In this document: positions 1 to 63,720 of the stretch, piece by piece
Layout of the letters: the number at the start of each line of letters is the position of its first letter
How positions within the stretch are numbered: position 1 is the first letter of the stretch
Origin: Euzebyales bacterium
GTDB taxonomy: Bacteria; Actinomycetota; Nitriliruptoria; Euzebyales; JAHELV01
Assembly: GCA_036374135.1 (NCBI GenBank)
Contig: DASUUK010000069.1
Coordinates: 1 to 63,720, forward strand
Direction: 5' to 3'
Length of the DNA stretch: 63,720 nt
Program-made: the position numbers and the translations under genes
Notes under the pieces: generated by a model
Database searches by the model: none
The model's input: only the letters and a program-made list of their open reading frames with translations
What the model was told of the DNA's origin: nothing

Positions 1-1
1 C

Positions 2-220
2 GGCGACGACCGGTTGGCCAGGCTGACGGCTACCGAGATCCGCATCGTCGAGCTGATCGCGCTCGGCAGGACCAACCGCGAGATCGGCGACGAGATCGGT
101 CTGGCCGAGAAGACGGTCAAGAACTACGTTTCGTCGATCCTGTCGAAGATGCACATGTCACGCCGTGCAGAGGCGGCCGCGTACCTGGCGAGCACTCGCG
201 CGAGGGACGCCGTGATCTGA
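2..220 (+). CDS. LuxR/NarL-type response regulator, C-terminal part (cut by window edge)
   Basis: The reading frame is open from the first bases, so only the C-terminal end of the gene is present. The visible protein is a LuxR-type helix-turn-helix: [21 protein letters not shown] followed by [17 protein letters not shown]. The [10 protein letters not shown] recognition-helix sequence is typical of DevR/DosR- and NarL-like two-component response regulators, so a receiver domain is expected upstream outside the window. The TTG at 14 is internal and not a credible start. The gene ends 149 bp before the PaaA-like gene, which has its own promoter, so it is probably not part of that operon. Confidence 0.8.
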
Positions 221-311
221 CGGCTCGGCTGTCCCCAGCACGTACCTCCCCTCGATCGACGCGGGAGGCGGGTCGGCCATGCGGAACGAACAGTCGCCCA
301 CGGCGCCACCA

Positions 312-340
312 TTGACGCTGACTGACCGGTCGGTTAGTCT
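312..340 (+). promoter_or_regulatory. Promoter with overlapping TetR-type operator for the PaaA-like operon
   Basis: TTGACG at 312-317, a 17-nt spacer and TAGTCT at 335-340 make a plausible -35/-10 pair. Laid over it is the 20-bp near-palindrome GACTGACCGGTCGGTTAGTC (320-339). The same palindrome family occurs at 13048, 13504 and 16048. Binding here would occlude the promoter, so the arrangement fits repression relieved by an acyl-CoA-type ligand. That last point is inference from TetR family behaviour. Confidence 0.75.
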
Positions 341-369
341 GGTCTGACCGTGTTGGGGAGCTAGAGGCC

Positions 370-1308
370 ATGAGCAGAGGCAGCCTGTCGAACGACGAGT
401 TGCGCGAGCGGATCGCGGCCGGACGCCTGGTCGAAGGCGTCGAACACGCCTCCGACGACTACCTCAAGGCGCTCGAGCGGACCCTGATCGTGTCGGCGGA
501 CACCGAGCTGATCAGTGCACCCTCGTACCTGGGCGCGGCCGCGTCAGCGCCGAACACGTCGAGCTACATGTCGATCGTGTCGATCATCCAGGACGAGGTC
601 GGTCACGCCCACATCGCCTACCGGATGCTGCGCGACCTCGGCGTCGATGTGGACGAGCTCGTCTACGGACGCCAGCCACACGAGTTCAAGCACCCCTACG
701 CGTTCGACGTACCGCTCGAGAACTGGTCGGAGATGATCGTCGCGAACGCGTTCTACGACCGCGCGGGCTTCGTGCTGTTGTCGGACGTGTTCGAGCACAC
801 CACGTTCGCCCCGTGGAAGCGAGCGCTCGTCAAGGTCGACCGCGAGGAGACGTTCCACCTGCGTCACGGCGAACGGTGGATCGCGAAGCTCGCGCACGAC
901 GATGATGCCAAGCGTGACATCCAGCGCGCCATGGACTGGATGTTCATCCTGACGCTCGAGTGGTTCGGTCTGCCCGACGAGCTCAAGCGCCACAAGGACC
1001 AGGTCGGGTACGGGCTGAAGGGCAAGACGAACGACGAACTGCGACAGACCTGGATGTCGGCCGTCGTCCCGTTCTGTGACAAGCACGGCTTCGAGGTCCC
1101 CGCGCACTACGACGAGGACGCCGGCGAGTTCGTCATCGACTGCGCCTTCCCGATGGGGTTCGACCCCGAAGCCAAGGAGTGGGACCACGCCAGGGGAGCG
1201 ATCAGCTGGGACGATGTGATGGTCCGCTGGCGCGGACGCGGCCCCTCCAACGAACGGTTCGTCCGTCAGCTGCAGCGCGGCGTCGACCAGCTCTCGCGGG
1301 CGGCGTGA
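370..1308 (+). CDS. paaA: PaaA-like di-iron oxygenase subunit (aryl-CoA epoxidase, catalytic subunit)
   Basis: This 312-residue protein belongs to the PaaA/PaaC family (phenylacetic acid catabolic protein). PaaA is the catalytic di-iron subunit of the complex that epoxidises the ring of phenylacetyl-CoA. Likely iron ligands are visible: E46 in DTELIS, E76 and H79 in QDEVGH, D130 in FYDRAG, and E160/H163 in EETFH. The surrounding sequence differs noticeably from classical PaaA (DEVGHAHIAY rather than DEAGHGLYLY), so it may use another aryl-CoA. The start ATG follows GGGGAG/AGAGG. It overlaps the next gene in TGATG and heads a six- to seven-gene coupled operon. No PaaE-type reductase is seen in the window. 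Family membership is secure; the substrate is inferred only. Confidence 0.87.
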   Translation: MSRGSLSNDELRERIAAGRLVEGVEHASDDYLKALERTLIVSADTELISAPSYLGAAASAPNTSSYMSIVSIIQDEVGHAHIAYRMLRDLGVDVDELVYGRQPHEFKHPYAFDVPLENWSEMIVANAFYDRAGFVLLSDVFEHTTFAPWKRALVKVDREETFHLRHGERWIAKLAHDDDAKRDIQRAMDWMFILTLEWFGLPDELKRHKDQVGYGLKGKTNDELRQTWMSAVVPFCDKHGFEVPAHYDEDAGEFVIDCAFPMGFDPEAKEWDHARGAISWDDVMVRWRGRGPSNERFVRQLQRGVDQLSRAA

Positions 1309-1703
1309 TGATGTCGGGGAGCGGCAGCGCTGGCTCAGGTGCGATCCCGAGCAGTCGGTCGCATGGTGGCGCGGTGGCCGTCGAGCGCTGTGACGGGTCG
1401 GTCGACCGCGATGCGGTGTGGGCGGCGCTGCAGGGTGTCGATGATCCCGAGCTGCCGCTGTCGATCGTCGACCTCGGCCTCGTCCGTCGGCTCGGCATCA
1501 CCGACGGCGTGGTCACGGTCGGGCTGACCTACACGTCGCTCGCCTGCCCGTGCGTCGAGATGATCCGGGAGGACGTGGTCGAGGCGGTCGGCGCGGTGTC
1601 GGGTGTGCACCGTGCCGTCGTGGAGGACGTGCTCGAGCCGTGGACCCGGCGGGACGTCACGCCCCACGGCCTGGAACTGCTCCGCGCGGTGGCGGTGGTC
1701 TGA
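1308..1703 (+). CDS. paaD: PaaD N-terminal domain protein (MIP18/DUF59 family), lacking the zinc ribbon
   Basis: This 131-residue protein carries a MIP18/DUF59 domain like the N-terminal half of PaaD (PaaJ), the maturation factor of phenylacetyl-CoA epoxidase. Signature stretches are VDDPELPLSIVDLGLVR and YTSLACPCVEM, whose cysteines match the reactive Cys of the family. The poorly conserved N-terminal 40 residues may be flexible. The start ATG at 1308 overlaps the stop of the PaaA-like gene (TGATG); ATG 1311 is an alternative. The protein ends at LRAVAVV, where normal PaaD continues into a CxxC...CxxC zinc ribbon. That ribbon is encoded separately at 2833-3024. Confidence 0.82.
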   Translation: MMSGSGSAGSGAIPSSRSHGGAVAVERCDGSVDRDAVWAALQGVDDPELPLSIVDLGLVRRLGITDGVVTVGLTYTSLACPCVEMIREDVVEAVGAVSGVHRAVVEDVLEPWTRRDVTPHGLELLRAVAVV

Positions 1704-1704
1704 C

Positions 1705-1914
1705 GTGGCGCTGCCCGCACACTCCGGCATGCGCGCCTACGAGGTGTACGTGCGCCACGACAAGGAACCGCAGCTGCACCAGGGGGGCGAGGTGCAGGCG
1801 ACGAACGACGATGACGCGGTGATCTTCGCGCACACGCTGTACGACGAACGCCGATGGCAGGACATGTTCGTCGTGCCTGCTGACGCGGTCGTCCGTCTGA
1901 TCGAACCGGAGTGA
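1705..1914 (+). CDS. paaB: PaaB-like small subunit (first copy)
   Basis: This short protein (69 residues from GTG 1705, 61 from ATG 1729) resembles PaaB, the small subunit that bridges PaaA/PaaC dimers. The core reads MRAYEVYVRHDKEP, then AVIFAHTLYDERRW and MFVVPADAVVRL. PaaB proteins have an EVFV start, an A..A...Y.RR segment and a WVV..S.I segment in the same order. It is shorter than E. coli PaaB (about 95 residues). It lies 1 nt after the PaaD-like stop and overlaps the next gene. The exact start is uncertain because neither candidate has a strong ribosome binding site. Confidence 0.72.
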   Translation: MALPAHSGMRAYEVYVRHDKEPQLHQGGEVQATNDDDAVIFAHTLYDERRWQDMFVVPADAVVRLIEPE

Positions 1915-2123
1915 CCATGGAGCACCTGGTGTTCGGACGGACCGAGTACGCCGAACCGCTGGCGTTCGTGACGACCGTTGACGCGGCCTCGACGCCGGCG
2001 CTGGAGGACCTGGACGTCGGCACCGACTGGCTGGAGCTGGTCGTCATTCCCGCCGACGCGATCATCTGGATCCTGCGCGACGGCGCCCCCGCGCCCCGCC
2101 GCGAGCGGGAGCGGGTCGCATGA
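1911..2123 (+). CDS. Second PaaB-like small subunit (diverged paralogue)
   Basis: This 70-residue protein (or 68 from ATG 1917) has the same layout as its upstream neighbour. It starts MEHLVFGRTEYAEPLAF and ends in DWLELVVIPADAIIWIL, matching WQDMFVVPADAVVRL of the first copy. I read it as a diverged tandem paralogue of PaaB, so the complex may hold two different small subunits. It starts inside the stop of the previous gene (GTGA) and ends in an ATGA overlap with the PaaC-like gene, so all three are translationally coupled. The paralogy call rests on a short similarity and should be confirmed with a profile search. Confidence 0.6.
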   Translation: MTMEHLVFGRTEYAEPLAFVTTVDAASTPALEDLDVGTDWLELVVIPADAIIWILRDGAPAPRRERERVA

Positions 2124-2881
2124 CATCGCCCTACGCCGAAGCGACGCGCGAGGCGGCGATCGACGACGGCATCGCCAACCTGCTCGGCGTGGTCGCCGAC
2201 AACAAGTACCACCTCGGTCGGTGGCTGTCGCAGTGGGCGGTCGGCGCGCCGGGCCTCGAGAGCGCCGTCGCCGCCGCTGGCATCGCGCAGGGTCACCTGG
2301 GACAGGCCCGCACGCTGTATCCGTTGGTCGACGAACTGATCGACGGGGGCTTTGCGAGCCCGGACGAGGGCCGGACGCGGCGCTACAACATGGCGGCGCT
2401 CGATGCGCCGTTCGAGACGTGGGGTCAGGCCGTGGCCACCATGTTCCTGGTCGACCCCGCACTCGACGTGGTGCTGCGTGCGCTCCAGCCGCCGGCGGAG
2501 GACCAGGTGCGCCGCCTGCACCGCGTGCTCGACGAGTCGCGTTTCAACACCGAGTTCGCGCGCGGGCGGCTGGTGGAGCTCACGACGCGGTGGGAGCACG
2601 GCCGGAGCCATCTGACCGGGCCCCTGACCACGGTGCTGCCCGAGGTGCTGTGCTGGTTCGGCCCGGACGGCGAGGAGGGCGTCCGGATCCTCCGCGAGGC
2701 AAGTGTGCTCACGGCTGACGGCGCGGGCATGCGCTCGGCGTACCTCGACGTCGTCGCGCCCGTGCTGCTCGACCTCGAGTACGACATCGGCGTATCGGGA
2801 ACACCCGGCGATCGGACCTGTGAGGAGCTGCCGTGGGAGCACTGGAACCCGCTCCAGCGCCGCCTGGAGACGACGGCCTGA
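2120..2881 (+). CDS. paaC: PaaC-like structural subunit of aryl-CoA epoxidase
   Basis: This 253-residue protein is a member of the PaaA/PaaC ferritin-like family and matches PaaC in size and order. PaaC is the non-catalytic partner that stabilises PaaA. Recognisable segments are DNKYHLGRWLSQW (PaaC: D.ryylG.rL.eW), AGIAQGHLGQARTLY (the remnant of the metal-binding helix, lacking the full ExxH set), and WEHGRSHLTGPL near the expected C-terminal helix. The loss of a complete EXXH pair agrees with a structural role. It is coupled to the previous gene (ATGA), and the zinc-ribbon gene starts inside its 3' end. Confidence 0.8.
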   Translation: MTSPYAEATREAAIDDGIANLLGVVADNKYHLGRWLSQWAVGAPGLESAVAAAGIAQGHLGQARTLYPLVDELIDGGFASPDEGRTRRYNMAALDAPFETWGQAVATMFLVDPALDVVLRALQPPAEDQVRRLHRVLDESRFNTEFARGRLVELTTRWEHGRSHLTGPLTTVLPEVLCWFGPDGEEGVRILREASVLTADGAGMRSAYLDVVAPVLLDLEYDIGVSGTPGDRTCEELPWEHWNPLQRRLETTA

Positions 2882-3024
2882 CCTGCCCCTGGTGCGGCTC
2901 TGACCGTGTCGAGCAGATTGCGGCGTACGGCTCGCTGCTCATGACCGCGCAGTGGTTCTGCAACGCGTGCGGGAGCCCGTTCGAGCGCGTCCGTCACCGG
3001 GGTGGGAGGGACGCCGATGGGTGA
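2833..3024 (+). CDS. PaaD zinc-ribbon domain encoded as a separate small protein
   Basis: This 63-residue protein carries the zinc ribbon that normally forms the C-terminus of PaaD. The pattern is CPWCGSDRVEQIAAYGS then WFCNACGSPFERVR, compared with CP.C.S......FGSTACK..Y.C..C.EPF in classical PaaD. The four cysteines (two CxxC pairs) are present. The GTG start at 2833 lies inside the PaaC-like gene but is preceded by GAGGAG at 2822-2827 with a 5-nt gap, which strongly supports expression of this frame. It overlaps the next gene by 8 nt. It probably works with the DUF59 protein at 1308-1703 as a two-piece PaaD. Confidence 0.82.
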   Translation: MGALEPAPAPPGDDGLTCPWCGSDRVEQIAAYGSLLMTAQWFCNACGSPFERVRHRGGRDADG

Positions 3025-3787
3025 CCCGGTGCTCGTCGCCACCGACGAGGGCACCCGGTGGATCACCCTTCACCGGCCGGACGTCCGCAACGCCATCGAC
3101 GTGGAGACGCAGGAGGCGCTGGCGGCCGCACTCGCCGACGCGGCGGTCGACGGCGATGTCGACGCGATCGTGCTGACCGGGACCGACCCCGCGTTCTCGG
3201 CGGGCGGGGACCTGTCCCGCTTCGACGAGACCGATCACATCCCGTTCCGGTTCGCCAGCCATGACCTGACGCAGGTCGTCGGACTGATCGAGCGCATCGA
3301 GAAGCCGGTCGTGGCCGCGCTCAATGGCGTCGCGACGGGTGTCGGTGCCCAGCTCGCCCTTGCCTGCGACGTGCGGATCGCGTCGGAGCGTGCGCGGCTG
3401 CTGTGGCGTGAGGGCCACCTGGGTCTCCTGCCTGCGCACGGCGGGATCGCGCGGCTGGTCCAGTTGGTCGGCCTGGCGCCGGCCCGTGACCTGGTGCTGG
3501 GCGGTTACGACCTCGACGCGGAACGTGCGCATGCCATCGGCCTTGTCAGCGAGGTCGTCGCGCACGACGTGCTCCACGATTGCGTGCGTGACCGGCTCCG
3601 GTTGATCGCGGGTCGCAGCCCGGACGCGTATGCGGTCGCCAAGCGCGTCCTGGGCACGGTTGCCGGGCTGCCGCTGTCGACGGGACTGAGCGTCGAGACG
3701 CTCGGTCAGAGCCTGCTGGTCGGCACCGACGAGTTCGCCGAACGCCTCGCGCGCGCCCGCGACCGGTCCGCTGGCCGGCCCGACTGA
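3017..3787 (+). CDS. Enoyl-CoA hydratase/isomerase family protein
   Basis: This 256-residue crotonase-fold protein is the last gene of the PaaA-like operon. The oxyanion-hole segments are visible as AFSAGGDLSRF and GVATGVGAQLALACD, followed by EGHLGLLPAHGG. At the two positions that carry catalytic Glu in true hydratases the sequence reads GAQLALACD and REGHLG, so it may be an isomerase or hydrolase rather than a standard hydratase. In the phenylacetate pathway such proteins act as the 1,2-epoxide isomerase (PaaG) or hydratase (PaaF). The ATG at 3017 is chosen because GGGAGG lies just upstream; GTG 3002 is the longer alternative. A long hairpin follows the gene. Confidence 0.82.
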   Translation: MGDPVLVATDEGTRWITLHRPDVRNAIDVETQEALAAALADAAVDGDVDAIVLTGTDPAFSAGGDLSRFDETDHIPFRFASHDLTQVVGLIERIEKPVVAALNGVATGVGAQLALACDVRIASERARLLWREGHLGLLPAHGGIARLVQLVGLAPARDLVLGGYDLDAERAHAIGLVSEVVAHDVLHDCVRDRLRLIAGRSPDAYAVAKRVLGTVAGLPLSTGLSVETLGQSLLVGTDEFAERLARARDRSAGRPD

Positions 3788-3808
3788 CTCGCCCACGCCG
3801 GCCGGGGC

Positions 3809-3874
3809 GAGCGAGCCGATTCGGACATCGGGGACACGGCGGGCGGTGTCCGTGCTGTCCGAATCGGGTCGCTC
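3809..3874. terminator. Long inverted repeat after the PaaA-like operon (repeat copy 1)
   Basis: Two 29-nt arms (3809-3837 and 3846-3874) pair with only four mismatches around the loop GGCGGGCG. The core CGGACATCGGGGACAC pairs with GTGTCCGTGCTGTCCG. It starts 21 nt after the enoyl-CoA hydratase stop, so a transcription-terminating hairpin is likely, although there is no U-tract. An almost identical element occurs at 9988-10065, including the same loop, so it is also a dispersed repeat. Confidence 0.72.
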
Positions 3875-3954
3875 ACGGCGGCAGCGGTCAGTAATGGTTG
3901 CTTCGAGGTCCAAAGACGCCACACCGCCGGCTCGCCCGTGATAGCTTGTTCATC

Positions 3955-4028
3955 AGTCCTGCCAAGACCCGCAGGCCTTGCTCGGGTCGTGGTGGCAACC
4001 ACGCAGCTTCTACGTGGATGGCAGGACT
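3955..4028 (+). ncRNA. Candidate structured leader RNA upstream of the polysaccharide cluster
   Basis: A perfect 10-bp closing helix (AGTCCTGCCA at 3955-3964 with TGGCAGGACT at 4019-4028) encloses two further hairpins. One is GACCCG/CGGGTC (3966-3971/3983-3988); the other is GTGGT/ACCAC with loop GGCA (3989-3993/3998-4002). A 16-nt single-stranded segment, GCAGCTTCTACGTGGA, precedes the closing strand. This three-helix junction lies 117 nt before the first polysaccharide gene. I could not match it to the c-di-GMP, c-di-AMP, SAM, cobalamin or fluoride riboswitch consensus as I remember them. Its role as a cis-regulatory RNA is inference. Confidence 0.42.
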
Positions 4029-4144
4029 TCGGTGAAGGATCAGCTACACCTGCGGGTTGTGGCGTGCAGCGCGGTCGTGCGCACAGCGCCGTCGGCTGGT
4101 GACCGTTCGCAGCGGCCGCGCGCGACGTCTCGCGCACCGCGAAC

Positions 4145-5416
4145 ATGATCGCGGTCGCACTGTCGGTGCTCTACGTGCTGTTTATCGCGGGCCTGTTGGG
4201 CTTCGCGTGCGTCAGCCTGTGGTGGATGGTCCACGTCTGGACGTCGCCCGAGTTGGTGCGCGCGTCCACGTTCGTCTCGCAGCCGGCGCCGGGGCTGCCG
4301 CTCAGCTTCACGTTGCTGGTGCCGGCCCGGCATGAGCAGAACGTGCTGGCCGACACGTTGGCCGGCTTGGCGGCCCAGCGGTACCCCCGCCTGCAGATCA
4401 TCGTGATCGTCGGCGCCGACGATCCCGCGACGACCGCGGTGGCCGAACGTCTGTCTGCACGCTTCCCCGCGCGCATCGACGTGGTCGTCGACCCGGCGCC
4501 GCAGAGCAAACCGGGAGCGCTGAACGTCGCACTCCCGCACGTCAGGGGTGAGATCGTCGGCATCTTTGACGCCGAGGACGAGGTCCACCCCGACCTCCTC
4601 GCGGCGATCGATCGTCAGTTCCGCGCGACCGGCGCCGACATCGTGCAGGCCGGTGTCCAGCTGATGAACCACGACTCGAGCTGGTACGCGCTGCGCAACG
4701 TGCTCGAGTACTACTTCCACTTCCGCAGCCGTCTGCACCGGTACGCCGAGCTGGGCCTGGTCCCGCTGGGTGGCAACACGGTGTTCGCCCGCACCGGAGC
4801 CATCCGCCGCATCGGTGGCTGGGACACTGACTGCCTGGCGGAGGACTGCGATCTGGGCATCCGTATGTCGTCCGCCGGCGCCCGCGTCGCGGTGTGCTAC
4901 GACGCCGACCTCGTGACGCGCGAGGAGACACCGGACACGCTGGCGTCGTTCGTCCGGCAGCGGACGCGGTGGAACCAGGGGTTCCTGCAGGTGCTCCGCA
5001 AGGGAGACTGGGCGCGGCTGCGCACCGGTCGGCAGCGCGTGCTGGCCCGGCTGGTGCTCGCGATGCCGTTCCTGCAGGCGTTCACGGGACTGGCTGTGGT
5101 GGTGGCGCTGGTCACCATCCTGTGGCTGCAGGTGCCGATCGGTCTGGCGCTGTTCAGCTTCACGCCGCTGATCCCACTGTTGGCGACCCTGGCGGTCGAG
5201 GTCGCGGCGCTGCGCGAGTTCTGCGCCGTCTACGGTCGCCGGGCCAGGATCGTCGACCACGCCCGGCTGATCATCGGCGCGTTCCCGTACCAGATGCTCC
5301 TCGCGGCCGCGGCCGTACGCGCGGTGGCCCGCGAGCGTCGTGGCGAACGCGGGTGGGAGAAGACCGCACACCACGGACTGCATCGCGCGCCGGCGCGTGT
5401 GGAGTCGACGGCATGA
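4145..5416 (+). CDS. Processive family 2 glycosyltransferase, cellulose-synthase-like, membrane
   Basis: This 423-residue protein has an N-terminal membrane helix (residues 1-28), a cytoplasmic GT-A domain and C-terminal membrane helices near 290-350. GT2 motifs are in order: DAED at 142-145, TDCLAED at 228-234 and QRTRW at 272-276. The Q..RW motif is the mark of processive polymerising enzymes such as cellulose, hyaluronan and related synthases. No PilZ domain is fused. The ATG at 4145 has only a weak ribosome binding site and sits 117 nt after a candidate structured RNA. It ends in ATGA with the next gene, so it is the first gene of a five-gene coupled operon. The polymer made is unknown. 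Confidence 0.87.
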   Translation: MIAVALSVLYVLFIAGLLGFACVSLWWMVHVWTSPELVRASTFVSQPAPGLPLSFTLLVPARHEQNVLADTLAGLAAQRYPRLQIIVIVGADDPATTAVAERLSARFPARIDVVVDPAPQSKPGALNVALPHVRGEIVGIFDAEDEVHPDLLAAIDRQFRATGADIVQAGVQLMNHDSSWYALRNVLEYYFHFRSRLHRYAELGLVPLGGNTVFARTGAIRRIGGWDTDCLAEDCDLGIRMSSAGARVAVCYDADLVTREETPDTLASFVRQRTRWNQGFLQVLRKGDWARLRTGRQRVLARLVLAMPFLQAFTGLAVVVALVTILWLQVPIGLALFSFTPLIPLLATLAVEVAALREFCAVYGRRARIVDHARLIIGAFPYQMLLAAAAVRAVARERRGERGWEKTAHHGLHRAPARVESTA

Positions 5417-7146
5417 CGACGACTTCCGCGCCCCGGGTGCCGGTGGCCCGCCGCCCGGCCGGTGTCGCCGCCGCGGCCGGCACCACCTGGACGGCGCAGC
5501 TGGCGTCCTGGCTGCACACGCATGCGACGTCGATCGTCGTCGTCTCGGTCGCACTCGGCGCCATTGCGGTCGTCCACGCGTGGGGGATGGCGACGTTCCC
5601 CGTGCGCTTCGACGACGAGGGAACCTACGTCTCCCAGGCATGGTCGCTGCTGACCAGAGGCGCGCTGTCGCCGTACACCTACTGGTACGACCACCCACCA
5701 CTCGGCTGGATGCAACTGGCGGGCTGGTTCGCCTCGACGGGAGCGCTCGATCGCGGCGGGAACGCGGTGACGGCCGGCCGCGAGGCCATGCTGGTCGCCC
5801 ACCTGGTCTCGAGCGGTCTGCTGTACGTCCTGGCGCGACGGTTGGGGTTCGCGCGGGGGTGGTCCGTCGTCGCGCTCGTGCTCTACACCGCGTCGCCGCT
5901 GGCGTTGTCGATGCATCGCATGGTGTTCCTGGACAACCTCGCGATGCCCTGGCTCATCGGTGCGTTCGTGCTCGCCTGCACACCGCGGCATCGCCTGTCG
6001 GCCTACGCGGGCGCCGCGCTGTGTTTCGCCGGCGCCGTGTTGTCGAAGGAGACGTTCCTGCTCGTGCTGCCGGCGCTCGTCTACCAGATGTGGCGCAACA
6101 CCGACGCCGCCAACCGGATGTACGCGTGGTCGCTGTTCTGGTCCGTGCTGGTGCTCACCGGGCTGCTGTACCCGGTGTATGCGCTGCTCAGGGGCGAGCT
6201 GCTCACGTCGCCCGATCGTGTGTCGGTCATCGACGCGATCGCGTTCCAGCTCGGCCGCACCGGGGGCGACTCGGCGGAGACCATCCGCAACTGGGTGCAG
6301 TTGGATCCGTGGCTGCTCGGCCTCGGCGCGGCTGCCGCGTGTGTGGCGCTGTTCATCCCGAGGCTGCGTCCGTACGCGTTGATGGCCGCGATCCATGGCC
6401 TGATCGTGCTGCGCCCCGGCTACCTGCCGGTGCCCTATGTGGTCGCCGCACTCATGCCCGCGTCACTCCTGGTCGCCGGTGCCTTCGACGCACTGTCCAG
6501 AGCGGCGTTGCCCCGGGCCCGTGTCGGTGCGCTCCCCGCGGTCGTCAGCGTGCTCGCGGCTCTGGTGCTCACCGCACTGATCGGGCCGACGTGGGTCGAA
6601 GGTGTACGGACCGCCGCGACCCACGATCAGGACGCGGCGCTGCGGGCGGCGCAACGGTGGGTCACCGCCAACGTCGAGCCGGACGCACGACTGCTGGTGG
6701 ACAACTCACTGTGGCTCGATCTCGTCGCCGCACGCTTCCCGGAGCGCAACGTCGTCTGGTTCTACAAACTCGATCTCGACCCGGCCGGTGTCGGCGTCGC
6801 GTTCCCACGGGGTCATCGCGCCTTCGACTACGTCATCGCGAGCGAGATCGTCCGCGACTCCGCCGAGGACCTTCCCGAGATCGGAGCGGCGCTGGACAAC
6901 AGCGTCACCGTCGCCACGTTCGGTGACCGCGAACCCGTCGAGGTGCGACGCATCCATCGCGGGGGCGTGCCGGCGCGCGTGACGTCCGACCGCCAGTTCG
7001 TCGTTGACCACTACCGCGAGTTCCTCGATCGCGCGCCGCGCCGCGACGAGCTGACCGGCTGGCTGCATCGGTTGCGGACGGGCACCACGCACGACGAGGT
7101 CATCCAGGCACTCGCCGACGCGGCCTACCGAAGGGAGCACCGCTGA
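5413..7146 (+). CDS. PMT/ArnT-type membrane glycosyltransferase with C-terminal DUF4214-like domain
   Basis: This 577-residue polytopic protein has the opening of GT39/GT83 enzymes: a first membrane helix, then FDDEGTYVSQAW with the acidic pair of the first outer loop, and YDHPPLGWMQL. About ten membrane helices follow to residue 410, then a soluble region. Such enzymes move sugars from polyprenyl-phosphate donors outside the membrane. The last 50 residues (DRQFVVDHYREFLDRAPRRDELTGWLHRL...) look like a DUF4214 module, usually found in secreted proteins and unusual on this scaffold. It is coupled by ATGA overlaps at both ends. The next gene makes a likely polyprenyl-phosphate sugar donor. Confidence 0.83.
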   Translation: MTTTSAPRVPVARRPAGVAAAAGTTWTAQLASWLHTHATSIVVVSVALGAIAVVHAWGMATFPVRFDDEGTYVSQAWSLLTRGALSPYTYWYDHPPLGWMQLAGWFASTGALDRGGNAVTAGREAMLVAHLVSSGLLYVLARRLGFARGWSVVALVLYTASPLALSMHRMVFLDNLAMPWLIGAFVLACTPRHRLSAYAGAALCFAGAVLSKETFLLVLPALVYQMWRNTDAANRMYAWSLFWSVLVLTGLLYPVYALLRGELLTSPDRVSVIDAIAFQLGRTGGDSAETIRNWVQLDPWLLGLGAAAACVALFIPRLRPYALMAAIHGLIVLRPGYLPVPYVVAALMPASLLVAGAFDALSRAALPRARVGALPAVVSVLAALVLTALIGPTWVEGVRTAATHDQDAALRAAQRWVTANVEPDARLLVDNSLWLDLVAARFPERNVVWFYKLDLDPAGVGVAFPRGHRAFDYVIASEIVRDSAEDLPEIGAALDNSVTVATFGDREPVEVRRIHRGGVPARVTSDRQFVVDHYREFLDRAPRRDELTGWLHRLRTGTTHDEVIQALADAAYRREHR

Positions 7147-7841
7147 TGAGTCCGTTGCTGTCCGTCATCGTGCCGACCCGCAACGAGGCGGCGAACGTCG
7201 TGCCGTTGACGCGCCGCGTCACAGCCGTACTCGAGGATGCGGAGTGGGAGCTGATCTTCGTCGACGACTCCGACGACGCCACGCCCGACGTCATCGCCGC
7301 GCTGGGCGATCGACGCGTCCGCGTGCTCCACCGCAGCGCCGGTCAGCGCCGGGGTGGCCTGTCGGGGGCCGTGTGTGAGGGCTTCTCAGCCGCCCGCGGT
7401 GATGCACTCGCGGTCATGGACGGCGACCTGCAGCACGACCCGGCCATGCTCGTCCACCTGTGGCGCGCATTGGATGACGTCGACGTCGTGATCGCGAGTC
7501 GGTACGCGGCCGGTGACGGAACGGGAGGCCTCGACGGCCTCGGTCGTGTACTCGTGTCGAGGGTCAGCAGGACCGCCGCACGATTGCTGCTGCGGCGGGC
7601 GCGGCCGGTGCGCGATCCGCTGGCCGGGTTCTTCGCCTGTCGTCGTCGCGTGGTCCACGACGCCCCGCTGCGGCCCGTGGGATTCAAGATCCTGTTGGAG
7701 GTCCTCGTCCGCGGTTCCTGGGAGACGGTCCGCGAGTTGCCGTACGAGATGTCGGAGCGGCTGGCGGGCGCGTCGAACGCGTCCCTGCGGGAGGGCATCC
7801 GTTTCGGCACCCACCTCCTGCGGCTGCGCCTGTCGTCGTGA
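7146..7841 (+). CDS. Dolichol-phosphate-mannose-synthase-like family 2 glycosyltransferase
   Basis: This 231-residue soluble GT2 protein begins LLSVIVPTRNEAANV and has FVDDSDDATP and VMDGDLQHDP, where DGDLQHDP is the donor-binding motif of DPM1/polyprenyl-phosphate sugar synthases. It likely makes a polyprenyl-phosphate hexose used by the PMT-type transferase just upstream. No membrane anchor is fused; the following GtrA protein may supply membrane association or flipping. It overlaps its neighbours at both ends (TGATG and GTGA). Confidence 0.85.
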   Translation: MSPLLSVIVPTRNEAANVVPLTRRVTAVLEDAEWELIFVDDSDDATPDVIAALGDRRVRVLHRSAGQRRGGLSGAVCEGFSAARGDALAVMDGDLQHDPAMLVHLWRALDDVDVVIASRYAAGDGTGGLDGLGRVLVSRVSRTAARLLLRRARPVRDPLAGFFACRRRVVHDAPLRPVGFKILLEVLVRGSWETVRELPYEMSERLAGASNASLREGIRFGTHLLRLRLSS

Positions 7842-8866
7842 GGGACATCGGAGGACGGTTCCGGCGGGCCGGGCGGTTCGGCGCGGTCTCGGCGTGCAGC
7901 ATCGTGTGCACCCAGCTCATGCTGTTCGGCCTTCAGCTCGCAGGGCTGCCGGCCGTGACGGCGAACACGATCGCCGTGTCAATCGCTGCGGTGCTCACGT
8001 ATCCGGCGTCCCGCCGTTGGGTGTGGCCGCGGACGCGGGGCACACGACAGCGCACCGAGGTCACGCTGTTCGCGATCACAACCGCCGTCGGCTTCGCCCT
8101 GTCGACGGGCCTCGTCTGGCTGCTGGTGTCCCCCGGGGCGTCGGCTGTCACCGCGAACGTCGTCAACATCGGGGCGTTCGGCGTCGTGTGGGTGGGCAAG
8201 TACCTCGTGCTGGACGGGCTGGTGTTCGCGACGCCCCGCGGCGGCGCGCGTGGGCGACAGGTCCGGCAACGCGAGTCCCCGCATCGACCTCCTCGCCGTC
8301 CCCTGTGGTCGCCGAGACTGCTGTACGGCTGGCAGCGCACCACGGACGTGTGGGGTCGCGCACTGGTCGCCGGCGTCGCGCTGCTGCTCGTCCCGGTCGC
8401 CGCCGCCGGTGCGTTGGCGACGGCGGATGTGCCCGACGATCCGTACACGGCGCTCTACCCGGGTCGGCCACATGCCGCAGCGTCGGACATCGAGGCGGTG
8501 CTCGGCGCCGGCGTCACCGTGGACGGCGTCGCCACCACCGTGGAGCGGGGCCAGCTGATCGACGGCCTCAGCGAACTGGAACGCGGCCGTTACCTCGGCG
8601 TCACGGTTGCGGTGGCAAACCACAGCGACGCGGCGTACCGGATCCGGCGGACCCGCTGGCGCGTGCACACCCCTGCCGGCCATGTCTACCCAGCGGCGGT
8701 GACCACGGACTCCGATGTCGCCGGACGCGCCGTCTCGCCCGGAGCCGTCCGACGAGGTCGCCTGCTGTTCGAGGTCGGGGACGAATCCGGAACCTTCTAC
8801 ATCTCGCACGACGCCCCCGGGCGTTCCGATCGTCGGGGCGTGTGGCGCATCGTGGCCGAGACATGA
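7838..8866 (+). CDS. GtrA-family membrane protein fused to an extracytoplasmic DUF4352-like domain
   Basis: This 342-residue protein has two parts. Residues 1-140 form a GtrA domain with four membrane helices (for example FGAVSACSIVCTQLMLFGL and YPASRRWVWP), a family linked to translocation of polyprenyl-phosphate sugars. After a basic linker and a fifth membrane helix near residue 185, residues 220-342 resemble DUF4352: LSELERGRYLGVTVAVANHS, then GTFYISHD. That domain would lie outside the membrane. GtrA proteins are usually only 120-170 residues, so the extension is notable. The GTG start at 7838 overlaps the previous stop, and the end overlaps the GH8 gene in ATGA. Confidence 0.8.
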   Translation: MRDIGGRFRRAGRFGAVSACSIVCTQLMLFGLQLAGLPAVTANTIAVSIAAVLTYPASRRWVWPRTRGTRQRTEVTLFAITTAVGFALSTGLVWLLVSPGASAVTANVVNIGAFGVVWVGKYLVLDGLVFATPRGGARGRQVRQRESPHRPPRRPLWSPRLLYGWQRTTDVWGRALVAGVALLLVPVAAAGALATADVPDDPYTALYPGRPHAAASDIEAVLGAGVTVDGVATTVERGQLIDGLSELERGRYLGVTVAVANHSDAAYRIRRTRWRVHTPAGHVYPAAVTTDSDVAGRAVSPGAVRRGRLLFEVGDESGTFYISHDAPGRSDRRGVWRIVAET

Positions 8867-9975
8867 GCACACGCGCGGCGATGGCGGTACTGGCGCTGGC
8901 GGTCACACTGCTGTGCGCCGCGGGGACGGTGTCGGTCCTCGGCCGGTCCGGTGGGCAACCGGGCATCGATCGTGCCGCGCGGGAGGCCGGCCGACGGTTC
9001 CTCGACAGGTACGTCGATGACGGTCGGGTGGTGCGCCGCGACCAGGGTGGTGACACCGTCAGCGAGGGCCAGGCGTACGGCATGCTGATCGCTGCCACGC
9101 TGGGCGATGAGGAGGAGTTCCGACAGATCTGGTGGTGGACACGACGGCACCTGGGGCGGGGCGACGGACTGCTGTCGTACCGCTGGCGCGACGGCAGCGT
9201 CGTCGATCCGCAGTCGGCCGCCGACGCGGATCTCGACGCCGCGTACGCGCTCGTCCTCGCCTCGCGCCGCTTCGACGACCCTGTACTCGAGCGCGATGCA
9301 GCGGATCTCGCTCAGGCGATCCTCGACCACGAGGCCGTCCCGACCGCCGACGTGGGACTGGGCGGCGGGGGGTTGGTGCTGGCCGCCGGCCCGTGGGCGG
9401 TGGACGGCGACGGACGAACGGCGATCGTCAACCCCAGCTACCTGTCCCCGGTGGCGTACGGCGAGCTACGCGTGACGACCGGCGTCGATGGCGCCTGGAT
9501 GCGGCTCGACGATGGCAGCTACGCCCTCGTGCGTCAGCTGACCGGCGGATCGCGCCTGCCTCCCGACTGGCTTCGCGCAGACAAGGACGACGGCATCACC
9601 CCGATCGGCTCACCCAGGGAACCCGACGCGACGCCGTACCACGGACTCGACGCCGCCCGCACGACCGTCCGTGCCGCCGCGTCGTGTGACGCACGGTGGC
9701 GGACGCTGGCCGCGTCGCTGGTCGATGTCTACCCGCGACGCGCTGAGCTCGGTGACCGCCTGACACTGGACGGGCGGTCGGCGGCGGAGGGACGCAACCC
9801 GGTCATGCTGGTCGCCGCCGCGGCGGCCGCACACGCGGCGGGCCATGACGGGGCGCGCGCAGCATTGCTGGCAGAGGCCGAGCGGCTCGAACGCGCGCAT
9901 TCGACCTACTACGGCGCGGCGTGGATCGCGCTGGGCCGAATGTGGCTGCAGACCGGCCAGGCCGGGTGCGGGTAG
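8863..9975 (+). CDS. Glycoside hydrolase family 8 (BcsZ/endoglucanase-like), secreted or membrane-anchored
   Basis: This 370-residue protein starts with a signal peptide or anchor (MAVLALAVTLLCAAGTVSVL). It then shows GH8 hallmarks: VSEGQAYGMLIAA with the catalytic acid at E68, ADADLDAAYAL with the catalytic aspartate region near 121-125, and NPSYLSP. GH8 members include BcsZ, the glycanase encoded with bacterial cellulose synthases. Its place as last gene after a processive GT2 supports a role in trimming or releasing the polymer. The start ATG at 8863 overlaps the stop of the GtrA gene. A long hairpin follows at 9988. Confidence 0.87.
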   Translation: MSTRAAMAVLALAVTLLCAAGTVSVLGRSGGQPGIDRAAREAGRRFLDRYVDDGRVVRRDQGGDTVSEGQAYGMLIAATLGDEEEFRQIWWWTRRHLGRGDGLLSYRWRDGSVVDPQSAADADLDAAYALVLASRRFDDPVLERDAADLAQAILDHEAVPTADVGLGGGGLVLAAGPWAVDGDGRTAIVNPSYLSPVAYGELRVTTGVDGAWMRLDDGSYALVRQLTGGSRLPPDWLRADKDDGITPIGSPREPDATPYHGLDAARTTVRAAASCDARWRTLAASLVDVYPRRAELGDRLTLDGRSAAEGRNPVMLVAAAAAAHAAGHDGARAALLAEAERLERAHSTYYGAAWIALGRMWLQTGQAGCG

Positions 9976-9987
9976 ATCGACCTGCCG

Positions 9988-10065
9988 CGCCCCGAGCGCG
10001 TCGGTTCGGACATCAGGGACACGGCGGGCGGTGTCCGTGGTGTCCGGTTCGCATCGTTCGGGGCG
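9988..10065. terminator. Long inverted repeat between convergent genes (repeat copy 2)
   Basis: Arms at 9988-10022 and 10031-10065 pair around the loop GGCGGGCG. Pairing is continuous over the inner 16 bp and the outer 8 bp, with mismatches and possible G-U pairs between. The inner core is nearly identical to that at 3809-3874. It lies between the GH8 gene (plus strand) and the TetR gene (minus strand), where a bidirectional terminator would be useful. Confidence 0.7.
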
Positions 10066-10092
10066 ATACCGGGGCGGTGGCGGACGCGCCGC

Positions 10093-10647
10093 TCAGGCCG
10101 CCCCGAGCAGGCGGAGCAGGCCAGCCTCGCACCGCGCCCGGTAGCGGTCGTGCGTGGCACGCCAGTCATCCTGCAGCCACGTCAGCAGGATGCCCTCGAT
10201 GTAGGCGCGCACCGCCGCCGCGGCCTCGTCGACGTCGTCGACGTGGAACACGCCGTGGGCGACGCCGTCCGCGATGACCTCGGAGTACAGCCCGTTGATG
10301 ATGTCGTGCGTGACGGCGGACAACTCGCCGAACGACGGCACACGTGCGGCGTGCTCGATCAGGTCGAGGTAGACCAGCGTGAAGTCGTGGTTGCGCTCGG
10401 GATCGACGAAGATCGCGTCGACCAGGGCGGCCACGGCCGCCGCGGCGTCAGTGGTGTCCGACAGCCGGCCGCGGATGCGGTCGGCTGTGCGGACCAGCGC
10501 CCACCGCATCGTCGTCAGGTACAGCCGGTCCTTGCTCTTGAAGTGGTACAGGACCAGGCCCTTGCTGACGCCGGCCTCGTCGGCGATGTCCTGCAACGAC
10601 AGCCGGTGCCCACCCTGGCGGGACATCACCCGGTAGGCACTGCGCAC
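10093..10647 (-). CDS. TetR-family regulator, probable repressor of the aryl-CoA regulon
   Basis: This 184-residue protein has a TetR DNA-binding domain: LSLQDIADEAGVSKGLVLYHFKSKDRLY. The GTG start is supported by GAGGAGG six nt upstream; the frame is open a little further but without an ATG/GTG/TTG. The effector domain contains FTLVYLDLIEHA and AYIEGILLTWLQDD, common in TetR proteins next to acyl-CoA genes. It is the third gene of the ALDH/enoyl-CoA-hydratase/TetR unit. The promoter of that unit carries the same palindrome found before three other aromatic-CoA units, so autoregulation and control of the whole set is the natural reading. Confidence 0.82.
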   Translation of the reverse strand: MRSAYRVMSRQGGHRLSLQDIADEAGVSKGLVLYHFKSKDRLYLTTMRWALVRTADRIRGRLSDTTDAAAAVAALVDAIFVDPERNHDFTLVYLDLIEHAARVPSFGELSAVTHDIINGLYSEVIADGVAHGVFHVDDVDEAAAAVRAYIEGILLTWLQDDWRATHDRYRARCEAGLLRLLGAA

Positions 10648-10702
10648 CAGCGCCTCCTCACGCGGCGACAGCTCCGGTGCGGCCTCTGCGGCGCTGATGT
10701 GA

Positions 10703-11473
10703 CTACCTTCCCTCGTAGGACGGACGCCGCTTCTCGGTGAACGCGGTCATGCCCTCGCGCGCGTCGTCGCTCGCGAACAGCGGCGCCAGCTGGTCCAGTT
10801 CGTGCTGCAGCCCGTCCGCCAGCGGCAGGTCGACGCCGTCGTGCACGGCGCGCTTGACGGCCGCCACCGCCAGTGGCGCGCCGGACACCAGCGTCGCCGT
10901 GAGCTCGCCCACCACGTCGTCGATCTCGTCGGCGGGGACGAGCCGGTCGACCATCCCGAGGTCGTAGGCCTCGGCCGGCTGCACGGCGCGTCCGGTGATC
11001 ATGAGCTCGAGCGCGCGCCCCCGCCCGATCAGCCGGGGCAGACGTTGGGTTCCTCCGGTCCCGGGCAGCAGCCCGAGGGTGACCTCGGGCAGCCCGATGC
11101 GGTAGCTGCCCTCGGCGGCGATGCGGACGTCACACGCCAGTGCGATCTCGTAACCGCCGCCCAGCGCGTGGCCGGCGATCTGGGCGATGAACACCGGCGC
11201 CTCCGCGGCGAAGCGGTCGAAGACCTCGTGGGCGCGGCGGACCATCGCGTTGTTCGCGTCGGCGTCCCGTTCCAGGAAGCCCTTCACGTCGGCGCCCGCC
11301 GAGAAGAACTTCTCGTTGGCGGACGCGACGACCGCGACGGGCGCGCCCTCGGTCACGACCACGCCGATCGCATCGTCGAGCTCGTCGAGGAACGCGGGGT
11401 CGTAGCTGTTCGCCGGTGGCCGGTCGAGGGTGATCCGGCCGATGCCGCCATCGACGGCCGCGGTCACTGCCAT
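10703..11473 (-). CDS. Enoyl-CoA hydratase/isomerase family protein
   Basis: This 256-residue crotonase-fold enzyme has both catalytic regions intact: [17 protein letters not shown] with the first Glu and [20 protein letters not shown] with the second, so it should be an active hydratase. [16 protein letters not shown] and [11 protein letters not shown] form the CoA and oxyanion-hole regions. The start ATG at 11473 has GGAGG upstream. It lies 12 nt after the ALDH gene and before the TetR gene, in one transcription unit. Likely roles are hydration in the ring-opened acyl-CoA pathway, or hydrolytic ring opening together with the neighbouring ALDH, as done by the two domains of PaaZ. The latter is inference. 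Confidence 0.87.
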
Positions 11474-11485
11474 GGATCCTCCGTC

Positions 11486-12925
11486 CTACCCGAGGCCGCC
11501 GACGACCACGGACTTGGTCTCGACGTACTCGGCGATGGCCTCCAGGCCGTGCTCCTTGCCGAGTCCGCTCATCTTCGTGCCTCCGAACGGCATCTCGTCG
11601 TAGCCGTAATGCAGCTGGTTGACCCAGGTCACGCCGGCCTCGAGCTCGCGCATCGCCCGGTCGATCGCCGTCGCGTCGGTCGTCCAGATCGAGGATCCGA
11701 GCCCGTATGTGGTGTCGTTGGCGCGCGCGATGGCCTCGTCGAGGTCGTCGACCCGCCACACCGGCAGCACCGGTCCGAACACCTCCTCGGTCGCGAGACG
11801 GGAGTCGCCCGGCACATCGACCACGACGGCGGGCTGGAAGAAGTTGCCCGGGCCATCGACCACCTCACCGCCCACCAGCACCTTGGCACCGCGGTCGACC
11901 GCCTCGGCGAGCTGGGCGACCAGCAGGTCTCGCTGCGCGGCGGTGTGCAGCGGCCCGATGGGCAACTTGGGCCTCTCGGGCTTCGACGTGCCAGGACCCG
12001 GCTCGTAGCGGGAGACGCGGGTGACGAACTGGTCGAGGAATGCGTCGTAGACATCCGTGTGGACGAAGGCGCGCTTCGGTGCCAGACAGGCCTGTCCGCA
12101 GTTCCAGTAGCGGCCGATCTGGATCATCTTGATCGCGCTGCCCAGGTCGGCGTCAGGCAGGACGATCGTGGGATCCGACCCGCCGAGCTCCAGACTGACG
12201 TGCTTGAGCGCCGGGCCGGCCGTCTCCATGATCTTCTGACCGGTCGCCGTCTGGCCGGTGAAGGCGATGCGCCGCACGTCCGGGTGCGCGACCAGAGCCG
12301 CACCCGTGTCCGGCCCGCCGGTCACCACGTTGAAGACACCCGGCGGCAGCCCTGCCACGGCGCTCAGCTCGGCGACGCGCAGCGTCGTCAGCGGCGTCGT
12401 CTCCGCCGGCTTGGCGACCACGGTGTTGCCGGTCGCCAGGGCGGGGCCGAGCTTGTTGGCCAGCAGCGTCAACGGGAAGTTCCACGGGATGATCGCGCCT
12501 ACCACGCCGAGCGGGCGGCGGACGATCAGGCCGTAGGACCGGCCGAACTGGCTCGGCAGATCCTGGTAGCTGCCCCTCACCTTCGTGGCCGCCTCGGCGT
12601 AGTAGCGCAGACCTGCGAGGAAGTGGGCGAACTCGCCGTTGGCCTCCAAGGTCGGTTTGCCCTGCTCGGCCACCAGGCTGGACACGAGCTCCCTGCGGTG
12701 CTGCTCGAAGAGATCGGCCAGCGCCCGCAGGTGGTCAGCACGGTCGGCCGCGTCGGTGGTGCGCCACGACATGAACGCCTCGCGGGCGGCGCCCACCGCG
12801 ACATCGACGCCCCGCGATCCCGCTTCGGGCACGTCATCGATCGCAGCGCCGGTGGCGGGATCGGTCACCGTGAGGCGATCGCCGTCTCCGGACACGGTCT
12901 CTCCGGCGATCCACATGTCGGCCAC
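11486..12925 (-). CDS. Aldehyde dehydrogenase (NAD(P)-dependent), aryl-CoA pathway
   Basis: This 479-residue ALDH is full length. The GTG start at 12925 (VADMWIAGETVSG) is chosen because AAGGAG sits six nt upstream; a longer open frame continues but has no better signal. Motifs include IIPWNFPLTLL, FTGQTATGQKIM, the general base E246 in LELGGSD and the catalytic C280 in NCGQACLA. In related routes ALDHs oxidise the ring-opened semialdehyde-CoA (PaaZ-C or BoxD). The operator at 13048-13067 overlaps its promoter. It is similar along its length to the second ALDH at 16102. Confidence 0.88.
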   Translation of the reverse strand: MADMWIAGETVSGDGDRLTVTDPATGAAIDDVPEAGSRGVDVAVGAAREAFMSWRTTDAADRADHLRALADLFEQHRRELVSSLVAEQGKPTLEANGEFAHFLAGLRYYAEAATKVRGSYQDLPSQFGRSYGLIVRRPLGVVGAIIPWNFPLTLLANKLGPALATGNTVVAKPAETTPLTTLRVAELSAVAGLPPGVFNVVTGGPDTGAALVAHPDVRRIAFTGQTATGQKIMETAGPALKHVSLELGGSDPTIVLPDADLGSAIKMIQIGRYWNCGQACLAPKRAFVHTDVYDAFLDQFVTRVSRYEPGPGTSKPERPKLPIGPLHTAAQRDLLVAQLAEAVDRGAKVLVGGEVVDGPGNFFQPAVVVDVPGDSRLATEEVFGPVLPVWRVDDLDEAIARANDTTYGLGSSIWTTDATAIDRAMRELEAGVTWVNQLHYGYDEMPFGGTKMSGLGKEHGLEAIAEYVETKSVVVGGLG

Positions 12926-13047
12926 GTCGGACTCCTTGGTTCCGGCCCGCAACGACGCCGCGAGGCTGATCGGGCCGTGACGGTGCCTCGTCCGGCGGTG
13001 TGGCCCGTCCCTGCGCGATCGTGGGACGGGACGGTCGGAGTGTAGCT

Positions 13048-13069
13048 GACTGACCGGTCGGTCTGTCAA
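13048..13069 (-). promoter_or_regulatory. TetR-type operator and -35 element for the ALDH/ECH/TetR unit
   Basis: GACTGACCGGTCGGTCTGTC (13048-13067) shares its first 14 bases with the site before the PaaA-like gene. On the minus strand the sequence begins TTGACA (13069-13064), a perfect -35 box, with TACACT about 19 nt further on as a possible -10. The site overlaps the last codons of the thioesterase gene. This places the TetR gene under its own presumed operator. Confidence 0.7.
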
Positions 13070-13476
13070 GGTTCGGCGGTCGCCACCGGCTCGCCGTCGG
13101 ACAGTGCCCGCGCCACGGCGTCGGGCCACGGGCACGCACGACCGTCGCCGTCGATGAAGACCACGACCAACCGTGCGGTCGCGATCAGGCGCTCCGCCGA
13201 CGTCAGGCGCGCCTTGTACGTCGCAGACGTGCGTCCGACGCGCGCCACCGTGAGCGAGATCTCGGCCGGCCGGTCGAAGTGCAGTGGCGCGAAGAACTCC
13301 GCTTCGACGTGGCGACGTGGCGTGAAGCCGAACGTGACGTCGATGATGCCAAGGTCGCGGTGCAGTTGTGCCTCCGCGGCCTCGATGAACCGCCAGAGCA
13401 CGCTGTGGTGCCAGTAGCCGGCGGCGTCGGTGTCGATCCAGTCCAGTTGCCGCCGCAGCGTCACGCCCGCACCCAC
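13066..13476 (-). CDS. Acyl-CoA thioesterase, 4HBT hot-dog family
   Basis: This protein of about 136 residues has the hot-dog thioesterase signature DTDAAGYWHHSVLWRFIEAAEAQLHRDLG, close to the D..G..hh..yf...E pattern of 4-hydroxybenzoyl-CoA thioesterases. The GTG at 13476 is preferred because GAGG lies six nt upstream; GTG 13482 is an alternative. It is divergent from the CoA ligase gene and just upstream of the ALDH unit. A housekeeping role in releasing CoA from stalled acyl-CoA intermediates is likely. The ALDH operator overlaps its 3' end. Confidence 0.78.
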   Translation of the reverse strand: MGAGVTLRRQLDWIDTDAAGYWHHSVLWRFIEAAEAQLHRDLGIIDVTFGFTPRRHVEAEFFAPLHFDRPAEISLTVARVGRTSATYKARLTSAERLIATARLVVVFIDGDGRACPWPDAVARALSDGEPVATAEP

Positions 13477-13492
13477 GGTCACCCTCGATCGC

Positions 13493-13520
13493 TTGACACC
13501 CCTGACTGACCGGTTAGTCT
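13493..13520 (+). promoter_or_regulatory. Promoter with overlapping TetR-type operator for the CoA ligase gene
   Basis: TTGACA (13493-13498), a 16-nt spacer and TAGTCT (13515-13520) form a promoter. The palindrome GACTGACCGGTTAGTC (13504-13519) fills the spacer and -10. The same geometry is found at 16037-16064. Confidence 0.77.
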
Positions 13521-13577
13521 ACGCGACATCCGGCCGCTGGTGATGCAGCGAGGGCCGGCGGACGGTGGAGGGCCGCC

Positions 13578-15110
13578 ATGGATCCGCATCGCAACATCAG
13601 CCTGCTCACCGACCGCAACCTGGAGGCGGGGCGTGGCGACAAGCCGGCGCTGATCACCGGAGACGGCGACGAGGTCACGTTCGCCGAGGTCCACGCGCTG
13701 GCGTCGCGGTTCGCAGCGCGACTGCGCGACCGCGGCGTCGCCCGTGAGCAGCGGGTCGTGCTGATCATGGACGACACGCCGCGGTTCCATGCGGCGTTCC
13801 TTGGCGCGATCCGCGCGGGCGCCGTCCCGGTGCCGCTCAACTTCCTGGCCCGCCGTTCGGACTTCGCCTACGTGATGGACGACTCCTACGCCGTCATGGT
13901 GGTCGCCGACGCGGCGTTCCTCGGCAAGGTCGCGCCCGAGACCGACCGCCTCGGCGTGCCGTTGCTGATCGGCGGCGGCGACGACGTCGACCCTGACGAA
14001 TCTGTGGACGTGTGGATCGCGGACGGCCCCGACCATGTCGACCCGGTCGACAGCCATCCGGACGATCCGGCGTTCTGGCTGTACTCCTCCGGGTCGACGG
14101 GCCGCCCCAAGGGCGTCGTCCACATGCAGCACGATGTCGCTGTGACCTGCGATCGCTATGCGGTCGCCGTGCTCGGCCTGTCCGCCGACGACCGGGTCTT
14201 CTCGACCACCAAGTTGTTCCATGCATATGGTCTGGGCAACGGCCTGTCGTTCCCGCTGTGGGTCGGGGCGACGGCGGTGCAGATGACCGGCCGGCCGGCC
14301 CCGGACCGGGCATTGCAGATCATCGAGGCACACCGGCCGTCGGTGCTGTTCAGCGTGCCGGCGCTGTACAACGCCATGCTCGCGCATCCCGAGTGCGGCA
14401 CGCGCGACCTGTCGAGCCTGCGGCTGGGCGTGTCGGCCGCCGAGGCGCTGCCCGCCGAGGTCTGGCGGCAGTGGCACGAACGCACGGGCACCGAGGTCCT
14501 CGACGGCGTCGGCTCCACCGAGATGCTCCACATCTACTGCTCCAACCGCGCCGGCGAGGTGCGACCCGGATCGTCGGGCACGCCGGTGCCCGGCTACGAG
14601 CTGCAGCTGCGTGATCCCGACGGCGCGGGTGTCATGGAGGGCGAAGGCGAGGGTGAGCTGTGGGTCAGCGGCGGCAGCGCGCTGGCGTACTACTGGCACA
14701 ACGACGCGAAGACCCGCCGTTCGCTGCAGGGCCGGTGGTTCTTCTCCGGCGACCGCTACCGGCGGGACGCCGACGATGTGTACTGGTACGAGGGCCGTGC
14801 CGACGACATGATGAAGGTCAAGGGCCTGTGGGTCAGCCCGATCGAGATCGAGAACCGGCTGATCGAGCACGAGGCCGTGCAGGAGGCAGCGGTCGTCGGT
14901 GTGCCCCACGACGGGCTCACGTCGGTCGTCGCCCATGTGATCCTCGCCGCGGGACATGACGGGGACGCCCAGCTGACGCTGCGGCTGCAGGACTGGTGCA
15001 AGGCCGAGCTGCTGCGCTACCAGTACCCGCACGAGGTCGTGTACGTCGACGACCTGCCACGGACGGCCACCGGGAAGGTGCAGCGCTTCAAGCTTCGCGC
15101 CGACGCCTAG
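13578..15110 (+). CDS. Benzoate-CoA ligase-type aryl-CoA synthetase
   Basis: This 510-residue adenylate-forming enzyme has the AMP-binding loop YSSGSTGRPKG (169-179) and the C-terminal TATGKVQRFKL with the catalytic lysine. The stretch KLFHAYGLGNGLSFPLWVGATAV, with SVLFSVPALYNAMLAHP after it, is typical of the benzoate/4-hydroxybenzoate-CoA ligase branch rather than phenylacetate-CoA ligase (PaaK). It activates an aromatic acid with ATP and CoA. The ATG at 13578 follows GGAGGG. A TetR-type operator overlaps its promoter, linking it to the PaaA-like epoxidase. The exact substrate cannot be read from sequence. Confidence 0.84.
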   Translation: MDPHRNISLLTDRNLEAGRGDKPALITGDGDEVTFAEVHALASRFAARLRDRGVAREQRVVLIMDDTPRFHAAFLGAIRAGAVPVPLNFLARRSDFAYVMDDSYAVMVVADAAFLGKVAPETDRLGVPLLIGGGDDVDPDESVDVWIADGPDHVDPVDSHPDDPAFWLYSSGSTGRPKGVVHMQHDVAVTCDRYAVAVLGLSADDRVFSTTKLFHAYGLGNGLSFPLWVGATAVQMTGRPAPDRALQIIEAHRPSVLFSVPALYNAMLAHPECGTRDLSSLRLGVSAAEALPAEVWRQWHERTGTEVLDGVGSTEMLHIYCSNRAGEVRPGSSGTPVPGYELQLRDPDGAGVMEGEGEGELWVSGGSALAYYWHNDAKTRRSLQGRWFFSGDRYRRDADDVYWYEGRADDMMKVKGLWVSPIEIENRLIEHEAVQEAAVVGVPHDGLTSVVAHVILAAGHDGDAQLTLRLQDWCKAELLRYQYPHEVVYVDDLPRTATGKVQRFKLRADA

Positions 15111-15119
15111 GTCCACCCC

Positions 15120-16004
15120 GTGCTCGACGACATCCCGGTCATCGACGTCCACCAGCACGTCGTACCGGTCGCCTCCCTGAAGATGCCGTGGGAGCGGTGG
15201 GCGCCGCCCGGCGTCACCGGTCTGCGGCGCGACGAGATCTACCGCCCCGACGGGACGGTCGACCCCGCCGGGTACGTCGGGCACCTCGACGACCACGGCA
15301 TCGACGTCGCACTGCTGATGGCCGAGTACAGCCCGCGGGTCACGGGCCTGCAGACCATCGAGGACATGGTCCCGCTGCGCGACGCGGCGCCCGACCGGAT
15401 CGGGCTCATCGCCGCGATCAACCCGCACCTGCACTTCCCACCCGAGGCCGAGCTGGATCGTCAGCTGGCGCTCGGCGCGGTGGCGCTCAAGCTGCACCCG
15501 GTCCACGGCGACCACGCGGTCGACCGGGCGGACCTGTACCCCGCGTACGCCCGCTGTCAGGACGCCGGCCTGCCTGTTGTGATCCACTGCGGCACGAGCA
15601 ACTTCGCCGGTGCGGCGAACGCGCGCGCCGATCCCACGCCGCTGCTGCAGGTGGTCCGCGACTTCCCGGAACTCGACGTCGTGCTGGCGCACGGCGGACG
15701 TGGGTGGTTCTACGACCAGGCGGCCTGGATGGCGCTGACGTACGCGCACGTGTGGATCGAGCTGTCCGGGCTGCCACCTCACCGGCTGCCCGACTACTAC
15801 CGGTCGGTGGGGTTCGAGCGCCTGGCGCCGCGGTGCATCTTCGGCACCGACTTCCCGGCGATACCGGGCCTGCGCGAGAACGCGAAGGCGGTGGCTGAGC
15901 TCGGGCTGCCGCGCGATGTGCTCGAGCGTGTGCTCTGGCGCAACGCGGTCGACGTCTACAGGCTTGACAGCACACCGGGGCTCACGGCGCGTCTGCCGGT
16001 CTGA
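15120..16004 (+). CDS. Amidohydrolase-2 family metal-dependent hydrolase/decarboxylase
   Basis: This 294-residue TIM-barrel protein has IDVHQHVVP (metal-binding HxH), KLHPVHGDH, VIHCGTS, VVLAHGGRGWFYD and IFGTDFPAI with the conserved Asp. This set matches the amidohydrolase-2 family, which includes ACMSD-type decarboxylases and aromatic-pathway hydrolases. The GTG start at 15120 follows the CoA ligase stop by 9 nt with no strong ribosome binding site, so it is probably co-transcribed. In context it may process a ring-cleavage intermediate or remove a carboxyl group from the aromatic substrate. This is inference. Confidence 0.77.
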   Translation: MLDDIPVIDVHQHVVPVASLKMPWERWAPPGVTGLRRDEIYRPDGTVDPAGYVGHLDDHGIDVALLMAEYSPRVTGLQTIEDMVPLRDAAPDRIGLIAAINPHLHFPPEAELDRQLALGAVALKLHPVHGDHAVDRADLYPAYARCQDAGLPVVIHCGTSNFAGAANARADPTPLLQVVRDFPELDVVLAHGGRGWFYDQAAWMALTYAHVWIELSGLPPHRLPDYYRSVGFERLAPRCIFGTDFPAIPGLRENAKAVAELGLPRDVLERVLWRNAVDVYRLDSTPGLTARLPV

Positions 16005-16036
16005 CGCGTCCGGATCTGGTGGACCGGGTGGAGCGC

Positions 16037-16064
16037 TTGACGCGTCTGACTGACCGGTTAGTCT
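16037..16064 (+). promoter_or_regulatory. Promoter with overlapping TetR-type operator for the second ALDH
   Basis: TTGACG (16037-16042), a 16-nt spacer and TAGTCT (16059-16064) are overlaid by GACTGACCGGTTAGTC (16048-16063), identical to the site at 13504-13519. The expected transcription start near 16071 rules out TTG 16069 as the initiation codon. Confidence 0.77.
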
Positions 16065-16101
16065 GATCTTGTCGCCCGTGCCGTCTCCGACAGGACCCGC
16101 T

Positions 16102-17532
16102 GTGCAGCACGCCTTCATCGCCGGAGCGCCGACGGCGCAGCCGGGTGACGAGATCGCGGTGGTCGACCCCGCGACCGGGCGCACCATCGACACGATCGCC
16201 GAGAGTCGGCCCGACGGGGTCGACCGCGCGGTGGTGGCGGCGGTGCGGGCCGCGGTCGGGTGGGCGGCGATGCCCGCCAGTCGCCGGGGTCGGTTGGTCG
16301 CAGCGTTCGCCGACGCGGTCGACGCGCACACCGACGAGCTCGCTCCGGTGCTGACCGCCGAGCAGGGCAAGCCGCTGCGGGAGTCGCGTCTGGAGCTGCA
16401 CCGGTGCGCCGAGACGCTGCGCCACTACGCCGGGTTGGCGCTGGCCATCCGCGGCAGCGCCGTCACAGACCTCGATCCGGGCACGCGCGGGATGGTGCTG
16501 CACCGGCCACTCGGTGTGGTCGGCGCGATCGTGCCTTGGAACTTCCCGACCACGCTGCTGGCCAACAAGCTGGGTCCCGCGATGGTCACCGGCAACACGG
16601 TCGTGGCCAAGCCCGACGAGACGACGCCGCTGGTCACCCTGCGGCTGGCTGCGCTGGCGCGCGAGGCCGGTCTGCCGGACGGCGTGCTCAACGTGGTGAC
16701 CGGCACCGGCGAGGTGACCGGCGCCGCGCTGGTGGCCCATCCGGGCGTGCGCAAGATCGCGTTCACCGGGTCGACCCCCGTCGGCAGGAGCATCATGGCG
16801 ACCGCCGCGGACGAGCTGAAGCGTGTGACGCTGGAGCTCGGCGGATCTGATCCGTTGATCATCTGCGCCGATGCCGACGTCGACGCCGCGATCAGCGCCG
16901 CGTCGATGGGGCGGTTCTTCAACTGCGGTCAGGCGTGCCTGGCGATCAAGCGCGTCTACGTCGACGAGGCCGTCGCGGACCGCGTCGCGGAAGGGCTCGC
17001 ACGCAAGGCCGCCAAGCTCGTGCTGGGCGCGGGGACCACGAAGGGCACGCAGATCGGCCCGATGCACTCGGCTGAGGGGCGTGACCTGATCTCGGCGCAG
17101 CTCGCCGACGCGGTGGCCTCCGGCGGGGAGGTGCTGGCCGGGGGTGGGCGTCCGGACGGTGAGGAGTACGCCGACGGCTGGTTCCACGAGCCCACTATCG
17201 TGTACCGGCCGTCGCACGGGTCCCGGGTGGCGACCGAGGAGACCTTCGGTCCCGTGCTGCCCGTGTGGCCGGTTTCGGGCCTCGACGAAGCGATCGAGCG
17301 CGCCAATGCCTCGCCGTTCGGCCTGGGCTCGTCGGTGTGGACGACCGACCTGGCCGCCGCGATGACGGCCGCCGAGCGCATCGAGGCCGGCTACACCTGG
17401 ATCAACGCCGCGACCAAGGTGTACGACGAGTTGCCGTTCGGCGGCGTCAAGCAGAGCGGATACGGCAAGGAGCACGGCACCGAGGCGCTGAGCTATTACA
17501 CCGACCAGAAGTCGGTGGTCATCCGCACCTGA
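16102..17532 (+). CDS. Aldehyde dehydrogenase, second copy under the same operator
   Basis: This 476-residue ALDH (from GTG 16102, preceded by AGGA) has VPWNFPTTLLANKLG, FTGSTPVGRSIM, the general base E245 in LELGGSD and the catalytic Cys279 in NCGQACLA. It closely resembles the ALDH at 11486-12925 in motifs and length. GTG 16078 is an alternative start. It has its own promoter and operator, so the two ALDHs are probably co-regulated. They may act on different semialdehydes of one pathway or on alternative substrates. Confidence 0.87.
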   Translation: MQHAFIAGAPTAQPGDEIAVVDPATGRTIDTIAESRPDGVDRAVVAAVRAAVGWAAMPASRRGRLVAAFADAVDAHTDELAPVLTAEQGKPLRESRLELHRCAETLRHYAGLALAIRGSAVTDLDPGTRGMVLHRPLGVVGAIVPWNFPTTLLANKLGPAMVTGNTVVAKPDETTPLVTLRLAALAREAGLPDGVLNVVTGTGEVTGAALVAHPGVRKIAFTGSTPVGRSIMATAADELKRVTLELGGSDPLIICADADVDAAISAASMGRFFNCGQACLAIKRVYVDEAVADRVAEGLARKAAKLVLGAGTTKGTQIGPMHSAEGRDLISAQLADAVASGGEVLAGGGRPDGEEYADGWFHEPTIVYRPSHGSRVATEETFGPVLPVWPVSGLDEAIERANASPFGLGSSVWTTDLAAAMTAAERIEAGYTWINAATKVYDELPFGGVKQSGYGKEHGTEALSYYTDQKSVVIRT

Positions 17533-17577
17533 CCGTCGCCGCGTCCGACCGGCGGCTGCGACCCGCGCCTGCCCCTC

Positions 17578-17688
17578 TCAGGCGGGGGTGGTGGCCACGG
17601 TGACGAGGTCGGCGACGTCGGGGGCGATCGCCTCCTTGGCGCCGGGGCCTCCGGTCAGTCGCAGCCAGGTCGTGCCCGGCGGGGTCAT
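17578..17688 (-). CDS. Small hypothetical ORF downstream of the CGNR gene
   Basis: A 36-residue frame (MTPPGTTWLRLTGGPG...) lies 31 nt after the CGNR regulator on the same strand and converges on the ALDH. It has no clear ribosome binding site and no match I recognise. Its codon use looks coding-like, with few rare codons, so it may be a small coupled protein or a leftover C-terminal fragment. Confidence is low. Confidence 0.25.
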   Translation of the reverse strand: MTPPGTTWLRLTGGPGAKEAIAPDVADLVTVATTPA

Positions 17689-17719
17689 GACGCTTGTCCG
17701 ATCTCATCGCAGCGGTGGG

Positions 17720-18283
17720 TCATTGCGGGGCGTCCTTGCGTCGCCGCGCGCGGTGCGCGGTGACGTGCGCCCGGTTGGCGCAGCCGTCGCTGCAGAAGCG
17801 GCGCCTGTTGTTGCGCGAGGCGTCGACGTACGCGTCACGGCAGGCGATGCCGTCACACCGTCCGAAGCGGTCGGTCCCTCCGGTGCACAGCGCCGCGGCA
17901 AGGCCCATGGCGGCCGTCACGGCCAGTTGATCGAGCGGCGCCGCCCCCGCTGCGTCGTAGTGGACGTGCCAGTCGTATCCGTCGTGGCCGCTGACCCGGG
18001 GGCGCGCACCCGCCTCGACGAGCACACGGTTGATGACCTCTACGGCCGCTGCGTCGTCGTCGGTCGTGAAGATCGTGTGCAACTGGTCTGCGAGGTGCCG
18101 CACAGCGCCCCCATCGGCAGAGGTGACGCCGGTGTCGTCGAGCCCGTGACCGCGGAGGAACTCGGCGGGGTCGCCGACCGGCTCGTCGCCGCGGCCGGCC
18201 GCCGCCCGCGGTGCGGTCCCGAACGCGTTGATCAGGTCGACGGCGATGCCGACGGACGGGTCGCTGTAGTGCTCGTACTTCAT
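17720..18283 (-). CDS. CGNR zinc-finger protein with ABATE-type N-terminal domain, putative regulator
   Basis: This 187-residue protein ends in a CGNR zinc finger: CDGIACRDAYVDASRNNRRRFCSDGCANR. Its N-terminal ABATE-like domain starts YSDPSVGIAVDLINAFG. CGNR proteins are mostly actinobacterial and are taken to be DNA-binding regulators with a ligand-sensing N-terminus. The ATG at 18283 is the first good start. Its upstream region contains a perfect 9-bp inverted repeat (18313-18342), and a near copy of one half lies before the next divergent gene. Autoregulation is therefore plausible. Confidence 0.83.
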   Translation of the reverse strand: MKYEHYSDPSVGIAVDLINAFGTAPRAAAGRGDEPVGDPAEFLRGHGLDDTGVTSADGGAVRHLADQLHTIFTTDDDAAAVEVINRVLVEAGARPRVSGHDGYDWHVHYDAAGAAPLDQLAVTAAMGLAAALCTGGTDRFGRCDGIACRDAYVDASRNNRRRFCSDGCANRAHVTAHRARRRKDAPQ

Positions 18284-18312
18284 GCGGACGTGGACCTCGA
18301 CGGCGTGAGACC

Positions 18313-18342
18313 GTAACTGTCTAAGCTGATTATGACAGTTAC
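18313..18342. promoter_or_regulatory. Inverted repeat upstream of the CGNR gene, candidate operator
   Basis: GTAACTGTC (18313-18321) and GACAGTTAC (18334-18342) are perfect inverted copies with a 12-nt A/T-rich spacer. The right half with its flank, TTATGACAGTTACA (18330-18343), recurs with one mismatch as TTATGACCGTTACA at 18543-18556. Confidence 0.55.
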
Positions 18343-18496
18343 ACGCTCCTGCGGCAATGCGGCCGCATCCCTTCGGAGGGCGCCAGCGGACACTGACCGC
18401 CCCTATCGTGCACCCGACGGTCCGATTGGGGTCGACCACCGGGCGATGATCCGCCGGGTCGTGGGGGCACCGTCGGGCGTAATGCTCATAATGTGT

Positions 18497-18525
18497 TTGA
18501 CAGCTTACGGCGTGCCGGGTATGGT
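18497..18525 (+). promoter_or_regulatory. Sigma-70-type promoter of the small membrane protein/deaminase unit
   Basis: TTGACA (18497-18502), a 17-nt spacer and TATGGT (18520-18525) make a near-consensus promoter. The expected start near 18532 is followed by the repeat TTATGACCGTTACA (18543-18556) and GGAGGGG before the ATG at 18570. Confidence 0.65.
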
Positions 18526-18569
18526 GTAATGATCCAAAGGGCTTATGACCGTTACATGGAGGGGCGACG

Positions 18570-18812
18570 ATGCAACAGTCGATGATGAACGACGTGGTGG
18601 AGGTCACGCTCGCCGAGCGTCGACGCGAGGCGGCGCGGCAGCGGAGGATCGCCAGCGCACGTCGCGTTGGAAGGGCACGCCGCGGCGTGCCGGCATGGCG
18701 CGTGCGCGTGGGCGGGTGGCTGGTGGCTGCCGGCTCGGCGGTCGCCGGTCCGGCGGCGCCCGGTGCAGGGTCGCGCACAGCAGTGGTCCACGGGGCCGCA
18801 GGACCGTGCTGA
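18570..18812 (+). CDS. Small basic single-pass membrane protein, 80 residues, unknown
   Basis: The ATG at 18570 is preceded by GGAGGGG with a 5-nt gap and by a near-consensus promoter, which together argue strongly for a real small gene. The protein has an N-terminal amphipathic, very arginine-rich part (LAERRREAARQRRIASARR) followed by one hydrophobic segment (GGWLVAAGSAVAGPA). Short proteins of this Arg-rich-then-hydrophobic type are common and uncharacterised in actinomycetes. Its last 7 nt overlap the deaminase start, so translation of the two is probably coupled. Confidence 0.6.
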   Translation: MQQSMMNDVVEVTLAERRREAARQRRIASARRVGRARRGVPAWRVRVGGWLVAAGSAVAGPAAPGAGSRTAVVHGAAGPC

Positions 18813-19300
18813 CGGACGTCGCGGCGCGGGCCGACGCCGATCGTGCACTGCTGCGACGGGTCATCGCGTTGGCCGTGGACAACGCCACCCGCGGACAGCT
18901 GCCCTTCGGGGCGATGGTCGTGCTCGATGGCATCGTGCTCGCCACGGGCGTCAACACGGAGCTGGCCGATCACGATCCGACCGCGCACGCGGAGATCGCG
19001 GCGATCCGTGCCGCGTGCCGGGGGATCGCCTCCACGTCGTTGTCGGGTGCGATGCTGGTTTCCAGCTGCGAGCCATGCGCGTTGTGCCACGCTGTCGCCG
19101 TGGCGGCGGGGATCGACCGCATCGTGTACGCCGCCACGAAAGAGGATGTCCCCCTGTTCGACGACGACGTGGGGACGGCAGACCTGCATGTCCTGACAGA
19201 GCTCCAGCGACAGCTGCGCCTGATCGACCCGGGACGGGTCGTCCACGCCGCCGTCGACGATGCCGACGCGCCGTTTCGCCGCTACCTCGACGGGGACTGA
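18806..19300 (+). CDS. Cytidine/deoxycytidylate-family zinc deaminase (guanine/tRNA-adenosine deaminase-like)
   Basis: This 164-residue protein has the zinc site of the CMP/dCMP deaminase fold: PTAHAEIAAIRAAC (HAE, with the catalytic Glu) and SSCEPCALCHAVAVAAGIDRIVYAA (PCxxC). The match to guanine deaminase/nucleoside deaminase proteins is better than to cytidine deaminase. I place the start at GTG 18806, which overlaps the end of the small membrane protein gene; the upstream frame has no family similarity. It may deaminate a free nucleobase. Substrate is not determinable here. Confidence 0.78.
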   Translation: MLTDVAARADADRALLRRVIALAVDNATRGQLPFGAMVVLDGIVLATGVNTELADHDPTAHAEIAAIRAACRGIASTSLSGAMLVSSCEPCALCHAVAVAAGIDRIVYAATKEDVPLFDDDVGTADLHVLTELQRQLRLIDPGRVVHAAVDDADAPFRRYLDGD

Positions 19301-19303
19301 TCG

Positions 19304-20212
19304 ATGCTCGAGCTGGGTGTCAATGTCCCGAACTTCGGTCCACGACCACGCCCGCGATCCTGCGCGGTTGGGTCCGCTTCGCCGAGGAGCACGGCTTCGC
19401 GCTCGCGATGCTCTCCGATCACGTCGCCCCCACCACCGATGTCGTCGCGCAGTACCCGTCGCCGTTCTACGACCCGTTCACGACCCTGGCATGGCTGGGC
19501 GGCCTCACCACGCGACTGCGGCTGGGCACGACCGTGACGATCCTGCCGTACCGGCATCCGCTGCTGACCGCCCGCGCGGCGGCCAACATCGACCGCTTCA
19601 CCGGCGGTCGGTTCGTGCTGGGTGTCGGCGTGGGCTGGTCGCGACTCGAGTACCGGGCGCTGGGAGTGTCCTTCCGCGATCGCGGTCGGATCACCGACGA
19701 GTACCTGGCCGCGATCATCGACGCCTGGACCAACGACGTCGTCTCGCACGACGGTCCGACCGTCACCTACGACCACGTGTGCACCGGACCACGTCCCGTC
19801 GCATCGCCGCATCCGCCGGTGTGGGTCGGCGGTGCCAGTCCGGCCGCCATCCGGCGAGCCGCGCGCTTCGGTGACGCATGGCATCCGGTGAACGCCGATC
19901 TCGCATGGCTCCGCGCGACAGGGCTGCCCGCGCTCAGGGCGGCCGCCGCGGAGCTCGGCCGTCCCATGCCCGCGTTCGCTCCGCGCATCCGCGCGCGGCG
20001 GACCGTGGGTGATCTGGACGCCGTCGACCGTCCGATCGGGGTCGGCAGCCTCGCGCAGATCCGTGCCGACGTCGATGCGCTCGTCGAGCTCGGCGCAACC
20101 CAGATCATCCTCGACACCAACCCGGATGATCCCCGTGACCGGCGAGTCCGCCGAGGACTGGCGGATGCTCGTCGCCATCGCTGACGCGGTCGTCGCGGTG
20201 CATACGGCATGA
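19304..20212 (+). pseudogene. Luciferase-like (LLM) flavin/F420-dependent oxidoreductase with two compensating frameshifts
   Basis: The start MLELGVNVPNFGP is in one frame. The continuation TTPAILRGWVRFAEEHG...ILDTNPDD is in another. The C-terminus PVTGESAEDWRMLVAIADAVVAVHTA is back in the first frame. One base appears missing at about 19340-19345 and one extra C appears in the CCCC run at 20131-20134. Joined, the pieces give a full-length LLM-class protein of about 300 residues with the usual GGRFVLGVGVGW and WVGGASPAAIRRAARFGDAW motifs. The pattern is either a young pseudogene or two sequencing errors; the homopolymer position favours an error for the second. It follows the deaminase directly. 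Confidence 0.75.
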
Positions 20213-20215
20213 CGT

Positions 20216-20521
20216 CTGTCGACGGATCCAGCACGGCCACGAGCTCGTCGAAGTCACGACCCTCGGTGGCGTGGATGAACGCCGATACGACCCGGCGGTG
20301 CTGGTCCGGGTCGGGATCGAACCGTGGTGCGCGCCGGTCGATGTGGGCGCGTGCCCGTGCAGCCAGCTGCCGGCACGCCGCCGGGGTGCGCCCCACCGCA
20401 TCGGCGATCGTGGTGAACGGCAGCCCGAACACGTCGTGCAGCACGAACGCGGTCCGTTGGGCGGGGGACAGCGATTCGAGCACGACCAGCAACGCGATCC
20501 CGATCTGCGCCGCGGCCGACA
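20216..20521 (-). pseudogene. Fragment of a SigJ-type ECF sigma factor (region 4 plus start of SnoaL domain)
   Basis: The minus strand reads LLVVLESLSPAQRTAFVLHDVFGLPFTTIADAVGRTPAACRQLAARAR, the sigma region 4 of SigJ-like ECF factors. VVSAFIHATEGRDFDELVAVLDP follows as the start of the fused SnoaL-like domain and then stops making sense where it meets the 3' end of the luciferase-like gene. Sigma region 2 is missing; its place is taken by an unrelated SDR fragment. It is a decayed remnant. Confidence 0.7.
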
Positions 20522-20677
20522 GCAGGTTGCGGGTGCCGTCGGTCCGGAGCCGGTTGGTCTGCGCGAAACTGACGTCCGAGCGCCTGGGTTGACCTTCTCG
20601 GGCATCGCCGTGGCGACGTGGACGATCGCGTCAGGACGGTGGCGACGAACCGCGGCGTGCACGGCGTCGGCCTCGGA
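20510..20677 (-). pseudogene. Fragment of an NAD-dependent epimerase/dehydratase (SDR)
   Basis: In one minus frame EADAVHAAVRRHRPDAIVHVATAMPEKVN and, after a frameshift near 20590, DVSFAQTNRLRTDGTRNLL match the middle of SDR epimerase-like proteins (VVHLATAMP...R.T.GTRNLL). There is a stop just upstream and no Rossmann N-terminus. The piece runs in frame into the sigma-factor fragment, so the region is a fusion of two broken genes. Confidence 0.62.
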
Positions 20678-20710
20678 TCAGCACGCCGCGATGTGACATC
20701 GCGGCGCCGA

Positions 20711-21613
20711 TCATCTGGTCCTGGCCGCGTCGGGCGGGGCGGGAGCGTCGGTGGCGCCGCCAGCGGAGGCACCGGGGCGGCCGTGCGCGTCGATGGTGAA
20801 CCTGCTCCCACTCGTCAGGTCGGTGACGCCCGTCCACCGCACGGCAACCAGCGTGCCGACGACGACGAGTGTCGTGACGGCTGCCGGAACCGACGGTGAC
20901 AGCTCCGCGCCGCTCGTCGACGCGAGGTTGTAGCCGACGTGCCAGACGGCGCACGCGAGCACCGATCCGCCGGTGCCGTTGTGCAGCACGGTCATCCACA
21001 CGCTGCCGAAGTACAACCCGACCAGCCAGCCCAGCGCGAGAACTCCGCCGGGTAGGCGGTAGGCGAACATGGGCACGTGCCATCCCGCCCACACCACGAA
21101 CACCCACCCCGCTGAGGTGATCGCCGTGTGCCGGTCCTGCAGCCGGGGAAGCAGGAACCCCCGCCAGCCGATCTCCTCGAAGATGCCGTAGGCAAGTGAC
21201 ACACCGACGCCGGCGAGCAGCACCGGGCCGCGGGGGGATCGGATGGCGCCGAAGGGCGCAACGACGGCCAGCACCACCACGGCGAGCACCAGCGGGCTGA
21301 GTGCCAGCAGCCACCAGACACCGTGGATGCGTCGCACGTCCGTCGTTCTTCGCCACAGATCGGCCACCGCGGTCCGCCCGCCCGTGCGCCAGAACACGAC
21401 GGCCGCGCCGACGGCCGGCCCGGCCGCGCCGAATGCGTGCAGCCAGAGCGGTGGAGACGTGCCGGTCGCACCCAGACCCGCCGCCGCCAACGGAGCGACC
21501 GCGAGCCACGTGACCACGTAGGCGATCACGACGTACATCACGACATCGCGTGGCGGTCCCGTCCTGTCAGGCGTGCGTGCCGACCCGCTGCTGCGACCAT
21601 CTGACGCGTGCAT
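20711..21613 (-). CDS. CPBP-family intramembrane metalloprotease
   Basis: This 300-residue polytopic protein has all CPBP (CAAX/Abi) motifs: FEEIGWRGFLLPRLQ (EExxxR), WAGWHVPMF, and CAVWHVGYNLAS. These supply the glutamates and histidines of the intramembrane active site. About eight hydrophobic segments are visible. Roles in this family range from prenyl-protein processing to bacteriocin self-immunity, so function is open. The start ATG at 21613 lacks a strong ribosome binding site; the poorly conserved first 20 residues may not be translated. Confidence 0.85.
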   Translation of the reverse strand: MHASDGRSSGSARTPDRTGPPRDVVMYVVIAYVVTWLAVAPLAAAGLGATGTSPPLWLHAFGAAGPAVGAAVVFWRTGGRTAVADLWRRTTDVRRIHGVWWLLALSPLVLAVVVLAVVAPFGAIRSPRGPVLLAGVGVSLAYGIFEEIGWRGFLLPRLQDRHTAITSAGWVFVVWAGWHVPMFAYRLPGGVLALGWLVGLYFGSVWMTVLHNGTGGSVLACAVWHVGYNLASTSGAELSPSVPAAVTTLVVVGTLVAVRWTGVTDLTSGSRFTIDAHGRPGASAGGATDAPAPPDAARTR

Positions 21614-21745
21614 GCGTCACAGCGTCGCGGGCGTCCACTGCGGGGCAAGGGACCTGCGGCCCTGCCGGCGGCGGCCTTCGACCCGAGTGGGGCGGCACCC
21701 GAGGCAGACACGGACGCGTCCTGCCGCGCGGCCGGCCTGTCCGCG

Positions 21746-24223
21746 TCACAGCACCCCGGCGTGTTGGAGGCGGCCCGCAGCGCGGATGCCTGGCGCCAGC
21801 GGCAGCCAGAAGGTCACCAGTCGGTGCGCGAGCACACCGGCGACCGCGGGGGCCGCCGCGATTCCCACGGCGACCAGACCGAGCACGAGGGTGGCATCGA
21901 CCACACCCACGCCGGCCGGCGTCGGCACGAGCGCGCTGATGGCCGCCGCCAGCAGACAGGCGAGAGCGATCCGTCCGAAGCCGACGATCGGCGAGAACGC
22001 GCGTACCGACATGAACAACACGAGCAGCACCGTCGCCGTCCGGGTGGCGCGTCCGCCGAACAGCAGTGCGGCGCGGAGCGGATCCGTGCTCACGTGCCGC
22101 AGATCGCGCCAGGCCCGTAGCGCGCGCAGCGACCGTCGCAGGTGGCGCTGCGGCACCCGCAGCAGCAGCCCCGTGGCGACCGCCGGGAGGACCGGGACCG
22201 CCAGCAGCGCCGCGTCGGCCGGCACGTCACGGACGTTGCGCGTCAGTTCGGATCCTGCGAGCACGGCGGCGGCGGCGAGCAGGACCACGTTCACGACCAG
22301 ACCGGCCAGGCGGTCGACGTCTGCCGTGCGCTTCGCGGCATCCCGCGTGGCGCCCGCGCGCTCGGTCAACCGGGCGCGCGTGGAGGCCTCCCGCGCCGGG
22401 GCGTCGGCGAGCGCCTCGACGGCCGGATCGGCGATCTGGGTCAGCGTCGTCGATCCCAATGGCAATGGCACCTGGGCCGCGGCCCGCAGCGCGACGGCTC
22501 CGCCGACGTACTGCAGGCCCGCCAGCGCGGCGGCGGCGGCGATGAACGCCCACTCGGGAGTCGTGAGCACTGCCAGCGTCCGGTCGAACGCACCAACCTG
22601 TGGCAGGAATCCGAACACCGTGATGCCGACGATCGCGATGCCGATCACGGTGCGCCGATCGGTCGTGACCGGGGCCAGGGACGGCGGTCCCGGCACGGCG
22701 GTGGCCTCGACGACCGCCGTCCGGAGCGCCTCGAACCCGCACGTGGCGCGCAGCGCACGTCGGATCGGCCCGGACAGCGCGAGCGGTTGCAGCTGCACCA
22801 GCGCGCCGCCGACGGTCGTGGCGTCCAGCACGTCGACTGCCGCGGCCACGGCGCGCCGCGCGCCCGCCACGGCAGCGGTGGCCGCCAGGAGCTCCGCAAC
22901 GTCACGTCGAAGCGCGGCGTCACCCGCGCCGACGGTCGCGTAGCGCAGGCCGGTGAGCGTCACCGCCCCGTCGTCGGCGACGATCCAGTTGCCCGGTCCC
23001 AGATCGCCGTGCGCGATCCGGCGCGCATGCAGGTCCCTGAGCTGGCCCCACATCACGCGCAGCATGCGATCGTCTACCGAGCCGGGTGGGAGGCGGTCAG
23101 CGGCGGTGCCATCGATGAACGCCTCGACCAGCACACCGGAGCCGTCCGGCGTCACCGTTGCACCGACGACGCTCGGTACACGGATGCCCGCCCGCGCAGC
23201 CAGCAGCGTCGCCGTCGCCTCGTGGTCGGTCGCGTGGCCGGGCGTGGTCAGGGGGTCGGCGTCCTCCGGATCGTCGCGCACGATCCACCGCCACAACCGC
23301 GCCAGGAGATCGGCGTCACGCTGCTGCACGCCGGCGATGCGCACGAACAACGGCTCTCCGTCAGCGACCGTCACCGCGAACGGCGTCGTCCGGCGCCCAC
23401 GGGAGCGCAGCGGGACGCACGTCGAGACGTGGAACCCGAGCGACGTCAACGCGTCGCTGACGAATGCGGCATCGGGCCGGTGGCGCGGTGCGCCGCGCAC
23501 GAACAGCACCGCCGCGCCGGTCATCCATCCCAGCGCTGCGCCGGCGACGACGTCGTAGGGCAGATGCGCACCGATGTACAGGCGCGAGAACCCGACAACG
23601 GCCACGACGACCCACGTCACACGCCGCCACCGCCGGGGCAGCCACGGACCGGCGACGGTCGCCAGGGCCGCCGCAACCCCGGAGTGGCCCGACGGGAAGC
23701 CGAGCCCCGCCTGGGGCGAACCACGGACGATGACGTCCGCCAGCAGCTCGGCTGGCCGGCCCCGCTCGATGAGCAGCTTGAACCCCTGCATCGCCAGCCA
23801 TGCGCCGACGCCGACGATCGCCAGGTCGAACGCGAGCCGCCGCCGCCCCGTGAACCATGCCACCGCGGCCGAGGCGGGGACCGCCAGGAACTGACCGGCC
23901 TGCATGACGACATAGACGATCGGCAGCACCACGCCCGTGACATGGTTGGGCAGGCGGAACAGGTCGATCTCGAAGATGCCGACCTCCGGTCGCCGCGCCA
24001 GCCAGGTGCCCGCGAGCCCGATCGCGGCGCCGCACACGGTGCGCACGATGTCGGTCCGGTCACGCACATGCTCGCGGTCGGTCGCCTCGACCCGCTCCAT
24101 CGCCACGTCAACCGCCTGTCCCTCTGCGGTCCCCTCATCGGCATCGACCACGCCACTCATGGACCCAACCCGTCCGATCATCGCGATGGCAGCATCATCG
24201 CCTGCCGTGGCCACGACATACAT
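21746..24223 (-). CDS. PAP2 phosphatase - kinase-like - MprF-type flippase triple fusion
   Basis: This 825-residue protein has three parts. Residues 60-240 are a membrane PAP2 phosphatase (KLLIERGRP at 149-157, PSGH at 177-180, SRLYIGAHLPYD at 213-224). Residues 285-470 are a protein-kinase-like fold with the catalytic-loop motif HGDLGPGNW (405-413). However, the VAIK-type lysine position reads FVRIAG and the DFG position reads TLTG, so phosphotransfer is doubtful. Residues 525-825 resemble the lysylphosphatidylglycerol synthase/flippase membrane domain (LLAAAISALVPTPAGVGVVDA). It probably acts on a lipid at the membrane. The N-terminal 50 residues are poorly conserved, and ATGs near 24160 or 24100 are possible starts. 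Confidence 0.85.
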   Translation of the reverse strand: MYVVATAGDDAAIAMIGRVGSMSGVVDADEGTAEGQAVDVAMERVEATDREHVRDRTDIVRTVCGAAIGLAGTWLARRPEVGIFEIDLFRLPNHVTGVVLPIVYVVMQAGQFLAVPASAAVAWFTGRRRLAFDLAIVGVGAWLAMQGFKLLIERGRPAELLADVIVRGSPQAGLGFPSGHSGVAAALATVAGPWLPRRWRRVTWVVVAVVGFSRLYIGAHLPYDVVAGAALGWMTGAAVLFVRGAPRHRPDAAFVSDALTSLGFHVSTCVPLRSRGRRTTPFAVTVADGEPLFVRIAGVQQRDADLLARLWRWIVRDDPEDADPLTTPGHATDHEATATLLAARAGIRVPSVVGATVTPDGSGVLVEAFIDGTAADRLPPGSVDDRMLRVMWGQLRDLHARRIAHGDLGPGNWIVADDGAVTLTGLRYATVGAGDAALRRDVAELLAATAAVAGARRAVAAAVDVLDATTVGGALVQLQPLALSGPIRRALRATCGFEALRTAVVEATAVPGPPSLAPVTTDRRTVIGIAIVGITVFGFLPQVGAFDRTLAVLTTPEWAFIAAAAALAGLQYVGGAVALRAAAQVPLPLGSTTLTQIADPAVEALADAPAREASTRARLTERAGATRDAAKRTADVDRLAGLVVNVVLLAAAAVLAGSELTRNVRDVPADAALLAVPVLPAVATGLLLRVPQRHLRRSLRALRAWRDLRHVSTDPLRAALLFGGRATRTATVLLVLFMSVRAFSPIVGFGRIALACLLAAAISALVPTPAGVGVVDATLVLGLVAVGIAAAPAVAGVLAHRLVTFWLPLAPGIRAAGRLQHAGVL

Positions 24224-24304
24224 GACGCGTCCGCGGTCGCGTTGCGGCCGCCGTCATCGCGCCGGTGGACCGCGGCCGCCGAGCGGCGCTCTGCACGCGG
24301 TGCG

Positions 24305-25156
24305 TCAGGTGTCCGCGCGTCCCCTTCCGTCCCGGGTAGGTGGCGCCAACGTCAGCGCGGCCCGGCGATCAGCGGCCGACAGGGCCGCCCTCGAGTACGC
24401 CGCGGTGCCCTCGGCCCGCAACGCGCGTGCGGCGGCCGCCAGTGCCCCGTAGGCGGCGAAGGCGAGCGCTCCTCCTGTCGAGACGCGCCGCACGCCAACG
24501 GCTTCGAGCTCTGGGACAGACGGACCCGAGCTCAGCAGCAGGACGTTGACGGCGCCGCCGGTCTCCTCGACGACCCGTGCGATCCGATCGATGTCGTCGA
24601 GGCCCGGCGCGTAGAGCACGTCGGCGCCCGCGTCCCGGTAGGCGAGCAGGCGCCGGATGGTGTCGTCGAGGTCGTCGCGGCCGTAGAGGTGGTTCTCGGC
24701 GCGTGCGGTCAGCACCATGCCGTGGTCGTGAGCGGCGGCGGCCGCGACGGCCACCCGCGCCGTGGCGGTCGTCAACGGGTCGATGCCATGGCGGGGGTCG
24801 TAGTCCTCGATGGACAGACCTGCAGCGCCGGTCTCTGCGAGGCGGCTCACGTTCGCCGCGATGGCCTGCGGCCGGTCCGCGTAGCACCGCTCGGCATCGA
24901 TGCTGACCGGGATGTCGACCGCGGTGGCGAGCGCGGTCGCGTGGTCGACGAGCTCGTCGAGGGTGACGAGCTGGTCAGCGCGGCCGAGCGACGCCGCATG
25001 GCCGGAGCTCGTCGTGGCGATCGCGGCGAAGCCGAGCGAGGCGAGCACCCGCGCCGATCCGACGTCCCAGGCGTTGGGCATCACGAACAGGCCCTCGTCA
25101 TGCAACCGCGCGAAGCGGCGGCGCAGCGCTTCGGGGTCGTTGGCCTCCAGCGGCAT
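24305..25156 (-). CDS. Isocitrate lyase/PEP mutase superfamily protein
   Basis: This 283-residue alpha/beta-barrel enzyme begins LHDEGLFVMPNAWDVGSARVLASLGFAAIATTSSGHAASLG, a typical start for the oxaloacetate-decarboxylase-like branch of this superfamily. SIDAERCY occupies the metal-binding D-A-D-x-G-Y region with changes, and TARAENHLYG and SIEDYDP are also present. The ATG at 25156 is chosen because AGGAGA lies six nt upstream. It probably cleaves or forms a C-C or P-C bond in a small 2-oxo acid, but the substrate is unknown. Confidence 0.8.
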   Translation of the reverse strand: MPLEANDPEALRRRFARLHDEGLFVMPNAWDVGSARVLASLGFAAIATTSSGHAASLGRADQLVTLDELVDHATALATAVDIPVSIDAERCYADRPQAIAANVSRLAETGAAGLSIEDYDPRHGIDPLTTATARVAVAAAAAHDHGMVLTARAENHLYGRDDLDDTIRRLLAYRDAGADVLYAPGLDDIDRIARVVEETGGAVNVLLLSSGPSVPELEAVGVRRVSTGGALAFAAYGALAAAARALRAEGTAAYSRAALSAADRRAALTLAPPTRDGRGRADT

Positions 25157-25215
25157 CGCTGTCTCCTGTGTACGGGGCACCGGTCCGGGCGCCGCGGTAC
25201 GCCCGCGTCACCCTG

Positions 25216-25707
25216 TCAGGTCTTGCGCACGACCTGCTCGCCCTCGCCCGGCCGCCAGACGGTGATCAGCAACTGGTCGTCCTCGATCGCCACCGATGAC
25301 GCTCCCGTGAGCTCGGCGACGTGGAACGGATCGAACGTCTGCCCCCGCAGGTCCATCCCTGTCTGCTCGTACAGATCCGCCGCGAACCGCTGGTGGAGGT
25401 CGTCGTCCGGCACGTGTGTGGCTTCGCCCCACAGCTTGGCGTCGCCGTCGCTCACGTAGGGGTCGACGGTGGCCGTGTGCAGGCAGAACCGCGGGTCGCG
25501 ACCGAGGTCGCGGAACTTCGTGGTGCCGGGCATGCCCACGAGCACCAGGTGGTCCTCGAAGAGGCGTGGCTCCATCGGACTGATCCGGGGATACCCGTCG
25601 GACCGCAGCGTGGCGAGCAGGCACAGGTTGCCGGCGGCGGCATGGCGACGGACGAACACATCCGCGATCCGGGGCGCCTCGGCGGCGAAGTCGTTCCAGG
25701 TGACCAT
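25216..25707 (-). CDS. Pyridoxamine 5'-phosphate oxidase-like flavin/F420-binding protein
   Basis: This 163-residue split-barrel protein has LCLLATLRSDGYPRISPMEPRLFEDHLVLVGMPGTTKFRDLGRDPRFCLHTA, the usual PNPOx-like fold sequence. ATG 25707 is the first start consistent with the fold; the frame stays open upstream but without similarity. Members bind FMN, F420 or haem and reduce varied substrates. It lies 59 nt downstream of the PEP-mutase-family gene's start on the same strand but precedes it, so co-transcription is possible. Confidence 0.78.
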   Translation of the reverse strand: MVTWNDFAAEAPRIADVFVRRHAAAGNLCLLATLRSDGYPRISPMEPRLFEDHLVLVGMPGTTKFRDLGRDPRFCLHTATVDPYVSDGDAKLWGEATHVPDDDLHQRFAADLYEQTGMDLRGQTFDPFHVAELTGASSVAIEDDQLLITVWRPGEGEQVVRKT

Positions 25708-25826
25708 GCAACGGCACACTACCTGACCGAGAGGTGCCTTTGTGCAGTGCCGTGGTGCGCTGGTCGGTCGGCTGTGCACGTGACCGGTGGCGCCACGGGC
25801 TTCGGCGCGACGACGCGGAGGGGTGG

Positions 25827-27044
25827 TCAGCGCTGGCCGGCGGGGGTGGCGCCCACGGGATCGTCCCAGTCGATGTGGTGCGTGTGGATCCAATCGAGTG
25901 AGAGGCGACCGCGGCCGGCCACGCGCCGGATGAACAGGGGCATGAACGTGTCGCGCAGGACCCGCGCGACGGGTCCCGCGACCTTGTCGTTGCTGGTGCG
26001 GGCGCCGGCAGTGACGACCCGCTCGACACGGGTCCGTCGCAGCTGTTCGTAGGCGGCGAGCGCGTCGGGGATGCCCGGCAGATCGCGGACGCAGCGGGCG
26101 AGTTGCACCGCGTCCTCGATGGCCATCGACGCGCCCTGTCCGGACGACGGTGACGCGGCGTGCGCGGCGTCGCCGATGACGATCATGGTGTCGGTGCGCC
26201 AGCGGCCCACGGACGGCAGGTCCCAGGTGCTGTGGCCGCGCAGCGGGTGCCGGGTGGCGTCGATGAGGTCGATCGCCGGTGAGCGGTCGTCCGCGTACAG
26301 GTCCCGCAGCCGTCTGCGCCACTGTGCATCGGTCGTCGCCGCGATGCTTTGCTCCTCGGCGTTCGCCGGGCTTCGTGGGTTCGCGAACCACCACGTCGTG
26401 GCGTCGGGCGCGACGACGTAGCCGAAGAACCCGCGTCGTCCGAACACCATGTGGTAGTCGCCGACACGTGCATCGGGCACGACGTGCTCGGCGTACCCCC
26501 CGAGGTTGAGCAGGGGCAGACGGCGGGCGCCGGCCCCGACGGGGTTGATGATGGCGCGCACCCGTGAGCGGACGCCGTCGCATCCGACCAGCAGGTCGGC
26601 GTCGACGCGTGCGCCGTTCGCGAACGCGGCGCGCACGCGGCCGTCGCGCTCGTGTGCGTGGACCAGTCGGTGGCTGTGATGGATCACGACGCCGCGGCGC
26701 AGCGCCTCGTCTCGCAGCGCCGAGTACAGGTCGGCCCGCCGGACGGTGTGGCTCACCGTGCCGTCGTCGAGTGCGCGGCCGGTTGGCAGCGCTCCCAACG
26801 CACGTCCGGGGCCGCTCGTGAACCGCATGATCGGCGTGGGAAAGCCGATCCCGGCGACCGCGTCATGCGCGTCGATCGCGCGCAGGGCGTCCATGCCGTT
26901 GGTCTGCAGTGTCAGAAACGTTCCGACGTCCTCAGCGGTCCGCGGGTGGGCTTCGAAGACTTCGGCGTCGATTCCGGCGCGTTGCAGGGCCATCGCCGCG
27001 ACGGGACCGGCGACGCCGGCGCCGATCAGCAGAGCTGTGGGCAT
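25827..27044 (-). CDS. FAD-dependent monooxygenase (PHBH-type aromatic hydroxylase family)
   Basis: This 405-residue flavoprotein has LLIGAGVAGPVAAMAL (GxGxxG), VGCDGVRSRVR and VIGDAAHAASPSSGQGASMAIEDA, the three standard motifs of class A flavin monooxygenases. ATG 27044 is supported by GGAGG five nt upstream. It is divergent from a MarR regulator with two perfect operators in the shared promoter region, which implies repression by that protein and induction by a small molecule. Drug, dye or aromatic hydroxylation is possible; no substrate can be assigned. Confidence 0.87.
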   Translation of the reverse strand: MPTALLIGAGVAGPVAAMALQRAGIDAEVFEAHPRTAEDVGTFLTLQTNGMDALRAIDAHDAVAGIGFPTPIMRFTSGPGRALGALPTGRALDDGTVSHTVRRADLYSALRDEALRRGVVIHHSHRLVHAHERDGRVRAAFANGARVDADLLVGCDGVRSRVRAIINPVGAGARRLPLLNLGGYAEHVVPDARVGDYHMVFGRRGFFGYVVAPDATTWWFANPRSPANAEEQSIAATTDAQWRRRLRDLYADDRSPAIDLIDATRHPLRGHSTWDLPSVGRWRTDTMIVIGDAAHAASPSSGQGASMAIEDAVQLARCVRDLPGIPDALAAYEQLRRTRVERVVTAGARTSNDKVAGPVARVLRDTFMPLFIRRVAGRGRLSLDWIHTHHIDWDDPVGATPAGQR

Positions 27045-27109
27045 GGTGCCTCCGACGTTCGGCAACGCCGACGGCGGTAGCGTCAGCGCCGATGGACGAT
27101 CTCAGGAGT

Positions 27110-27154
27110 TATCTCGCTTGGACGAGATAAATAGTATCTCGTTCAGACGAGATG
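27110..27154. promoter_or_regulatory. Two tandem MarR-type operators in the divergent monooxygenase/MarR promoter region
   Basis: TATCTCGCTTGGACGAGATA (27110-27129) has perfect 7-bp arms. TATCTCGTTCAGACGAGATG (27135-27154) has the same arms with one mismatch at the outermost base. Both halves read ATCTCG/CGAGAT and the centres are 25 bp apart. The pair lies 20 nt before the MarR start and 66 nt before the monooxygenase start. Confidence 0.82.
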
Positions 27155-27173
27155 TTCAACCGCAGGAGTCGAT

Positions 27174-27671
27174 GTGACGACGAGCGAGGCGTTGCGTGGC
27201 GAGATCCGATCGTCGGTGGTCCGCTTCATCGCGGACGCTGTTCTGTTCAACCACGCCGTTGCGCAGCGCGAGGGCCTCGGACCCAGCGATGCGCAGTTCC
27301 TGACGCTGCTGCGCGCGCACGGACCGATGACCGCCGGCGAGTTGAGCGCCCGGACGGGGCTGACGAGTGGCTCGACCACTGGGGTGCTCGACCGGTTGGA
27401 GCACGCCGGTCTCGCCGTCCGCCGCCGCGATCCGGAGGACCGCCGGCGGGTCATCGTGTCCGCTGACGAGGCCGGCCTGGCGGCGCGGTTGGGTCCCCAC
27501 TATGCAGAGCAGGCCGAGCGGCTCGACCAGGTGCTCGCCCGCCGTTCCCACGACGATCTCCGAGTCGTCGCCGCGTTCCTCGCCGACGTGCTCGCCGATC
27601 GACCGGAGGCGTCGCCCGCACCGACGAGGCCTGACGATGAAGGCGACACGTCGATCGGGAACTCGACGTGA
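27174..27671 (+). CDS. MarR-family transcriptional regulator
   Basis: This 165-residue winged-helix protein has GELSARTGLTSGSTTGVLDRLEHAGLAVRRRDPEDRRRVIV, the MarR recognition helix and wing (DPEDRR). GTG 27174 has AGGAG five nt upstream. It is divergent from the flavin monooxygenase, with two matching palindromes between them. By family precedent it represses both genes and lets go on ligand binding. Its 3' end overlaps the next gene by 35 nt. Confidence 0.9.
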   Translation: MTTSEALRGEIRSSVVRFIADAVLFNHAVAQREGLGPSDAQFLTLLRAHGPMTAGELSARTGLTSGSTTGVLDRLEHAGLAVRRRDPEDRRRVIVSADEAGLAARLGPHYAEQAERLDQVLARRSHDDLRVVAAFLADVLADRPEASPAPTRPDDEGDTSIGNST

Positions 27672-28005
27672 CGACCTGATCGACGACGACTATCGTGTAA
27701 GGTCGCTGCTCGTCGGCGCCGTCGTCGTCGCCGCCAAGGTCGCGCTCGTGGCGGTCGCGGTCGTCCTGGCATCGGGTGGCGCGTCGTTGCTCGTGCGGTG
27801 GTCGGGGCTCGTCGCGGGCGGACTGCTTGCGGCGTACGGCGTCGGATTGACCGTCGCCGGGCTGCTTGCACTGGCCGGCGTGTTCGGTGCCGTCACCGAT
27901 CCACGCGCGCTGGCATGGCACGCGCTGCTGTGGCGTCCGTGGTTCATCGTCTGGGGCGTGGCGTTGTGGTTCACCGCGCGACGAACGCGCACCGATCGCC
28001 GGTGA
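27637..28005 (+). CDS. Small membrane protein, possibly DUF3995-like
   Basis: This 122-residue protein has three hydrophobic helices (LLVGAVVVAAKVALVAVAVVL, SGLVAGGLLAAYGVGLTVAGLLALAG, LLWRPWFIVWGVALWFTA). The terminal WHALLWRPWFIVWG segment recalls DUF3995 proteins, a weak resemblance. ATG 27637 lies inside the MarR gene, so the two are probably translationally linked. A membrane partner or efflux-like accessory is possible, but no function is claimed. Confidence 0.6.
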   Translation: MKATRRSGTRRDDLIDDDYRVRSLLVGAVVVAAKVALVAVAVVLASGGASLLVRWSGLVAGGLLAAYGVGLTVAGLLALAGVFGAVTDPRALAWHALLWRPWFIVWGVALWFTARRTRTDRR

Positions 28006-28333
28006 GCCGTAGGACGTGATGGGCATGTCTGACGATGCCGCCACTGCCGCGGTGTCCCGACCACACGGTGATGCGCCGCGGCGGCGCCCGGCGACGACCG
28101 CAACGACGGATGCTGATCTGTGATGCCGCTGTAGGCGGAAATCAGATGGGTCTCATCCGATGAGTGTCGACGTCGTCGAAGAAGTCGCGTCCGTCGGTGT
28201 CGTTGCGGCCGGTGCTGCCTTGGCCAGATCGGACTCGGTTCCGCAACCGCGGACGGATCCACCCATCGGGCCTTTCCGCAGCGTGGTGCTCGAATCGGCA
28301 GGCGCCCGCGCATCAACGAGGAGCGAACGTGCG
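28006..28333. other. Intergenic region between convergent genes
   Basis: This 328-bp gap between two convergent genes holds no credible coding frame. A weak hairpin runs from CTGAT at about 28111 to ATCAG at about 28143 around GCCGC/GCGG, and a short palindrome CTCATCCGATGAG lies at 28152-28164. They may terminate transcription from one or both sides. I see nothing else. Confidence 0.4.
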
Positions 28334-31045
28334 TCACAGGTCGGTGGTCGCGCGTTCGATGGTCTGTCGCACCGGTCGCGTCCGGCCAGAGGTGCGTGTG
28401 TCCTCGAGCGCCTCGGGTGTGAGCGCGGTCCGGACCGCGCGCAGGGTCCGGGTGTAGCCGTCTGGGTGGATGGGAGGTATGGCGACGCCGACCTGTGCGG
28501 CGACGGTCTCGCGGGCGCCGTCGAGCTCGGCGGCGAACGTCGGGTCGCCGCGGGCGGCCGCGACGCCGGCCAGGCCCTCGAGGCACCACGGCATGTAGAG
28601 CAGGTTGCCGATGGCGTCGAAGTGGCCCGCAGCCTCGGCGAGCAGCTGCAGCGCATGCCCGTCGTCGCCGATGGCCAGTTCGATGTGCCCCAGGATCGTC
28701 AATGACATCGCTTGGCCCCAGCGGTCGTCGTACTGTCTGGCGAGCTCGAGGCTCTCGCTGGTCACCGCCCGCGCGCGGTCGAGGTCGCCGAGGTTGAGCG
28801 CGGCAGCTCCTACGCCCGAAAGGTCCCGCGACAGGTGGAGCACGTCACCGCGCTGTCGGTGCAACGCCAGGGCCTCGCCAAACGACTGGTCGGCGCGGTG
28901 ATGGTCGCCGCGGAACATCGCGGTGTTGGCGAGTTGGAAGTGCAGCTCGGCGACCTCGCCGGTGTCGCCGAGTCGTTGCCAGCGGTCAAGGCTCTCGGTC
29001 GCCAGGGCCTCGGCCCTGTCGTGATCGCCGGTGTTGGTCGCCTGCCACGCGAGGAACGACAGGGACTGGGCGACAAGGCGGTCGTCGCCTGTGGTTCGCG
29101 CGACCGTGAGGCTGTCGTCAGCGAGGTCGCGCGCACGGGCCCCGTCGCCGGTGAACATCGCGGCCGCTGCGAGGCCGCGCAGCGCTTCGGCTTCGCCGGA
29201 CCCGTCCTCGGCGGCGTGCGCGAGCGCGCGGGCCTCGTCGTAGTCGCGGACCGAGTCGGCGTAGCGGTCGCGCAGCTGCGCAACCTGACCGCGGACGTTG
29301 AGGGCGGCGACGAGCTGGTGGGAATCGCCGTGGGCGCGGGCCAGCGCGACGGCGGCTGCGCACGCGGCCTGCGCGGCGTCGTCATCGGCCTGGTCCATCG
29401 CCAGGCGGGGGCTGCCGACCAGAGCGGCCAGTCGCAGGGGCGCGGCGACGGCGTCGGCTCCCGGCAGATCCAGCGCGTCGCGCAGCCATCGCCGTCCCTC
29501 GGTGAGGTGGCCGCGCTGGAACCAGTACGGCCACAGGCACCCGACCAGCCGCACCGCCGCCGCTGCGTCCGCGCGGTCGCACAGCCACGCCAGCGCGGCG
29601 CGCAGGTTGTCGCGTTCGGCGTCCAGCCGGGCCGCCGCCGCGGGTGCGTCGGGCCCCGCAAGGCGTGCGGTGACGGCCTCGACGACCGCGACGTAGTGGT
29701 CGGCGTGGCGCTGGCGGATGACGTCGAGCTCGTCGTGGTCCACCAGCTGTTCGATCCCGAACTCGCGGATCGTCTCGAGCAGCATCACACGCGGCCGCGT
29801 GTCGCCATCGGCCGGCACCTGCACGCGGACCAGGTTGCTGTCGGTCAGGGCCGCCACTTCGCCGAGCACCGAGGCGACGTCGGCGTCGCCGTGTCCGCAG
29901 ACCTCGTCCGCGGCGTCGATCGTGCAGCCGCCGGCGAACACGCTCAACCGTCGAAGGACCGTCTGTTCTGGTGAGGCCAGCAGGTCGTGGCTCCAGGCGA
30001 TGGCGTCACGCAGCGTCCGCTGCCGCGCCGGCAGGTCGCGTGGGCCGTCGATGAGCACGGCCAGGCGTCGGTCGAGGCGCGCACGCAGTGCCGTGGGCGG
30101 CAGCACCCGCGTGCGAGCGGCAGCCAGCTCCAGCGCCAGTGGCAGGCCGTCGAGCTGCCGGCAGATGTCGGCCACGACCCGCATGCCGTCCGCATCGGGC
30201 GGCAGGTCCACGCCCGCAGCGCGGGCGCGGTCGACGAACAACGCCACCGCCGGCGACCCGGCCAACACCTCGGCCGGGTCGGACCGCTCGGGCAGCGCCA
30301 ACGGCGCGATCGCGTAATCGCGTCCGGCGCGCACGCGCAGCGACACGCGGCTGGTGGCGAGCACGACCAGGTCTGGACATGCCTCGAGCACCGCGACCAC
30401 ATCCGTCGCAGCGGGCAGCAGATGCTCGAAGTTGTCGAGCACCACCAGCACACGCCGGTCGTGCAGCGCCGCGACGATGCGGTCGTGCAGCGCGGTGGCG
30501 GCGCGGTCGTCGCTGCCGATGCCGGCGGCGATCCTGCGCAGCACCAGCGCAGGGTCGCGCAGCGGCGTGAGGTCGACGAACACCACCCCATCGGCGCACG
30601 CGTCGCGCACGCGTCGCGCGACATCGATCGCGACACGGGTCTTGCCGACACCGCCGGGTCCGGTCAGCGTCAGCAGCTGCGTGTCGCCGCGTTGGAGCAG
30701 CTCGGCGATGGCCGCGGTGACACCGGCCCGGCCCAGCAGCGGGGTCAGGGGGCGCAGTAGCCGCTGATGCGATGCCGTGGGCGCGTGGGCCGGCGGCAGA
30801 TCGTCGGGGCGTGCGGCCGCGATCAGCGCGGCGCGGTCCCCGGTCGACAGCCCCAGGGCGTCCGTGAGCAGTGCAACGGTCGTCAGCCGTGGTCGACGCG
30901 TGGGGTCGCGTTCGAGGTCACTGACCGCCTTGGCGCTCAGGCGCGCGCTCTCGGCGAGCGCCTCCTGGGTCATGCCAGCCGCGAGTCGGAGGCGCTTGAG
31001 CATCGCTCCGAACGGGGGCTGATCCCAACCCGCGCTGACGTCCAC
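28334..31045 (-). CDS. AfsR/SARP-like regulator: XRE helix-turn-helix, NB-ARC ATPase and TPR repeats
   Basis: This 903-residue protein begins with an XRE DNA-binding domain ([31 protein letters not shown], about 15-70). An NB-ARC-type ATPase follows with Walker [10 protein letters not shown] (129-137), Walker [12 protein letters not shown] and [11 protein letters not shown]. The C-terminal half is a run of TPR-like repeats (for example [22 protein letters not shown]). Such STAND proteins sense a signal through the TPRs and switch transcription in an ATP-dependent way. It is divergent from the membrane-protein/SnoaL/cupredoxin unit, which is the nearest candidate target. Confidence 0.88.
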
Positions 31046-31159
31046 CGTCGGAGTCTACGCAAACGTCCAGCGAACGGGGAGTCCTCGTCGTGGCGCACCG
31101 TCGCATCCCTGGCGCACGCTGCGGTCCGGCGGTCCGGGCACTGCCGGTGGAGGTCGATG

Positions 31160-31870
31160 ATGATGTCGACGACGTCAACCGATGGTCAGGGGCGCGAGCG
31201 TGCTCCGCAGTCGATCCACCCCGTGTCGTTGGCCGCTGTCGGTGGGGTGTGTGGCCTGGCGTGGGCTACGGGACTGCGGGGGTTCATGGCAGAGATCGCG
31301 GGCACCGCCTCGGGTGTCGAATGGGTCGGCACGTTCGTGTGGATCCTGGCGCCCGGCGTGCTCGCCGGTGCGCTGTTGGGCTGGGCCGAGCACCTGCGAC
31401 GCACCGGTGGCCGGCGGGGTTGGCGGTGGCTCGCCACCGCGCCGTTGCTGTTCGCCGGGGTGCTGGTGCACGGGCTGGTGACCGCGCCCGGTGGCCCGAT
31501 GGCAGGCTTGGAGGAATTCCTCGCCGACGGGCTCGGTGGCGGCGCGATCGGCATGCCACTGTTCGGCATGGCAGGCGGCTACGCGCTGTCGGGTCGCGGT
31601 CGGCTGTGGGGACGGATCGTCTGCGGTCTGATCGCACTCACGCCGATCCCGATCTGGATACTGACGGTCACTGGGTTCGGCGGTCCCGAGCTGGCCGTGA
31701 CGACATCCCGCGGCGCCTGGGTCGCGCTGTACTTCTGGTCGTTCCTCGCGGTGCTGGCGCTCGGGTGCGCCATTCCGCACCGGTCTGTCGTGGGGCCGCC
31801 GACCGGCGGTCAGTCCTCTGTGACGACGGCGCGACGGCGCAACGTCCCGACGCACACGCCCGTGCCGTGA
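31160..31870 (+). CDS. Six-helix membrane protein of unknown function
   Basis: This protein of about 236 residues has six hydrophobic segments spread from LAAVGGVCGLAWATGLRGFMAEI to VALYFWSFLAVLALGCAI. GGAGG at 31149-31153 precedes three consecutive in-frame ATGs (31157, 31160, 31163); spacing favours 31160. I do not recognise the family. It is the first gene of a unit with a SnoaL-like protein (26-nt gap) and a membrane cupredoxin, divergent from the AfsR-like regulator. Confidence 0.68.
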   Translation: MMSTTSTDGQGRERAPQSIHPVSLAAVGGVCGLAWATGLRGFMAEIAGTASGVEWVGTFVWILAPGVLAGALLGWAEHLRRTGGRRGWRWLATAPLLFAGVLVHGLVTAPGGPMAGLEEFLADGLGGGAIGMPLFGMAGGYALSGRGRLWGRIVCGLIALTPIPIWILTVTGFGGPELAVTTSRGAWVALYFWSFLAVLALGCAIPHRSVVGPPTGGQSSVTTARRRNVPTHTPVP

Positions 31871-31896
31871 CGGCCCACCACGCCCAGGAGCCGCCG

Positions 31897-32328
31897 ATGT
31901 CACCGGAGCAGATGAAGCGCCAGGCCCGCCGTCTCGCCGAGGAAGTGTTCACCCAGGGTGACCTGGCCGTCGTCGACGAGCTCATCGCGCACGACGACGG
32001 CGACCACAGCTCGACACCGCCGGAGCGCACCGGCCTGGCGGCCCTGAAAGACCGGGTCACAGTCCTGCGCCGGGCGTTTCCCGACCTGTACCTGATCGTC
32101 GAGGACCAGATCGTCGAGGCCGACCGGGTCGTCACCCGCAGCACCGTCCGCGGCACCCACACCGGCGAGTTCCTCGGCGTCGCCCCCACCGGCCGACGGG
32201 TCGCCTTCGAGCTCATCGACGTCAACCGGGTCTGCGACGACGGCCGGATCACCGAGCACTGGGCAGCCGTAGACACCCACCGCCTGCTCCAGCAACTCGG
32301 CGCACTGCGCGCGGATTCGGCGGCGTAG
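31897..32328 (+). CDS. SnoaL-like/ester-cyclase family protein
   Basis: This 143-residue protein has the SnoaL fold sequence: ARRLAEEVFTQGDLAVVDELIAHD, LRRAFPDLYLIVEDQIVEADRVVTRSTVRGTHTGEFLGVAPTGRRV, and TEHWAAVDTHRLLQQLG. Members are small cyclases, isomerases or unassigned binding proteins. ATG 31897 follows CAGGAG by seven nt. It sits between two membrane-protein genes in the same unit. Confidence 0.83.
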   Translation: MSPEQMKRQARRLAEEVFTQGDLAVVDELIAHDDGDHSSTPPERTGLAALKDRVTVLRRAFPDLYLIVEDQIVEADRVVTRSTVRGTHTGEFLGVAPTGRRVAFELIDVNRVCDDGRITEHWAAVDTHRLLQQLGALRADSAA

Positions 32329-32359
32329 GCGCCCACACCACCCCAGGAAGGACACCGCC

Positions 32360-33145
32360 ATGACCACCACCAGCCCCAGCAGTCAGCCCACCCGCACCGA
32401 CCCGGTCGCGCCGGCGCCGAGCAGGCAGCCACGCGTCGGATGGCTAAGCCTGCTCGTCGCGGCGGGCTGGGCCACGATCGCGTCGTTCGTGATCGCCATG
32501 ATCATCGCCGGCAGCATCGAGGCGTTCTTCCTGGCGATGGCCGTCCCGATCGTGGTCGGACTGCTCGTGGTGTGGCGGTGGCGGCGGGCCGGCATCGTGG
32601 TGCTCGGTGTCGTGCTGCTCGCCGAGCTGCTGTCCAGCGCGCCATTCCTCGCCGACGCGCTGGCCCATCCCGAGACCCCCGGCGACTTCCTGCCCCTGAC
32701 GCTGTTCGCCGTGGCGACACTTGTCGGCGGCGTCGCAGCGGTGCCCGCCTTCCGGGAGGCCAGGAACCCTGGCCGACCGACCACGCGCTCCGCCATGCTC
32801 GTCGCCGTGGCCGCCGTCGTCATCCTCGTGGCCGCGACCGCCGTCTCGATCATCGCTGCCGGCCGCGTCGACAGCGTCACCGCGCAGCCCGGTGACATCG
32901 AGCTGACCACGGCCGACTTCCGGTTCGACGCCCCCAGCGTCACGGCGGGTGCCGGGACCGTCGCGGTGACCGTCACCAACGACGATGCGACTCGTCACAC
33001 GTTCACCGTCGACGAGCTCGGCGTGGACCTCAACGTGCCGCCCGGCACCACCCAGCGGGTCACGTTCCCCGCCGATCCCGGCACCTACCGCTTCTACTGC
33101 ATCCCCCACGCGCCGGACATGGCCGGCGAACTCACCGTGCGCTGA
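32360..33145 (+). CDS. Membrane-anchored cupredoxin (plastocyanin-like)
   Basis: This 261-residue protein has four to five membrane helices (about 27-175) followed by an extracytoplasmic cupredoxin domain. The type 1 copper ligands are visible as His in DATRHTFTVDE, then Cys, His and Met in YRFYCIPHAPDM. Blue copper domains carry electrons, and a polytopic anchor on the N-terminal side is less usual than a lipoprotein anchor. ATG 32360 follows AGGAAGG. It closes the three-gene unit that starts at 31160. It may be an electron-transfer or copper-sensing protein. Confidence 0.85.
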   Translation: MTTTSPSSQPTRTDPVAPAPSRQPRVGWLSLLVAAGWATIASFVIAMIIAGSIEAFFLAMAVPIVVGLLVVWRWRRAGIVVLGVVLLAELLSSAPFLADALAHPETPGDFLPLTLFAVATLVGGVAAVPAFREARNPGRPTTRSAMLVAVAAVVILVAATAVSIIAAGRVDSVTAQPGDIELTTADFRFDAPSVTAGAGTVAVTVTNDDATRHTFTVDELGVDLNVPPGTTQRVTFPADPGTYRFYCIPHAPDMAGELTVR

Positions 33146-33449
33146 CCGGATCGGCCCGGGCCATCCACGTACGTGGACGAACTCGCCCGGTGCCGATCGG
33201 GTCGGGTGTACCACCCGTCAATGGTCGTCCGTTCGCGATGGTCGGTGTGGCGTGGGCGGTGGATCGCGGCGGCACGCGCGTCGACCGGATCGATCCGTCG
33301 GAACGACTCCTTGACCGCCCAGCCCCATCATCAGCAGCTGTGTGGCGCGACCAGACTCGTCCTTGGCCGCGCGTACGGGACGGCTACGGCGCGAAGGTGA
33401 CGACGGAGCCGACCTGAGCGCATCAAGTCGCGGCGTCGCCGACGCGCGG
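33146..33449. other. Intergenic region between convergent genes
   Basis: This 304-bp stretch between the cupredoxin gene and the truncated LuxR gene has only short frames without coding character. It probably contains the missing end of the broken LuxR gene in decayed form, but I could not recognise any of its sequence. Confidence 0.4.
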
Positions 33450-34562
33450 TCACCACTGTGGCGCCGCGCTCGACGACTGGTCACGTGTGACCGCGACGCA
33501 GACGCGGGACAGGTTCGCCTCGACCGTCTTCGGGCTGATGAACAGTGTCGAGGCGACCTCGCGGTTGGTCAGGCCGCTCCCGGCGAGCTCGGCGACGCGT
33601 TGCTCCGTTGCCGTGAGCTGCGTGCCCGACGACTGCCGTGTGCCGACCCGGTCGAGTTGCTGACGGGCCTGATCCGCCCACAGCGGGGTGCCCAGTCGTT
33701 CGAACGTCTTCAGCGCCTCCTCGAACGACGACCGCGCCAGCGCGCGCTGACGACAGCGGCGCTGGATCACACCCGTGACCAGCTGCGTCCTCGCGCGCTC
33801 GAACGGCATGTCGATGCGCTCGTGTGCCGCGGCGGCTCTGTCCGCGGCGGTGCGGGCGGCATCGAGGTCGCCACGGGCGGCGTGCAGCAGCGCGCGGCAG
33901 CGCCCGCCCGTCGCGAGCGCCCACGTACGGTCCAGCGCGTGTGCGCGCTGCTCGAGCGCGGTCGTGAGCACGTCGGCGCGACCGAGCTCGCCCAGTGCGA
34001 TCAACGCCTCGAGGGCGTCCGGGAGGAAGAATGCGGGCACCGGCTCGGCAAGACCACCCTCCTCGATGGCCGTCGTGAGCGGCTCGCATGCGGCACTCTC
34101 GTCGCCGCGGTCAGCTGCTCGCTGCGCGATGGTGCGCAGACCGTCACGCGCCAGGTCGTGGTCGCCCACGTAGAGCTGGAGGAGCGCTGCGATGACGGCC
34201 GGCCGGGCCTCCAGTGCCACGACGGCGTCGGCGTCCTCGAGCTTCAGCGACCGTTCGAGCGTCGTCCAGTCGACGCCGCCGCCGCACAGGAACCGGTACA
34301 TGACCGTCGCGGCGAGCGCCTGCGCGATGAGAGGGCGGTCGCCGGACGCCTCGACCAGCTCGAGACCGCGGGCCGCGTGCGCCGCCGACGCTTCGTGCTC
34401 CCATGCGTTGGCGTAGGTGTAGCCGATGACGAGCTCGATGGCGGCGACGGTCCGTGGGTCGTCGGCGTGGTCCACCGCCTCGGTCAGCAGCCGCAGCGCC
34501 TCGGCGGAGTCGCCGCCGTGGAAGTTGACCTCGGCGAGCAGGGTCAACGTCGCGCCGACCAC
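33450..34562 (-). pseudogene. Truncated LuxR-type (LAL/MalT-like) regulator: TPR-like part and incomplete helix-turn-helix
   Basis: The 370-residue frame is an alpha-helical repeat region followed by a LuxR helix-turn-helix (LTATEQRVAELAGSGLTNREVASTLFISPKTVEANLSRV). LAL regulators are about 900 residues with an N-terminal ATPase. Here the ATPase is absent because the frame begins right after the previous gene. The end of the DNA-binding domain (normally ...LSRVYRKLGVRSR) is replaced by CVAVTRDQSSS. Both ends are therefore damaged. It lies 16 nt downstream of the PLP-lyase gene and may be transcribed but is unlikely to work as a full regulator. Confidence 0.65.
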
Positions 34563-34578
34563 GAGGACACCCGGGCGG

Positions 34579-35643
34579 TCAGCCGCCGCCCGATGGTGAC
34601 CTCCGTCGCGATCCGACGATGCGCGCGTACGCCTCCGGGTCAGTGGCGCCCTCCGTGCTCACGCACAGCACCCGCGTCCGCGGCGAGAGCCCGGCCGCCG
34701 TGCGCAGGGGCGCGCACCGTGGATCGTCGCGCAGTGCGCGCAGTGCGGCCACGGTCGCTGCGCCGCACTCACCGGCCGTCACGCCGCGGTCCGCGAGGTC
34801 CCGCATCGCCTGCCAGGTCTCCTCGTCGCTGACGGTGACGATCCCGGCGAGCCCGCTGCGCAGGGTGGGCCATGCAGCAGCCGACGGTGTGGCGCAGTCC
34901 ATGCCGGTCATGCTCGTGCCGGGGGTGTCGATCGTGACGGCGCGGCCCGCCATGAGTGACGCGCCGACGCATGCCGCCGTCACGGGTTCGACGCCGACGA
35001 CGGTCGCCGGCGGTCCGGCGTGGGCTGCGAAGCGGATCGCGGCGGCCGCCAGCGATCCGACCCCGATCGGGACGACGATCAGGTCGTGCGGCGCCACCGC
35101 CTGGGTGGACGCCTCGCGGAACAGCGTGCTGTAGCCGTCGATGACCCAGTGCGCCGACGTGGTCGTGCCCGTGTCCGCCACCAGCGCGACGCCGGGCGCT
35201 GCCGCCTCCGCCTCGGCCGCGGCGACCGCATCGTCGTAGCGGCCGTCGACACGGATGACCTCGGCGCCCTCGGCGCTGATGAGCTCGGCTCGCCGGTCAC
35301 TGATCGTGCGTGGCAGCAGGACCCGGCAGTCCAGCTCGCGCAGTGCTGCGGCCCGGCCGACCGCGCGCCCGTGGTTGCCCGCGCTCGCCGTGACCAACGC
35401 AGAGATGGACGGATCGTTGCGGACGAGCTGTTCGATGGCCCAGGAGGCGCCGAGGAACTTGAACGCGGGCAGGCCGAACCGGTCCGACTCGTCCTTGATG
35501 TCCACACCGTCGACGGCGCGCAGTGGCGTGGGCCGGTAGCCGCCCATGCCCGCGTGGAACCGTTGCACGTCGGGACCGGCCGGCGCCGGCACGTCGGCGG
35601 GCCGCAGGCGCATGTTGACGACGCAGCGGGCGGTGGTGGTCAC
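34579..35643 (-). CDS. PLP-dependent lyase, diaminopropionate ammonia-lyase/threonine dehydratase-like
   Basis: This 354-residue fold-type II PLP enzyme has LPAFKFLGASWAIEQL with the Schiff-base lysine, ASAGNHGRAVGRAAALREL for phosphate binding and VPIGVGSLAAAAI. The FKFLGAS context and the late C..PS..AWPTL segment fit diaminopropionate ammonia-lyases better than IlvA-type dehydratases. The GTG at 35643 overlaps the M20 peptidase stop (GTGA), so the two work together. A route that frees an amino acid by deacylation and then eliminates ammonia is a reasonable guess. Confidence 0.8.
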   Translation of the reverse strand: MTTTARCVVNMRLRPADVPAPAGPDVQRFHAGMGGYRPTPLRAVDGVDIKDESDRFGLPAFKFLGASWAIEQLVRNDPSISALVTASAGNHGRAVGRAAALRELDCRVLLPRTISDRRAELISAEGAEVIRVDGRYDDAVAAAEAEAAAPGVALVADTGTTTSAHWVIDGYSTLFREASTQAVAPHDLIVVPIGVGSLAAAAIRFAAHAGPPATVVGVEPVTAACVGASLMAGRAVTIDTPGTSMTGMDCATPSAAAWPTLRSGLAGIVTVSDEETWQAMRDLADRGVTAGECGAATVAALRALRDDPRCAPLRTAAGLSPRTRVLCVSTEGATDPEAYARIVGSRRRSPSGGG

Positions 35644-36773
35644 CGGCAGAACGCGCGCGCCGCGGCGGTCAGCACGTCGGCGCACGCCGCGGTCGCCTCG
35701 ATGCTGACCCACTCGACTGCGGCGTGCGCCCCGTCACCTGCGGGCCCGAACAACACGGTCGGGATCTCCGCCGCCGCGATGAACGCCGCATCGCTCCAGT
35801 AGCTGACGCCGCCGACCTTCGGCGGGCGGCCCATCACCGCTGTCGCGGCGTCCCGGACGACGCCGACGATCGGCTCGGTGGGCGGCACCTCGAACGGGTC
35901 GCGCACGAGCGTGGTGCGTTGCTGCGCGCGCAGATCGGGATCGGCGTCACGACACCGTCCGAGCAGGTCCTCGATGTCACGTTCGACGTCTGCGCCGGTC
36001 TCGCCCGGCAGCGTGCGGCGTTCGACGGTCAGTGTGCAGCGGTCGGGGATCGTCGACTCCCCCAGACCGCCGTCGATCAGCGAGGCGTGCAGCGAGCCCG
36101 ACCCGAGCAACGGATGCTCGTCGGCGCGCAGGCGCGCGTCGAGATCGGACAGGCCGACGATGACCGGGCCGGTCTTCAGGATCGCATCGACACCCAGGTG
36201 CGGTCGCGAACCGTGCGCCGCACTGCCCGTCACGTCGATCTGCGTCCAGACAAAGCCCTTGTGCGCGACCGCGACCGTCAGCTCGGTCGGCTCGGTCACG
36301 ACCGCCGCATCGGCCGAGACGTGGGTGAGCACCGCCCGGACGCCGAGGCTGGCGTGCTCCTCGTCAGCGACGGCCGCGACGACCACCTCCCCGGCGATCC
36401 CCGCCAGGGTCGCGTCGCGACAGGAGATCAGGGCTGCTGCGAGCCCGCCCTTCATGTCGTAGGCGCCGCGACCGTGCATGCGATCGCCGTCCACACGCGG
36501 CTCGTGTGGATCGGTCATGCCGCGCACGCCCACCGTGTCGAGATGCCCGCACAGGAGCAGCGTCGGTCCGCCGCCCGCCGTCCCGCCCCGGACGATCACG
36601 CTGGGGCGTCCCGGGGTCGTCTCCACGATCTGCGTGGCGAGCCCCGCATCCCTGGCCCACCGGTCCACGAACCGTGCGATCTCGCGTTCGCCGGCCGCGC
36701 CCGGTACGAGCGACGGGTTGACCGAGTCGATCGCGACGAGGTCCCGGAGCAGACCGACGGCGGCGTGTGGCAT
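35640..36773 (-). CDS. M20-family metallopeptidase (ArgE/DapE/ACY1-like deacylase)
   Basis: This 377-residue protein has LLLCGHLDTVGVRGMTDPHEPRVDGDRMHGRGAYDMKGGLAA, supplying the metal-binding His and bridging Asp, and AVADEEHASLG with the catalytic Glu pair. GSAAHGSRPHLGVDAI marks the dimerisation domain. ATG 36773 starts at the conserved N-terminus (VGLLRDLVAIDSVNPSLVPGA). It precedes and overlaps the PLP-lyase gene. It hydrolyses an N-acyl amino acid or small peptide; the exact substrate is unknown. Confidence 0.85.
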   Translation of the reverse strand: MPHAAVGLLRDLVAIDSVNPSLVPGAAGEREIARFVDRWARDAGLATQIVETTPGRPSVIVRGGTAGGGPTLLLCGHLDTVGVRGMTDPHEPRVDGDRMHGRGAYDMKGGLAAALISCRDATLAGIAGEVVVAAVADEEHASLGVRAVLTHVSADAAVVTEPTELTVAVAHKGFVWTQIDVTGSAAHGSRPHLGVDAILKTGPVIVGLSDLDARLRADEHPLLGSGSLHASLIDGGLGESTIPDRCTLTVERRTLPGETGADVERDIEDLLGRCRDADPDLRAQQRTTLVRDPFEVPPTEPIVGVVRDAATAVMGRPPKVGGVSYWSDAAFIAAAEIPTVLFGPAGDGAHAAVEWVSIEATAACADVLTAAARAFCR

Positions 36774-36992
36774 GACGTCAGTATCGGGCCGGCGACCGGG
36801 TGCGCAACCGTCGCCCCGGCGTGCGGCGCCGCCCCTGCTGCGGCGAGCGTCACCCGTCCAGACGTCGCGGACACACGGAATCGATCTCCTACGGGTCCCG
36901 GCATCACAGCGGTCGGCCGTGGCGTCGGTATCCCGTCGTCCCGTCATCGACGTCGTGCACCGGGACCGGGTCAGCTGACCCGCCTGCGGCCG

Positions 36993-37781
36993 TCAGCCCG
37001 CGCGGCCGCCGATGCGGCGGGTCAACTCGTTCGCGCCGGCGGCGACCTGATCGATCAACCACCGGTGCGCACCCGGGTCGACCGCCGCCGACGGGTAGGT
37101 CACGGCGACGCTCGCCACGGGGTGGCCGGAGTGGTCCCTCGCGGCAGCTCCGACCGACGCGAACCCCGGGGTGACGTCGCCGTGCTCGGTGGCGTGACCC
37201 GCCCGGCGCACGTCGCGCAGCAGGCTCCGCAACGCGGTGGGCGAGGCGGGCCCGGTGCCGTGGCGATCCACGAATGCCGCCCGGTCGGGGAACAGCGCGT
37301 GCACCTGGGCGACCGGGAGCGCCGCGAGGATCGCACGGCCGCTGGCCGTCAGGTGCGCGGGCAGGCGGACGCCGACGTCGGTGACCAGCGGCGGTCTGCC
37401 GGGCGCGCGTTCCTCGACGATGTACAGGACCTCGCGTCCGTGCAGCACCGCGAGGTGCGCGGTGTGGCCGACACGGTCGACGAGGCGGGCCAGCACCGGA
37501 CGGCCCAGGCGCGCGAGTGGTTCCTGCCGCATGTAGGCGGCGCCGATCTCGTACGCGGTCACGCCGAGGCCGTAGCGGTGCTCCTCGGGCAGGTGGACGA
37601 CGAACCCCGCCGCGGTCAGCTCGCCGAGCAGGTGGTAGGTCGTCGAGCGCGGCAGGCCCAGATCGCGGGCAAGCACCGCCGCGGGCACCGGCCCCGGCTG
37701 TGCGGCCAACGCCCGCAGGATCGCGAGCGTGTGTCGCGCGGCGGGGACGCCGCGCCGGGCGGCCGACCTGCGGTGCTCCAC
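36993..37781 (-). CDS. IclR-family regulator, probable regulator of histidine utilisation
   Basis: This 262-residue protein has the IclR winged helix (AARHTLAILRALAAQPGPVPAAVLARDLGLPRSTTYHLLGEL) and effector domain (RLPAHLTASGRAILAAL, EHGDVTPGFASVGAAARDHSG). It is divergent from hutH. The 96-bp gap contains a 20-bp near-perfect palindrome (37804-37823) that is its likely binding site. GTG 37781 is chosen; GTG 37790 is an alternative, and neither has a strong ribosome binding site. It may also affect the M20/PLP-lyase pair 219 nt downstream on its own strand. Confidence 0.85.
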   Translation of the reverse strand: MEHRRSAARRGVPAARHTLAILRALAAQPGPVPAAVLARDLGLPRSTTYHLLGELTAAGFVVHLPEEHRYGLGVTAYEIGAAYMRQEPLARLGRPVLARLVDRVGHTAHLAVLHGREVLYIVEERAPGRPPLVTDVGVRLPAHLTASGRAILAALPVAQVHALFPDRAAFVDRHGTGPASPTALRSLLRDVRRAGHATEHGDVTPGFASVGAAARDHSGHPVASVAVTYPSAAVDPGAHRWLIDQVAAGANELTRRIGGRAG

Positions 37782-37803
37782 ACTACCCACGATATGCGGC
37801 CGC

Positions 37804-37823
37804 CTGTCTGTGATCGCAGACAG
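37804..37823. promoter_or_regulatory. Palindromic operator between the IclR gene and hutH
   Basis: CTGTCTGTGATCGCAGACAG reads the same on both strands except at one base pair on each side of the centre. It lies 54 bp before the hutH start and 22 bp before the IclR start, a position suited to control of both. Confidence 0.72.
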
Positions 37824-37876
37824 ATTGCGGCGTACAGGCGTGGCGCCGCGCGTCCGTCTGCGGCCACAGTGCGAAC

Positions 37877-39448
37877 ATGGCCATGCAGACGCTGGTGGTG
37901 GGCACCGGCCCGGTCGACGCGGCGGACGTCGTGCGCGTCGCACGACACGACGTGCCGGTGCGCGTCGCGGACGACGCCATGGACGAGGTGGCGCGCAGCC
38001 GCGCCGTCGTCGAAGCGCTCGCCGACGACACGCAGCCGCACTACGGCGTGTCGACCGGGTTCGGCGCCATGGCGACCCGGCACATCCCACCCGGGCTGCG
38101 CTCGCGGCTGCAGGCCAGCCTCATCCGTTCGCACGCGGCGGGCGCGGGCGACGAGGTCGAGCGGGAGGTCGTGCGGGCGATGATGCTGCTGCGCCTGTCG
38201 ACGCTGGCCACGGGTCGCACGGGTGTGCGGCCGGTGACGGTCCGGTCGTACGCGGCACTGCTGAACGCCGGCCTGACGCCGATCGTGCGTGAGCACGGGT
38301 CCCTGGGATGCTCCGGCGATCTTGCGCCGTTGAGCCATGTCGCCCTCGCCCTCATGGGCGAAGGCGACGTCCGTGACGCCGGCGGTCGGATCCGACCGGC
38401 CGCCGATGCGTTGCGCGCCCACGGCATCGCGCCCGTGGCCTACCGCGAGAAGGAGGGGCTCGCGCTGATCAACGGCACCGACGGGATGCTCGGGATGCTG
38501 GTGCTCGCCATCTGGGACCTGCGCCGGCTGCTGCCGACCGCCGACGTCGCCGCGGCGATGAGCGTCGAAGCGCTGCTGGGCACCGACGCCGTGTTCGCCG
38601 ACGACCTGCAGGCACTCCGGCCGCATCCGGGTCAGGCGGTGTCCGCCGCGCATCTCCGGGCGCTGCTCGCCGGCAGTGGCGTCATGGCCAGCCACCGCAC
38701 ACCGGCGTGCACGCGCGTGCAGGACGCGTACGCGTTGCGGTGCGCGCCACAGGTGCACGGGGCAGCGCGCGACACCGTGGCCCACGCCACCGCCGTCGCC
38801 GACCGTGAGCTCGCGGCCGCGATCGACAACCCGGTCGTCACCGTCGACGGCCGCGTCGAGTCGAACGGCAACTTCCACGGTGCCCCGTTGGGCTATGTGC
38901 TCGACTTCCTCGCGATCGCCGTCGCCGACGTCGCCAGCATGAGCGAGCGGCGCACGGATCGCTTCCTCGACGTCGCCCGCAACGGCGGGTTGCCGGCCTT
39001 CCTCGCCGACGACCCGGGTGTCGACTCGGGCCTGATGATCGCCCAGTACACGGCCGCGGGCGTCGTCAGCGAGCTCAAGCGCCTGGCCGCTCCCGCCAGC
39101 GTCGACTCGATCCCGTCCAGTGCGATGCAGGAGGACCACGTGTCGATGGGCTGGGCCGCCGCGCGCAAGCTGCGCCGAGCGATCGACGGGCTCGGACGCG
39201 TGCTGGCCGTCGAACTGCTCACTGCGGCGCGTGCGCTGGATCTACGTGCCCCACTCGAGCCTGCGCCCGGCACCGCCGCCGCGCGGGACGCGATCCGCGC
39301 CGCCGGCATCGCGGGACCGGGACGCGACCGTGTCGTCGCCGACGAGATCGAGGCGGTCGCGGCCGTCATCGCAGACGGCGCCCTGCTCGCCGCGGCGGCC
39401 GACGCGACCGGCATCACGACCCTGCGATTCGGACTGGAGCCGTCATGA
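37877..39448 (+). CDS. hutH: Histidine ammonia-lyase
   Basis: This 523-residue protein converts L-histidine to urocanate and ammonia, the first step of histidine degradation. The cofactor-forming motif is [14 protein letters not shown], so the MIO group would form from C145-S146-G147 rather than the common Ala-Ser-Gly. HYGVSTGFG and [15 protein letters not shown] are also diagnostic of HutH. ATG 37877 is used, with ATG 37883 possible. It is the first gene of a five-gene coupled operon and overlaps hutU in ATGA. Control by the divergent IclR protein is likely. Confidence 0.93.
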
Positions 39449-41118
39449 GCGACATCCCCACCATCCGCGCCCCGCGCGGCGTGGAGCGGACCTGCCGGGG
39501 CTGGACCCAGGAGGCCGCCCTGCGGATGCTGATGAACAACCTGGACCCGGACGTCGCCGAGCGTCCGGACGACCTGGTCGTGTACGGCGGGTCCGGCCGG
39601 GCGGCGCGCAGCTGGCCAGCGTTCCACGCCATCGTCGCCACGCTTCGCGACCTGGCCGACGACGAGACGCTGCTGGTGCAGTCCGGCAAGCCGGTCGCTG
39701 TCTTCCGCACGCACGAATGGGCGCCGCGGGTGCTGATCGCCAACTCGCTGCTGGTGCCCGACTGGGCGGACTGGGAGACCTTCCGCGCCCTGGAGCGCGA
39801 CGGGCTGACGATGTACGGCCAGATGACCGCCGGCAGCTGGATCTACATCGGCACCCAGGGGATCCTGCAGGGCACGTACGAGACCTTCGCGGCCGTGGCC
39901 CGGCAGCGCTTCGGTGGCTCCCTGCGTGGCCGGACCGTCCTGACGGCGGGCCTCGGCGGCATGGGCGGTGCCCAGCCGCTGGCCGTCACCATGAACGAGG
40001 GCGTCGCGCTGTGCGTCGAGGTCGACCCGCGTCGCGCGCAGCGCCGGCTGGAGACCCGCTACCTGGACGAGCTCGCGGACGACCTCGATGACGCGCTGGC
40101 CCGCGTCCGCGACGCCGCCGACGCGGGGCGCGCCCTGTCGGTCGGCGTCATCGGCAACGCCGCGGACGTCTTCCCCCATGTGCTGCGCCGGGGCGTCGCG
40201 TTCGACGTCGTGACCGATCAGACGTCCGCGCACGATCCGCTGGGCGGGTACATCCCCGCCGGGCTCACGCTGAACGAGGCTGATGATCTGCGCGCGCGCA
40301 AGCCCGCAGAGTACGTCCAGCGTGCGCACGCATCGATGGCCCGGCACTGCGCGGCGATGGTCGGCTACCAGGACGTGGGCGCGGAGGTCTTCGACTACGG
40401 CAACAGCCTGCGCGGTGGGGCGCGCGAGGGCGGGTTCGAAGACGCGTTCGCGTACCCGGGGTTCGTCCCGGCCTACATCCGGCCGCTGTTCTGCGAGGGA
40501 CGCGGGCCGTTCCGGTGGGCGGCGCTGTCGGGTGATCCCGCAGACATCGCTGCGACCGACCGCGCGGTGCTCGACGAGTTCGCCGACGACGAGACCCTCG
40601 GCCGGTGGATCCGGCTGGCGCAGGAGCGGGTCGCCTTCCAGGGGCTGCCGTCGCGGATCTGCTGGCTCGGCTACGGCGAGCGGGCGCGGCTGGGGCGGCG
40701 CTTCAACGACCTGGTGGCGTCGGGCGAGGTCAGCGCGCCACTGGTGATCGGCCGTGACCACCTCGACGCGGGCTCGGTCGCCTCTCCGCACCGCGAGACC
40801 GAGGCGATGGCCGACGGCAGCGACGCGATCGCCGACTGGCCGATCCTCAACGCGCTGGTCAACACTGCGGCCGGCGCGTCGTGGGTCAGCGTGCACCACG
40901 GCGGCGGCGTGGGCATCGGCAAGTCGCTGCACGCCGGGATGGTCGTGGTGGCCGAGGGCACCGATACCAGCGCGCAGCGCCTCGAGCGGGTGCTGACGAC
41001 CGACCCCGGCACCGGCGTCGTCCGCCACGCCGACGCCGGCTACGACCTCGCGCGTCGCACCGCGACCGAGCGCGGCATCCGCATGCCGATGCTCGACGAC
41101 GGCGACGCCGACCGGTGA
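39445..41118 (+). CDS. hutU: Urocanate hydratase
   Basis: This 557-residue protein catalyses hydration of urocanate to 4-imidazolone-5-propanoate with a tightly bound NAD+. Conserved blocks include [21 protein letters not shown] near the N-terminus, [15 protein letters not shown] (the NAD-binding glycine-rich segment), YIPAGLT and [17 protein letters not shown] near the C-terminus. Length is normal for the family. ATG 39445 overlaps the hutH stop, and its stop overlaps the following GTG. Confidence 0.95.
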
Positions 41119-42338
41119 GCACCGCCGGCACCACCGGGTTCGCCGCGCTCCTCGCCGACCTCGCCCGCATCGGCGCGCATGCCGACGCCCCGGGCTGCAC
41201 GCGGCTCGCGTGGAGCGACGAGGATCTGTCCGCGCGCGCGTGGTTCGCCGCCGCCGCGGAGGCGCGCGGTCTGGACGTCGAGACCGACCGCAACGGCAAC
41301 CTGTGGGCGTGGTGGGGCGAGCGCGACGCCGACGTCGTGGTGACCGGCAGCCACCTCGACACGGTTGTGCGCGGTGGCGCGTACGACGGTGCGCTCGGCG
41401 TCGTGTCGGCGTTGTCGGCGGTCGACGCACTGCGCGGGCGCGGCGTGCGGATCGGGTCGACGTCGCTGGCCGTCGTGGCCTTCGCCGACGAGGAGGGCGC
41501 GAGGTTCAACACACCGACGTTCGGCTCGGGGCTGCTGACCGGCCGTCGCGTCGCCGCCGACGTGCTGGGGCGTCGGGACGCCGCGGGGACCAGCGTGGAG
41601 GCAGCGTTGCGCCGCGCCCGCGTCGACCCCGACGGCGTCGGTCCCGATCCCGCACGCCTATGGCGTGTCACGGCGATGGTCGAACTGCACGTGGAACAGG
41701 GACGCCACCTGGTCGACGCAGGTGCCGGGGTGGCGCTGTGTGCGGGGGTGTGGCCGAGGGGCCGATGGCGCCTGCATGTCGACGGTGAGGCCAACCACGC
41801 CGGCACGACCGCGCTGGACGACCGCGCCGACCCGATGCTGGTCGCGGCCGCCGCGACCACCGCGGCGCGGTCCCACGCGGCCCGGCTGGGCTGCCGCGCG
41901 ACCATCGGTCGCGTGGACGTGACGCCGAACGCCGCGAGCACGGTGCCGGCGCGTGTCACCGCGTTCCTCGACGCGCGTGCCGCCGACGACGCCACCCTGG
42001 ACGGGTTCTACACGCGCTGGCGCAGCGATGTCAGTGCCGCCGCCGCCCACCACGGGTGCGCCGCCACGGTCGACCTGGACTCGCGCGGTGCGGCGACGAC
42101 GTTCGATGCCGCGCTCGTGGACCGTCTGGCGGAGCGTCTCGGTCCCTCGGTGCCGCGCATCCCGACGGCCGCCGGCCACGACGCCGCCGTCCTCGCCGCG
42201 CAGGTCCCGGCCGCGATGCTGTTCGTGCGCAACCCGACCGGCGTCAGCCACAGCCCACACGAGCACGCCGACCCGTCCGACTGCGCCGCAGGCGTGACGG
42301 CACTCACCGACGTGCTGGAGGACCTGATCGGCAGATGA
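41115..42338 (+). CDS. Allantoate amidohydrolase-like M20 enzyme within the hut operon
   Basis: This 407-residue protein belongs to the allantoate amidohydrolase/N-carbamoyl-amino-acid hydrolase group: [45 protein letters not shown] and HSPHEHADP carry the two-metal site. It lies between hutU and hutF with 4-bp overlaps on both sides. The pathway via HutF produces N-formylglutamate, and no hutG-type deformylase is present, so this enzyme probably hydrolyses N-formylglutamate. I recall the same order in Streptomyces hut clusters. A role in allantoate breakdown for the purine cluster at 55-63 kb is the alternative. Confidence 0.83.
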
Positions 42339-43669
42339 CCACGTGGTTCGCACCGTACGCATGGCTGCCGACCGGGACTGGTGGCCATGTCGCCCGCGAC
42401 GTTGCGATCACCGCGGACGGCGAACGCATCACCGCTGTCGCCAGCGGCGTTCCCGCGCCACCCGGAGCGCGACATCTCGGCGGCATGGTGCTGCCGGGCC
42501 TGGCGAACACCCACAGCCACGCGTTCCACCGTGCGCTGCGTGGACGGACCGAGCAGGGGCCGGGAGACTTCTGGTCGTGGCGGCGCCAGATGTACGGGGT
42601 CGCCGCGCGGCTGGACCCCGACACGTCCTACGCCCTCGCGCGGGCGACGTATGCCGAGATGGCGCTCGCCGGCGTCACCGCCGTCGGTGAGTTCCACTAC
42701 CTGCACCACGCGCCGGACGGACGGGTGCACACGGATCCCAACGCGATGGGCCACGCGCTGGCCACCGCCGCTGCCGACGCCGGCATCCGGCTCACCCTGA
42801 TCGACGCGTGCTACCTGCGGGGCGGGTTCGGCACGGACCTCGACGCAACCCAGCGCCGCTTCAGCGACGGCGACGTCGACGCGTGGGCGTCCCGCGTCGA
42901 ACGGATGCCAACCACGCGCACGCTGCGGATCGGCGCGGCCATCCACAGCGTTCGGGCCGTCCCCGCCGACGCGATCGGCGTCGTCGCCCGGTGGGCCGCG
43001 GGCCGCGATGCGCCGTTGCACGTCCACCTGTCGGAGCAGCCGGCGGAGAACGACGCGTGCGCGGCCGCGACCGGCCGTACACCGACCGCGTTGCTCGCCG
43101 ATGGCGGCGTGCTCGGGCCCGCCACGACCGCGGTGCACGCCACCCATGTGTCGCCCGAGGACGTCGCGCTGCTCGGGCGCGACTCGACCATCGTCTGCCT
43201 GTGCCCGACCACCGAACGCAGCCTGGCCGACGGCGTCGGGCCCGCGTCCGCGCTCGCGTCGGCCGGCTGCCCGCTCGCGGTCGGCAGCGACAGCCACGCC
43301 GTCATCGACCTGTTCGAGGAGGTCCGTGCCATCGAACTCGACCAGCGCCTGGTGACCGGTCGACGCGGCCACCATCGTCCCGCCGCGCTGCTGGAGGCCG
43401 CCACCAGTGCGGGCATGGCTGCGCTGGGGTGGGACGCGGGACGCATCGAGGTCGGACGCCTCGCCGACCTGATCGTCGTCGATGTGGCGGGACCACGTCT
43501 GGCGGCTGCCGAGCCGCCCGACGCTGCCATGGTCGTGTTCGCCGCGACGGCGGCCGATGTCCGTGAGGTGATCGTCGGCGGCCGGGTGGTCGTGGCCGGC
43601 GGATGCCACGTGCGCGTCGGCGATGTCGGTGCCCGGCTGCGGGAGGCGATCGCGGCGGTGGCGCCGTGA
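42335..43669 (+). CDS. hutF: Formimidoylglutamate deiminase
   Basis: This 444-residue amidohydrolase-superfamily enzyme converts N-formimidoyl-glutamate to N-formylglutamate and ammonia. Features are LPGLANTHSHAFHRALRGRT (metal HxH), FWSWRRQMYG, VGEFHYLHH, HVHLSEQPAEND and AVGSDSHAVIDLFEEVRAIE, all characteristic of HutF. It defines the five-step version of histidine degradation rather than the HutG formimidoylglutamase version. ATG 42335 overlaps the previous stop, and its stop overlaps the GTG of hutI. Confidence 0.92.
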   Translation: MTTWFAPYAWLPTGTGGHVARDVAITADGERITAVASGVPAPPGARHLGGMVLPGLANTHSHAFHRALRGRTEQGPGDFWSWRRQMYGVAARLDPDTSYALARATYAEMALAGVTAVGEFHYLHHAPDGRVHTDPNAMGHALATAAADAGIRLTLIDACYLRGGFGTDLDATQRRFSDGDVDAWASRVERMPTTRTLRIGAAIHSVRAVPADAIGVVARWAAGRDAPLHVHLSEQPAENDACAAATGRTPTALLADGGVLGPATTAVHATHVSPEDVALLGRDSTIVCLCPTTERSLADGVGPASALASAGCPLAVGSDSHAVIDLFEEVRAIELDQRLVTGRRGHHRPAALLEAATSAGMAALGWDAGRIEVGRLADLIVVDVAGPRLAAAEPPDAAMVVFAATAADVREVIVGGRVVVAGGCHVRVGDVGARLREAIAAVAP

Positions 43670-44871
43670 GCGGGGTGCTGCTCGACCGCATCGGCCGCCT
43701 GTTCACGTGCGGGGCGCGGGGCGTCGTGGAGCACGCCGCGGTCGCGATGGCTGACGGTGCGATCACCTGGATCGGGCGGTCCGGCCAGGACCCGGCCGTC
43801 GATGGTCTGGTCTGGGAGGACCGCATCGACTGTGCCGGCGGTCTGGTGACCCCCGGCCTGATCGACGCGCACACCCACCCCGTGTACACCCGCCCGCGCC
43901 TGCCAGAGATCGCCGCCCGCACCGCCGGCCAGCCCTACGGCGCCTCGGACGCCGACACCGGCATCGGCGCGACCGTCACGGCCACACGGGCCGCGGACGC
44001 CGACGCGCTGCACACTGCGGTCCGTGACCGACTGCGTCGTTGGGTCGCGGCCGGCGCGACGACGGTCGAGGCGAAGACCGGGTACGACCTCACCCGCGAG
44101 GGCGAACTGGGCGCCGTGGCCCTGCTCGACGGTCTGCGCGCGACCGACGGGCTGCCCGACGTGCAGGTGACCTTCCTGGGCGCGCACGCGCTGCCGCCGG
44201 ACGACGTCGTGACCGCCGATGAACACATCGACGCGGTGACGTCCTGGATCCCCGCCGCGGCCGCGGCCGGGGCGGACGCCTGCGACGTGTTCTGCGATGC
44301 CGGCTACTTCACGGTCGAGCAGGCGCGCCGCGTGCTGACCGCGGCACAGCGTGCCGGCCTGCTGGCACGCATCCACGCGGACGAACTGGCCCACACCGGC
44401 GGTGCCTGGCTGGCGGCCGAGCTCGGTGCCGCGTCGGCCGACCACCTGCTGCACGTCACTCCCGCCGATGCCCGTGCCCTGGCGGCGGCCGGCGTCGCGG
44501 CGGTGCTGTGTCCCGGCACGGCCCTCGCGGTCGGCCGTGTGCCGGATGTCGATGCGCTGCGACGCCACGGCGTGACGATCGCCCTCGGCAGCGACCACAA
44601 TCCCGGGATGGTCGGCACGACCGACATGAGCCTGGTCGTGTGCCTCGCCGTCGCGGCCCTCGGTCTGAGCGTCGACCGGGCGTTGACGGCGGCCACGGTC
44701 GGCGGGGCGCGGGCACTGCGGCTGCGCGATCGGGGCGTGGTCGAGGTCGGGGCGCGCGCGGACCTCGTGGCCTGGGACGCCGACCACGAGGGCGCGTTCG
44801 CGTGGTCGTGGGGTGTGCGGCCGCACGCAGTGTGGCGTGCCGGCGACCGGATCGGTGACACCGACGGGTAG
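43666..44871 (+). CDS. hutI: Imidazolonepropionase
   Basis: This 401-residue amidohydrolase-superfamily protein opens the imidazolone ring of 4-imidazolone-5-propanoate to give N-formimidoyl-glutamate. PGLIDAHTHPVYTRPR (metal site), EAKTGYDLTREGEL, TFLGAHALP, HADELAHTGGAWLAAELGAASADHL and ALGSDHNPGM match HutI. GTG 43666 overlaps the hutF stop. It is the last gene of the coupled hut operon; kynureninase starts 35 nt later with its own good ribosome binding site. Confidence 0.92.
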   Translation: MSGVLLDRIGRLFTCGARGVVEHAAVAMADGAITWIGRSGQDPAVDGLVWEDRIDCAGGLVTPGLIDAHTHPVYTRPRLPEIAARTAGQPYGASDADTGIGATVTATRAADADALHTAVRDRLRRWVAAGATTVEAKTGYDLTREGELGAVALLDGLRATDGLPDVQVTFLGAHALPPDDVVTADEHIDAVTSWIPAAAAAGADACDVFCDAGYFTVEQARRVLTAAQRAGLLARIHADELAHTGGAWLAAELGAASADHLLHVTPADARALAAAGVAAVLCPGTALAVGRVPDVDALRRHGVTIALGSDHNPGMVGTTDMSLVVCLAVAALGLSVDRALTAATVGGARALRLRDRGVVEVGARADLVAWDADHEGAFAWSWGVRPHAVWRAGDRIGDTDG

Positions 44872-44906
44872 CGTCGGCACTGTTGCCGCGGCGAGGAGGG
44901 CGGACC

Positions 44907-46145
44907 GTGACTGCAGATGACGACGACCTGCTGGACCGCGCGCGGGCGCTCGACGCGGCCGACCCGCTCGCGTCGTACCGCCAGCAGTTCCTCCATGTCG
45001 ACGACACCGACGTGGTCGCCTACTTCGACGGCAACTCGCTCGGCCGGCCGTTGCGTGCGTCCGCCGAGCGCATGCAGGCGTTCATCGACGACCGGTGGGC
45101 CCGACGCCTCATCCGTGGGTGGTCCGATGGCTGGCTCGACTGGCCGGAACAGGTAGGTGACAGGCTGGGTCGCGTCGCGCTCGGGGCTGGGCCCGGGCAG
45201 GTCGTCGTCGCCGACTCGACGACCGTGCTGCTGTACAAGCTGGCACACGCCGCAGTCACCGCACGACCGGACCGCCGTCGGATCGTCGTCGACTCCAACG
45301 ACTTCCCGACCGACCGCTACGTCCTGGAGGGCGTGGCGGCGGACCGTGGTCTGGATCTGGTGTGGATCCGCACCGACGACGCGACTGGCGTGACCACCGA
45401 CCAGGTTGCCGCCGTCGTCGATGCCGACACGGCGCTCGTGTCGCTCAGTCACGTGGCCTACCGCTCCGGCTGGATGGCCGACGCCGCCACCATCACCCGG
45501 CTCACCCACGACGCCGGCGCGCTGATGCTGTGGGACCTCAGCCACTCGGTCGGGTCGGTGGAGCTGGCGCTGGACGACTGGGATGTCGACCTGGCGGTCG
45601 GGTGCACCTACAAGTACCTCAACGCCGGGCCGGGCTCGCCGGCGTTCGCGTACGTCCGCCGGGACCTGCAGGACGTCGTGCGTCAGCCGATCTGGGGATG
45701 GATCGGTCGCCGTGACCCCTTCGCCATGGAGCCCCGCTACGAACCGGCGCAGGGGCTGCGCAGCGTGCTCAGCGGCACCCCGCCGATCCTGGCGATGGTG
45801 CCGCTGACCGCGAGCCTGGATGTGCTCGCCGGCGTGGGCATCGCAGCGGTGCGGGCCAAGTCGGTGCGACTGACCTCGTACGCCCTCGACCTGGTCGACG
45901 CGTGGCTCGCGGCTCTCGGCGTCGAGGTCGCCTCGCCCCGCGCCAGCGCCCGGCGTGGCGGTCACGTGACGCTGCGACGACCCGGATTCCGTGAGGTCGT
46001 CGACCGCCTGTGGGACCGCGGCGTCATTCCCGACCACCGGGAGCCCGACAGCGTCCGCATCGGCCTGTCACCGCTGAGCACCAGCTTCGCCGAGGTGCAC
46101 GCCGGAATGTCGGTCCTGCGGGCCGAGCTGTCCGCACAGCGGTGA
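44907..46145 (+). CDS. kynU: Kynureninase
   Basis: This 412-residue PLP enzyme cleaves kynurenine to anthranilate and alanine. VAYFDGNSLGRPLRAS, VADSTTVLLYKL, DSNDFPTDRYVLEG and LMLWDLSHSVGS are present, along with GCTYKYLNAGPGSPAF, which contains the PLP lysine. ISGTPPILAM-type residues (LSGTPPILAMVPL) fit kynureninase rather than general cysteine desulfurases. GTG 44907 follows GAGGAGGG. It probably belongs to the same transcript as the hut genes, although no tryptophan dioxygenase or kynurenine formamidase is seen in the window. Confidence 0.87.
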   Translation: MTADDDDLLDRARALDAADPLASYRQQFLHVDDTDVVAYFDGNSLGRPLRASAERMQAFIDDRWARRLIRGWSDGWLDWPEQVGDRLGRVALGAGPGQVVVADSTTVLLYKLAHAAVTARPDRRRIVVDSNDFPTDRYVLEGVAADRGLDLVWIRTDDATGVTTDQVAAVVDADTALVSLSHVAYRSGWMADAATITRLTHDAGALMLWDLSHSVGSVELALDDWDVDLAVGCTYKYLNAGPGSPAFAYVRRDLQDVVRQPIWGWIGRRDPFAMEPRYEPAQGLRSVLSGTPPILAMVPLTASLDVLAGVGIAAVRAKSVRLTSYALDLVDAWLAALGVEVASPRASARRGGHVTLRRPGFREVVDRLWDRGVIPDHREPDSVRIGLSPLSTSFAEVHAGMSVLRAELSAQR

Positions 46146-46249
46146 CGTGGGTCGACGATGGACCGGTGTGGGCCCGCACCGCCCGCGGCGCGGGCGTGTA
46201 GCGTTGGAACGATGAACGCGACAGCGGCCGAGCCGCCAGGCCACATCCC

Positions 46250-47284
46250 ATGGGGCGCGCGATGACGACGACCATCGCACGCGGCGATCTGGACCACGCT
46301 TTCGAGCGGCACCGCCGGGAGCTGACGGCGCACTGCTACCGGATGCTCGGCTCCGCTGCGGAGGCCGAGGACGCGGTGCAGGAGACCATGCTGCGCGCGT
46401 GGCGCAGCCGCGACCGGTTCGCCGGGCGGTCGTCGCTGCGGACGTGGCTGTATCGCATCGCGACCAACGTGTGCCTCGATCAGCTGCGCGGCCGGCGCCG
46501 ACGCGCGCTGCCGATGGACCTCGGACCGGGAACGTCCGGCGCGATCGACCACGCCGGGGCCGTGCGCGGCGAGACCACATGGGTCGGTCCGATCGCCGAC
46601 GAACGCGTCGTGCCCACAGAAGCCGATCCCGCAGAGGTCGCCGTCTTCCGCGACTCGGTGCGGCTGGGGTTCATCGCGGCGTTGCAGCGACTGCCGTCGC
46701 GTCAGCGCGCCGTGCTGCTGCTTCGTGAGGTCCTGCGGTGGCCGGCCGCCGACGTGGCCGACCTGCTCGACGCCAGCGTCGCGTCGGTCAACAGCGCGCT
46801 GCAGCGGGCACGCGCGTCGCTCAAGGACCAGCACCTGACCGACGGCGACCCGTTCGCGCCGATGGACGACCAGCAGCAGGCACTGCTGGCCCGGTACGTC
46901 GACGCGTTCGAGCGGTACGACCTCGCGGAACTGGCGACGCTGATGCGCGACGACGCCGTGCAGTCGATGCCGCCCTACGAACTGTGGCTCGAGGGACCGG
47001 ACACGATCACCGCGTTCTGGGCGGGACCCGGTGCCGCATGCCGGGGTTCGCGGCTGCTGCCGACCGTGGCCAACGGTCGCCCCGCGTTCGGCCAGTACCG
47101 GCCCAGCGGGCCCGGCGGTCGCCACGAGCCGTGGGCCCTGCAGGTGCTCGAGACGTCCGGCGGCCGCATCACCGGGTTCACGTTCTTCCTCGACACCGAC
47201 CGGGTCTTCCCGCTGTTCGGCCTGTCCGCCCGCCTCGACGACGGGGACGACGCCGCGGTCACCGCGACGCCGGGCGCCGGGTAG
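46250..47284 (+). CDS. ECF sigma factor with C-terminal SnoaL-like domain (SigG/SigJ-type)
   Basis: This 344-residue protein has sigma region 2 (HCYRMLGSAAEAEDAVQETMLRAWRSRDRFAGRSSLRTWLYRIATNVCLDQLRGRRRRALP), region 4 (ALQRLPSRQRAVLLLREVLRWPAADVADLLDASVASVNSALQRAR), then a SnoaL-like domain from about residue 220. In this class the C-terminal domain replaces an anti-sigma factor as sensor. ATG 46250 or 46262 may start. It stands alone after kynureninase, and no partner anti-sigma gene is adjacent. Confidence 0.88.
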   Translation: MGRAMTTTIARGDLDHAFERHRRELTAHCYRMLGSAAEAEDAVQETMLRAWRSRDRFAGRSSLRTWLYRIATNVCLDQLRGRRRRALPMDLGPGTSGAIDHAGAVRGETTWVGPIADERVVPTEADPAEVAVFRDSVRLGFIAALQRLPSRQRAVLLLREVLRWPAADVADLLDASVASVNSALQRARASLKDQHLTDGDPFAPMDDQQQALLARYVDAFERYDLAELATLMRDDAVQSMPPYELWLEGPDTITAFWAGPGAACRGSRLLPTVANGRPAFGQYRPSGPGGRHEPWALQVLETSGGRITGFTFFLDTDRVFPLFGLSARLDDGDDAAVTATPGAG

Positions 47285-47320
47285 CCACCCAGGCGGCCCG
47301 GCGCCCGGCGTTCGCCGCCG

Positions 47321-47659
47321 TCAGCCACCTGCGATCGCTCCCACGAGCCGCAGCGGCTCCCGCCCGTCGACGACCGCGTCCGGTAGCGTCGCGCCGGTCC
47401 AGGTGTCGGAGTAGTCCTCGCCGTCGGCGTACACCCGGATCATCGCCCGACGGCGCCCGGTGTCGCGATCGCGGATCGTCCCGGCCAGCGCCGGATGCGC
47501 GGACTCGAGCGCGTCGACGACCGCGGCGACGGTCACCGGCGTCGGCACTGCCACGACCACGTGACCGCTGACGTCCGCGAGGGTGCGCAGGTGCTGGGGC
47601 ACGGCGACCCTGATCGGCACCGTGCCGTCCGGTCCGGGCTGGTGCTCTCCGGATGTCAT
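47321..47659 (-). CDS. MoaD/ThiS-like beta-grasp protein ending in Gly-Gly
   Basis: This 112-residue protein has a ubiquitin-like beta-grasp pattern ([38 protein letters not shown]) and ends in AIAGG. The exposed C-terminal Gly-Gly is the site adenylated and thiocarboxylated in MoaD/ThiS sulfur carriers. Its ATG at 47659 overlaps the stop of the BNR-repeat gene in ATGA. No molybdopterin or thiamine genes are nearby, so it is probably not a housekeeping MoaD. Similar pairs are annotated in other genomes as I recall, without known function. Confidence 0.82.
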
Positions 47660-48771
47660 GGCAGGGTCTGCACCTCGACCGACAGCACCCGGGGCAGATC
47701 CCGCACGATGGGCGTCCAGTGGTCACCGGCGTCCGGGGAGACGTACACCTGGCCGCCGGTCGTGCCGACGTACACACCGCAGGGATCGATCGCGTCGACC
47801 GCCATCGCGTCGCGCAGCACGTTGACGTAGCAGTCCGACTGCGGCAACCCGTCGGTCAGCGGCTCCCACTCGTCGCCACCGACGCGCGAGCGGTACACGC
47901 GCAGCCTTCCGTCGGGTGGGTAGTGCTCGCCGTCGCTGGTGATCGGGACGACGTAGACGGTGTCGGGCTCGTGTGCGTGGACGTCGACCACGAAGCCGAA
48001 GTCGCTCGGCAGGTTCCCGCTGATCTCGCGCCACGACCGCCCGCCGTCGTCGGAGCGCATGACGTCCCAGTGCTTCTGCATGAACACCACGTCGGGACGC
48101 TCCGGGTGCCGTGCGAGCTTGTGCACGCAGTGGCCCGCCTCCGCCTCGGGCTCCGGCAGGAACTCCGACATCAGGCCCTTGTTCGCCAGCGCCCAGGTCG
48201 CGCCGTCGTCCTCCGTCGACAACACCCCCGCCGACGAGATCGCGACCAGCATGCTCGCCGGGTCGTCGGGACGCGGCAGGATCGTGTGCAGGCACATCCC
48301 GCCGGCACCGGGTGCCCACGACGAGGCGGTGGTGTGCGTCCGCAGCCCGGGCAGTTCGGACCACGAGTTGCCGCCGTCGGTGGTGCTGAACAGCGCGGCG
48401 TCCTCGACACCGGCGAGGACCGCATCGGGGTCATCGTCCGACGGCAGCAGGTGCCACACACGGGTGAACTTCCACGGGACCGACGATCCGTCGTAGAACT
48501 GGTGCGTGCCCGGGTCTCCCTCGTAGGTGAAGTCGTTGCCGACCGCCTCCCAGGAGGCGCCGCCGTCGTCGGAGCGCTGGATGACCTGTCCGAACCACCC
48601 GGTTGACTGCGACGCGTACAGCCGGTCCGGGTCCGCAGGCGAACCGGCCATGTGGTAGACCTCCCACCCGCCGAACAGCGGTCCGGTCACGTCCCAGCTC
48701 TGCCGGTGACCGTCAGCGGTCAGCACGAACCCTCCCTTGCTGGTGCCCACCAGCACGCGCACGCCACTCAT
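47656..48771 (-). CDS. BNR/sortilin-repeat beta-propeller protein (exo-alpha-sialidase-like fold)
   Basis: This 371-residue protein contains repeated Asp-box motifs: [35 protein letters not shown] and SPDAGDHW, typical of BNR/sortilin/YCF48 propellers. It starts [18 protein letters not shown]. There is no signal peptide, so it is probably cytoplasmic. ATG 48771 is preferred because GGAG lies six nt upstream. It is translationally coupled to the MoaD-like gene. Annotation as sialidase would be over-reading: the catalytic residues of true sialidases are not visible. Confidence 0.8.
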
Positions 48772-48935
48772 CGTCTGCTCCACTCCTGTCGCGATCGTCG
48801 GGGCCGGCCGTTGTCGTTGCAGTCTTCCACCGGTGGCCCGCCAACTTCCACCCAGGTAGACGCTCGTGCCGGGCGAAGCTCATCGCCGTGCGCCACGATG
48901 GGCTCGATCGGCGCGCAGGGTAGGGTGCGGATCCG

Positions 48936-50216
48936 ATGGCCGACAGATCTCCCCACGACCCAGCGGCGCTGGCCACGGCCGCGGTGATCGGCGGCACGGC
49001 CGGCGTCGCGCTCACCGGCGGTCGCCGCCGGATGGCGCGCGTCATCGGCGCGGCCGCCGGTGCGGCGGTGCTCGCCACGGCATCGATCGTCGCACGGACA
49101 CGGCAGCGACCGCACGAGATCCCCGCGCTGTGGAGCCGCGTGCTGACCAGTGCGGCACTGGCCGCACCGCTCGGCGCGCTTCTGGCACGGGCTGCCGGTC
49201 TCGGTCCGACAGGCGTCGCCACGGCGACCGGCGCACTCGCCGGCGTGCTGGGCGTGCGACCGGAGAAGGTGCTGGCCGGGCCACTGGTCGGTGCGGCGTG
49301 CGGACGCGTGGCCCGGCGTGCGGGCGTCGTCGACGGCGCCATGGTGGCCGCGGTCACGATGACCGTGTACCGGTGCCTGTCAGCCGTCGCGTTCCGGGCT
49401 CCGCAGGTCGCCCTGCTCGCCGAGGAGGTCGAGGCCGCCGACCTCCCGTTCGTCGTGCCGCTGGCCGCTGACGGTCCCTACGTCGGCGTGGACTACGTCG
49501 CGGCCCTCGCCGGTGCCCTCGGGGGCGACTACGTGCGGGACGCCCGCGATGTCGGGATCGTGGCGTCGCTGGACGATCTGCGCGGTCCCGACTTCGACCC
49601 GGATGCGGTCGATCCCCTGGTCCGCGAGTTCTACGAGCACACCACCCGGTTCGCGCTCGACATCACGCCGCACTGGCGGGCGTGGGTGCGTCCCGGATAC
49701 GTGCTGTACCGGTCGTTGGTCGCCAGGCCGCTCGGGCAGGCCAGGGTGCCGATGAACCAGCGCGAGGCGCTGCGCGGTGTGCGCAGCCGCATCGACACGA
49801 TCGACGTCGACCGCGACGGTGTCGTCGACGTCCGCGGATGGATCCGCTCGTTCGCCGACACCGGCGAGCCGATCTACGTCGGCGTCTACACCACCTACCG
49901 CGACGCGGACCGGGGATACGTCAGCGTCGGGTTCCCCGTGCCCCACGGCAGCTTCACGGCCACGCTGCTGCCCCACAGCCACGCCGACGGATCGCTCACG
50001 CTGTCGAGCCGCAGCGAACTGGCGCACCCCGGTCACTACCTCACGTACGTCGATCCGGATTCCGACCGGCTCACCGCGTTGTCGGTCGACGGGTTCGCCG
50101 AGACGCTCGACGTGCGCGTCGTCGGCGGACGTCTGTCCGCCCGGCACACCTTCACGCTGTTCGGCCAGCCATTCCTCGCGCTGAGCTATGCCATCCGTCG
50201 GGTGTCGAGCACGTGA
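48936..50216 (+). CDS. Unrecognised protein with N-terminal membrane helices, 426 residues
   Basis: The first 145 residues are hydrophobic and alanine-rich with probable membrane segments ([55 protein letters not shown]). The rest is soluble with well-mixed composition, including [58 protein letters not shown], which looks like a conserved core. A C-terminal beta-rich part ([28 protein letters not shown]) follows. It ends 61 bp before a universal stress gene. I cannot assign a family. Confidence 0.72.
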
Positions 50217-50277
50217 TGCGCCGCGTCCCCTATCATGCTCCACCGGCTGACCGCCCCGTCGACGATTCGAGCCTGTG

Positions 50278-51144
50278 ATGCGAGTGGTGTACGCAACCGA
50301 TGGAGGCGCCGCGGCCCTGGACGCCGGCCGGTTGCTCGAACTGCTCGCGGACCCGGCACGTGTCCAGGTGACCGCCGCGTCTGTGGTGGCGGACGGGCTG
50401 CCCGAGCTCCGGTACCTCGGCGCCGCGCTCCGGTCAGACGAGGCCCGCCGCCGGTCGGCGGACGAGGCCGTCGACCGGGCCGTCGAACAGCTCGGCTCGG
50501 CCGGCTTCGAGGCCGACGGCGCCGTCCACGACGGAAGACCGGCGGCGACCCTCATCGCGCTGGCGGGCGAGGTCGACGCGCAGCTGATCGTGATGGGCTC
50601 CGGCGTGCGGTGGTTCGGTGTCCGTCTGCTCGGCAGCGTCAGCACCAGCCTGCTGCACACCGCGCCCATGTCGGTGCTGGTGACGCATCAGGCACCCCAC
50701 GGCACCTCGGCCGGGGTGGTCGTCGGCGTCGACGGCTCGGACCATGCGATGCGCGCGGTCGACGTCGCGGCGGAGCTGCTGGACGCGCAACGGTGCCCGG
50801 TGACCGTCCTCGCGGCGGCCAAGCTGCTCGCGCCGAGGCTGTCGCCGCCGTACACCGGCTACGCGACCCGGGCGCCGTCGCCCGAGGTCGAGGCCGAGGT
50901 GCTCGCTCCGGCGCGCGAGCACGCCGAGCGCGCCGCGGAGCGACTGGGCGCGGCAGGGTTCAGCGTCGACACGCAGGTCGTCATGGGACACCCGGTCAAG
51001 CGCCTGCTCGCCGAGATCGACAACTCGGGGGCCGCGCTGGCGGTCGTGGGATCGCGCGGGATCGACGCGGTCGACCGCGCGGTCCTGGGATCGGTCAGCG
51101 ACCAGATGGTCCGACACGCGCCCGCGACGCTGGTGGGACGGTAG
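50278..51144 (+). CDS. Tandem universal stress protein (two UspA domains)
   Basis: This 288-residue protein has two Usp domains. ATP-binding glycine-rich motifs are visible in each: VMGSGVRWFGVRLLGSVS in the first and VVGSRGIDAVDRAVLGSVS in the second. The second domain begins VVVGVDGSDHAMRAVDVAAELL. The first domain's N-terminal strand (VVYATDGGAAALDAGRLL) is also typical. ATG 50278 is used; GTG 50275 is possible. Tandem Usp proteins are common in actinomycetes and respond to hypoxia or stationary phase by family precedent. Confidence 0.87.
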   Translation: MRVVYATDGGAAALDAGRLLELLADPARVQVTAASVVADGLPELRYLGAALRSDEARRRSADEAVDRAVEQLGSAGFEADGAVHDGRPAATLIALAGEVDAQLIVMGSGVRWFGVRLLGSVSTSLLHTAPMSVLVTHQAPHGTSAGVVVGVDGSDHAMRAVDVAAELLDAQRCPVTVLAAAKLLAPRLSPPYTGYATRAPSPEVEAEVLAPAREHAERAAERLGAAGFSVDTQVVMGHPVKRLLAEIDNSGAALAVVGSRGIDAVDRAVLGSVSDQMVRHAPATLVGR

Positions 51145-51391
51145 GCGACCGCTGCCGGACAACGGGAAATGGTGGCGGTGCGCCCCTCGACGGTGCACGC
51201 AGTCGGCCAGCGGTGACCGCCGCGACCGATCCATCCGCGCGCTGATCGGTACCGGACCCCCTTGCGGTGCGCTGATGAGCCAGCGCATCATGGACCCGCT
51301 GGACATCGTGTGGTGGTCGGAGGCAGTGCGATTCTCAGCTCACTCTCGGCCAGGGCTGTGGCCCTCCGCCCGTCCGTCGAGGAGGCATCGC

Positions 51392-52525
51392 GTGGCTGAC
51401 CGTGACAACGTCCACTGGCACGAGCTGTACCACGAGGTCGTCGACACTGGGCTGTGCACCGGATGCGCGGCGTGCGTGATGGCGTGCCCGCGGGACGTGC
51501 TGGGCTACACCGACGACTACTGGCCGGTGCAGATCGGCGAGGGAAACGCCTTCGACGGATGCTGGATCGGCGACCGCGGGTGCGACATCTGCACGCGGGC
51601 GTGCCCCCGCTTCCGCGCGTGGGAGTCCGATCTGGACGTCGAGCTGTTCGGCCGGCCGCGGGAGCCCGACGAGGTGTACGGCATCGCGCGGTCCCTGTTG
51701 CTGTGCCGCGCGACCGACGCCGCCGTGCATGACGCGGGACAGGATGGCGGGCTGGTGTCGGTCCTGCTGATCTGGGGCCTCGAACAGGGCCTGATCGAGG
51801 CCGCCGCGGTGTCGCGGATCGTCGACGAGCGTGGTCCGTTCGACTCGGCGCCGTTCCTGGCGCGAACGCGCGACGACGTGCTGGCCACCGCAGGGTCGCG
51901 GTACACGTACTCGGCGAACCCCCTCGCCCTGGAGGAGGCCGCGGACGAGCGGCTCAAGCAGGTCGCGCTGGTCGGCATGTCGTGTCAGGCCTCGATCAAC
52001 GGCACGGTGTCGGCCTACGGCGTCAACAAGTACAAGAACAAGCTGGCGCTCACGATCGGCCTGCTGTGCTCGAAGACCTTCACCTACGACGGGCAGCAGA
52101 CGGTGCTGGCCGAGCACGGCATCGACGTCGCCGACGTGACCAAGATCAACGTCAAGGGCCGGTACATGGTGTGGACCCGTGACGGTGGGTACCACGAGAT
52201 CCCGTTGAAGGAACTGCACCCGCACACGCGTCCGGGTTGCCTGAAGTGCCCGGACTTCGCCGCGGAGCACGCCGACATCTCGGTCGGCGGGATCGGCGCC
52301 GACGAAGACTGGACGCTGACGCTCGTGCGCACGCAGCGCGGCGAGGAATGGATGGCGGGGGTCATCGACGCCGATCTGATCGAGGCGAAGCCCGCGGAGG
52401 ACGACCCGGTGGCCATGAAGCTGCTGCGCGCGCTGTCGCGCAGGTCCCGCAAGCGCTGGCCCGCCGACGACCTGCCCACCGACCGCCGCGCTCCCGCGCT
52501 GCTTCCGGTCGTCGACGCGACCTGA
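51392..52525 (+). CDS. FrhB/FpoF-type iron-sulfur protein (coenzyme F420 hydrogenase/dehydrogenase beta-subunit family)
   Basis: This 377-residue protein has an N-terminal ferredoxin-like cluster site, C22-C25-C28-C32 (CTGCAACVMACP), and a second cysteine group near 57-71 (DGCWIGDRGCDICTRACP). The FrhB C-terminal domain follows (KQVALVGMSCQASING, YKNKLALTIGLLCSKTF, HPHTRPGCLKCPDFAAEHADISVGGIG). Members reduce or oxidise F420 through FAD and Fe-S centres. GTG 51392 is chosen for GAGGAGG upstream. It is not beside hydrogenase or dehydrogenase subunits, so its electron partner is unknown. Confidence 0.87.
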   Translation: MADRDNVHWHELYHEVVDTGLCTGCAACVMACPRDVLGYTDDYWPVQIGEGNAFDGCWIGDRGCDICTRACPRFRAWESDLDVELFGRPREPDEVYGIARSLLLCRATDAAVHDAGQDGGLVSVLLIWGLEQGLIEAAAVSRIVDERGPFDSAPFLARTRDDVLATAGSRYTYSANPLALEEAADERLKQVALVGMSCQASINGTVSAYGVNKYKNKLALTIGLLCSKTFTYDGQQTVLAEHGIDVADVTKINVKGRYMVWTRDGGYHEIPLKELHPHTRPGCLKCPDFAAEHADISVGGIGADEDWTLTLVRTQRGEEWMAGVIDADLIEAKPAEDDPVAMKLLRALSRRSRKRWPADDLPTDRRAPALLPVVDAT

Positions 52526-52602
52526 CCAGCCGTCGCGCCCTGGCCCCGGACACCGATCGTGGCGCCATCGGCTCCGCGCCGTCGCCGGATAGCATCGAAG
52601 AC

Positions 52603-53172
52603 GTGGACGAACCAGGTGGACGGACGACGTATCTCCTCGTCGATGGCGAGAACATCGACGCCACGCTGGGCTCGAGCGTGCTCGGCCGGCGGCCTCAGCC
52701 CGAGGAACGCCCCCGATGGGAGCAGGTGCGCGACTTCGCGGCCCGGGTGTGGGGTCAGCCGGTCAACGCCCTGTTCTTCCTCAACGCGTCGTCAGGACAG
52801 TTGCCCATGAGCTTCGTGCAGGCGCTCCTGGCGATGAGCTACCGCCCGATCCCACTGGCCGGTGACGCCGGGGAGAAGGTCGTCGACATCGGCATCCAGC
52901 GCACGCTCGAGGCCATCCGCGAGCGCGAGGGCGACGTGCTGCTGGCCAGCCACGACGGGGACTTCGTGGACCACGTGGTCAACCTCCTGGACGGTGTCCG
53001 CAGGATCGGTCTGCTCGGGTCCCGGGAGTTCGTCAACTCCCGATTCGGCCGCTTGATCGACGACGGGCTCGACTTCTTCGATCTCGAGGACGACGTCGAT
53101 TGCTTCACCGCGCCGCTGCCCCGGGTCCGGATCATCCCCCTGGAGCGCTTCGACCCGGCACGGTTCCTCTGA
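52603..53172 (+). CDS. NYN-domain ribonuclease-like protein
   Basis: This 189-residue PIN-like NYN protein has YLLVDGENIDATLG (first catalytic Asp), AGEKVVDIGIQRTLEAI and VLLASHDGDFVDHVVNLLDG (further acidic residues), then IGLLGSREFVNSRF. NYN proteins are single-metal RNases related to LabA and YacP. GTG 52603 fits the domain start; no strong ribosome binding site is visible. Its last 41 bases overlap the 3' end of the GGDEF gene on the other strand. Confidence 0.85.
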   Translation: MDEPGGRTTYLLVDGENIDATLGSSVLGRRPQPEERPRWEQVRDFAARVWGQPVNALFFLNASSGQLPMSFVQALLAMSYRPIPLAGDAGEKVVDIGIQRTLEAIREREGDVLLASHDGDFVDHVVNLLDGVRRIGLLGSREFVNSRFGRLIDDGLDFFDLEDDVDCFTAPLPRVRIIPLERFDPARFL

Positions 53173-54652
53173 GCCGCCCCGCAGATCGCGCGACGCCGGA
53201 CGCGGTGGTCGCCGCCGCCCGCGTACGCTTCGCCGCGTACATCGCGCGGTCGGCCGCGCGCAGCGCGTCGTCGAGGTGGCCGTCAGCCGCGACGTGCGCC
53301 CAACCGAGCGACGCCGACGCGCGGCGCGCGCCGAATGGCGGCAGCTGATCGATCGCCTCGGTGATCCGGCGGATGATCGGGCGGGCCGCCGCGTCGTCGA
53401 TGTCACGCAGCAGCACCGCGAACTCGTCGCCGCCCAGGCGGGCGGCGACGTCGCCCTCGCGGACCGAGCGCTGGAGCGCGTGCGCGACCGCGCGCAGCAC
53501 GTCGTCGCCGACCCGGTGTCCGAGCTCGTCATTGATCTGCTTGAGCCCGTCGACGTCGAGCATCGCCACGACGACCTCGTGCCGGCGGCGGTCGGCCGAC
53601 AGTTCGGCGACCGCCTCGAGCCACACGCGCCGGTTCGCCAGACCGGTCAGGGGATCCTGACGTGCCTCGACGCTGACCTGCGCGAGCCGGGCAGCCAGGC
53701 GCTCCTGGGCCAGCGCGGTCGCCAACGGTGTGGCCGCGGCCTCCGCGATGTTGCGCCCGACCTGCTGGCACAGCAGCGTGAAGCCCCGGGGCTTGGCGGT
53801 CGTGTGGCACAGCAGCAGCAACCCGTCCGGCGGCCCGGCGATCGGCACCGCGTACCACGCCACGACCGGGCTGTCGGCGCCCAGGGGGCTTGGCAGTGGA
53901 CGGGTGGCGTTGTCCTGCTGGCAGTGCGGCAGGGTGTCACGGTCGGCCAGCAGGCGGGCCATCGCCGGCGCAAGTGCGTCGGCCGCGGCGGGAACACGGG
54001 TCGGTCCGCTCGTCGTGTCGACCACGGCGAGCATCTCCGGCTCGGGCATCCACAGCGCCGCCAGCTCGCACGACAGGGCGCCCGCGGCGATGGCGACGAT
54101 GTCGTCCGCCGCGGCCTGCACATCGGTCTGCGCGATCTGTGCGATGCGCCGGACCGCGTGGAGCACCTCCAGTTCGTCGGCCAGCCGCTTGGCCGGTGAG
54201 ATCTCGCCGATGTGGTCGACCAGTTCGCCGGCCAGCGTCATGATCTCGTCCGGCGCGTCGATGCGGCCCGTGCCACCGAGGACCACGAGGTGGTCGGGTG
54301 GCAACGGCACGACCACGGCGGACCGCGCCCAGTAGGGGCCGAACACCCGACGCGCCTCGGCATGGCGATGCCGGACGGGCCGCGCCGTCGTCCACGCCTC
54401 GTGGAGCAGCTGCTCGTCGTTGAGCGTCACATCCACGACGCCGGCCCAGCCCACGGCGCGCCCGCGGCCTCCGAGGTGCACCATCCTTCCGCCGTCGACG
54501 CGACGGAACACGAAGGCATCGAGGGCGTCGGCGGGTACGGCCAGGTGGGCCGCCAACCGGTGCAGCACGGCGTCCTGGTCGGTGGTGCGCTCCTCCATCG
54601 CGGCGTCGCCGTCCATCGTGTCGTCGACCGGTCCACCCTCAGTGTGCATCAT
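53132..54652 (-). CDS. Diguanylate cyclase (GGDEF) with N-terminal GAF-like sensor
   Basis: This 506-residue protein ends in a GGDEF domain: DPLTGLANRR, MLDVDGLKQINDELGHRVGDDVLRAVA and RLGGDEFAVLL with intact GGDEF at about 407-411. The inhibitory-site RxxD (REGD) lies five residues before, so it should make c-di-GMP and be product-inhibited. The N-terminal 310 residues contain one or two GAF-like modules (VLHAVRRIAQIAQTDVQAAADDIVAIAAGALSCELAALWMPE). No EAL domain is present. It is the only c-di-GMP enzyme seen here. Its 3' end overlaps the convergent NYN gene. Confidence 0.9.
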   Translation of the reverse strand: MMHTEGGPVDDTMDGDAAMEERTTDQDAVLHRLAAHLAVPADALDAFVFRRVDGGRMVHLGGRGRAVGWAGVVDVTLNDEQLLHEAWTTARPVRHRHAEARRVFGPYWARSAVVVPLPPDHLVVLGGTGRIDAPDEIMTLAGELVDHIGEISPAKRLADELEVLHAVRRIAQIAQTDVQAAADDIVAIAAGALSCELAALWMPEPEMLAVVDTTSGPTRVPAAADALAPAMARLLADRDTLPHCQQDNATRPLPSPLGADSPVVAWYAVPIAGPPDGLLLLCHTTAKPRGFTLLCQQVGRNIAEAAATPLATALAQERLAARLAQVSVEARQDPLTGLANRRVWLEAVAELSADRRRHEVVVAMLDVDGLKQINDELGHRVGDDVLRAVAHALQRSVREGDVAARLGGDEFAVLLRDIDDAAARPIIRRITEAIDQLPPFGARRASASLGWAHVAADGHLDDALRAADRAMYAAKRTRAAATTASGVARSAGRLRGTVPGRSAPGG

Positions 54653-54891
54653 CGCCTCGAACCTGATCGCTCGTGCGGTCCCCGCCGCCGGCGCTCCCGC
54701 CGTCCGTCGGCCGGCGGTGGTCGGTGCGTGGGTCCGCGCGTTGCGCTATCCACGTTCCCGTCTGCGGACAGCACACGCACGCGGCGTGGGGTTCGATGGC
54801 CAGCGGCGACGGATGATGCTCGACGTGTCCCGCGAGGGTGACACCGGGCAGGAGCTGATGTCCGTGTGGTGGGCGCGCCGCTGCCGGGCCC

Positions 54892-55941
54892 TCACGTGCC
54901 CTGCCGGTGCCGTTCGAGCGTGTCGCGCACGCGGGATCGCAACAGGCGGCGATCGTCGTCATCGAGCCACGTCGCGTCGATGCCGTCGAGGGCGATGGCG
55001 ACCATGTCGTCGAGGTCGTAGCCGAACGCCTCGGCGACGGCCCGGTACTCGCCGGCCAGCGTGAGATCCGTCAGCGCAGGGTCATCGGTGTTGACGGTCG
55101 CCAGCAGCCCGGCCTCGCGCATCCGCGGATAGGGGTGCAGCTCGAGGCGGTCGACATGGTTGGCGATCAGCACGTTCGAGCTCGGGCACACCGTCAACGG
55201 AATGCGGTCGTCGGCCATCCGGCGTGTCAGCTCGGTGTCATCGAGGATCGTCAGACCGTGGTCGATGCGCTCGCATCCGAGCACCTCCAGAGCGGTGCGG
55301 ATCGTCCACGGCGGCATCGTCTCGCCCTGGTGGGCGGTACGGCGCAGCCCCGCCGACGCCGCGGCCCGGTAGGCGTTGGCGTACCCGGCGGGATCGACGT
55401 CGTGCTCCGTCGAGTCCATGCCGACACCGATGATCCGTTCGGTCCCGGTCGCGCCTGCGCGTCGCAACTCGACGAGTCGATCGACCAGCTCGTCGGCGGC
55501 GGCCACGCCGAACGCGCGGTCCATGTCGGCGATCAGCGCGACCCGTGCGCCGGTCTCCCGCTCGCCGGCGGTCAGACCCTCGTCGAGGCCGGCGACGATG
55601 TCGGCCAGGTCCTGGCCGGCGTCGAGGTGCCGCGCGGGCGTGAAGAAGAGCTCACCGTAGACCAACCCGCTGGCCGCCTGATCGATCACGGCCTCGCGGG
55701 CGAGCTGGGCCCAGTCGTCCCGTGTCGTGAGCATCGACTGCACCAGCCAGAACACGTCGAGGAACGTGTCGAGGCTCGTGTAGGCGTACAGCTCGGTCGG
55801 GTCGCGGGTCGGCAGCTCGCGACCGTTGCGGTCCGCCAGCTCGACGACCGTCGCCGGACGCATCGTCCCTTCGATGTGGCAGTGCAGGTCGACCTTGGGT
55901 AGTGCGTCCAGCACGGCGCGGTCCGCCTCGGTCATGCCCAT
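54892..55941 (-). CDS. add: Adenosine deaminase
   Basis: This 349-residue TIM-barrel enzyme deaminates adenosine to inosine. The zinc and catalytic motifs are KVDLHCHIEGTMRP, AHQGE, RIDHGLTILDD, TVCPSSN and VNTDDPALTD. ATG 55941 follows GGGAGG. It is the last gene of the minus-strand purine operon, 35 nt after urate oxidase, and feeds inosine-derived hypoxanthine into the xanthine dehydrogenase route. Confidence 0.92.
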   Translation of the reverse strand: MGMTEADRAVLDALPKVDLHCHIEGTMRPATVVELADRNGRELPTRDPTELYAYTSLDTFLDVFWLVQSMLTTRDDWAQLAREAVIDQAASGLVYGELFFTPARHLDAGQDLADIVAGLDEGLTAGERETGARVALIADMDRAFGVAAADELVDRLVELRRAGATGTERIIGVGMDSTEHDVDPAGYANAYRAAASAGLRRTAHQGETMPPWTIRTALEVLGCERIDHGLTILDDTELTRRMADDRIPLTVCPSSNVLIANHVDRLELHPYPRMREAGLLATVNTDDPALTDLTLAGEYRAVAEAFGYDLDDMVAIALDGIDATWLDDDDRRLLRSRVRDTLERHRQGT

Positions 55942-55976
55942 GCCATCCTCCCCTCGTCGACACCTGGAGGTCGCCG

Positions 55977-56867
55977 CTACCAGCCCTGTCCGGGATCGAA
56001 CGCCGGGCCGGGGACGGGCGCGTCCTCGCGACGGATCGTCGCCTCGATCAACCCGTACGGGCGGTCGTCGGCGTGGAACACCTCGTTGGGGTTGTCGATG
56101 CCGAACCTGCCGAGGTCGTACGTGAAGTGGTGTGAGTTCGGGCACGAGATCCGGATCTCCGCGATGCCGGGATCTGCGGTCAGCACGGCTTCGCCCATCA
56201 GGTACACGCTCTCCTGGAGCGATCGGCTGTAGTGGCCGGCGAACGTGTCGAGCATGGTGGCGTGGACGGTGTCGAACGACCGGTCCCAGTCGCGGTCGTC
56301 GGCGGCGTGCCACCATTGGGCGCGCACGGTGGTGGCCAGCACGCGGTCCTTCGCCGGCTCGAGCGTGGTGTAGGCGTCGGTGTGGAACCCCTCGAACTCC
56401 GAGTCGGTCGTCTTCAGCACCGTCATGGCGCGGATCCCGGACACGACCCACGTCGACGTGCCGTCGTAGGCGACCGACGCGGTGCGGATGTGGCTGCCCG
56501 CACGGACGAACGCGTGGGGATGGGGGAAGCCACCGTGGCTCAGCCGCGTCCACGGGAACATATCGATGCTGATGCGGGCGCCGGAGACGGGCTCCACGTC
56601 GTCGACGAAGTGACGGGCCAGCGCCAGCCCGTACGACTCGGGTTGCGCGACGTCGTCGTGCGCGGCGTACGCGAAGGTCGTGTTCTTCGCGGTGTCGGTC
56701 GGGAGCACGTTGCGGTTGTCCCCGTCCAGGTGCGCCGCGTCGAAGTCGCCGGCGAGGCTGACACTCACGCTGTAGTCGCAGATCCGGTGCGGGTCGTTGT
56801 CACGCAGCAGCCGGACGACCCTGTTCTCGGCCTTGCCGTACTGGGTGTGTCCGAGCGTGATCCCCAT
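55977..56867 (-). CDS. Urate oxidase (cofactor-independent uricase)
   Basis: This 296-residue protein oxidises urate to 5-hydroxyisourate. The catalytic K12 (YGKAENRV) and the T-D-T-x-K-N motif (T57-N62) are in place, along with FPWTRL, CPNSHHFTYDLGRFG and NPNEVFHADDRPYGLIEATI. Length is normal. AGGAG lies upstream of ATG 56867. It starts 4 nt after the molybdenum subunit of xanthine dehydrogenase, so it is in the same operon. No hydroxyisourate hydrolase or OHCU decarboxylase is visible in the window. Confidence 0.94.
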   Translation of the reverse strand: MGITLGHTQYGKAENRVVRLLRDNDPHRICDYSVSVSLAGDFDAAHLDGDNRNVLPTDTAKNTTFAYAAHDDVAQPESYGLALARHFVDDVEPVSGARISIDMFPWTRLSHGGFPHPHAFVRAGSHIRTASVAYDGTSTWVVSGIRAMTVLKTTDSEFEGFHTDAYTTLEPAKDRVLATTVRAQWWHAADDRDWDRSFDTVHATMLDTFAGHYSRSLQESVYLMGEAVLTADPGIAEIRISCPNSHHFTYDLGRFGIDNPNEVFHADDRPYGLIEATIRREDAPVPGPAFDPGQGW

Positions 56868-56871
56868 GGCG

Positions 56872-59209
<2,338 letters not shown>

Positions 59210-59217
<8 letters not shown>

Positions 59218-59713
59218 CGGCCCGCTCCCGCTGCACCGCGGCGACCGCCGCCAGGATCCGCCCGTACCCCGTGCAGCGGCACAGGTTGCCGCTGATCGCC
59301 TCGCGCACCGAGAGCTCGTCGGCGTCGGGACGGCGGTCGAGCAGGTCGTGGACCGCCACGATCAGACCGGGGATGCAGAACCCGCACTGGACCGCCCCCG
59401 CCTCGAGGAAGGCCTGCTGCACATCCGTCAGCTCCCCGTCGTCGCCCATGCCCTCCACCGTGCGGACGTCGCTGCCGACCGCGTCGGCGGCCAGGACGCA
59501 GCACGAGCAGACGAGCACGCCGTCGAGCAGCACGGAGCACGAGCCGCACTCGCCCTGCTCGCAGGCGTTCTTCGCGCCGGGCAGTCCCAGCCGCTCGCGC
59601 AGGACGTACAGCAGGCTCTCGCCGAGCCAGCCGGCCTGCACAGCGTGGTCGCGACCATTGATGTGCAGGCCGTAGGCGACCGATTCCTCCCGCAACGTGT
59701 CGTGCCTGGTCAC
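59210..59713 (-). CDS. Xanthine dehydrogenase, [2Fe-2S] subunit
   Basis: This 167-residue protein has the plant-ferredoxin-type cluster CEQGECGSCSVLLDG followed by the second cluster domain QCGFCIPG and CRCTGYGRIL. It carries electrons from the molybdenum site to FAD. GTG 59713 overlaps the FAD-subunit stop (GTGA), and the molybdenum-subunit start overlaps its own stop region, so all three subunits are translationally coupled. Confidence 0.93.
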
Positions 59714-60579
59714 CGTGCCTCCTGTGTGCCGTGGTCCGCAAGCTCCCGTGCGGCGCGCTCGAGCGCGCGACGCGCCAGGACGCCGATCGCGTGCGACCGG
59801 TACCCGGCCGTGCCGCGGTGGTCGGTGACCGGCGTCACCGCGCCGGCGACCATCTGCCCGAACGTCGCGACGTCGTCCGGGGCGATCGCCCCGCTCTCCC
59901 AGTCGAGGGCCTCGGACGCGAACGCCTCGGCCTCGTCGGGACGGATGGGTCGTGGCGCGACCGATCCGCAACCGACGCGCACGCGCCGGGCGTCGGTGTC
60001 GGCGACCAGCGCCAGGCAGGCCGTCGAGATAGCCATCGCGGCTCGCGGGCCGATCTTGAGGAACTGCTGAGGTCCCTCGCAGGCGTCGAAGCGGACCCGC
60101 GTGATGACCTCGCCGGGGCGTCGGTCGGTCTGCTTCGGACCGGTGATGAACTCCCGCAGCGCGATGGTGCGCCGCCCCTCGACCCCGCTGCACACGACGT
60201 GCGCGTCGAGCGCGGTCAGCAGCGGCAGCGCGTCGCCCGCGGGGCTGGCCGTGCCGATGTTGCCGCCGACCGTCCCCGCGTTGCGGATCTGCGGTGAGCC
60301 GACGGTCCTCGATGCCGTCGCCAAGGCGGGCAGGTCGCCGGCCAGTTCGAGCTCGATCTGGCGGTAGGTGACCAGTGCGCCGAGGTCCCACATCCCGTCG
60401 TCGCGGTGCCACCCCCGCAGCTCCCGGACCCGCCGGAGTGCCACGACCGTCCGGGGTCGGCGGTGGCCGAAGTTGACCTCCACCATGAAGTCCGTGCCAC
60501 CCGCCAGCAGATCGGCGTTGGGCGCATCGGACAGCGCGGCGAGCACCTCGTCCAGCGTCTCCGGTCGCGCGACCGTCAT
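59710..60579 (-). CDS. Xanthine dehydrogenase, FAD-binding subunit
   Basis: This 289-residue FAD subunit has LLAGGTDFMVEVNFG (FAD phosphate binding), NAGTVGGNIGTASPAGDALPLL (the second FAD motif) and the CO-dehydrogenase-flavoprotein C-terminal domain (FLKIGPRAAMAISTACLAL). ATG 60579 follows AAGGAG by five nt. It is the first gene of the purine operon xdh(FAD)-xdh(FeS)-xdh(Mo)-urate oxidase-add. The 273-bp region before it, shared with the divergent permease, contains an 18-bp perfect palindrome. Confidence 0.91.
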   Translation of the reverse strand: MTVARPETLDEVLAALSDAPNADLLAGGTDFMVEVNFGHRRPRTVVALRRVRELRGWHRDDGMWDLGALVTYRQIELELAGDLPALATASRTVGSPQIRNAGTVGGNIGTASPAGDALPLLTALDAHVVCSGVEGRRTIALREFITGPKQTDRRPGEVITRVRFDACEGPQQFLKIGPRAAMAISTACLALVADTDARRVRVGCGSVAPRPIRPDEAEAFASEALDWESGAIAPDDVATFGQMVAGAVTPVTDHRGTAGYRSHAIGVLARRALERAARELADHGTQEAR

Positions 60580-60694
60580 CTCGGCTCCTTCCCATGCGCC
60601 CGCTTCCCGGGCGGACCCCCGCGCGGCGCCGCTCAACACCACCTTCGTGGTCTCCCGGCCGCCCACGCCCACCCTGACGTCGACGGCACCCTGC

Positions 60695-60712
60695 TCGTGC
60701 ACGCGTGCACGA
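60695..60712. promoter_or_regulatory. 18-bp perfect palindrome in the divergent purine promoter region
   Basis: TCGTGCACGCGTGCACGA is a perfect palindrome. It lies 116 bp before the xanthine dehydrogenase operon and 141 bp before the permease, a position where one regulator could control both arms. The regulator gene is not visible in the window. Confidence 0.65.
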
Positions 60713-60852
60713 TGGCACAGATCGGCGCGCGATGCCATGGGTGTCCCGCGCGGCACGCGTGTGCTTGACTACCGGCATCCACCGGCGGCGGATCGCGGTG
60801 GTGGCGCCGGGATGACGCCCCGGCAGCCCACGTCGGGGTCGGAGGGGACGGC

Positions 60853-62211
60853 ATGGACGACACCACCACGCGGACCGCCGACACGTGGCTCGACCGCCGG
60901 TTCCACGTCACCGAACGGGGGTCGACCGTCGCGACCGAGGCGCGCGCCGGGCTCACGACGTTCCTGACGATGGCCTACATCATCTTCGTCAACCCGTCGA
61001 TCCTGTCGGCGGCGATCGACTTCGACGGCGCGGTCCCGCAGCTGGTCACGGTGACGTGCATGGCGGCCGCGTTCGGCACCCTCGTGATGGCGTTGTGGGG
61101 CAACCTGCCGTTCGCGCTGGCCCCGGGCCTTGGCCTGAACGCCTACTTCGCGTTCACGGTCGTGGGCACGCTCGGATATCCGTGGGAGACGGCACTCGGC
61201 GCGGTGTTCGTCTCGGGTCTGATCTTCGTCGTCGTGGCCGTGACCGGGGTCCGCGAGTGGATCCTGTCGGCCATCCCGCTGTACCTCAAGCACGCGATCA
61301 CGGCCGGCATCGGTGCCTTCCTCGCGATCATCGGCTTCGCGAACGCGGGCCTCATCGCCGATTCCGACGCGACGTTGGTGACCAGGGGGGACTGGACCGC
61401 GCCGGGCCTGTGGCTCGCGGTGGCCGGTCTGGTCGCCGCCGCCGCACTGCTCGCGCTCCGGTTCCGTGGCGCGCTGCTGATCTCGATCATCGCGGTCACC
61501 GCGCTCGCCATCGTCACAGGTGCCGCCGTCTACAACGGTGAGCCCTTCGCCGGGTTCACCGACGGGGTCATCGGATTCACCTGGCCGGCGGACCTCGTCG
61601 GCGCCATGGACGTCGCGGGTGCCTTCGAGGCCGGCATCCTCGCGGTCGTGTTCACGTTCTTCTTCGTCGACTTCTTCGACACGGCCGGCACGCTGATCGG
61701 CCTGTCCGACCGCGCCGGCCTCATGGACGACGAGGGCGACATCGAGGCCCCGCGCGCTGCCTTCACCGCCGACGGTCTGGCCACCACCGTCGGCGCCGCG
61801 CTCGGGACGTCGTCGACCACGACGTACATCGAGTCGGCGGCCGGCGTCGAGGAGGGCGCGCGGACGGGGCTCGCGTCGGTGGTCACGGCGGCGCTGTTCC
61901 TGGTCGCGATGATCTTCGCCCCGGTCGCCGGGGCGATCCCACAGGTCGCGACCGCTCCTGTGCTCATCGTCATCGGGGCGATGATGATGCGGGGCGCGCA
62001 GCACGTCGACTGGTCGGACTACCGGCAGTCGGTCCCGGGGTTCCTTGCGATCGTGGGCATGCCGTTCACCTACTCGATCACCGACGGCATCAGCCTGGGC
62101 ATCATCACCCACGCGGCGATCATGGCGGTCTCGGGCCGGGCGCGGGATGTGCACCCGGTGATGTACGTGCTGGCCGCCCTGCTGCTGTGGCGGTTCTTCA
62201 TCGTCGGCTGA
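60853..62211 (+). CDS. Purine permease, AzgA/PbuG-type (NCS2 superfamily)
   Basis: This 452-residue polytopic protein has GLTTFLTMAYIIFVNPSIL, ALAPGLGLNAYFAFTV, FFFVDFFDTAGTLIG and GTSSTTTYIESAAGVEEGARTGL, all marks of the AzgA-like guanine/hypoxanthine/adenine permeases. About 12-14 membrane helices are predicted by eye. ATG 60853 follows GGAGGGG. It would import purine bases for the enzymes on either side. The 8-oxoguanine deaminase gene starts 12 nt later. Confidence 0.91.
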   Translation: MDDTTTRTADTWLDRRFHVTERGSTVATEARAGLTTFLTMAYIIFVNPSILSAAIDFDGAVPQLVTVTCMAAAFGTLVMALWGNLPFALAPGLGLNAYFAFTVVGTLGYPWETALGAVFVSGLIFVVVAVTGVREWILSAIPLYLKHAITAGIGAFLAIIGFANAGLIADSDATLVTRGDWTAPGLWLAVAGLVAAAALLALRFRGALLISIIAVTALAIVTGAAVYNGEPFAGFTDGVIGFTWPADLVGAMDVAGAFEAGILAVVFTFFFVDFFDTAGTLIGLSDRAGLMDDEGDIEAPRAAFTADGLATTVGAALGTSSTTTYIESAAGVEEGARTGLASVVTAALFLVAMIFAPVAGAIPQVATAPVLIVIGAMMMRGAQHVDWSDYRQSVPGFLAIVGMPFTYSITDGISLGIITHAAIMAVSGRARDVHPVMYVLAALLLWRFFIVG

Positions 62212-62222
62212 CCCCTACGCCG

Positions 62223-63581
62223 ATGCCGACGCTGCTGCTCCGCAACGCCGAGGTGCTGGTCACCATGGCCGGCGCGGAGGTCCCCGGCGGTGGGCTGTTC
62301 GCGCGCGACGGCTGGATCGAGCAGGTCGGCCCGACCGCAAGGCTGCCCGACAGTGCCGACGAGGTCATCGATCTGGGCGGCCACGTCGTGCTGCCCGGTC
62401 TGGTCAACACGCACCACCACCTGTACCAGACGCTCACGCGGGTGCTGCCCGGCGCACAGGACGCGGGGCTGTTCGACTGGCTGACCACGCTGTATCCGGT
62501 GTGGGCGCGGATGACGCCGGACCACGTGCGGGTCGCCACCACGCTGGGGCTGACCGAGCTCGCGCTGAGCGGGTGCACGACCGCCTTCGACCATCAGTAC
62601 CTGTGGCCCAACGGCTCGTCCGTCGACGATCAGGTCGCCGGCGCGGCACCGGTCGGCATCCGCTTCCACGTCGCGCGCGGGTCGATGAGCCTGGGCGAAT
62701 CCGACGGTGGCCTGCCGCCGGACGCCGTCGTCGAGGACGAGGACACGATCCTCGCCGACTGCGAGCGCGTCGTGTCGCGGCACCACGAGCCTGACCCCGG
62801 CGCGATGCTGCGGGTCGTGCTGGCGCCGTGCTCGCCGTTCTCGGTGACCGCGGACCTGATGGTGGCGTCCGCGTCGCTGGCCCGCGAGCTGGGCGTCGGC
62901 CTGCACACCCACCTCGCAGAGACGGCCGACGAGCAGCGGTTCTGCGTCGAGCGGTTCGGCCAGCGGCCGGTGGCCTACGTGCGCGATCTCGGCTGGGAGG
63001 GCGCCGACGTCTGGTACGCCCACGCCGTGCACGTCGACGGCGGCGAGGTCGACGCGATGGCCGCGGCGGGCACCGGCGTGGCGCACTGCCCGACCTCGAA
63101 CATGCGCCTGGCGTCGGGGATCGCGCCCGTCGCCGGCTACCGCGGCGCGGGCGTGCCGGTGGGCCTCGGCGTCGACGGCTCGGCCTCCAACGACTCGTCG
63201 CACCTGCTGGCGGAGGTCCGGCAGGCGCTCCTGCTGGCGCGGCTGGCCGTCTCGCCCGGTGTCGGCGACGGCCCGTTGCTGTCGGCACGTCAGGCGCTGG
63301 CGATGGCGACGGTCGGCGGCGCCCGGGTGCTCGGGCGGGACGACGTCGGCGTCCTGGCGCCCGGGCGTGCGGCGGACGCGATCGCGGTCGACCTGGACGA
63401 CGTCGGCTTCGCAGGCGCCGGCCACGACCCGGTCGCGGCCGTCGTCATGTGCGCCCCGCGCCGCGTCGCGCACTCGTGGGTCGCCGGACGCCGGGTCGTG
63501 GCCGACGGCCGACTGGTCGGCATCGACGAACACGCGCTCGTCGCCGAACACAACCGCCTCGCCGCGCGGCTGATCGCCTAG
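62223..63581 (+). CDS. 8-Oxoguanine deaminase
   Basis: This 452-residue amidohydrolase-superfamily protein converts 8-oxoguanine to urate and ammonia. Key segments are LPGLVNTHHHLYQTLTRVLPGAQDAGLFDWLTTLYPVWARM (metal HxH and substrate loop), GCTTAFDHQYLWPNG, HTHLAETADEQ, HCPTSNMRLASG and GLGVDGSASND. The LFDWL...YP.WA loop and SNMRL are features of 8-oxoguanine deaminase rather than guanine or S-adenosylhomocysteine deaminase. Its product, urate, feeds the divergent urate oxidase. It is co-transcribed with the permease. Confidence 0.88.
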   Translation: MPTLLLRNAEVLVTMAGAEVPGGGLFARDGWIEQVGPTARLPDSADEVIDLGGHVVLPGLVNTHHHLYQTLTRVLPGAQDAGLFDWLTTLYPVWARMTPDHVRVATTLGLTELALSGCTTAFDHQYLWPNGSSVDDQVAGAAPVGIRFHVARGSMSLGESDGGLPPDAVVEDEDTILADCERVVSRHHEPDPGAMLRVVLAPCSPFSVTADLMVASASLARELGVGLHTHLAETADEQRFCVERFGQRPVAYVRDLGWEGADVWYAHAVHVDGGEVDAMAAAGTGVAHCPTSNMRLASGIAPVAGYRGAGVPVGLGVDGSASNDSSHLLAEVRQALLLARLAVSPGVGDGPLLSARQALAMATVGGARVLGRDDVGVLAPGRAADAIAVDLDDVGFAGAGHDPVAAVVMCAPRRVAHSWVAGRRVVADGRLVGIDEHALVAEHNRLAARLIA

Positions 63582-63652
63582 ATGAGTGATTCCGAAGGGC
63601 GGTGTGATCGACCGAGGTTGCGCCGTTTCGTGGGCGAGGTCGCCGAGAGTTG

Positions 63653-63668
63653 GCGTTGCTAACGCAAC
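63653..63668. repeat. Short hairpin at the right end of the window
   Basis: CGTTGC and GCAACG pair around the loop TAAC. It lies between the 8-oxoguanine deaminase gene and a new start at 63690. It may be a terminator or the edge of another element. Confidence 0.35.
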
Positions 63669-63689
63669 GTCGACCCTGGGGAGGGCCTC

Positions 63690-63720
63690 GTGCACGCCTG
63701 TCTCGACGACCTCGTCATCG
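63690..63720 (+). CDS. Start of a further gene (cut by window edge)
   Basis: GTG 63690 is preceded by GGGGAGGG with a 5-nt gap, a strong ribosome binding site. Only VHACLDDLVI can be read before the window ends. A short acidic-hydrophobic start of this sort is seen in some transposases, but ten residues are too few to assign anything. Confidence 0.4.
   Translation, partial: MHACLDDLVI

Follow-up and report, generated by a model that had tools for sequence, protein, structure and literature searches.

Can one actinobacterial polypeptide couple the dephosphorylation, the sensing and the translocation of a lipid? This question is raised by a gene in a stretch of DNA of 63,720 nucleotides from a Euzebyales bacterium (assembly GCA_036374135.1, contig DASUUK010000069.1), here called the window. 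An earlier note, made from the letters of the window, had described the gene product as a membrane PAP2 phosphatase fused to a kinase-like domain without DFG and to an MprF-like flippase, and had proposed that the middle domain may be a pseudokinase or a lipid-binding regulator. Domain and profile searches, structure prediction, family alignments, a tree and the comparison of gene neighbourhoods were combined for the analysis of the fused gene and its relatives.

Genome searches and scoring of active sites

Relatives of the fused protein were searched in 41 related genomes, in 396 genomes of the phylum and in a species-level genome collection. A scan of the genome contigs with the single sequence gave no match, and the relatives from there were obtained with an alignment as query. 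The source genome, in draft form, comprises 115 contigs. Kinase domains were taken as active if the beta3 Lys, the HxD Asp, the Asn and the DFG Asp were all present.

Reading frame and domain layout

The frame of 825 codons on the minus strand is unbroken, and the layout of PAP2, kinase-like and MprF-like domains given by the earlier note is borne out by Pfam hits together with an AlphaFold model of the kinase fold (Table 1). An inner ATG may be the true start; confidence in the AlphaFold model is low for most of residues 1-43. GC3 is even along the gene, with 0.87-0.90 in the PAP2, kinase and flippase parts and 0.92 in the altered TM3a-3b stretch, and no convincing homologue match was found at the altered sites in any other frame. 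On both grounds the odd flippase motif is not put down to a frameshift or to faulty assembly. A chance arrangement is contradicted by relatives in other genomes that match several of the domains. Opposite most of the fused gene lies a frame of 1105 aa (22142-25459, plus strand), which is a high-GC shadow and not a gene.

Table 1. Features of the fused gene in the window (residue numbers refer to the fused protein)
Feature	Position	Strand	Evidence
Fusion of PAP2, RIO/Bud32-like predicted pseudokinase and LPG_synthase_TM (MprF-like) domain, 825 aa	21746..24223	-	open frame and Pfam
PAP2 phosphatase domain, residues 52-245	23489..24070	-	Pfam and identity to intact members
PAP2 motif 1, K149xxxxxxR156P157, intact	23753..23779	-	family alignment
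PAP2 motif 2, S178-G179-H180, intact	23684..23692	-	family alignment
PAP2 motif 3, R214xxxxxH220xxxD224, intact	23552..23584	-	family alignment
Kinase-like domain, residues 250-510, RIO/Bud32-type, without activation segment	22694..23476	-	AlphaFold, fold match, profile
Beta3 (VAIK) lysine replaced by Arg295	23339..23341	-	family alignment
Catalytic loop H405-G-D407-L-G-P-G-N412, Asp and Asn kept	22988..23011	-	family alignment
DFG position T424-G425-L426-R427, Gly425 in place of the metal-binding Asp	22943..22954	-	alignments
Asp441 (alpha-F type Asp), invariant even in the dead kinases of the family	22901..22903	-	60-member alignment
LPG_synthase_TM domain, MprF flippase subdomain-1-like, residues 526-812	21788..22648	-	Pfam, MprF profile
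TM3a-3b half-gate motif, residues 601-620, replaced (F601A, P607D, G611R, L620T)	22364..22423	-	alignment
TM7a-7b half-gate PTPAGVGVVD, residues 767-776, kept in kind	21896..21925	-	alignment, MprF comparison
Arg801, kept, at the place of the gate arginine of MprF	21821..21823	-	MprF profile

The PAP2 phosphatase domain

The PAP2 domain is the sole module of the fused protein that is intact throughout. It is matched by Pfam PAP2 at residues 140-241 (E=3.4e-18; 66.1 bits against a gathering cut-off of 27.2) and is 36-49% identical to the PAP2 domains of intact members of the family. The PAP2 profile of the family matches LpxE with E=2.7e-18 and a PgpB/YodM chain with E=1.2e-13, while the SepP undecaprenyl-diphosphatase model matches the fused protein with E=7.2e-12 at 45.6 bits, below its equivalog cut-off of 250. 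All three catalytic motifs are common to LpxE, PgpB, undecaprenyl-diphosphatases and the fused protein, from which the latter differs in that its PAP2 domain is joined to two extra domains. From its sequence the phosphatase looks active, and its substrate is likely a polyprenyl or other lipid (di)phosphate. Basic loops at about residues 125-130, 194-201 and 246-250 are on the side away from the catalytic loops according to the sequence and the helices of the model, which by the positive-inside rule would place the active site of PAP2 on the outer side of the membrane and the kinase on the inner side.

Fold of the kinase-like domain

In Pfam the middle domain stays below threshold (ABC1, E=0.062), with no match to RIO1, and in NCBIfam the matches, to serine/threonine kinases and to the Kae1-associated kinase Bud32, are weak. 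The two Bud32 models reach 26.5 bits (cut-off 188) and 25.1 bits (cut-off 125), short of membership. The fold is recognised nevertheless: when the middle domains of 47 homologues are made into a profile, protein kinases of solved structure are matched with E-values down to 2.7e-10, residues 250-515 modelled alone with AlphaFold reach a mean pLDDT of 91.6, and this model was aligned by VIA-align to RIOK3 with Z 17.9 (3.4 A, 199 residues) and to PRPK/Bud32 with Z 17.8. With the whole fused protein as query, the match list of Foldseek was filled by kinases. The family alignment places the next long helix almost directly after the DFG position, with no activation segment, and RIO and Bud32 kinases likewise have none after DFG. 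The middle domain therefore shares with RIO and Bud32/PRPK the fold (Z 17-18) and the missing activation segment, whereas it differs from them in lying between two transmembrane domains and in lacking the Lys and the DFG Asp. The RIO/Bud32 likeness is one of fold only and not of membership in a curated sequence model.

Catalytic residues of the kinase-like domain

The three residue readings of the earlier note were all confirmed. HGD is kept in the catalytic loop as His405-Gly406-Asp407, together with Asn412; arginine stands for the VAIK lysine (Arg295); and TLTG, which is Thr422-Leu423-Thr424-Gly425, occupies the position of the DFG aspartate, the precise replacement being Gly425. This register is backed by the alignment of 113 sequences and by pairwise BLASTP to a distant intact homologue (VTLTGLRY/VALIDVFF), and the strand at residues 421-423 of the model stops just before the DFG position. 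Since no acidic residue occurs between Asp418 and Asp435, no nearby Asp can slide into this place. The alpha-C Glu335 is kept. Two of the four residues used for scoring active kinases are thus lost in the fused protein while the kinase fold is retained, so that the middle domain is a predicted pseudokinase on the evidence of alignment and model, as had been suspected, and a regulatory role would be its most sensible reading. According to the earlier note, a different alignment with a catalytic Asp elsewhere, or orthologues with Lys and DFG in place, would speak against this reading; no nearby Asp fits, but orthologues do keep Lys and DFG, as described below.

The MprF-like flippase domain

The C-terminal domain is matched by Pfam LPG_synthase_TM (PF03706; residues 526-812, E=1.2e-16; 61.5 bits, cut-off 33.4) and by the MprF profile NF033480 (E=4.4e-9, 35.2 bits, cut-off 600). 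The latter aligns residues 550-813 to profile positions 36-291, and its end offset places Pro769, Asp776 and Arg801 at 247, 254 and 279. As the gate residues of Staphylococcus aureus MprF are Pro247, Asp254 and Arg279 (PMC8131360), the TM7a-7b half of the gate is kept in kind. In the R. tropici MprF structure, TM3a-3b and TM7a-7b are inverted half-membrane helix pairs; its gate is formed by the Pro-Ala-Gly loop of TM7a-7b, by Glu280 and by the TM8 residue Arg304, and the TM3a-3b loop packs onto this gate (PMC8131360). An erosion of the second flippase motif by G770A and E776D was considered and rejected, since Ala occurs at the first of these places in R. tropici MprF and Asp at the second in S. 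aureus MprF.

At the TM3a-3b half-gate the PAGxGG of the relatives reads within LADAPAREAS, with charged residues, in the fused protein. Among the matches listed (113) Pro607 is present in 104, Gly611 in 102, Phe601 in 103 and Leu620 in 104. Because a motif of nearly all relatives is lost here, lipid translocation by the fused protein is doubtful. The claim of an MprF-like flippase accordingly holds for the domain, for TM7a-7b and for Arg801, but not for the TM3a-3b half-gate. Searched against PDB sequences, the profile of the flippase domain gave no real match, so that the link to MprF rests on Pfam, NCBIfam and the correspondence of motifs. MprF and the fused protein have flippase subdomain 1, the TM7a-7b Pro-Asp pair and the TM8 Arg in common; the fused protein differs in scoring far under the cut-off of the model, in the lost TM3a-3b motif and in ending at residue 825, just past the flippase region, without a GNAT synthase domain.

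Relatives and the loss of active sites

At least 113 proteins, the fused protein counted, span most of the layout. They are mostly from Actinomycetota, with Nocardia, Mycobacterium, Mycolicibacterium, Rhodococcus, Streptomyces, Nonomuraea, Geodermatophilus, Micromonospora, Acidimicrobiia and others as hosts, and 48 of the 396 genomes of the phylum sample have a match at E<=1e-30. A relative also occurs in a Candidatus Saccharibacteria MAG (L070). The genome search found the fused protein to be absent from three congeners. One member is publicly annotated as 'lysylphosphatidylglycerol synthase domain-containing protein', and a literature search, conducted mostly outside subscription journals, returned no paper on the three-domain layout or on any member. 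Tandem three-domain copies, both with an intact kinase and with one intact and one degraded PAP2, were seen in an unclassified bacterial MAG (L067:7758-12491), and two three-domain paralogues with degraded PAP2 and kinase lie a few kb apart in an actinobacterial groundwater MAG (L092:6762-17225).

Scored at the fixed catalytic positions, the proteins fall into classes whose existence does not depend on sampling but whose sizes do, as C-terminal flippase motifs served as the seed of the collection search: among the 113 matches listed, PAP2 and kinase are both intact in 13, PAP2 is lost with an intact kinase in 16, and both are lost with the layout kept in 80. Two further proteins among these matches have an intact PAP2 and a kinase with Lys and both Asp kept that is otherwise incomplete, and lack the flippase domain, and one has a lost PAP2 and a partly intact kinase. 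An intact PAP2 with a dead kinase is seen in a single protein of the 113 listed, the fused protein itself. That the layout is kept in 80 doubly dead proteins (among the matches listed) points to a non-catalytic role of the kinase fold.

The nearest three-domain relatives among the matches listed, at about 35-40% identity, are L002, L032-L034 and the Nocardia-type L058-L062; the relatives compared reach about 40% identity at most. These nearest proteins mostly read FVK, HRDxRxxN and VDFG or IDFG. The family thus includes apparently competent kinases, and the view of the pseudokinase as a family trait has to be given up, since Lys and DFG are intact in the nearest three-domain orthologues; for the fused protein itself the reading as a predicted pseudokinase holds. 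Together with the restriction of the dead kinase with intact PAP2 to the fused protein, the intact nearest relatives point to a loss in its own lineage. In the tree the fused protein groups with L003, L036 and L037, which are PAP2-kinase proteins without the flippase domain (SH-aLRT 96 with all columns and 86 with the PAP2 and kinase columns only). On a tree of 81 rows, in which gains and losses are indistinguishable, the minimum numbers of changes are 11 for the Lys, 8 for the HxD Asp, 9 for the Asn, 12 for the DFG Asp and 4 for the PAP2 SGH motif; there are few independent pairs of PAP2 and kinase loss.

With the topology of 11 PAP2-intact proteins kept fixed, the terminal branch of the fused protein has 0.85 substitutions per site in PAP2, 1.26 in the kinase and 1.62 in the flippase domain. 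The lowest rate being that of PAP2, constraint has been strongest on this module. Mean identities to the intact relatives are 0.45, 0.37 and 0.32 for PAP2, kinase and flippase, respectively, compared with 0.47, 0.43 and 0.39 among those relatives. Of 62 family-conserved positions 48 are kept in the fused protein, Asp441 and the MprF-type gate residues included. Taken together, this is a large and apparently unstudied actinobacterial family in which active sites die in differing combinations.

Gene context and a cluster of separate genes

The same types of modules occur as neighbouring genes elsewhere. In a congener (G002, L157:817-5078) genes for a flippase (PF03706), a PAP2-like-kinase protein and a small lipoprotein-like protein overlap, and a stand-alone PAP2 gene, the product of which is 44% identical to the PAP2 of the fused protein, lies divergent to the cluster. 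The source genome itself has the same run of genes on another contig (C18, L185:5878-9466; flippase gene at L185:5878-7203), with 79%, 85% and 72% identity to those of the congener. The cluster kinase of the congener has the Lys, HRD, the Asn and the Asp of the DFG position all present, and the cluster kinase is homologous to the fused kinase (E=2e-16 to a Nocardia protein). The run looks like an uncharacterised envelope-lipid operon. Modules that are fused in one place and adjacent in another are good evidence of joint action, and the functional tie among the three modules is upheld by their adjacency in the genus and in the source genome. Related PAP2-kinase genes are also found in L142, L144 and L066. 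Directly upstream of the three-domain gene, a stand-alone PAP2 gene is located in Nocardia pseudobrasiliensis (L059:8013-8678) and on a Mycolicibacterium gilvum plasmid (L147:5203-5835).

A conserved operon partner of the fused gene was sought and rejected, as the neighbours vary by lineage and gave no hint of a function: examples are helicase-like, MGMT-like and ThiF/MoeB-like genes in Streptomyces (identified by inspection), P-type ATPase and PPDK genes in one Nocardia and an FtsH gene in G016. In the last genome the FtsH-type protease gene runs straight into the three-domain gene (L138:5047-7017), and members of the same protease cluster are also near the three-domain gene in L059 and L091. 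The source genome further contains two UppP/BacA genes, one other clear PAP2 gene and three other LPG_synthase_TM genes, so that an essential role of the fused protein is not implied.

Discussion

The best explanation, to which we give a probability of roughly one half, is that the fused protein is an outer-leaflet lipid-phosphate phosphatase joined to a pseudokinase that serves as scaffold and to a membrane domain derived from a flippase. PAP2, with its active site outward, would dephosphorylate a polyprenyl or other lipid (di)phosphate, the cytosolic RIO/Bud32-fold pseudokinase would act as a scaffold or sensor with no phosphotransfer, and translocation of a lipid by the flippase-derived domain is doubtful. 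In the ancestral form a RIO-like ATPase or kinase may have gated lipid-phosphate dephosphorylation and flipping on envelope lipid carriers; the fused protein would keep the phosphatase reaction alone, with the kinase and flippase modules retained as structural or regulatory parts. Since Glu335, Asp407 and Asn412 are retained, some nucleotide chemistry is possible, and the long branch could instead reflect slow decay.

The idea raised at the outset, a machine in which one lipid is dephosphorylated, sensed and moved, for example in the recycling of undecaprenyl phosphate, is unlikely in its full form. It would suit the intact PAP2, the gate residues kept as in S. aureus MprF, the relatives with three intact modules and the tie given by fusion and gene neighbours, but the TM3a-3b half-gate is charged, unlike that of nearly all relatives, and the flippase is the fastest-evolving module. 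What stands of the proposed coupling is the link among the modules, whereas translocation is doubtful with TM3a-3b lost and one shared lipid is unsupported. A decaying paralogue under relaxed selection, with kinase and flippase dead and PAP2 to follow, also seems improbable: key residues are lost in two of the three modules, these evolve at 1.5-1.9 times the rate of PAP2 on the branch, possible replacements exist in the source genome and three congeners lack the protein, yet the frame of 825 codons is intact, with even GC3 in the three domains and no sign of a frameshift, and most family-conserved positions, among them Asp441 and the gate residues, have been kept.

It is very improbable that the kinase is not truly dead and that Arg295 and other basic residues hold a nucleotide for ATP sensing or an unusual transfer. 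Asp407, Asn412 and Glu335 are kept, and the DLHK pseudokinases of proteobacteria, in which the HRD Asp and the Asn are kept and Lys and DFG are degraded, have been modelled to bind ATP via arginines (PMC12599244). The nearest three-domain relatives among the matches listed, however, use canonical residues, and the altered pattern is found among these matches in the fused protein alone, with no sign of conservation. DLHK proteins share with the fused protein the pattern of a kept HRD-type Asp and loop Asn with lost Lys and DFG; they differ in having no transmembrane regions and other partner domains, whereas the kinase of the fused protein is flanked by membrane domains.

In mycobacterial MviN, a MurJ lipid II flippase, a C-terminal pseudokinase (ActPs3) is a scaffold that recruits FhaA (PMC12599244). 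By analogy, MviN is the closest counterpart in working principle, as both proteins carry a lipid flippase module and a pseudokinase on one actinobacterial polypeptide; the fused protein is outside the MviN/ActPs3 family. In MviN the flippase is of the MurJ type, there is no PAP2 and each of the three kinase motifs is degraded, whereas the fused protein has an MprF-like flippase and a RIO/Bud32-like kinase with HGD and Asn kept, and there is no MurJ family among its Pfam matches. Flippase-pseudokinase fusions are thus known, with a dead kinase that tunes cell-wall synthesis in MviN, and the present family is a separate fusion made of other domain families.

For the family as a whole, a unit for the recycling of envelope lipid carriers is a speculative and quite improbable reading, in which PAP2 would dephosphorylate in the outer leaflet, the MprF-type domain would return the lipid phosphate, and gating by the RIO-like kinase would answer to a nucleotide or a partner. 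If this were true, the MprF fold would join DedA and DUF368 as another class of polyprenyl-phosphate translocase, and the repeated catalytic loss, that of the fused protein included, would mean that a switching enzyme has become a fixed scaffold. The cluster of separate genes makes the coupling of the modules testable one gene at a time, and the living, half-dead and fully dead versions that coexist in the family form a natural series on the use of a kinase fold to a lipid enzyme after its catalysis has gone.
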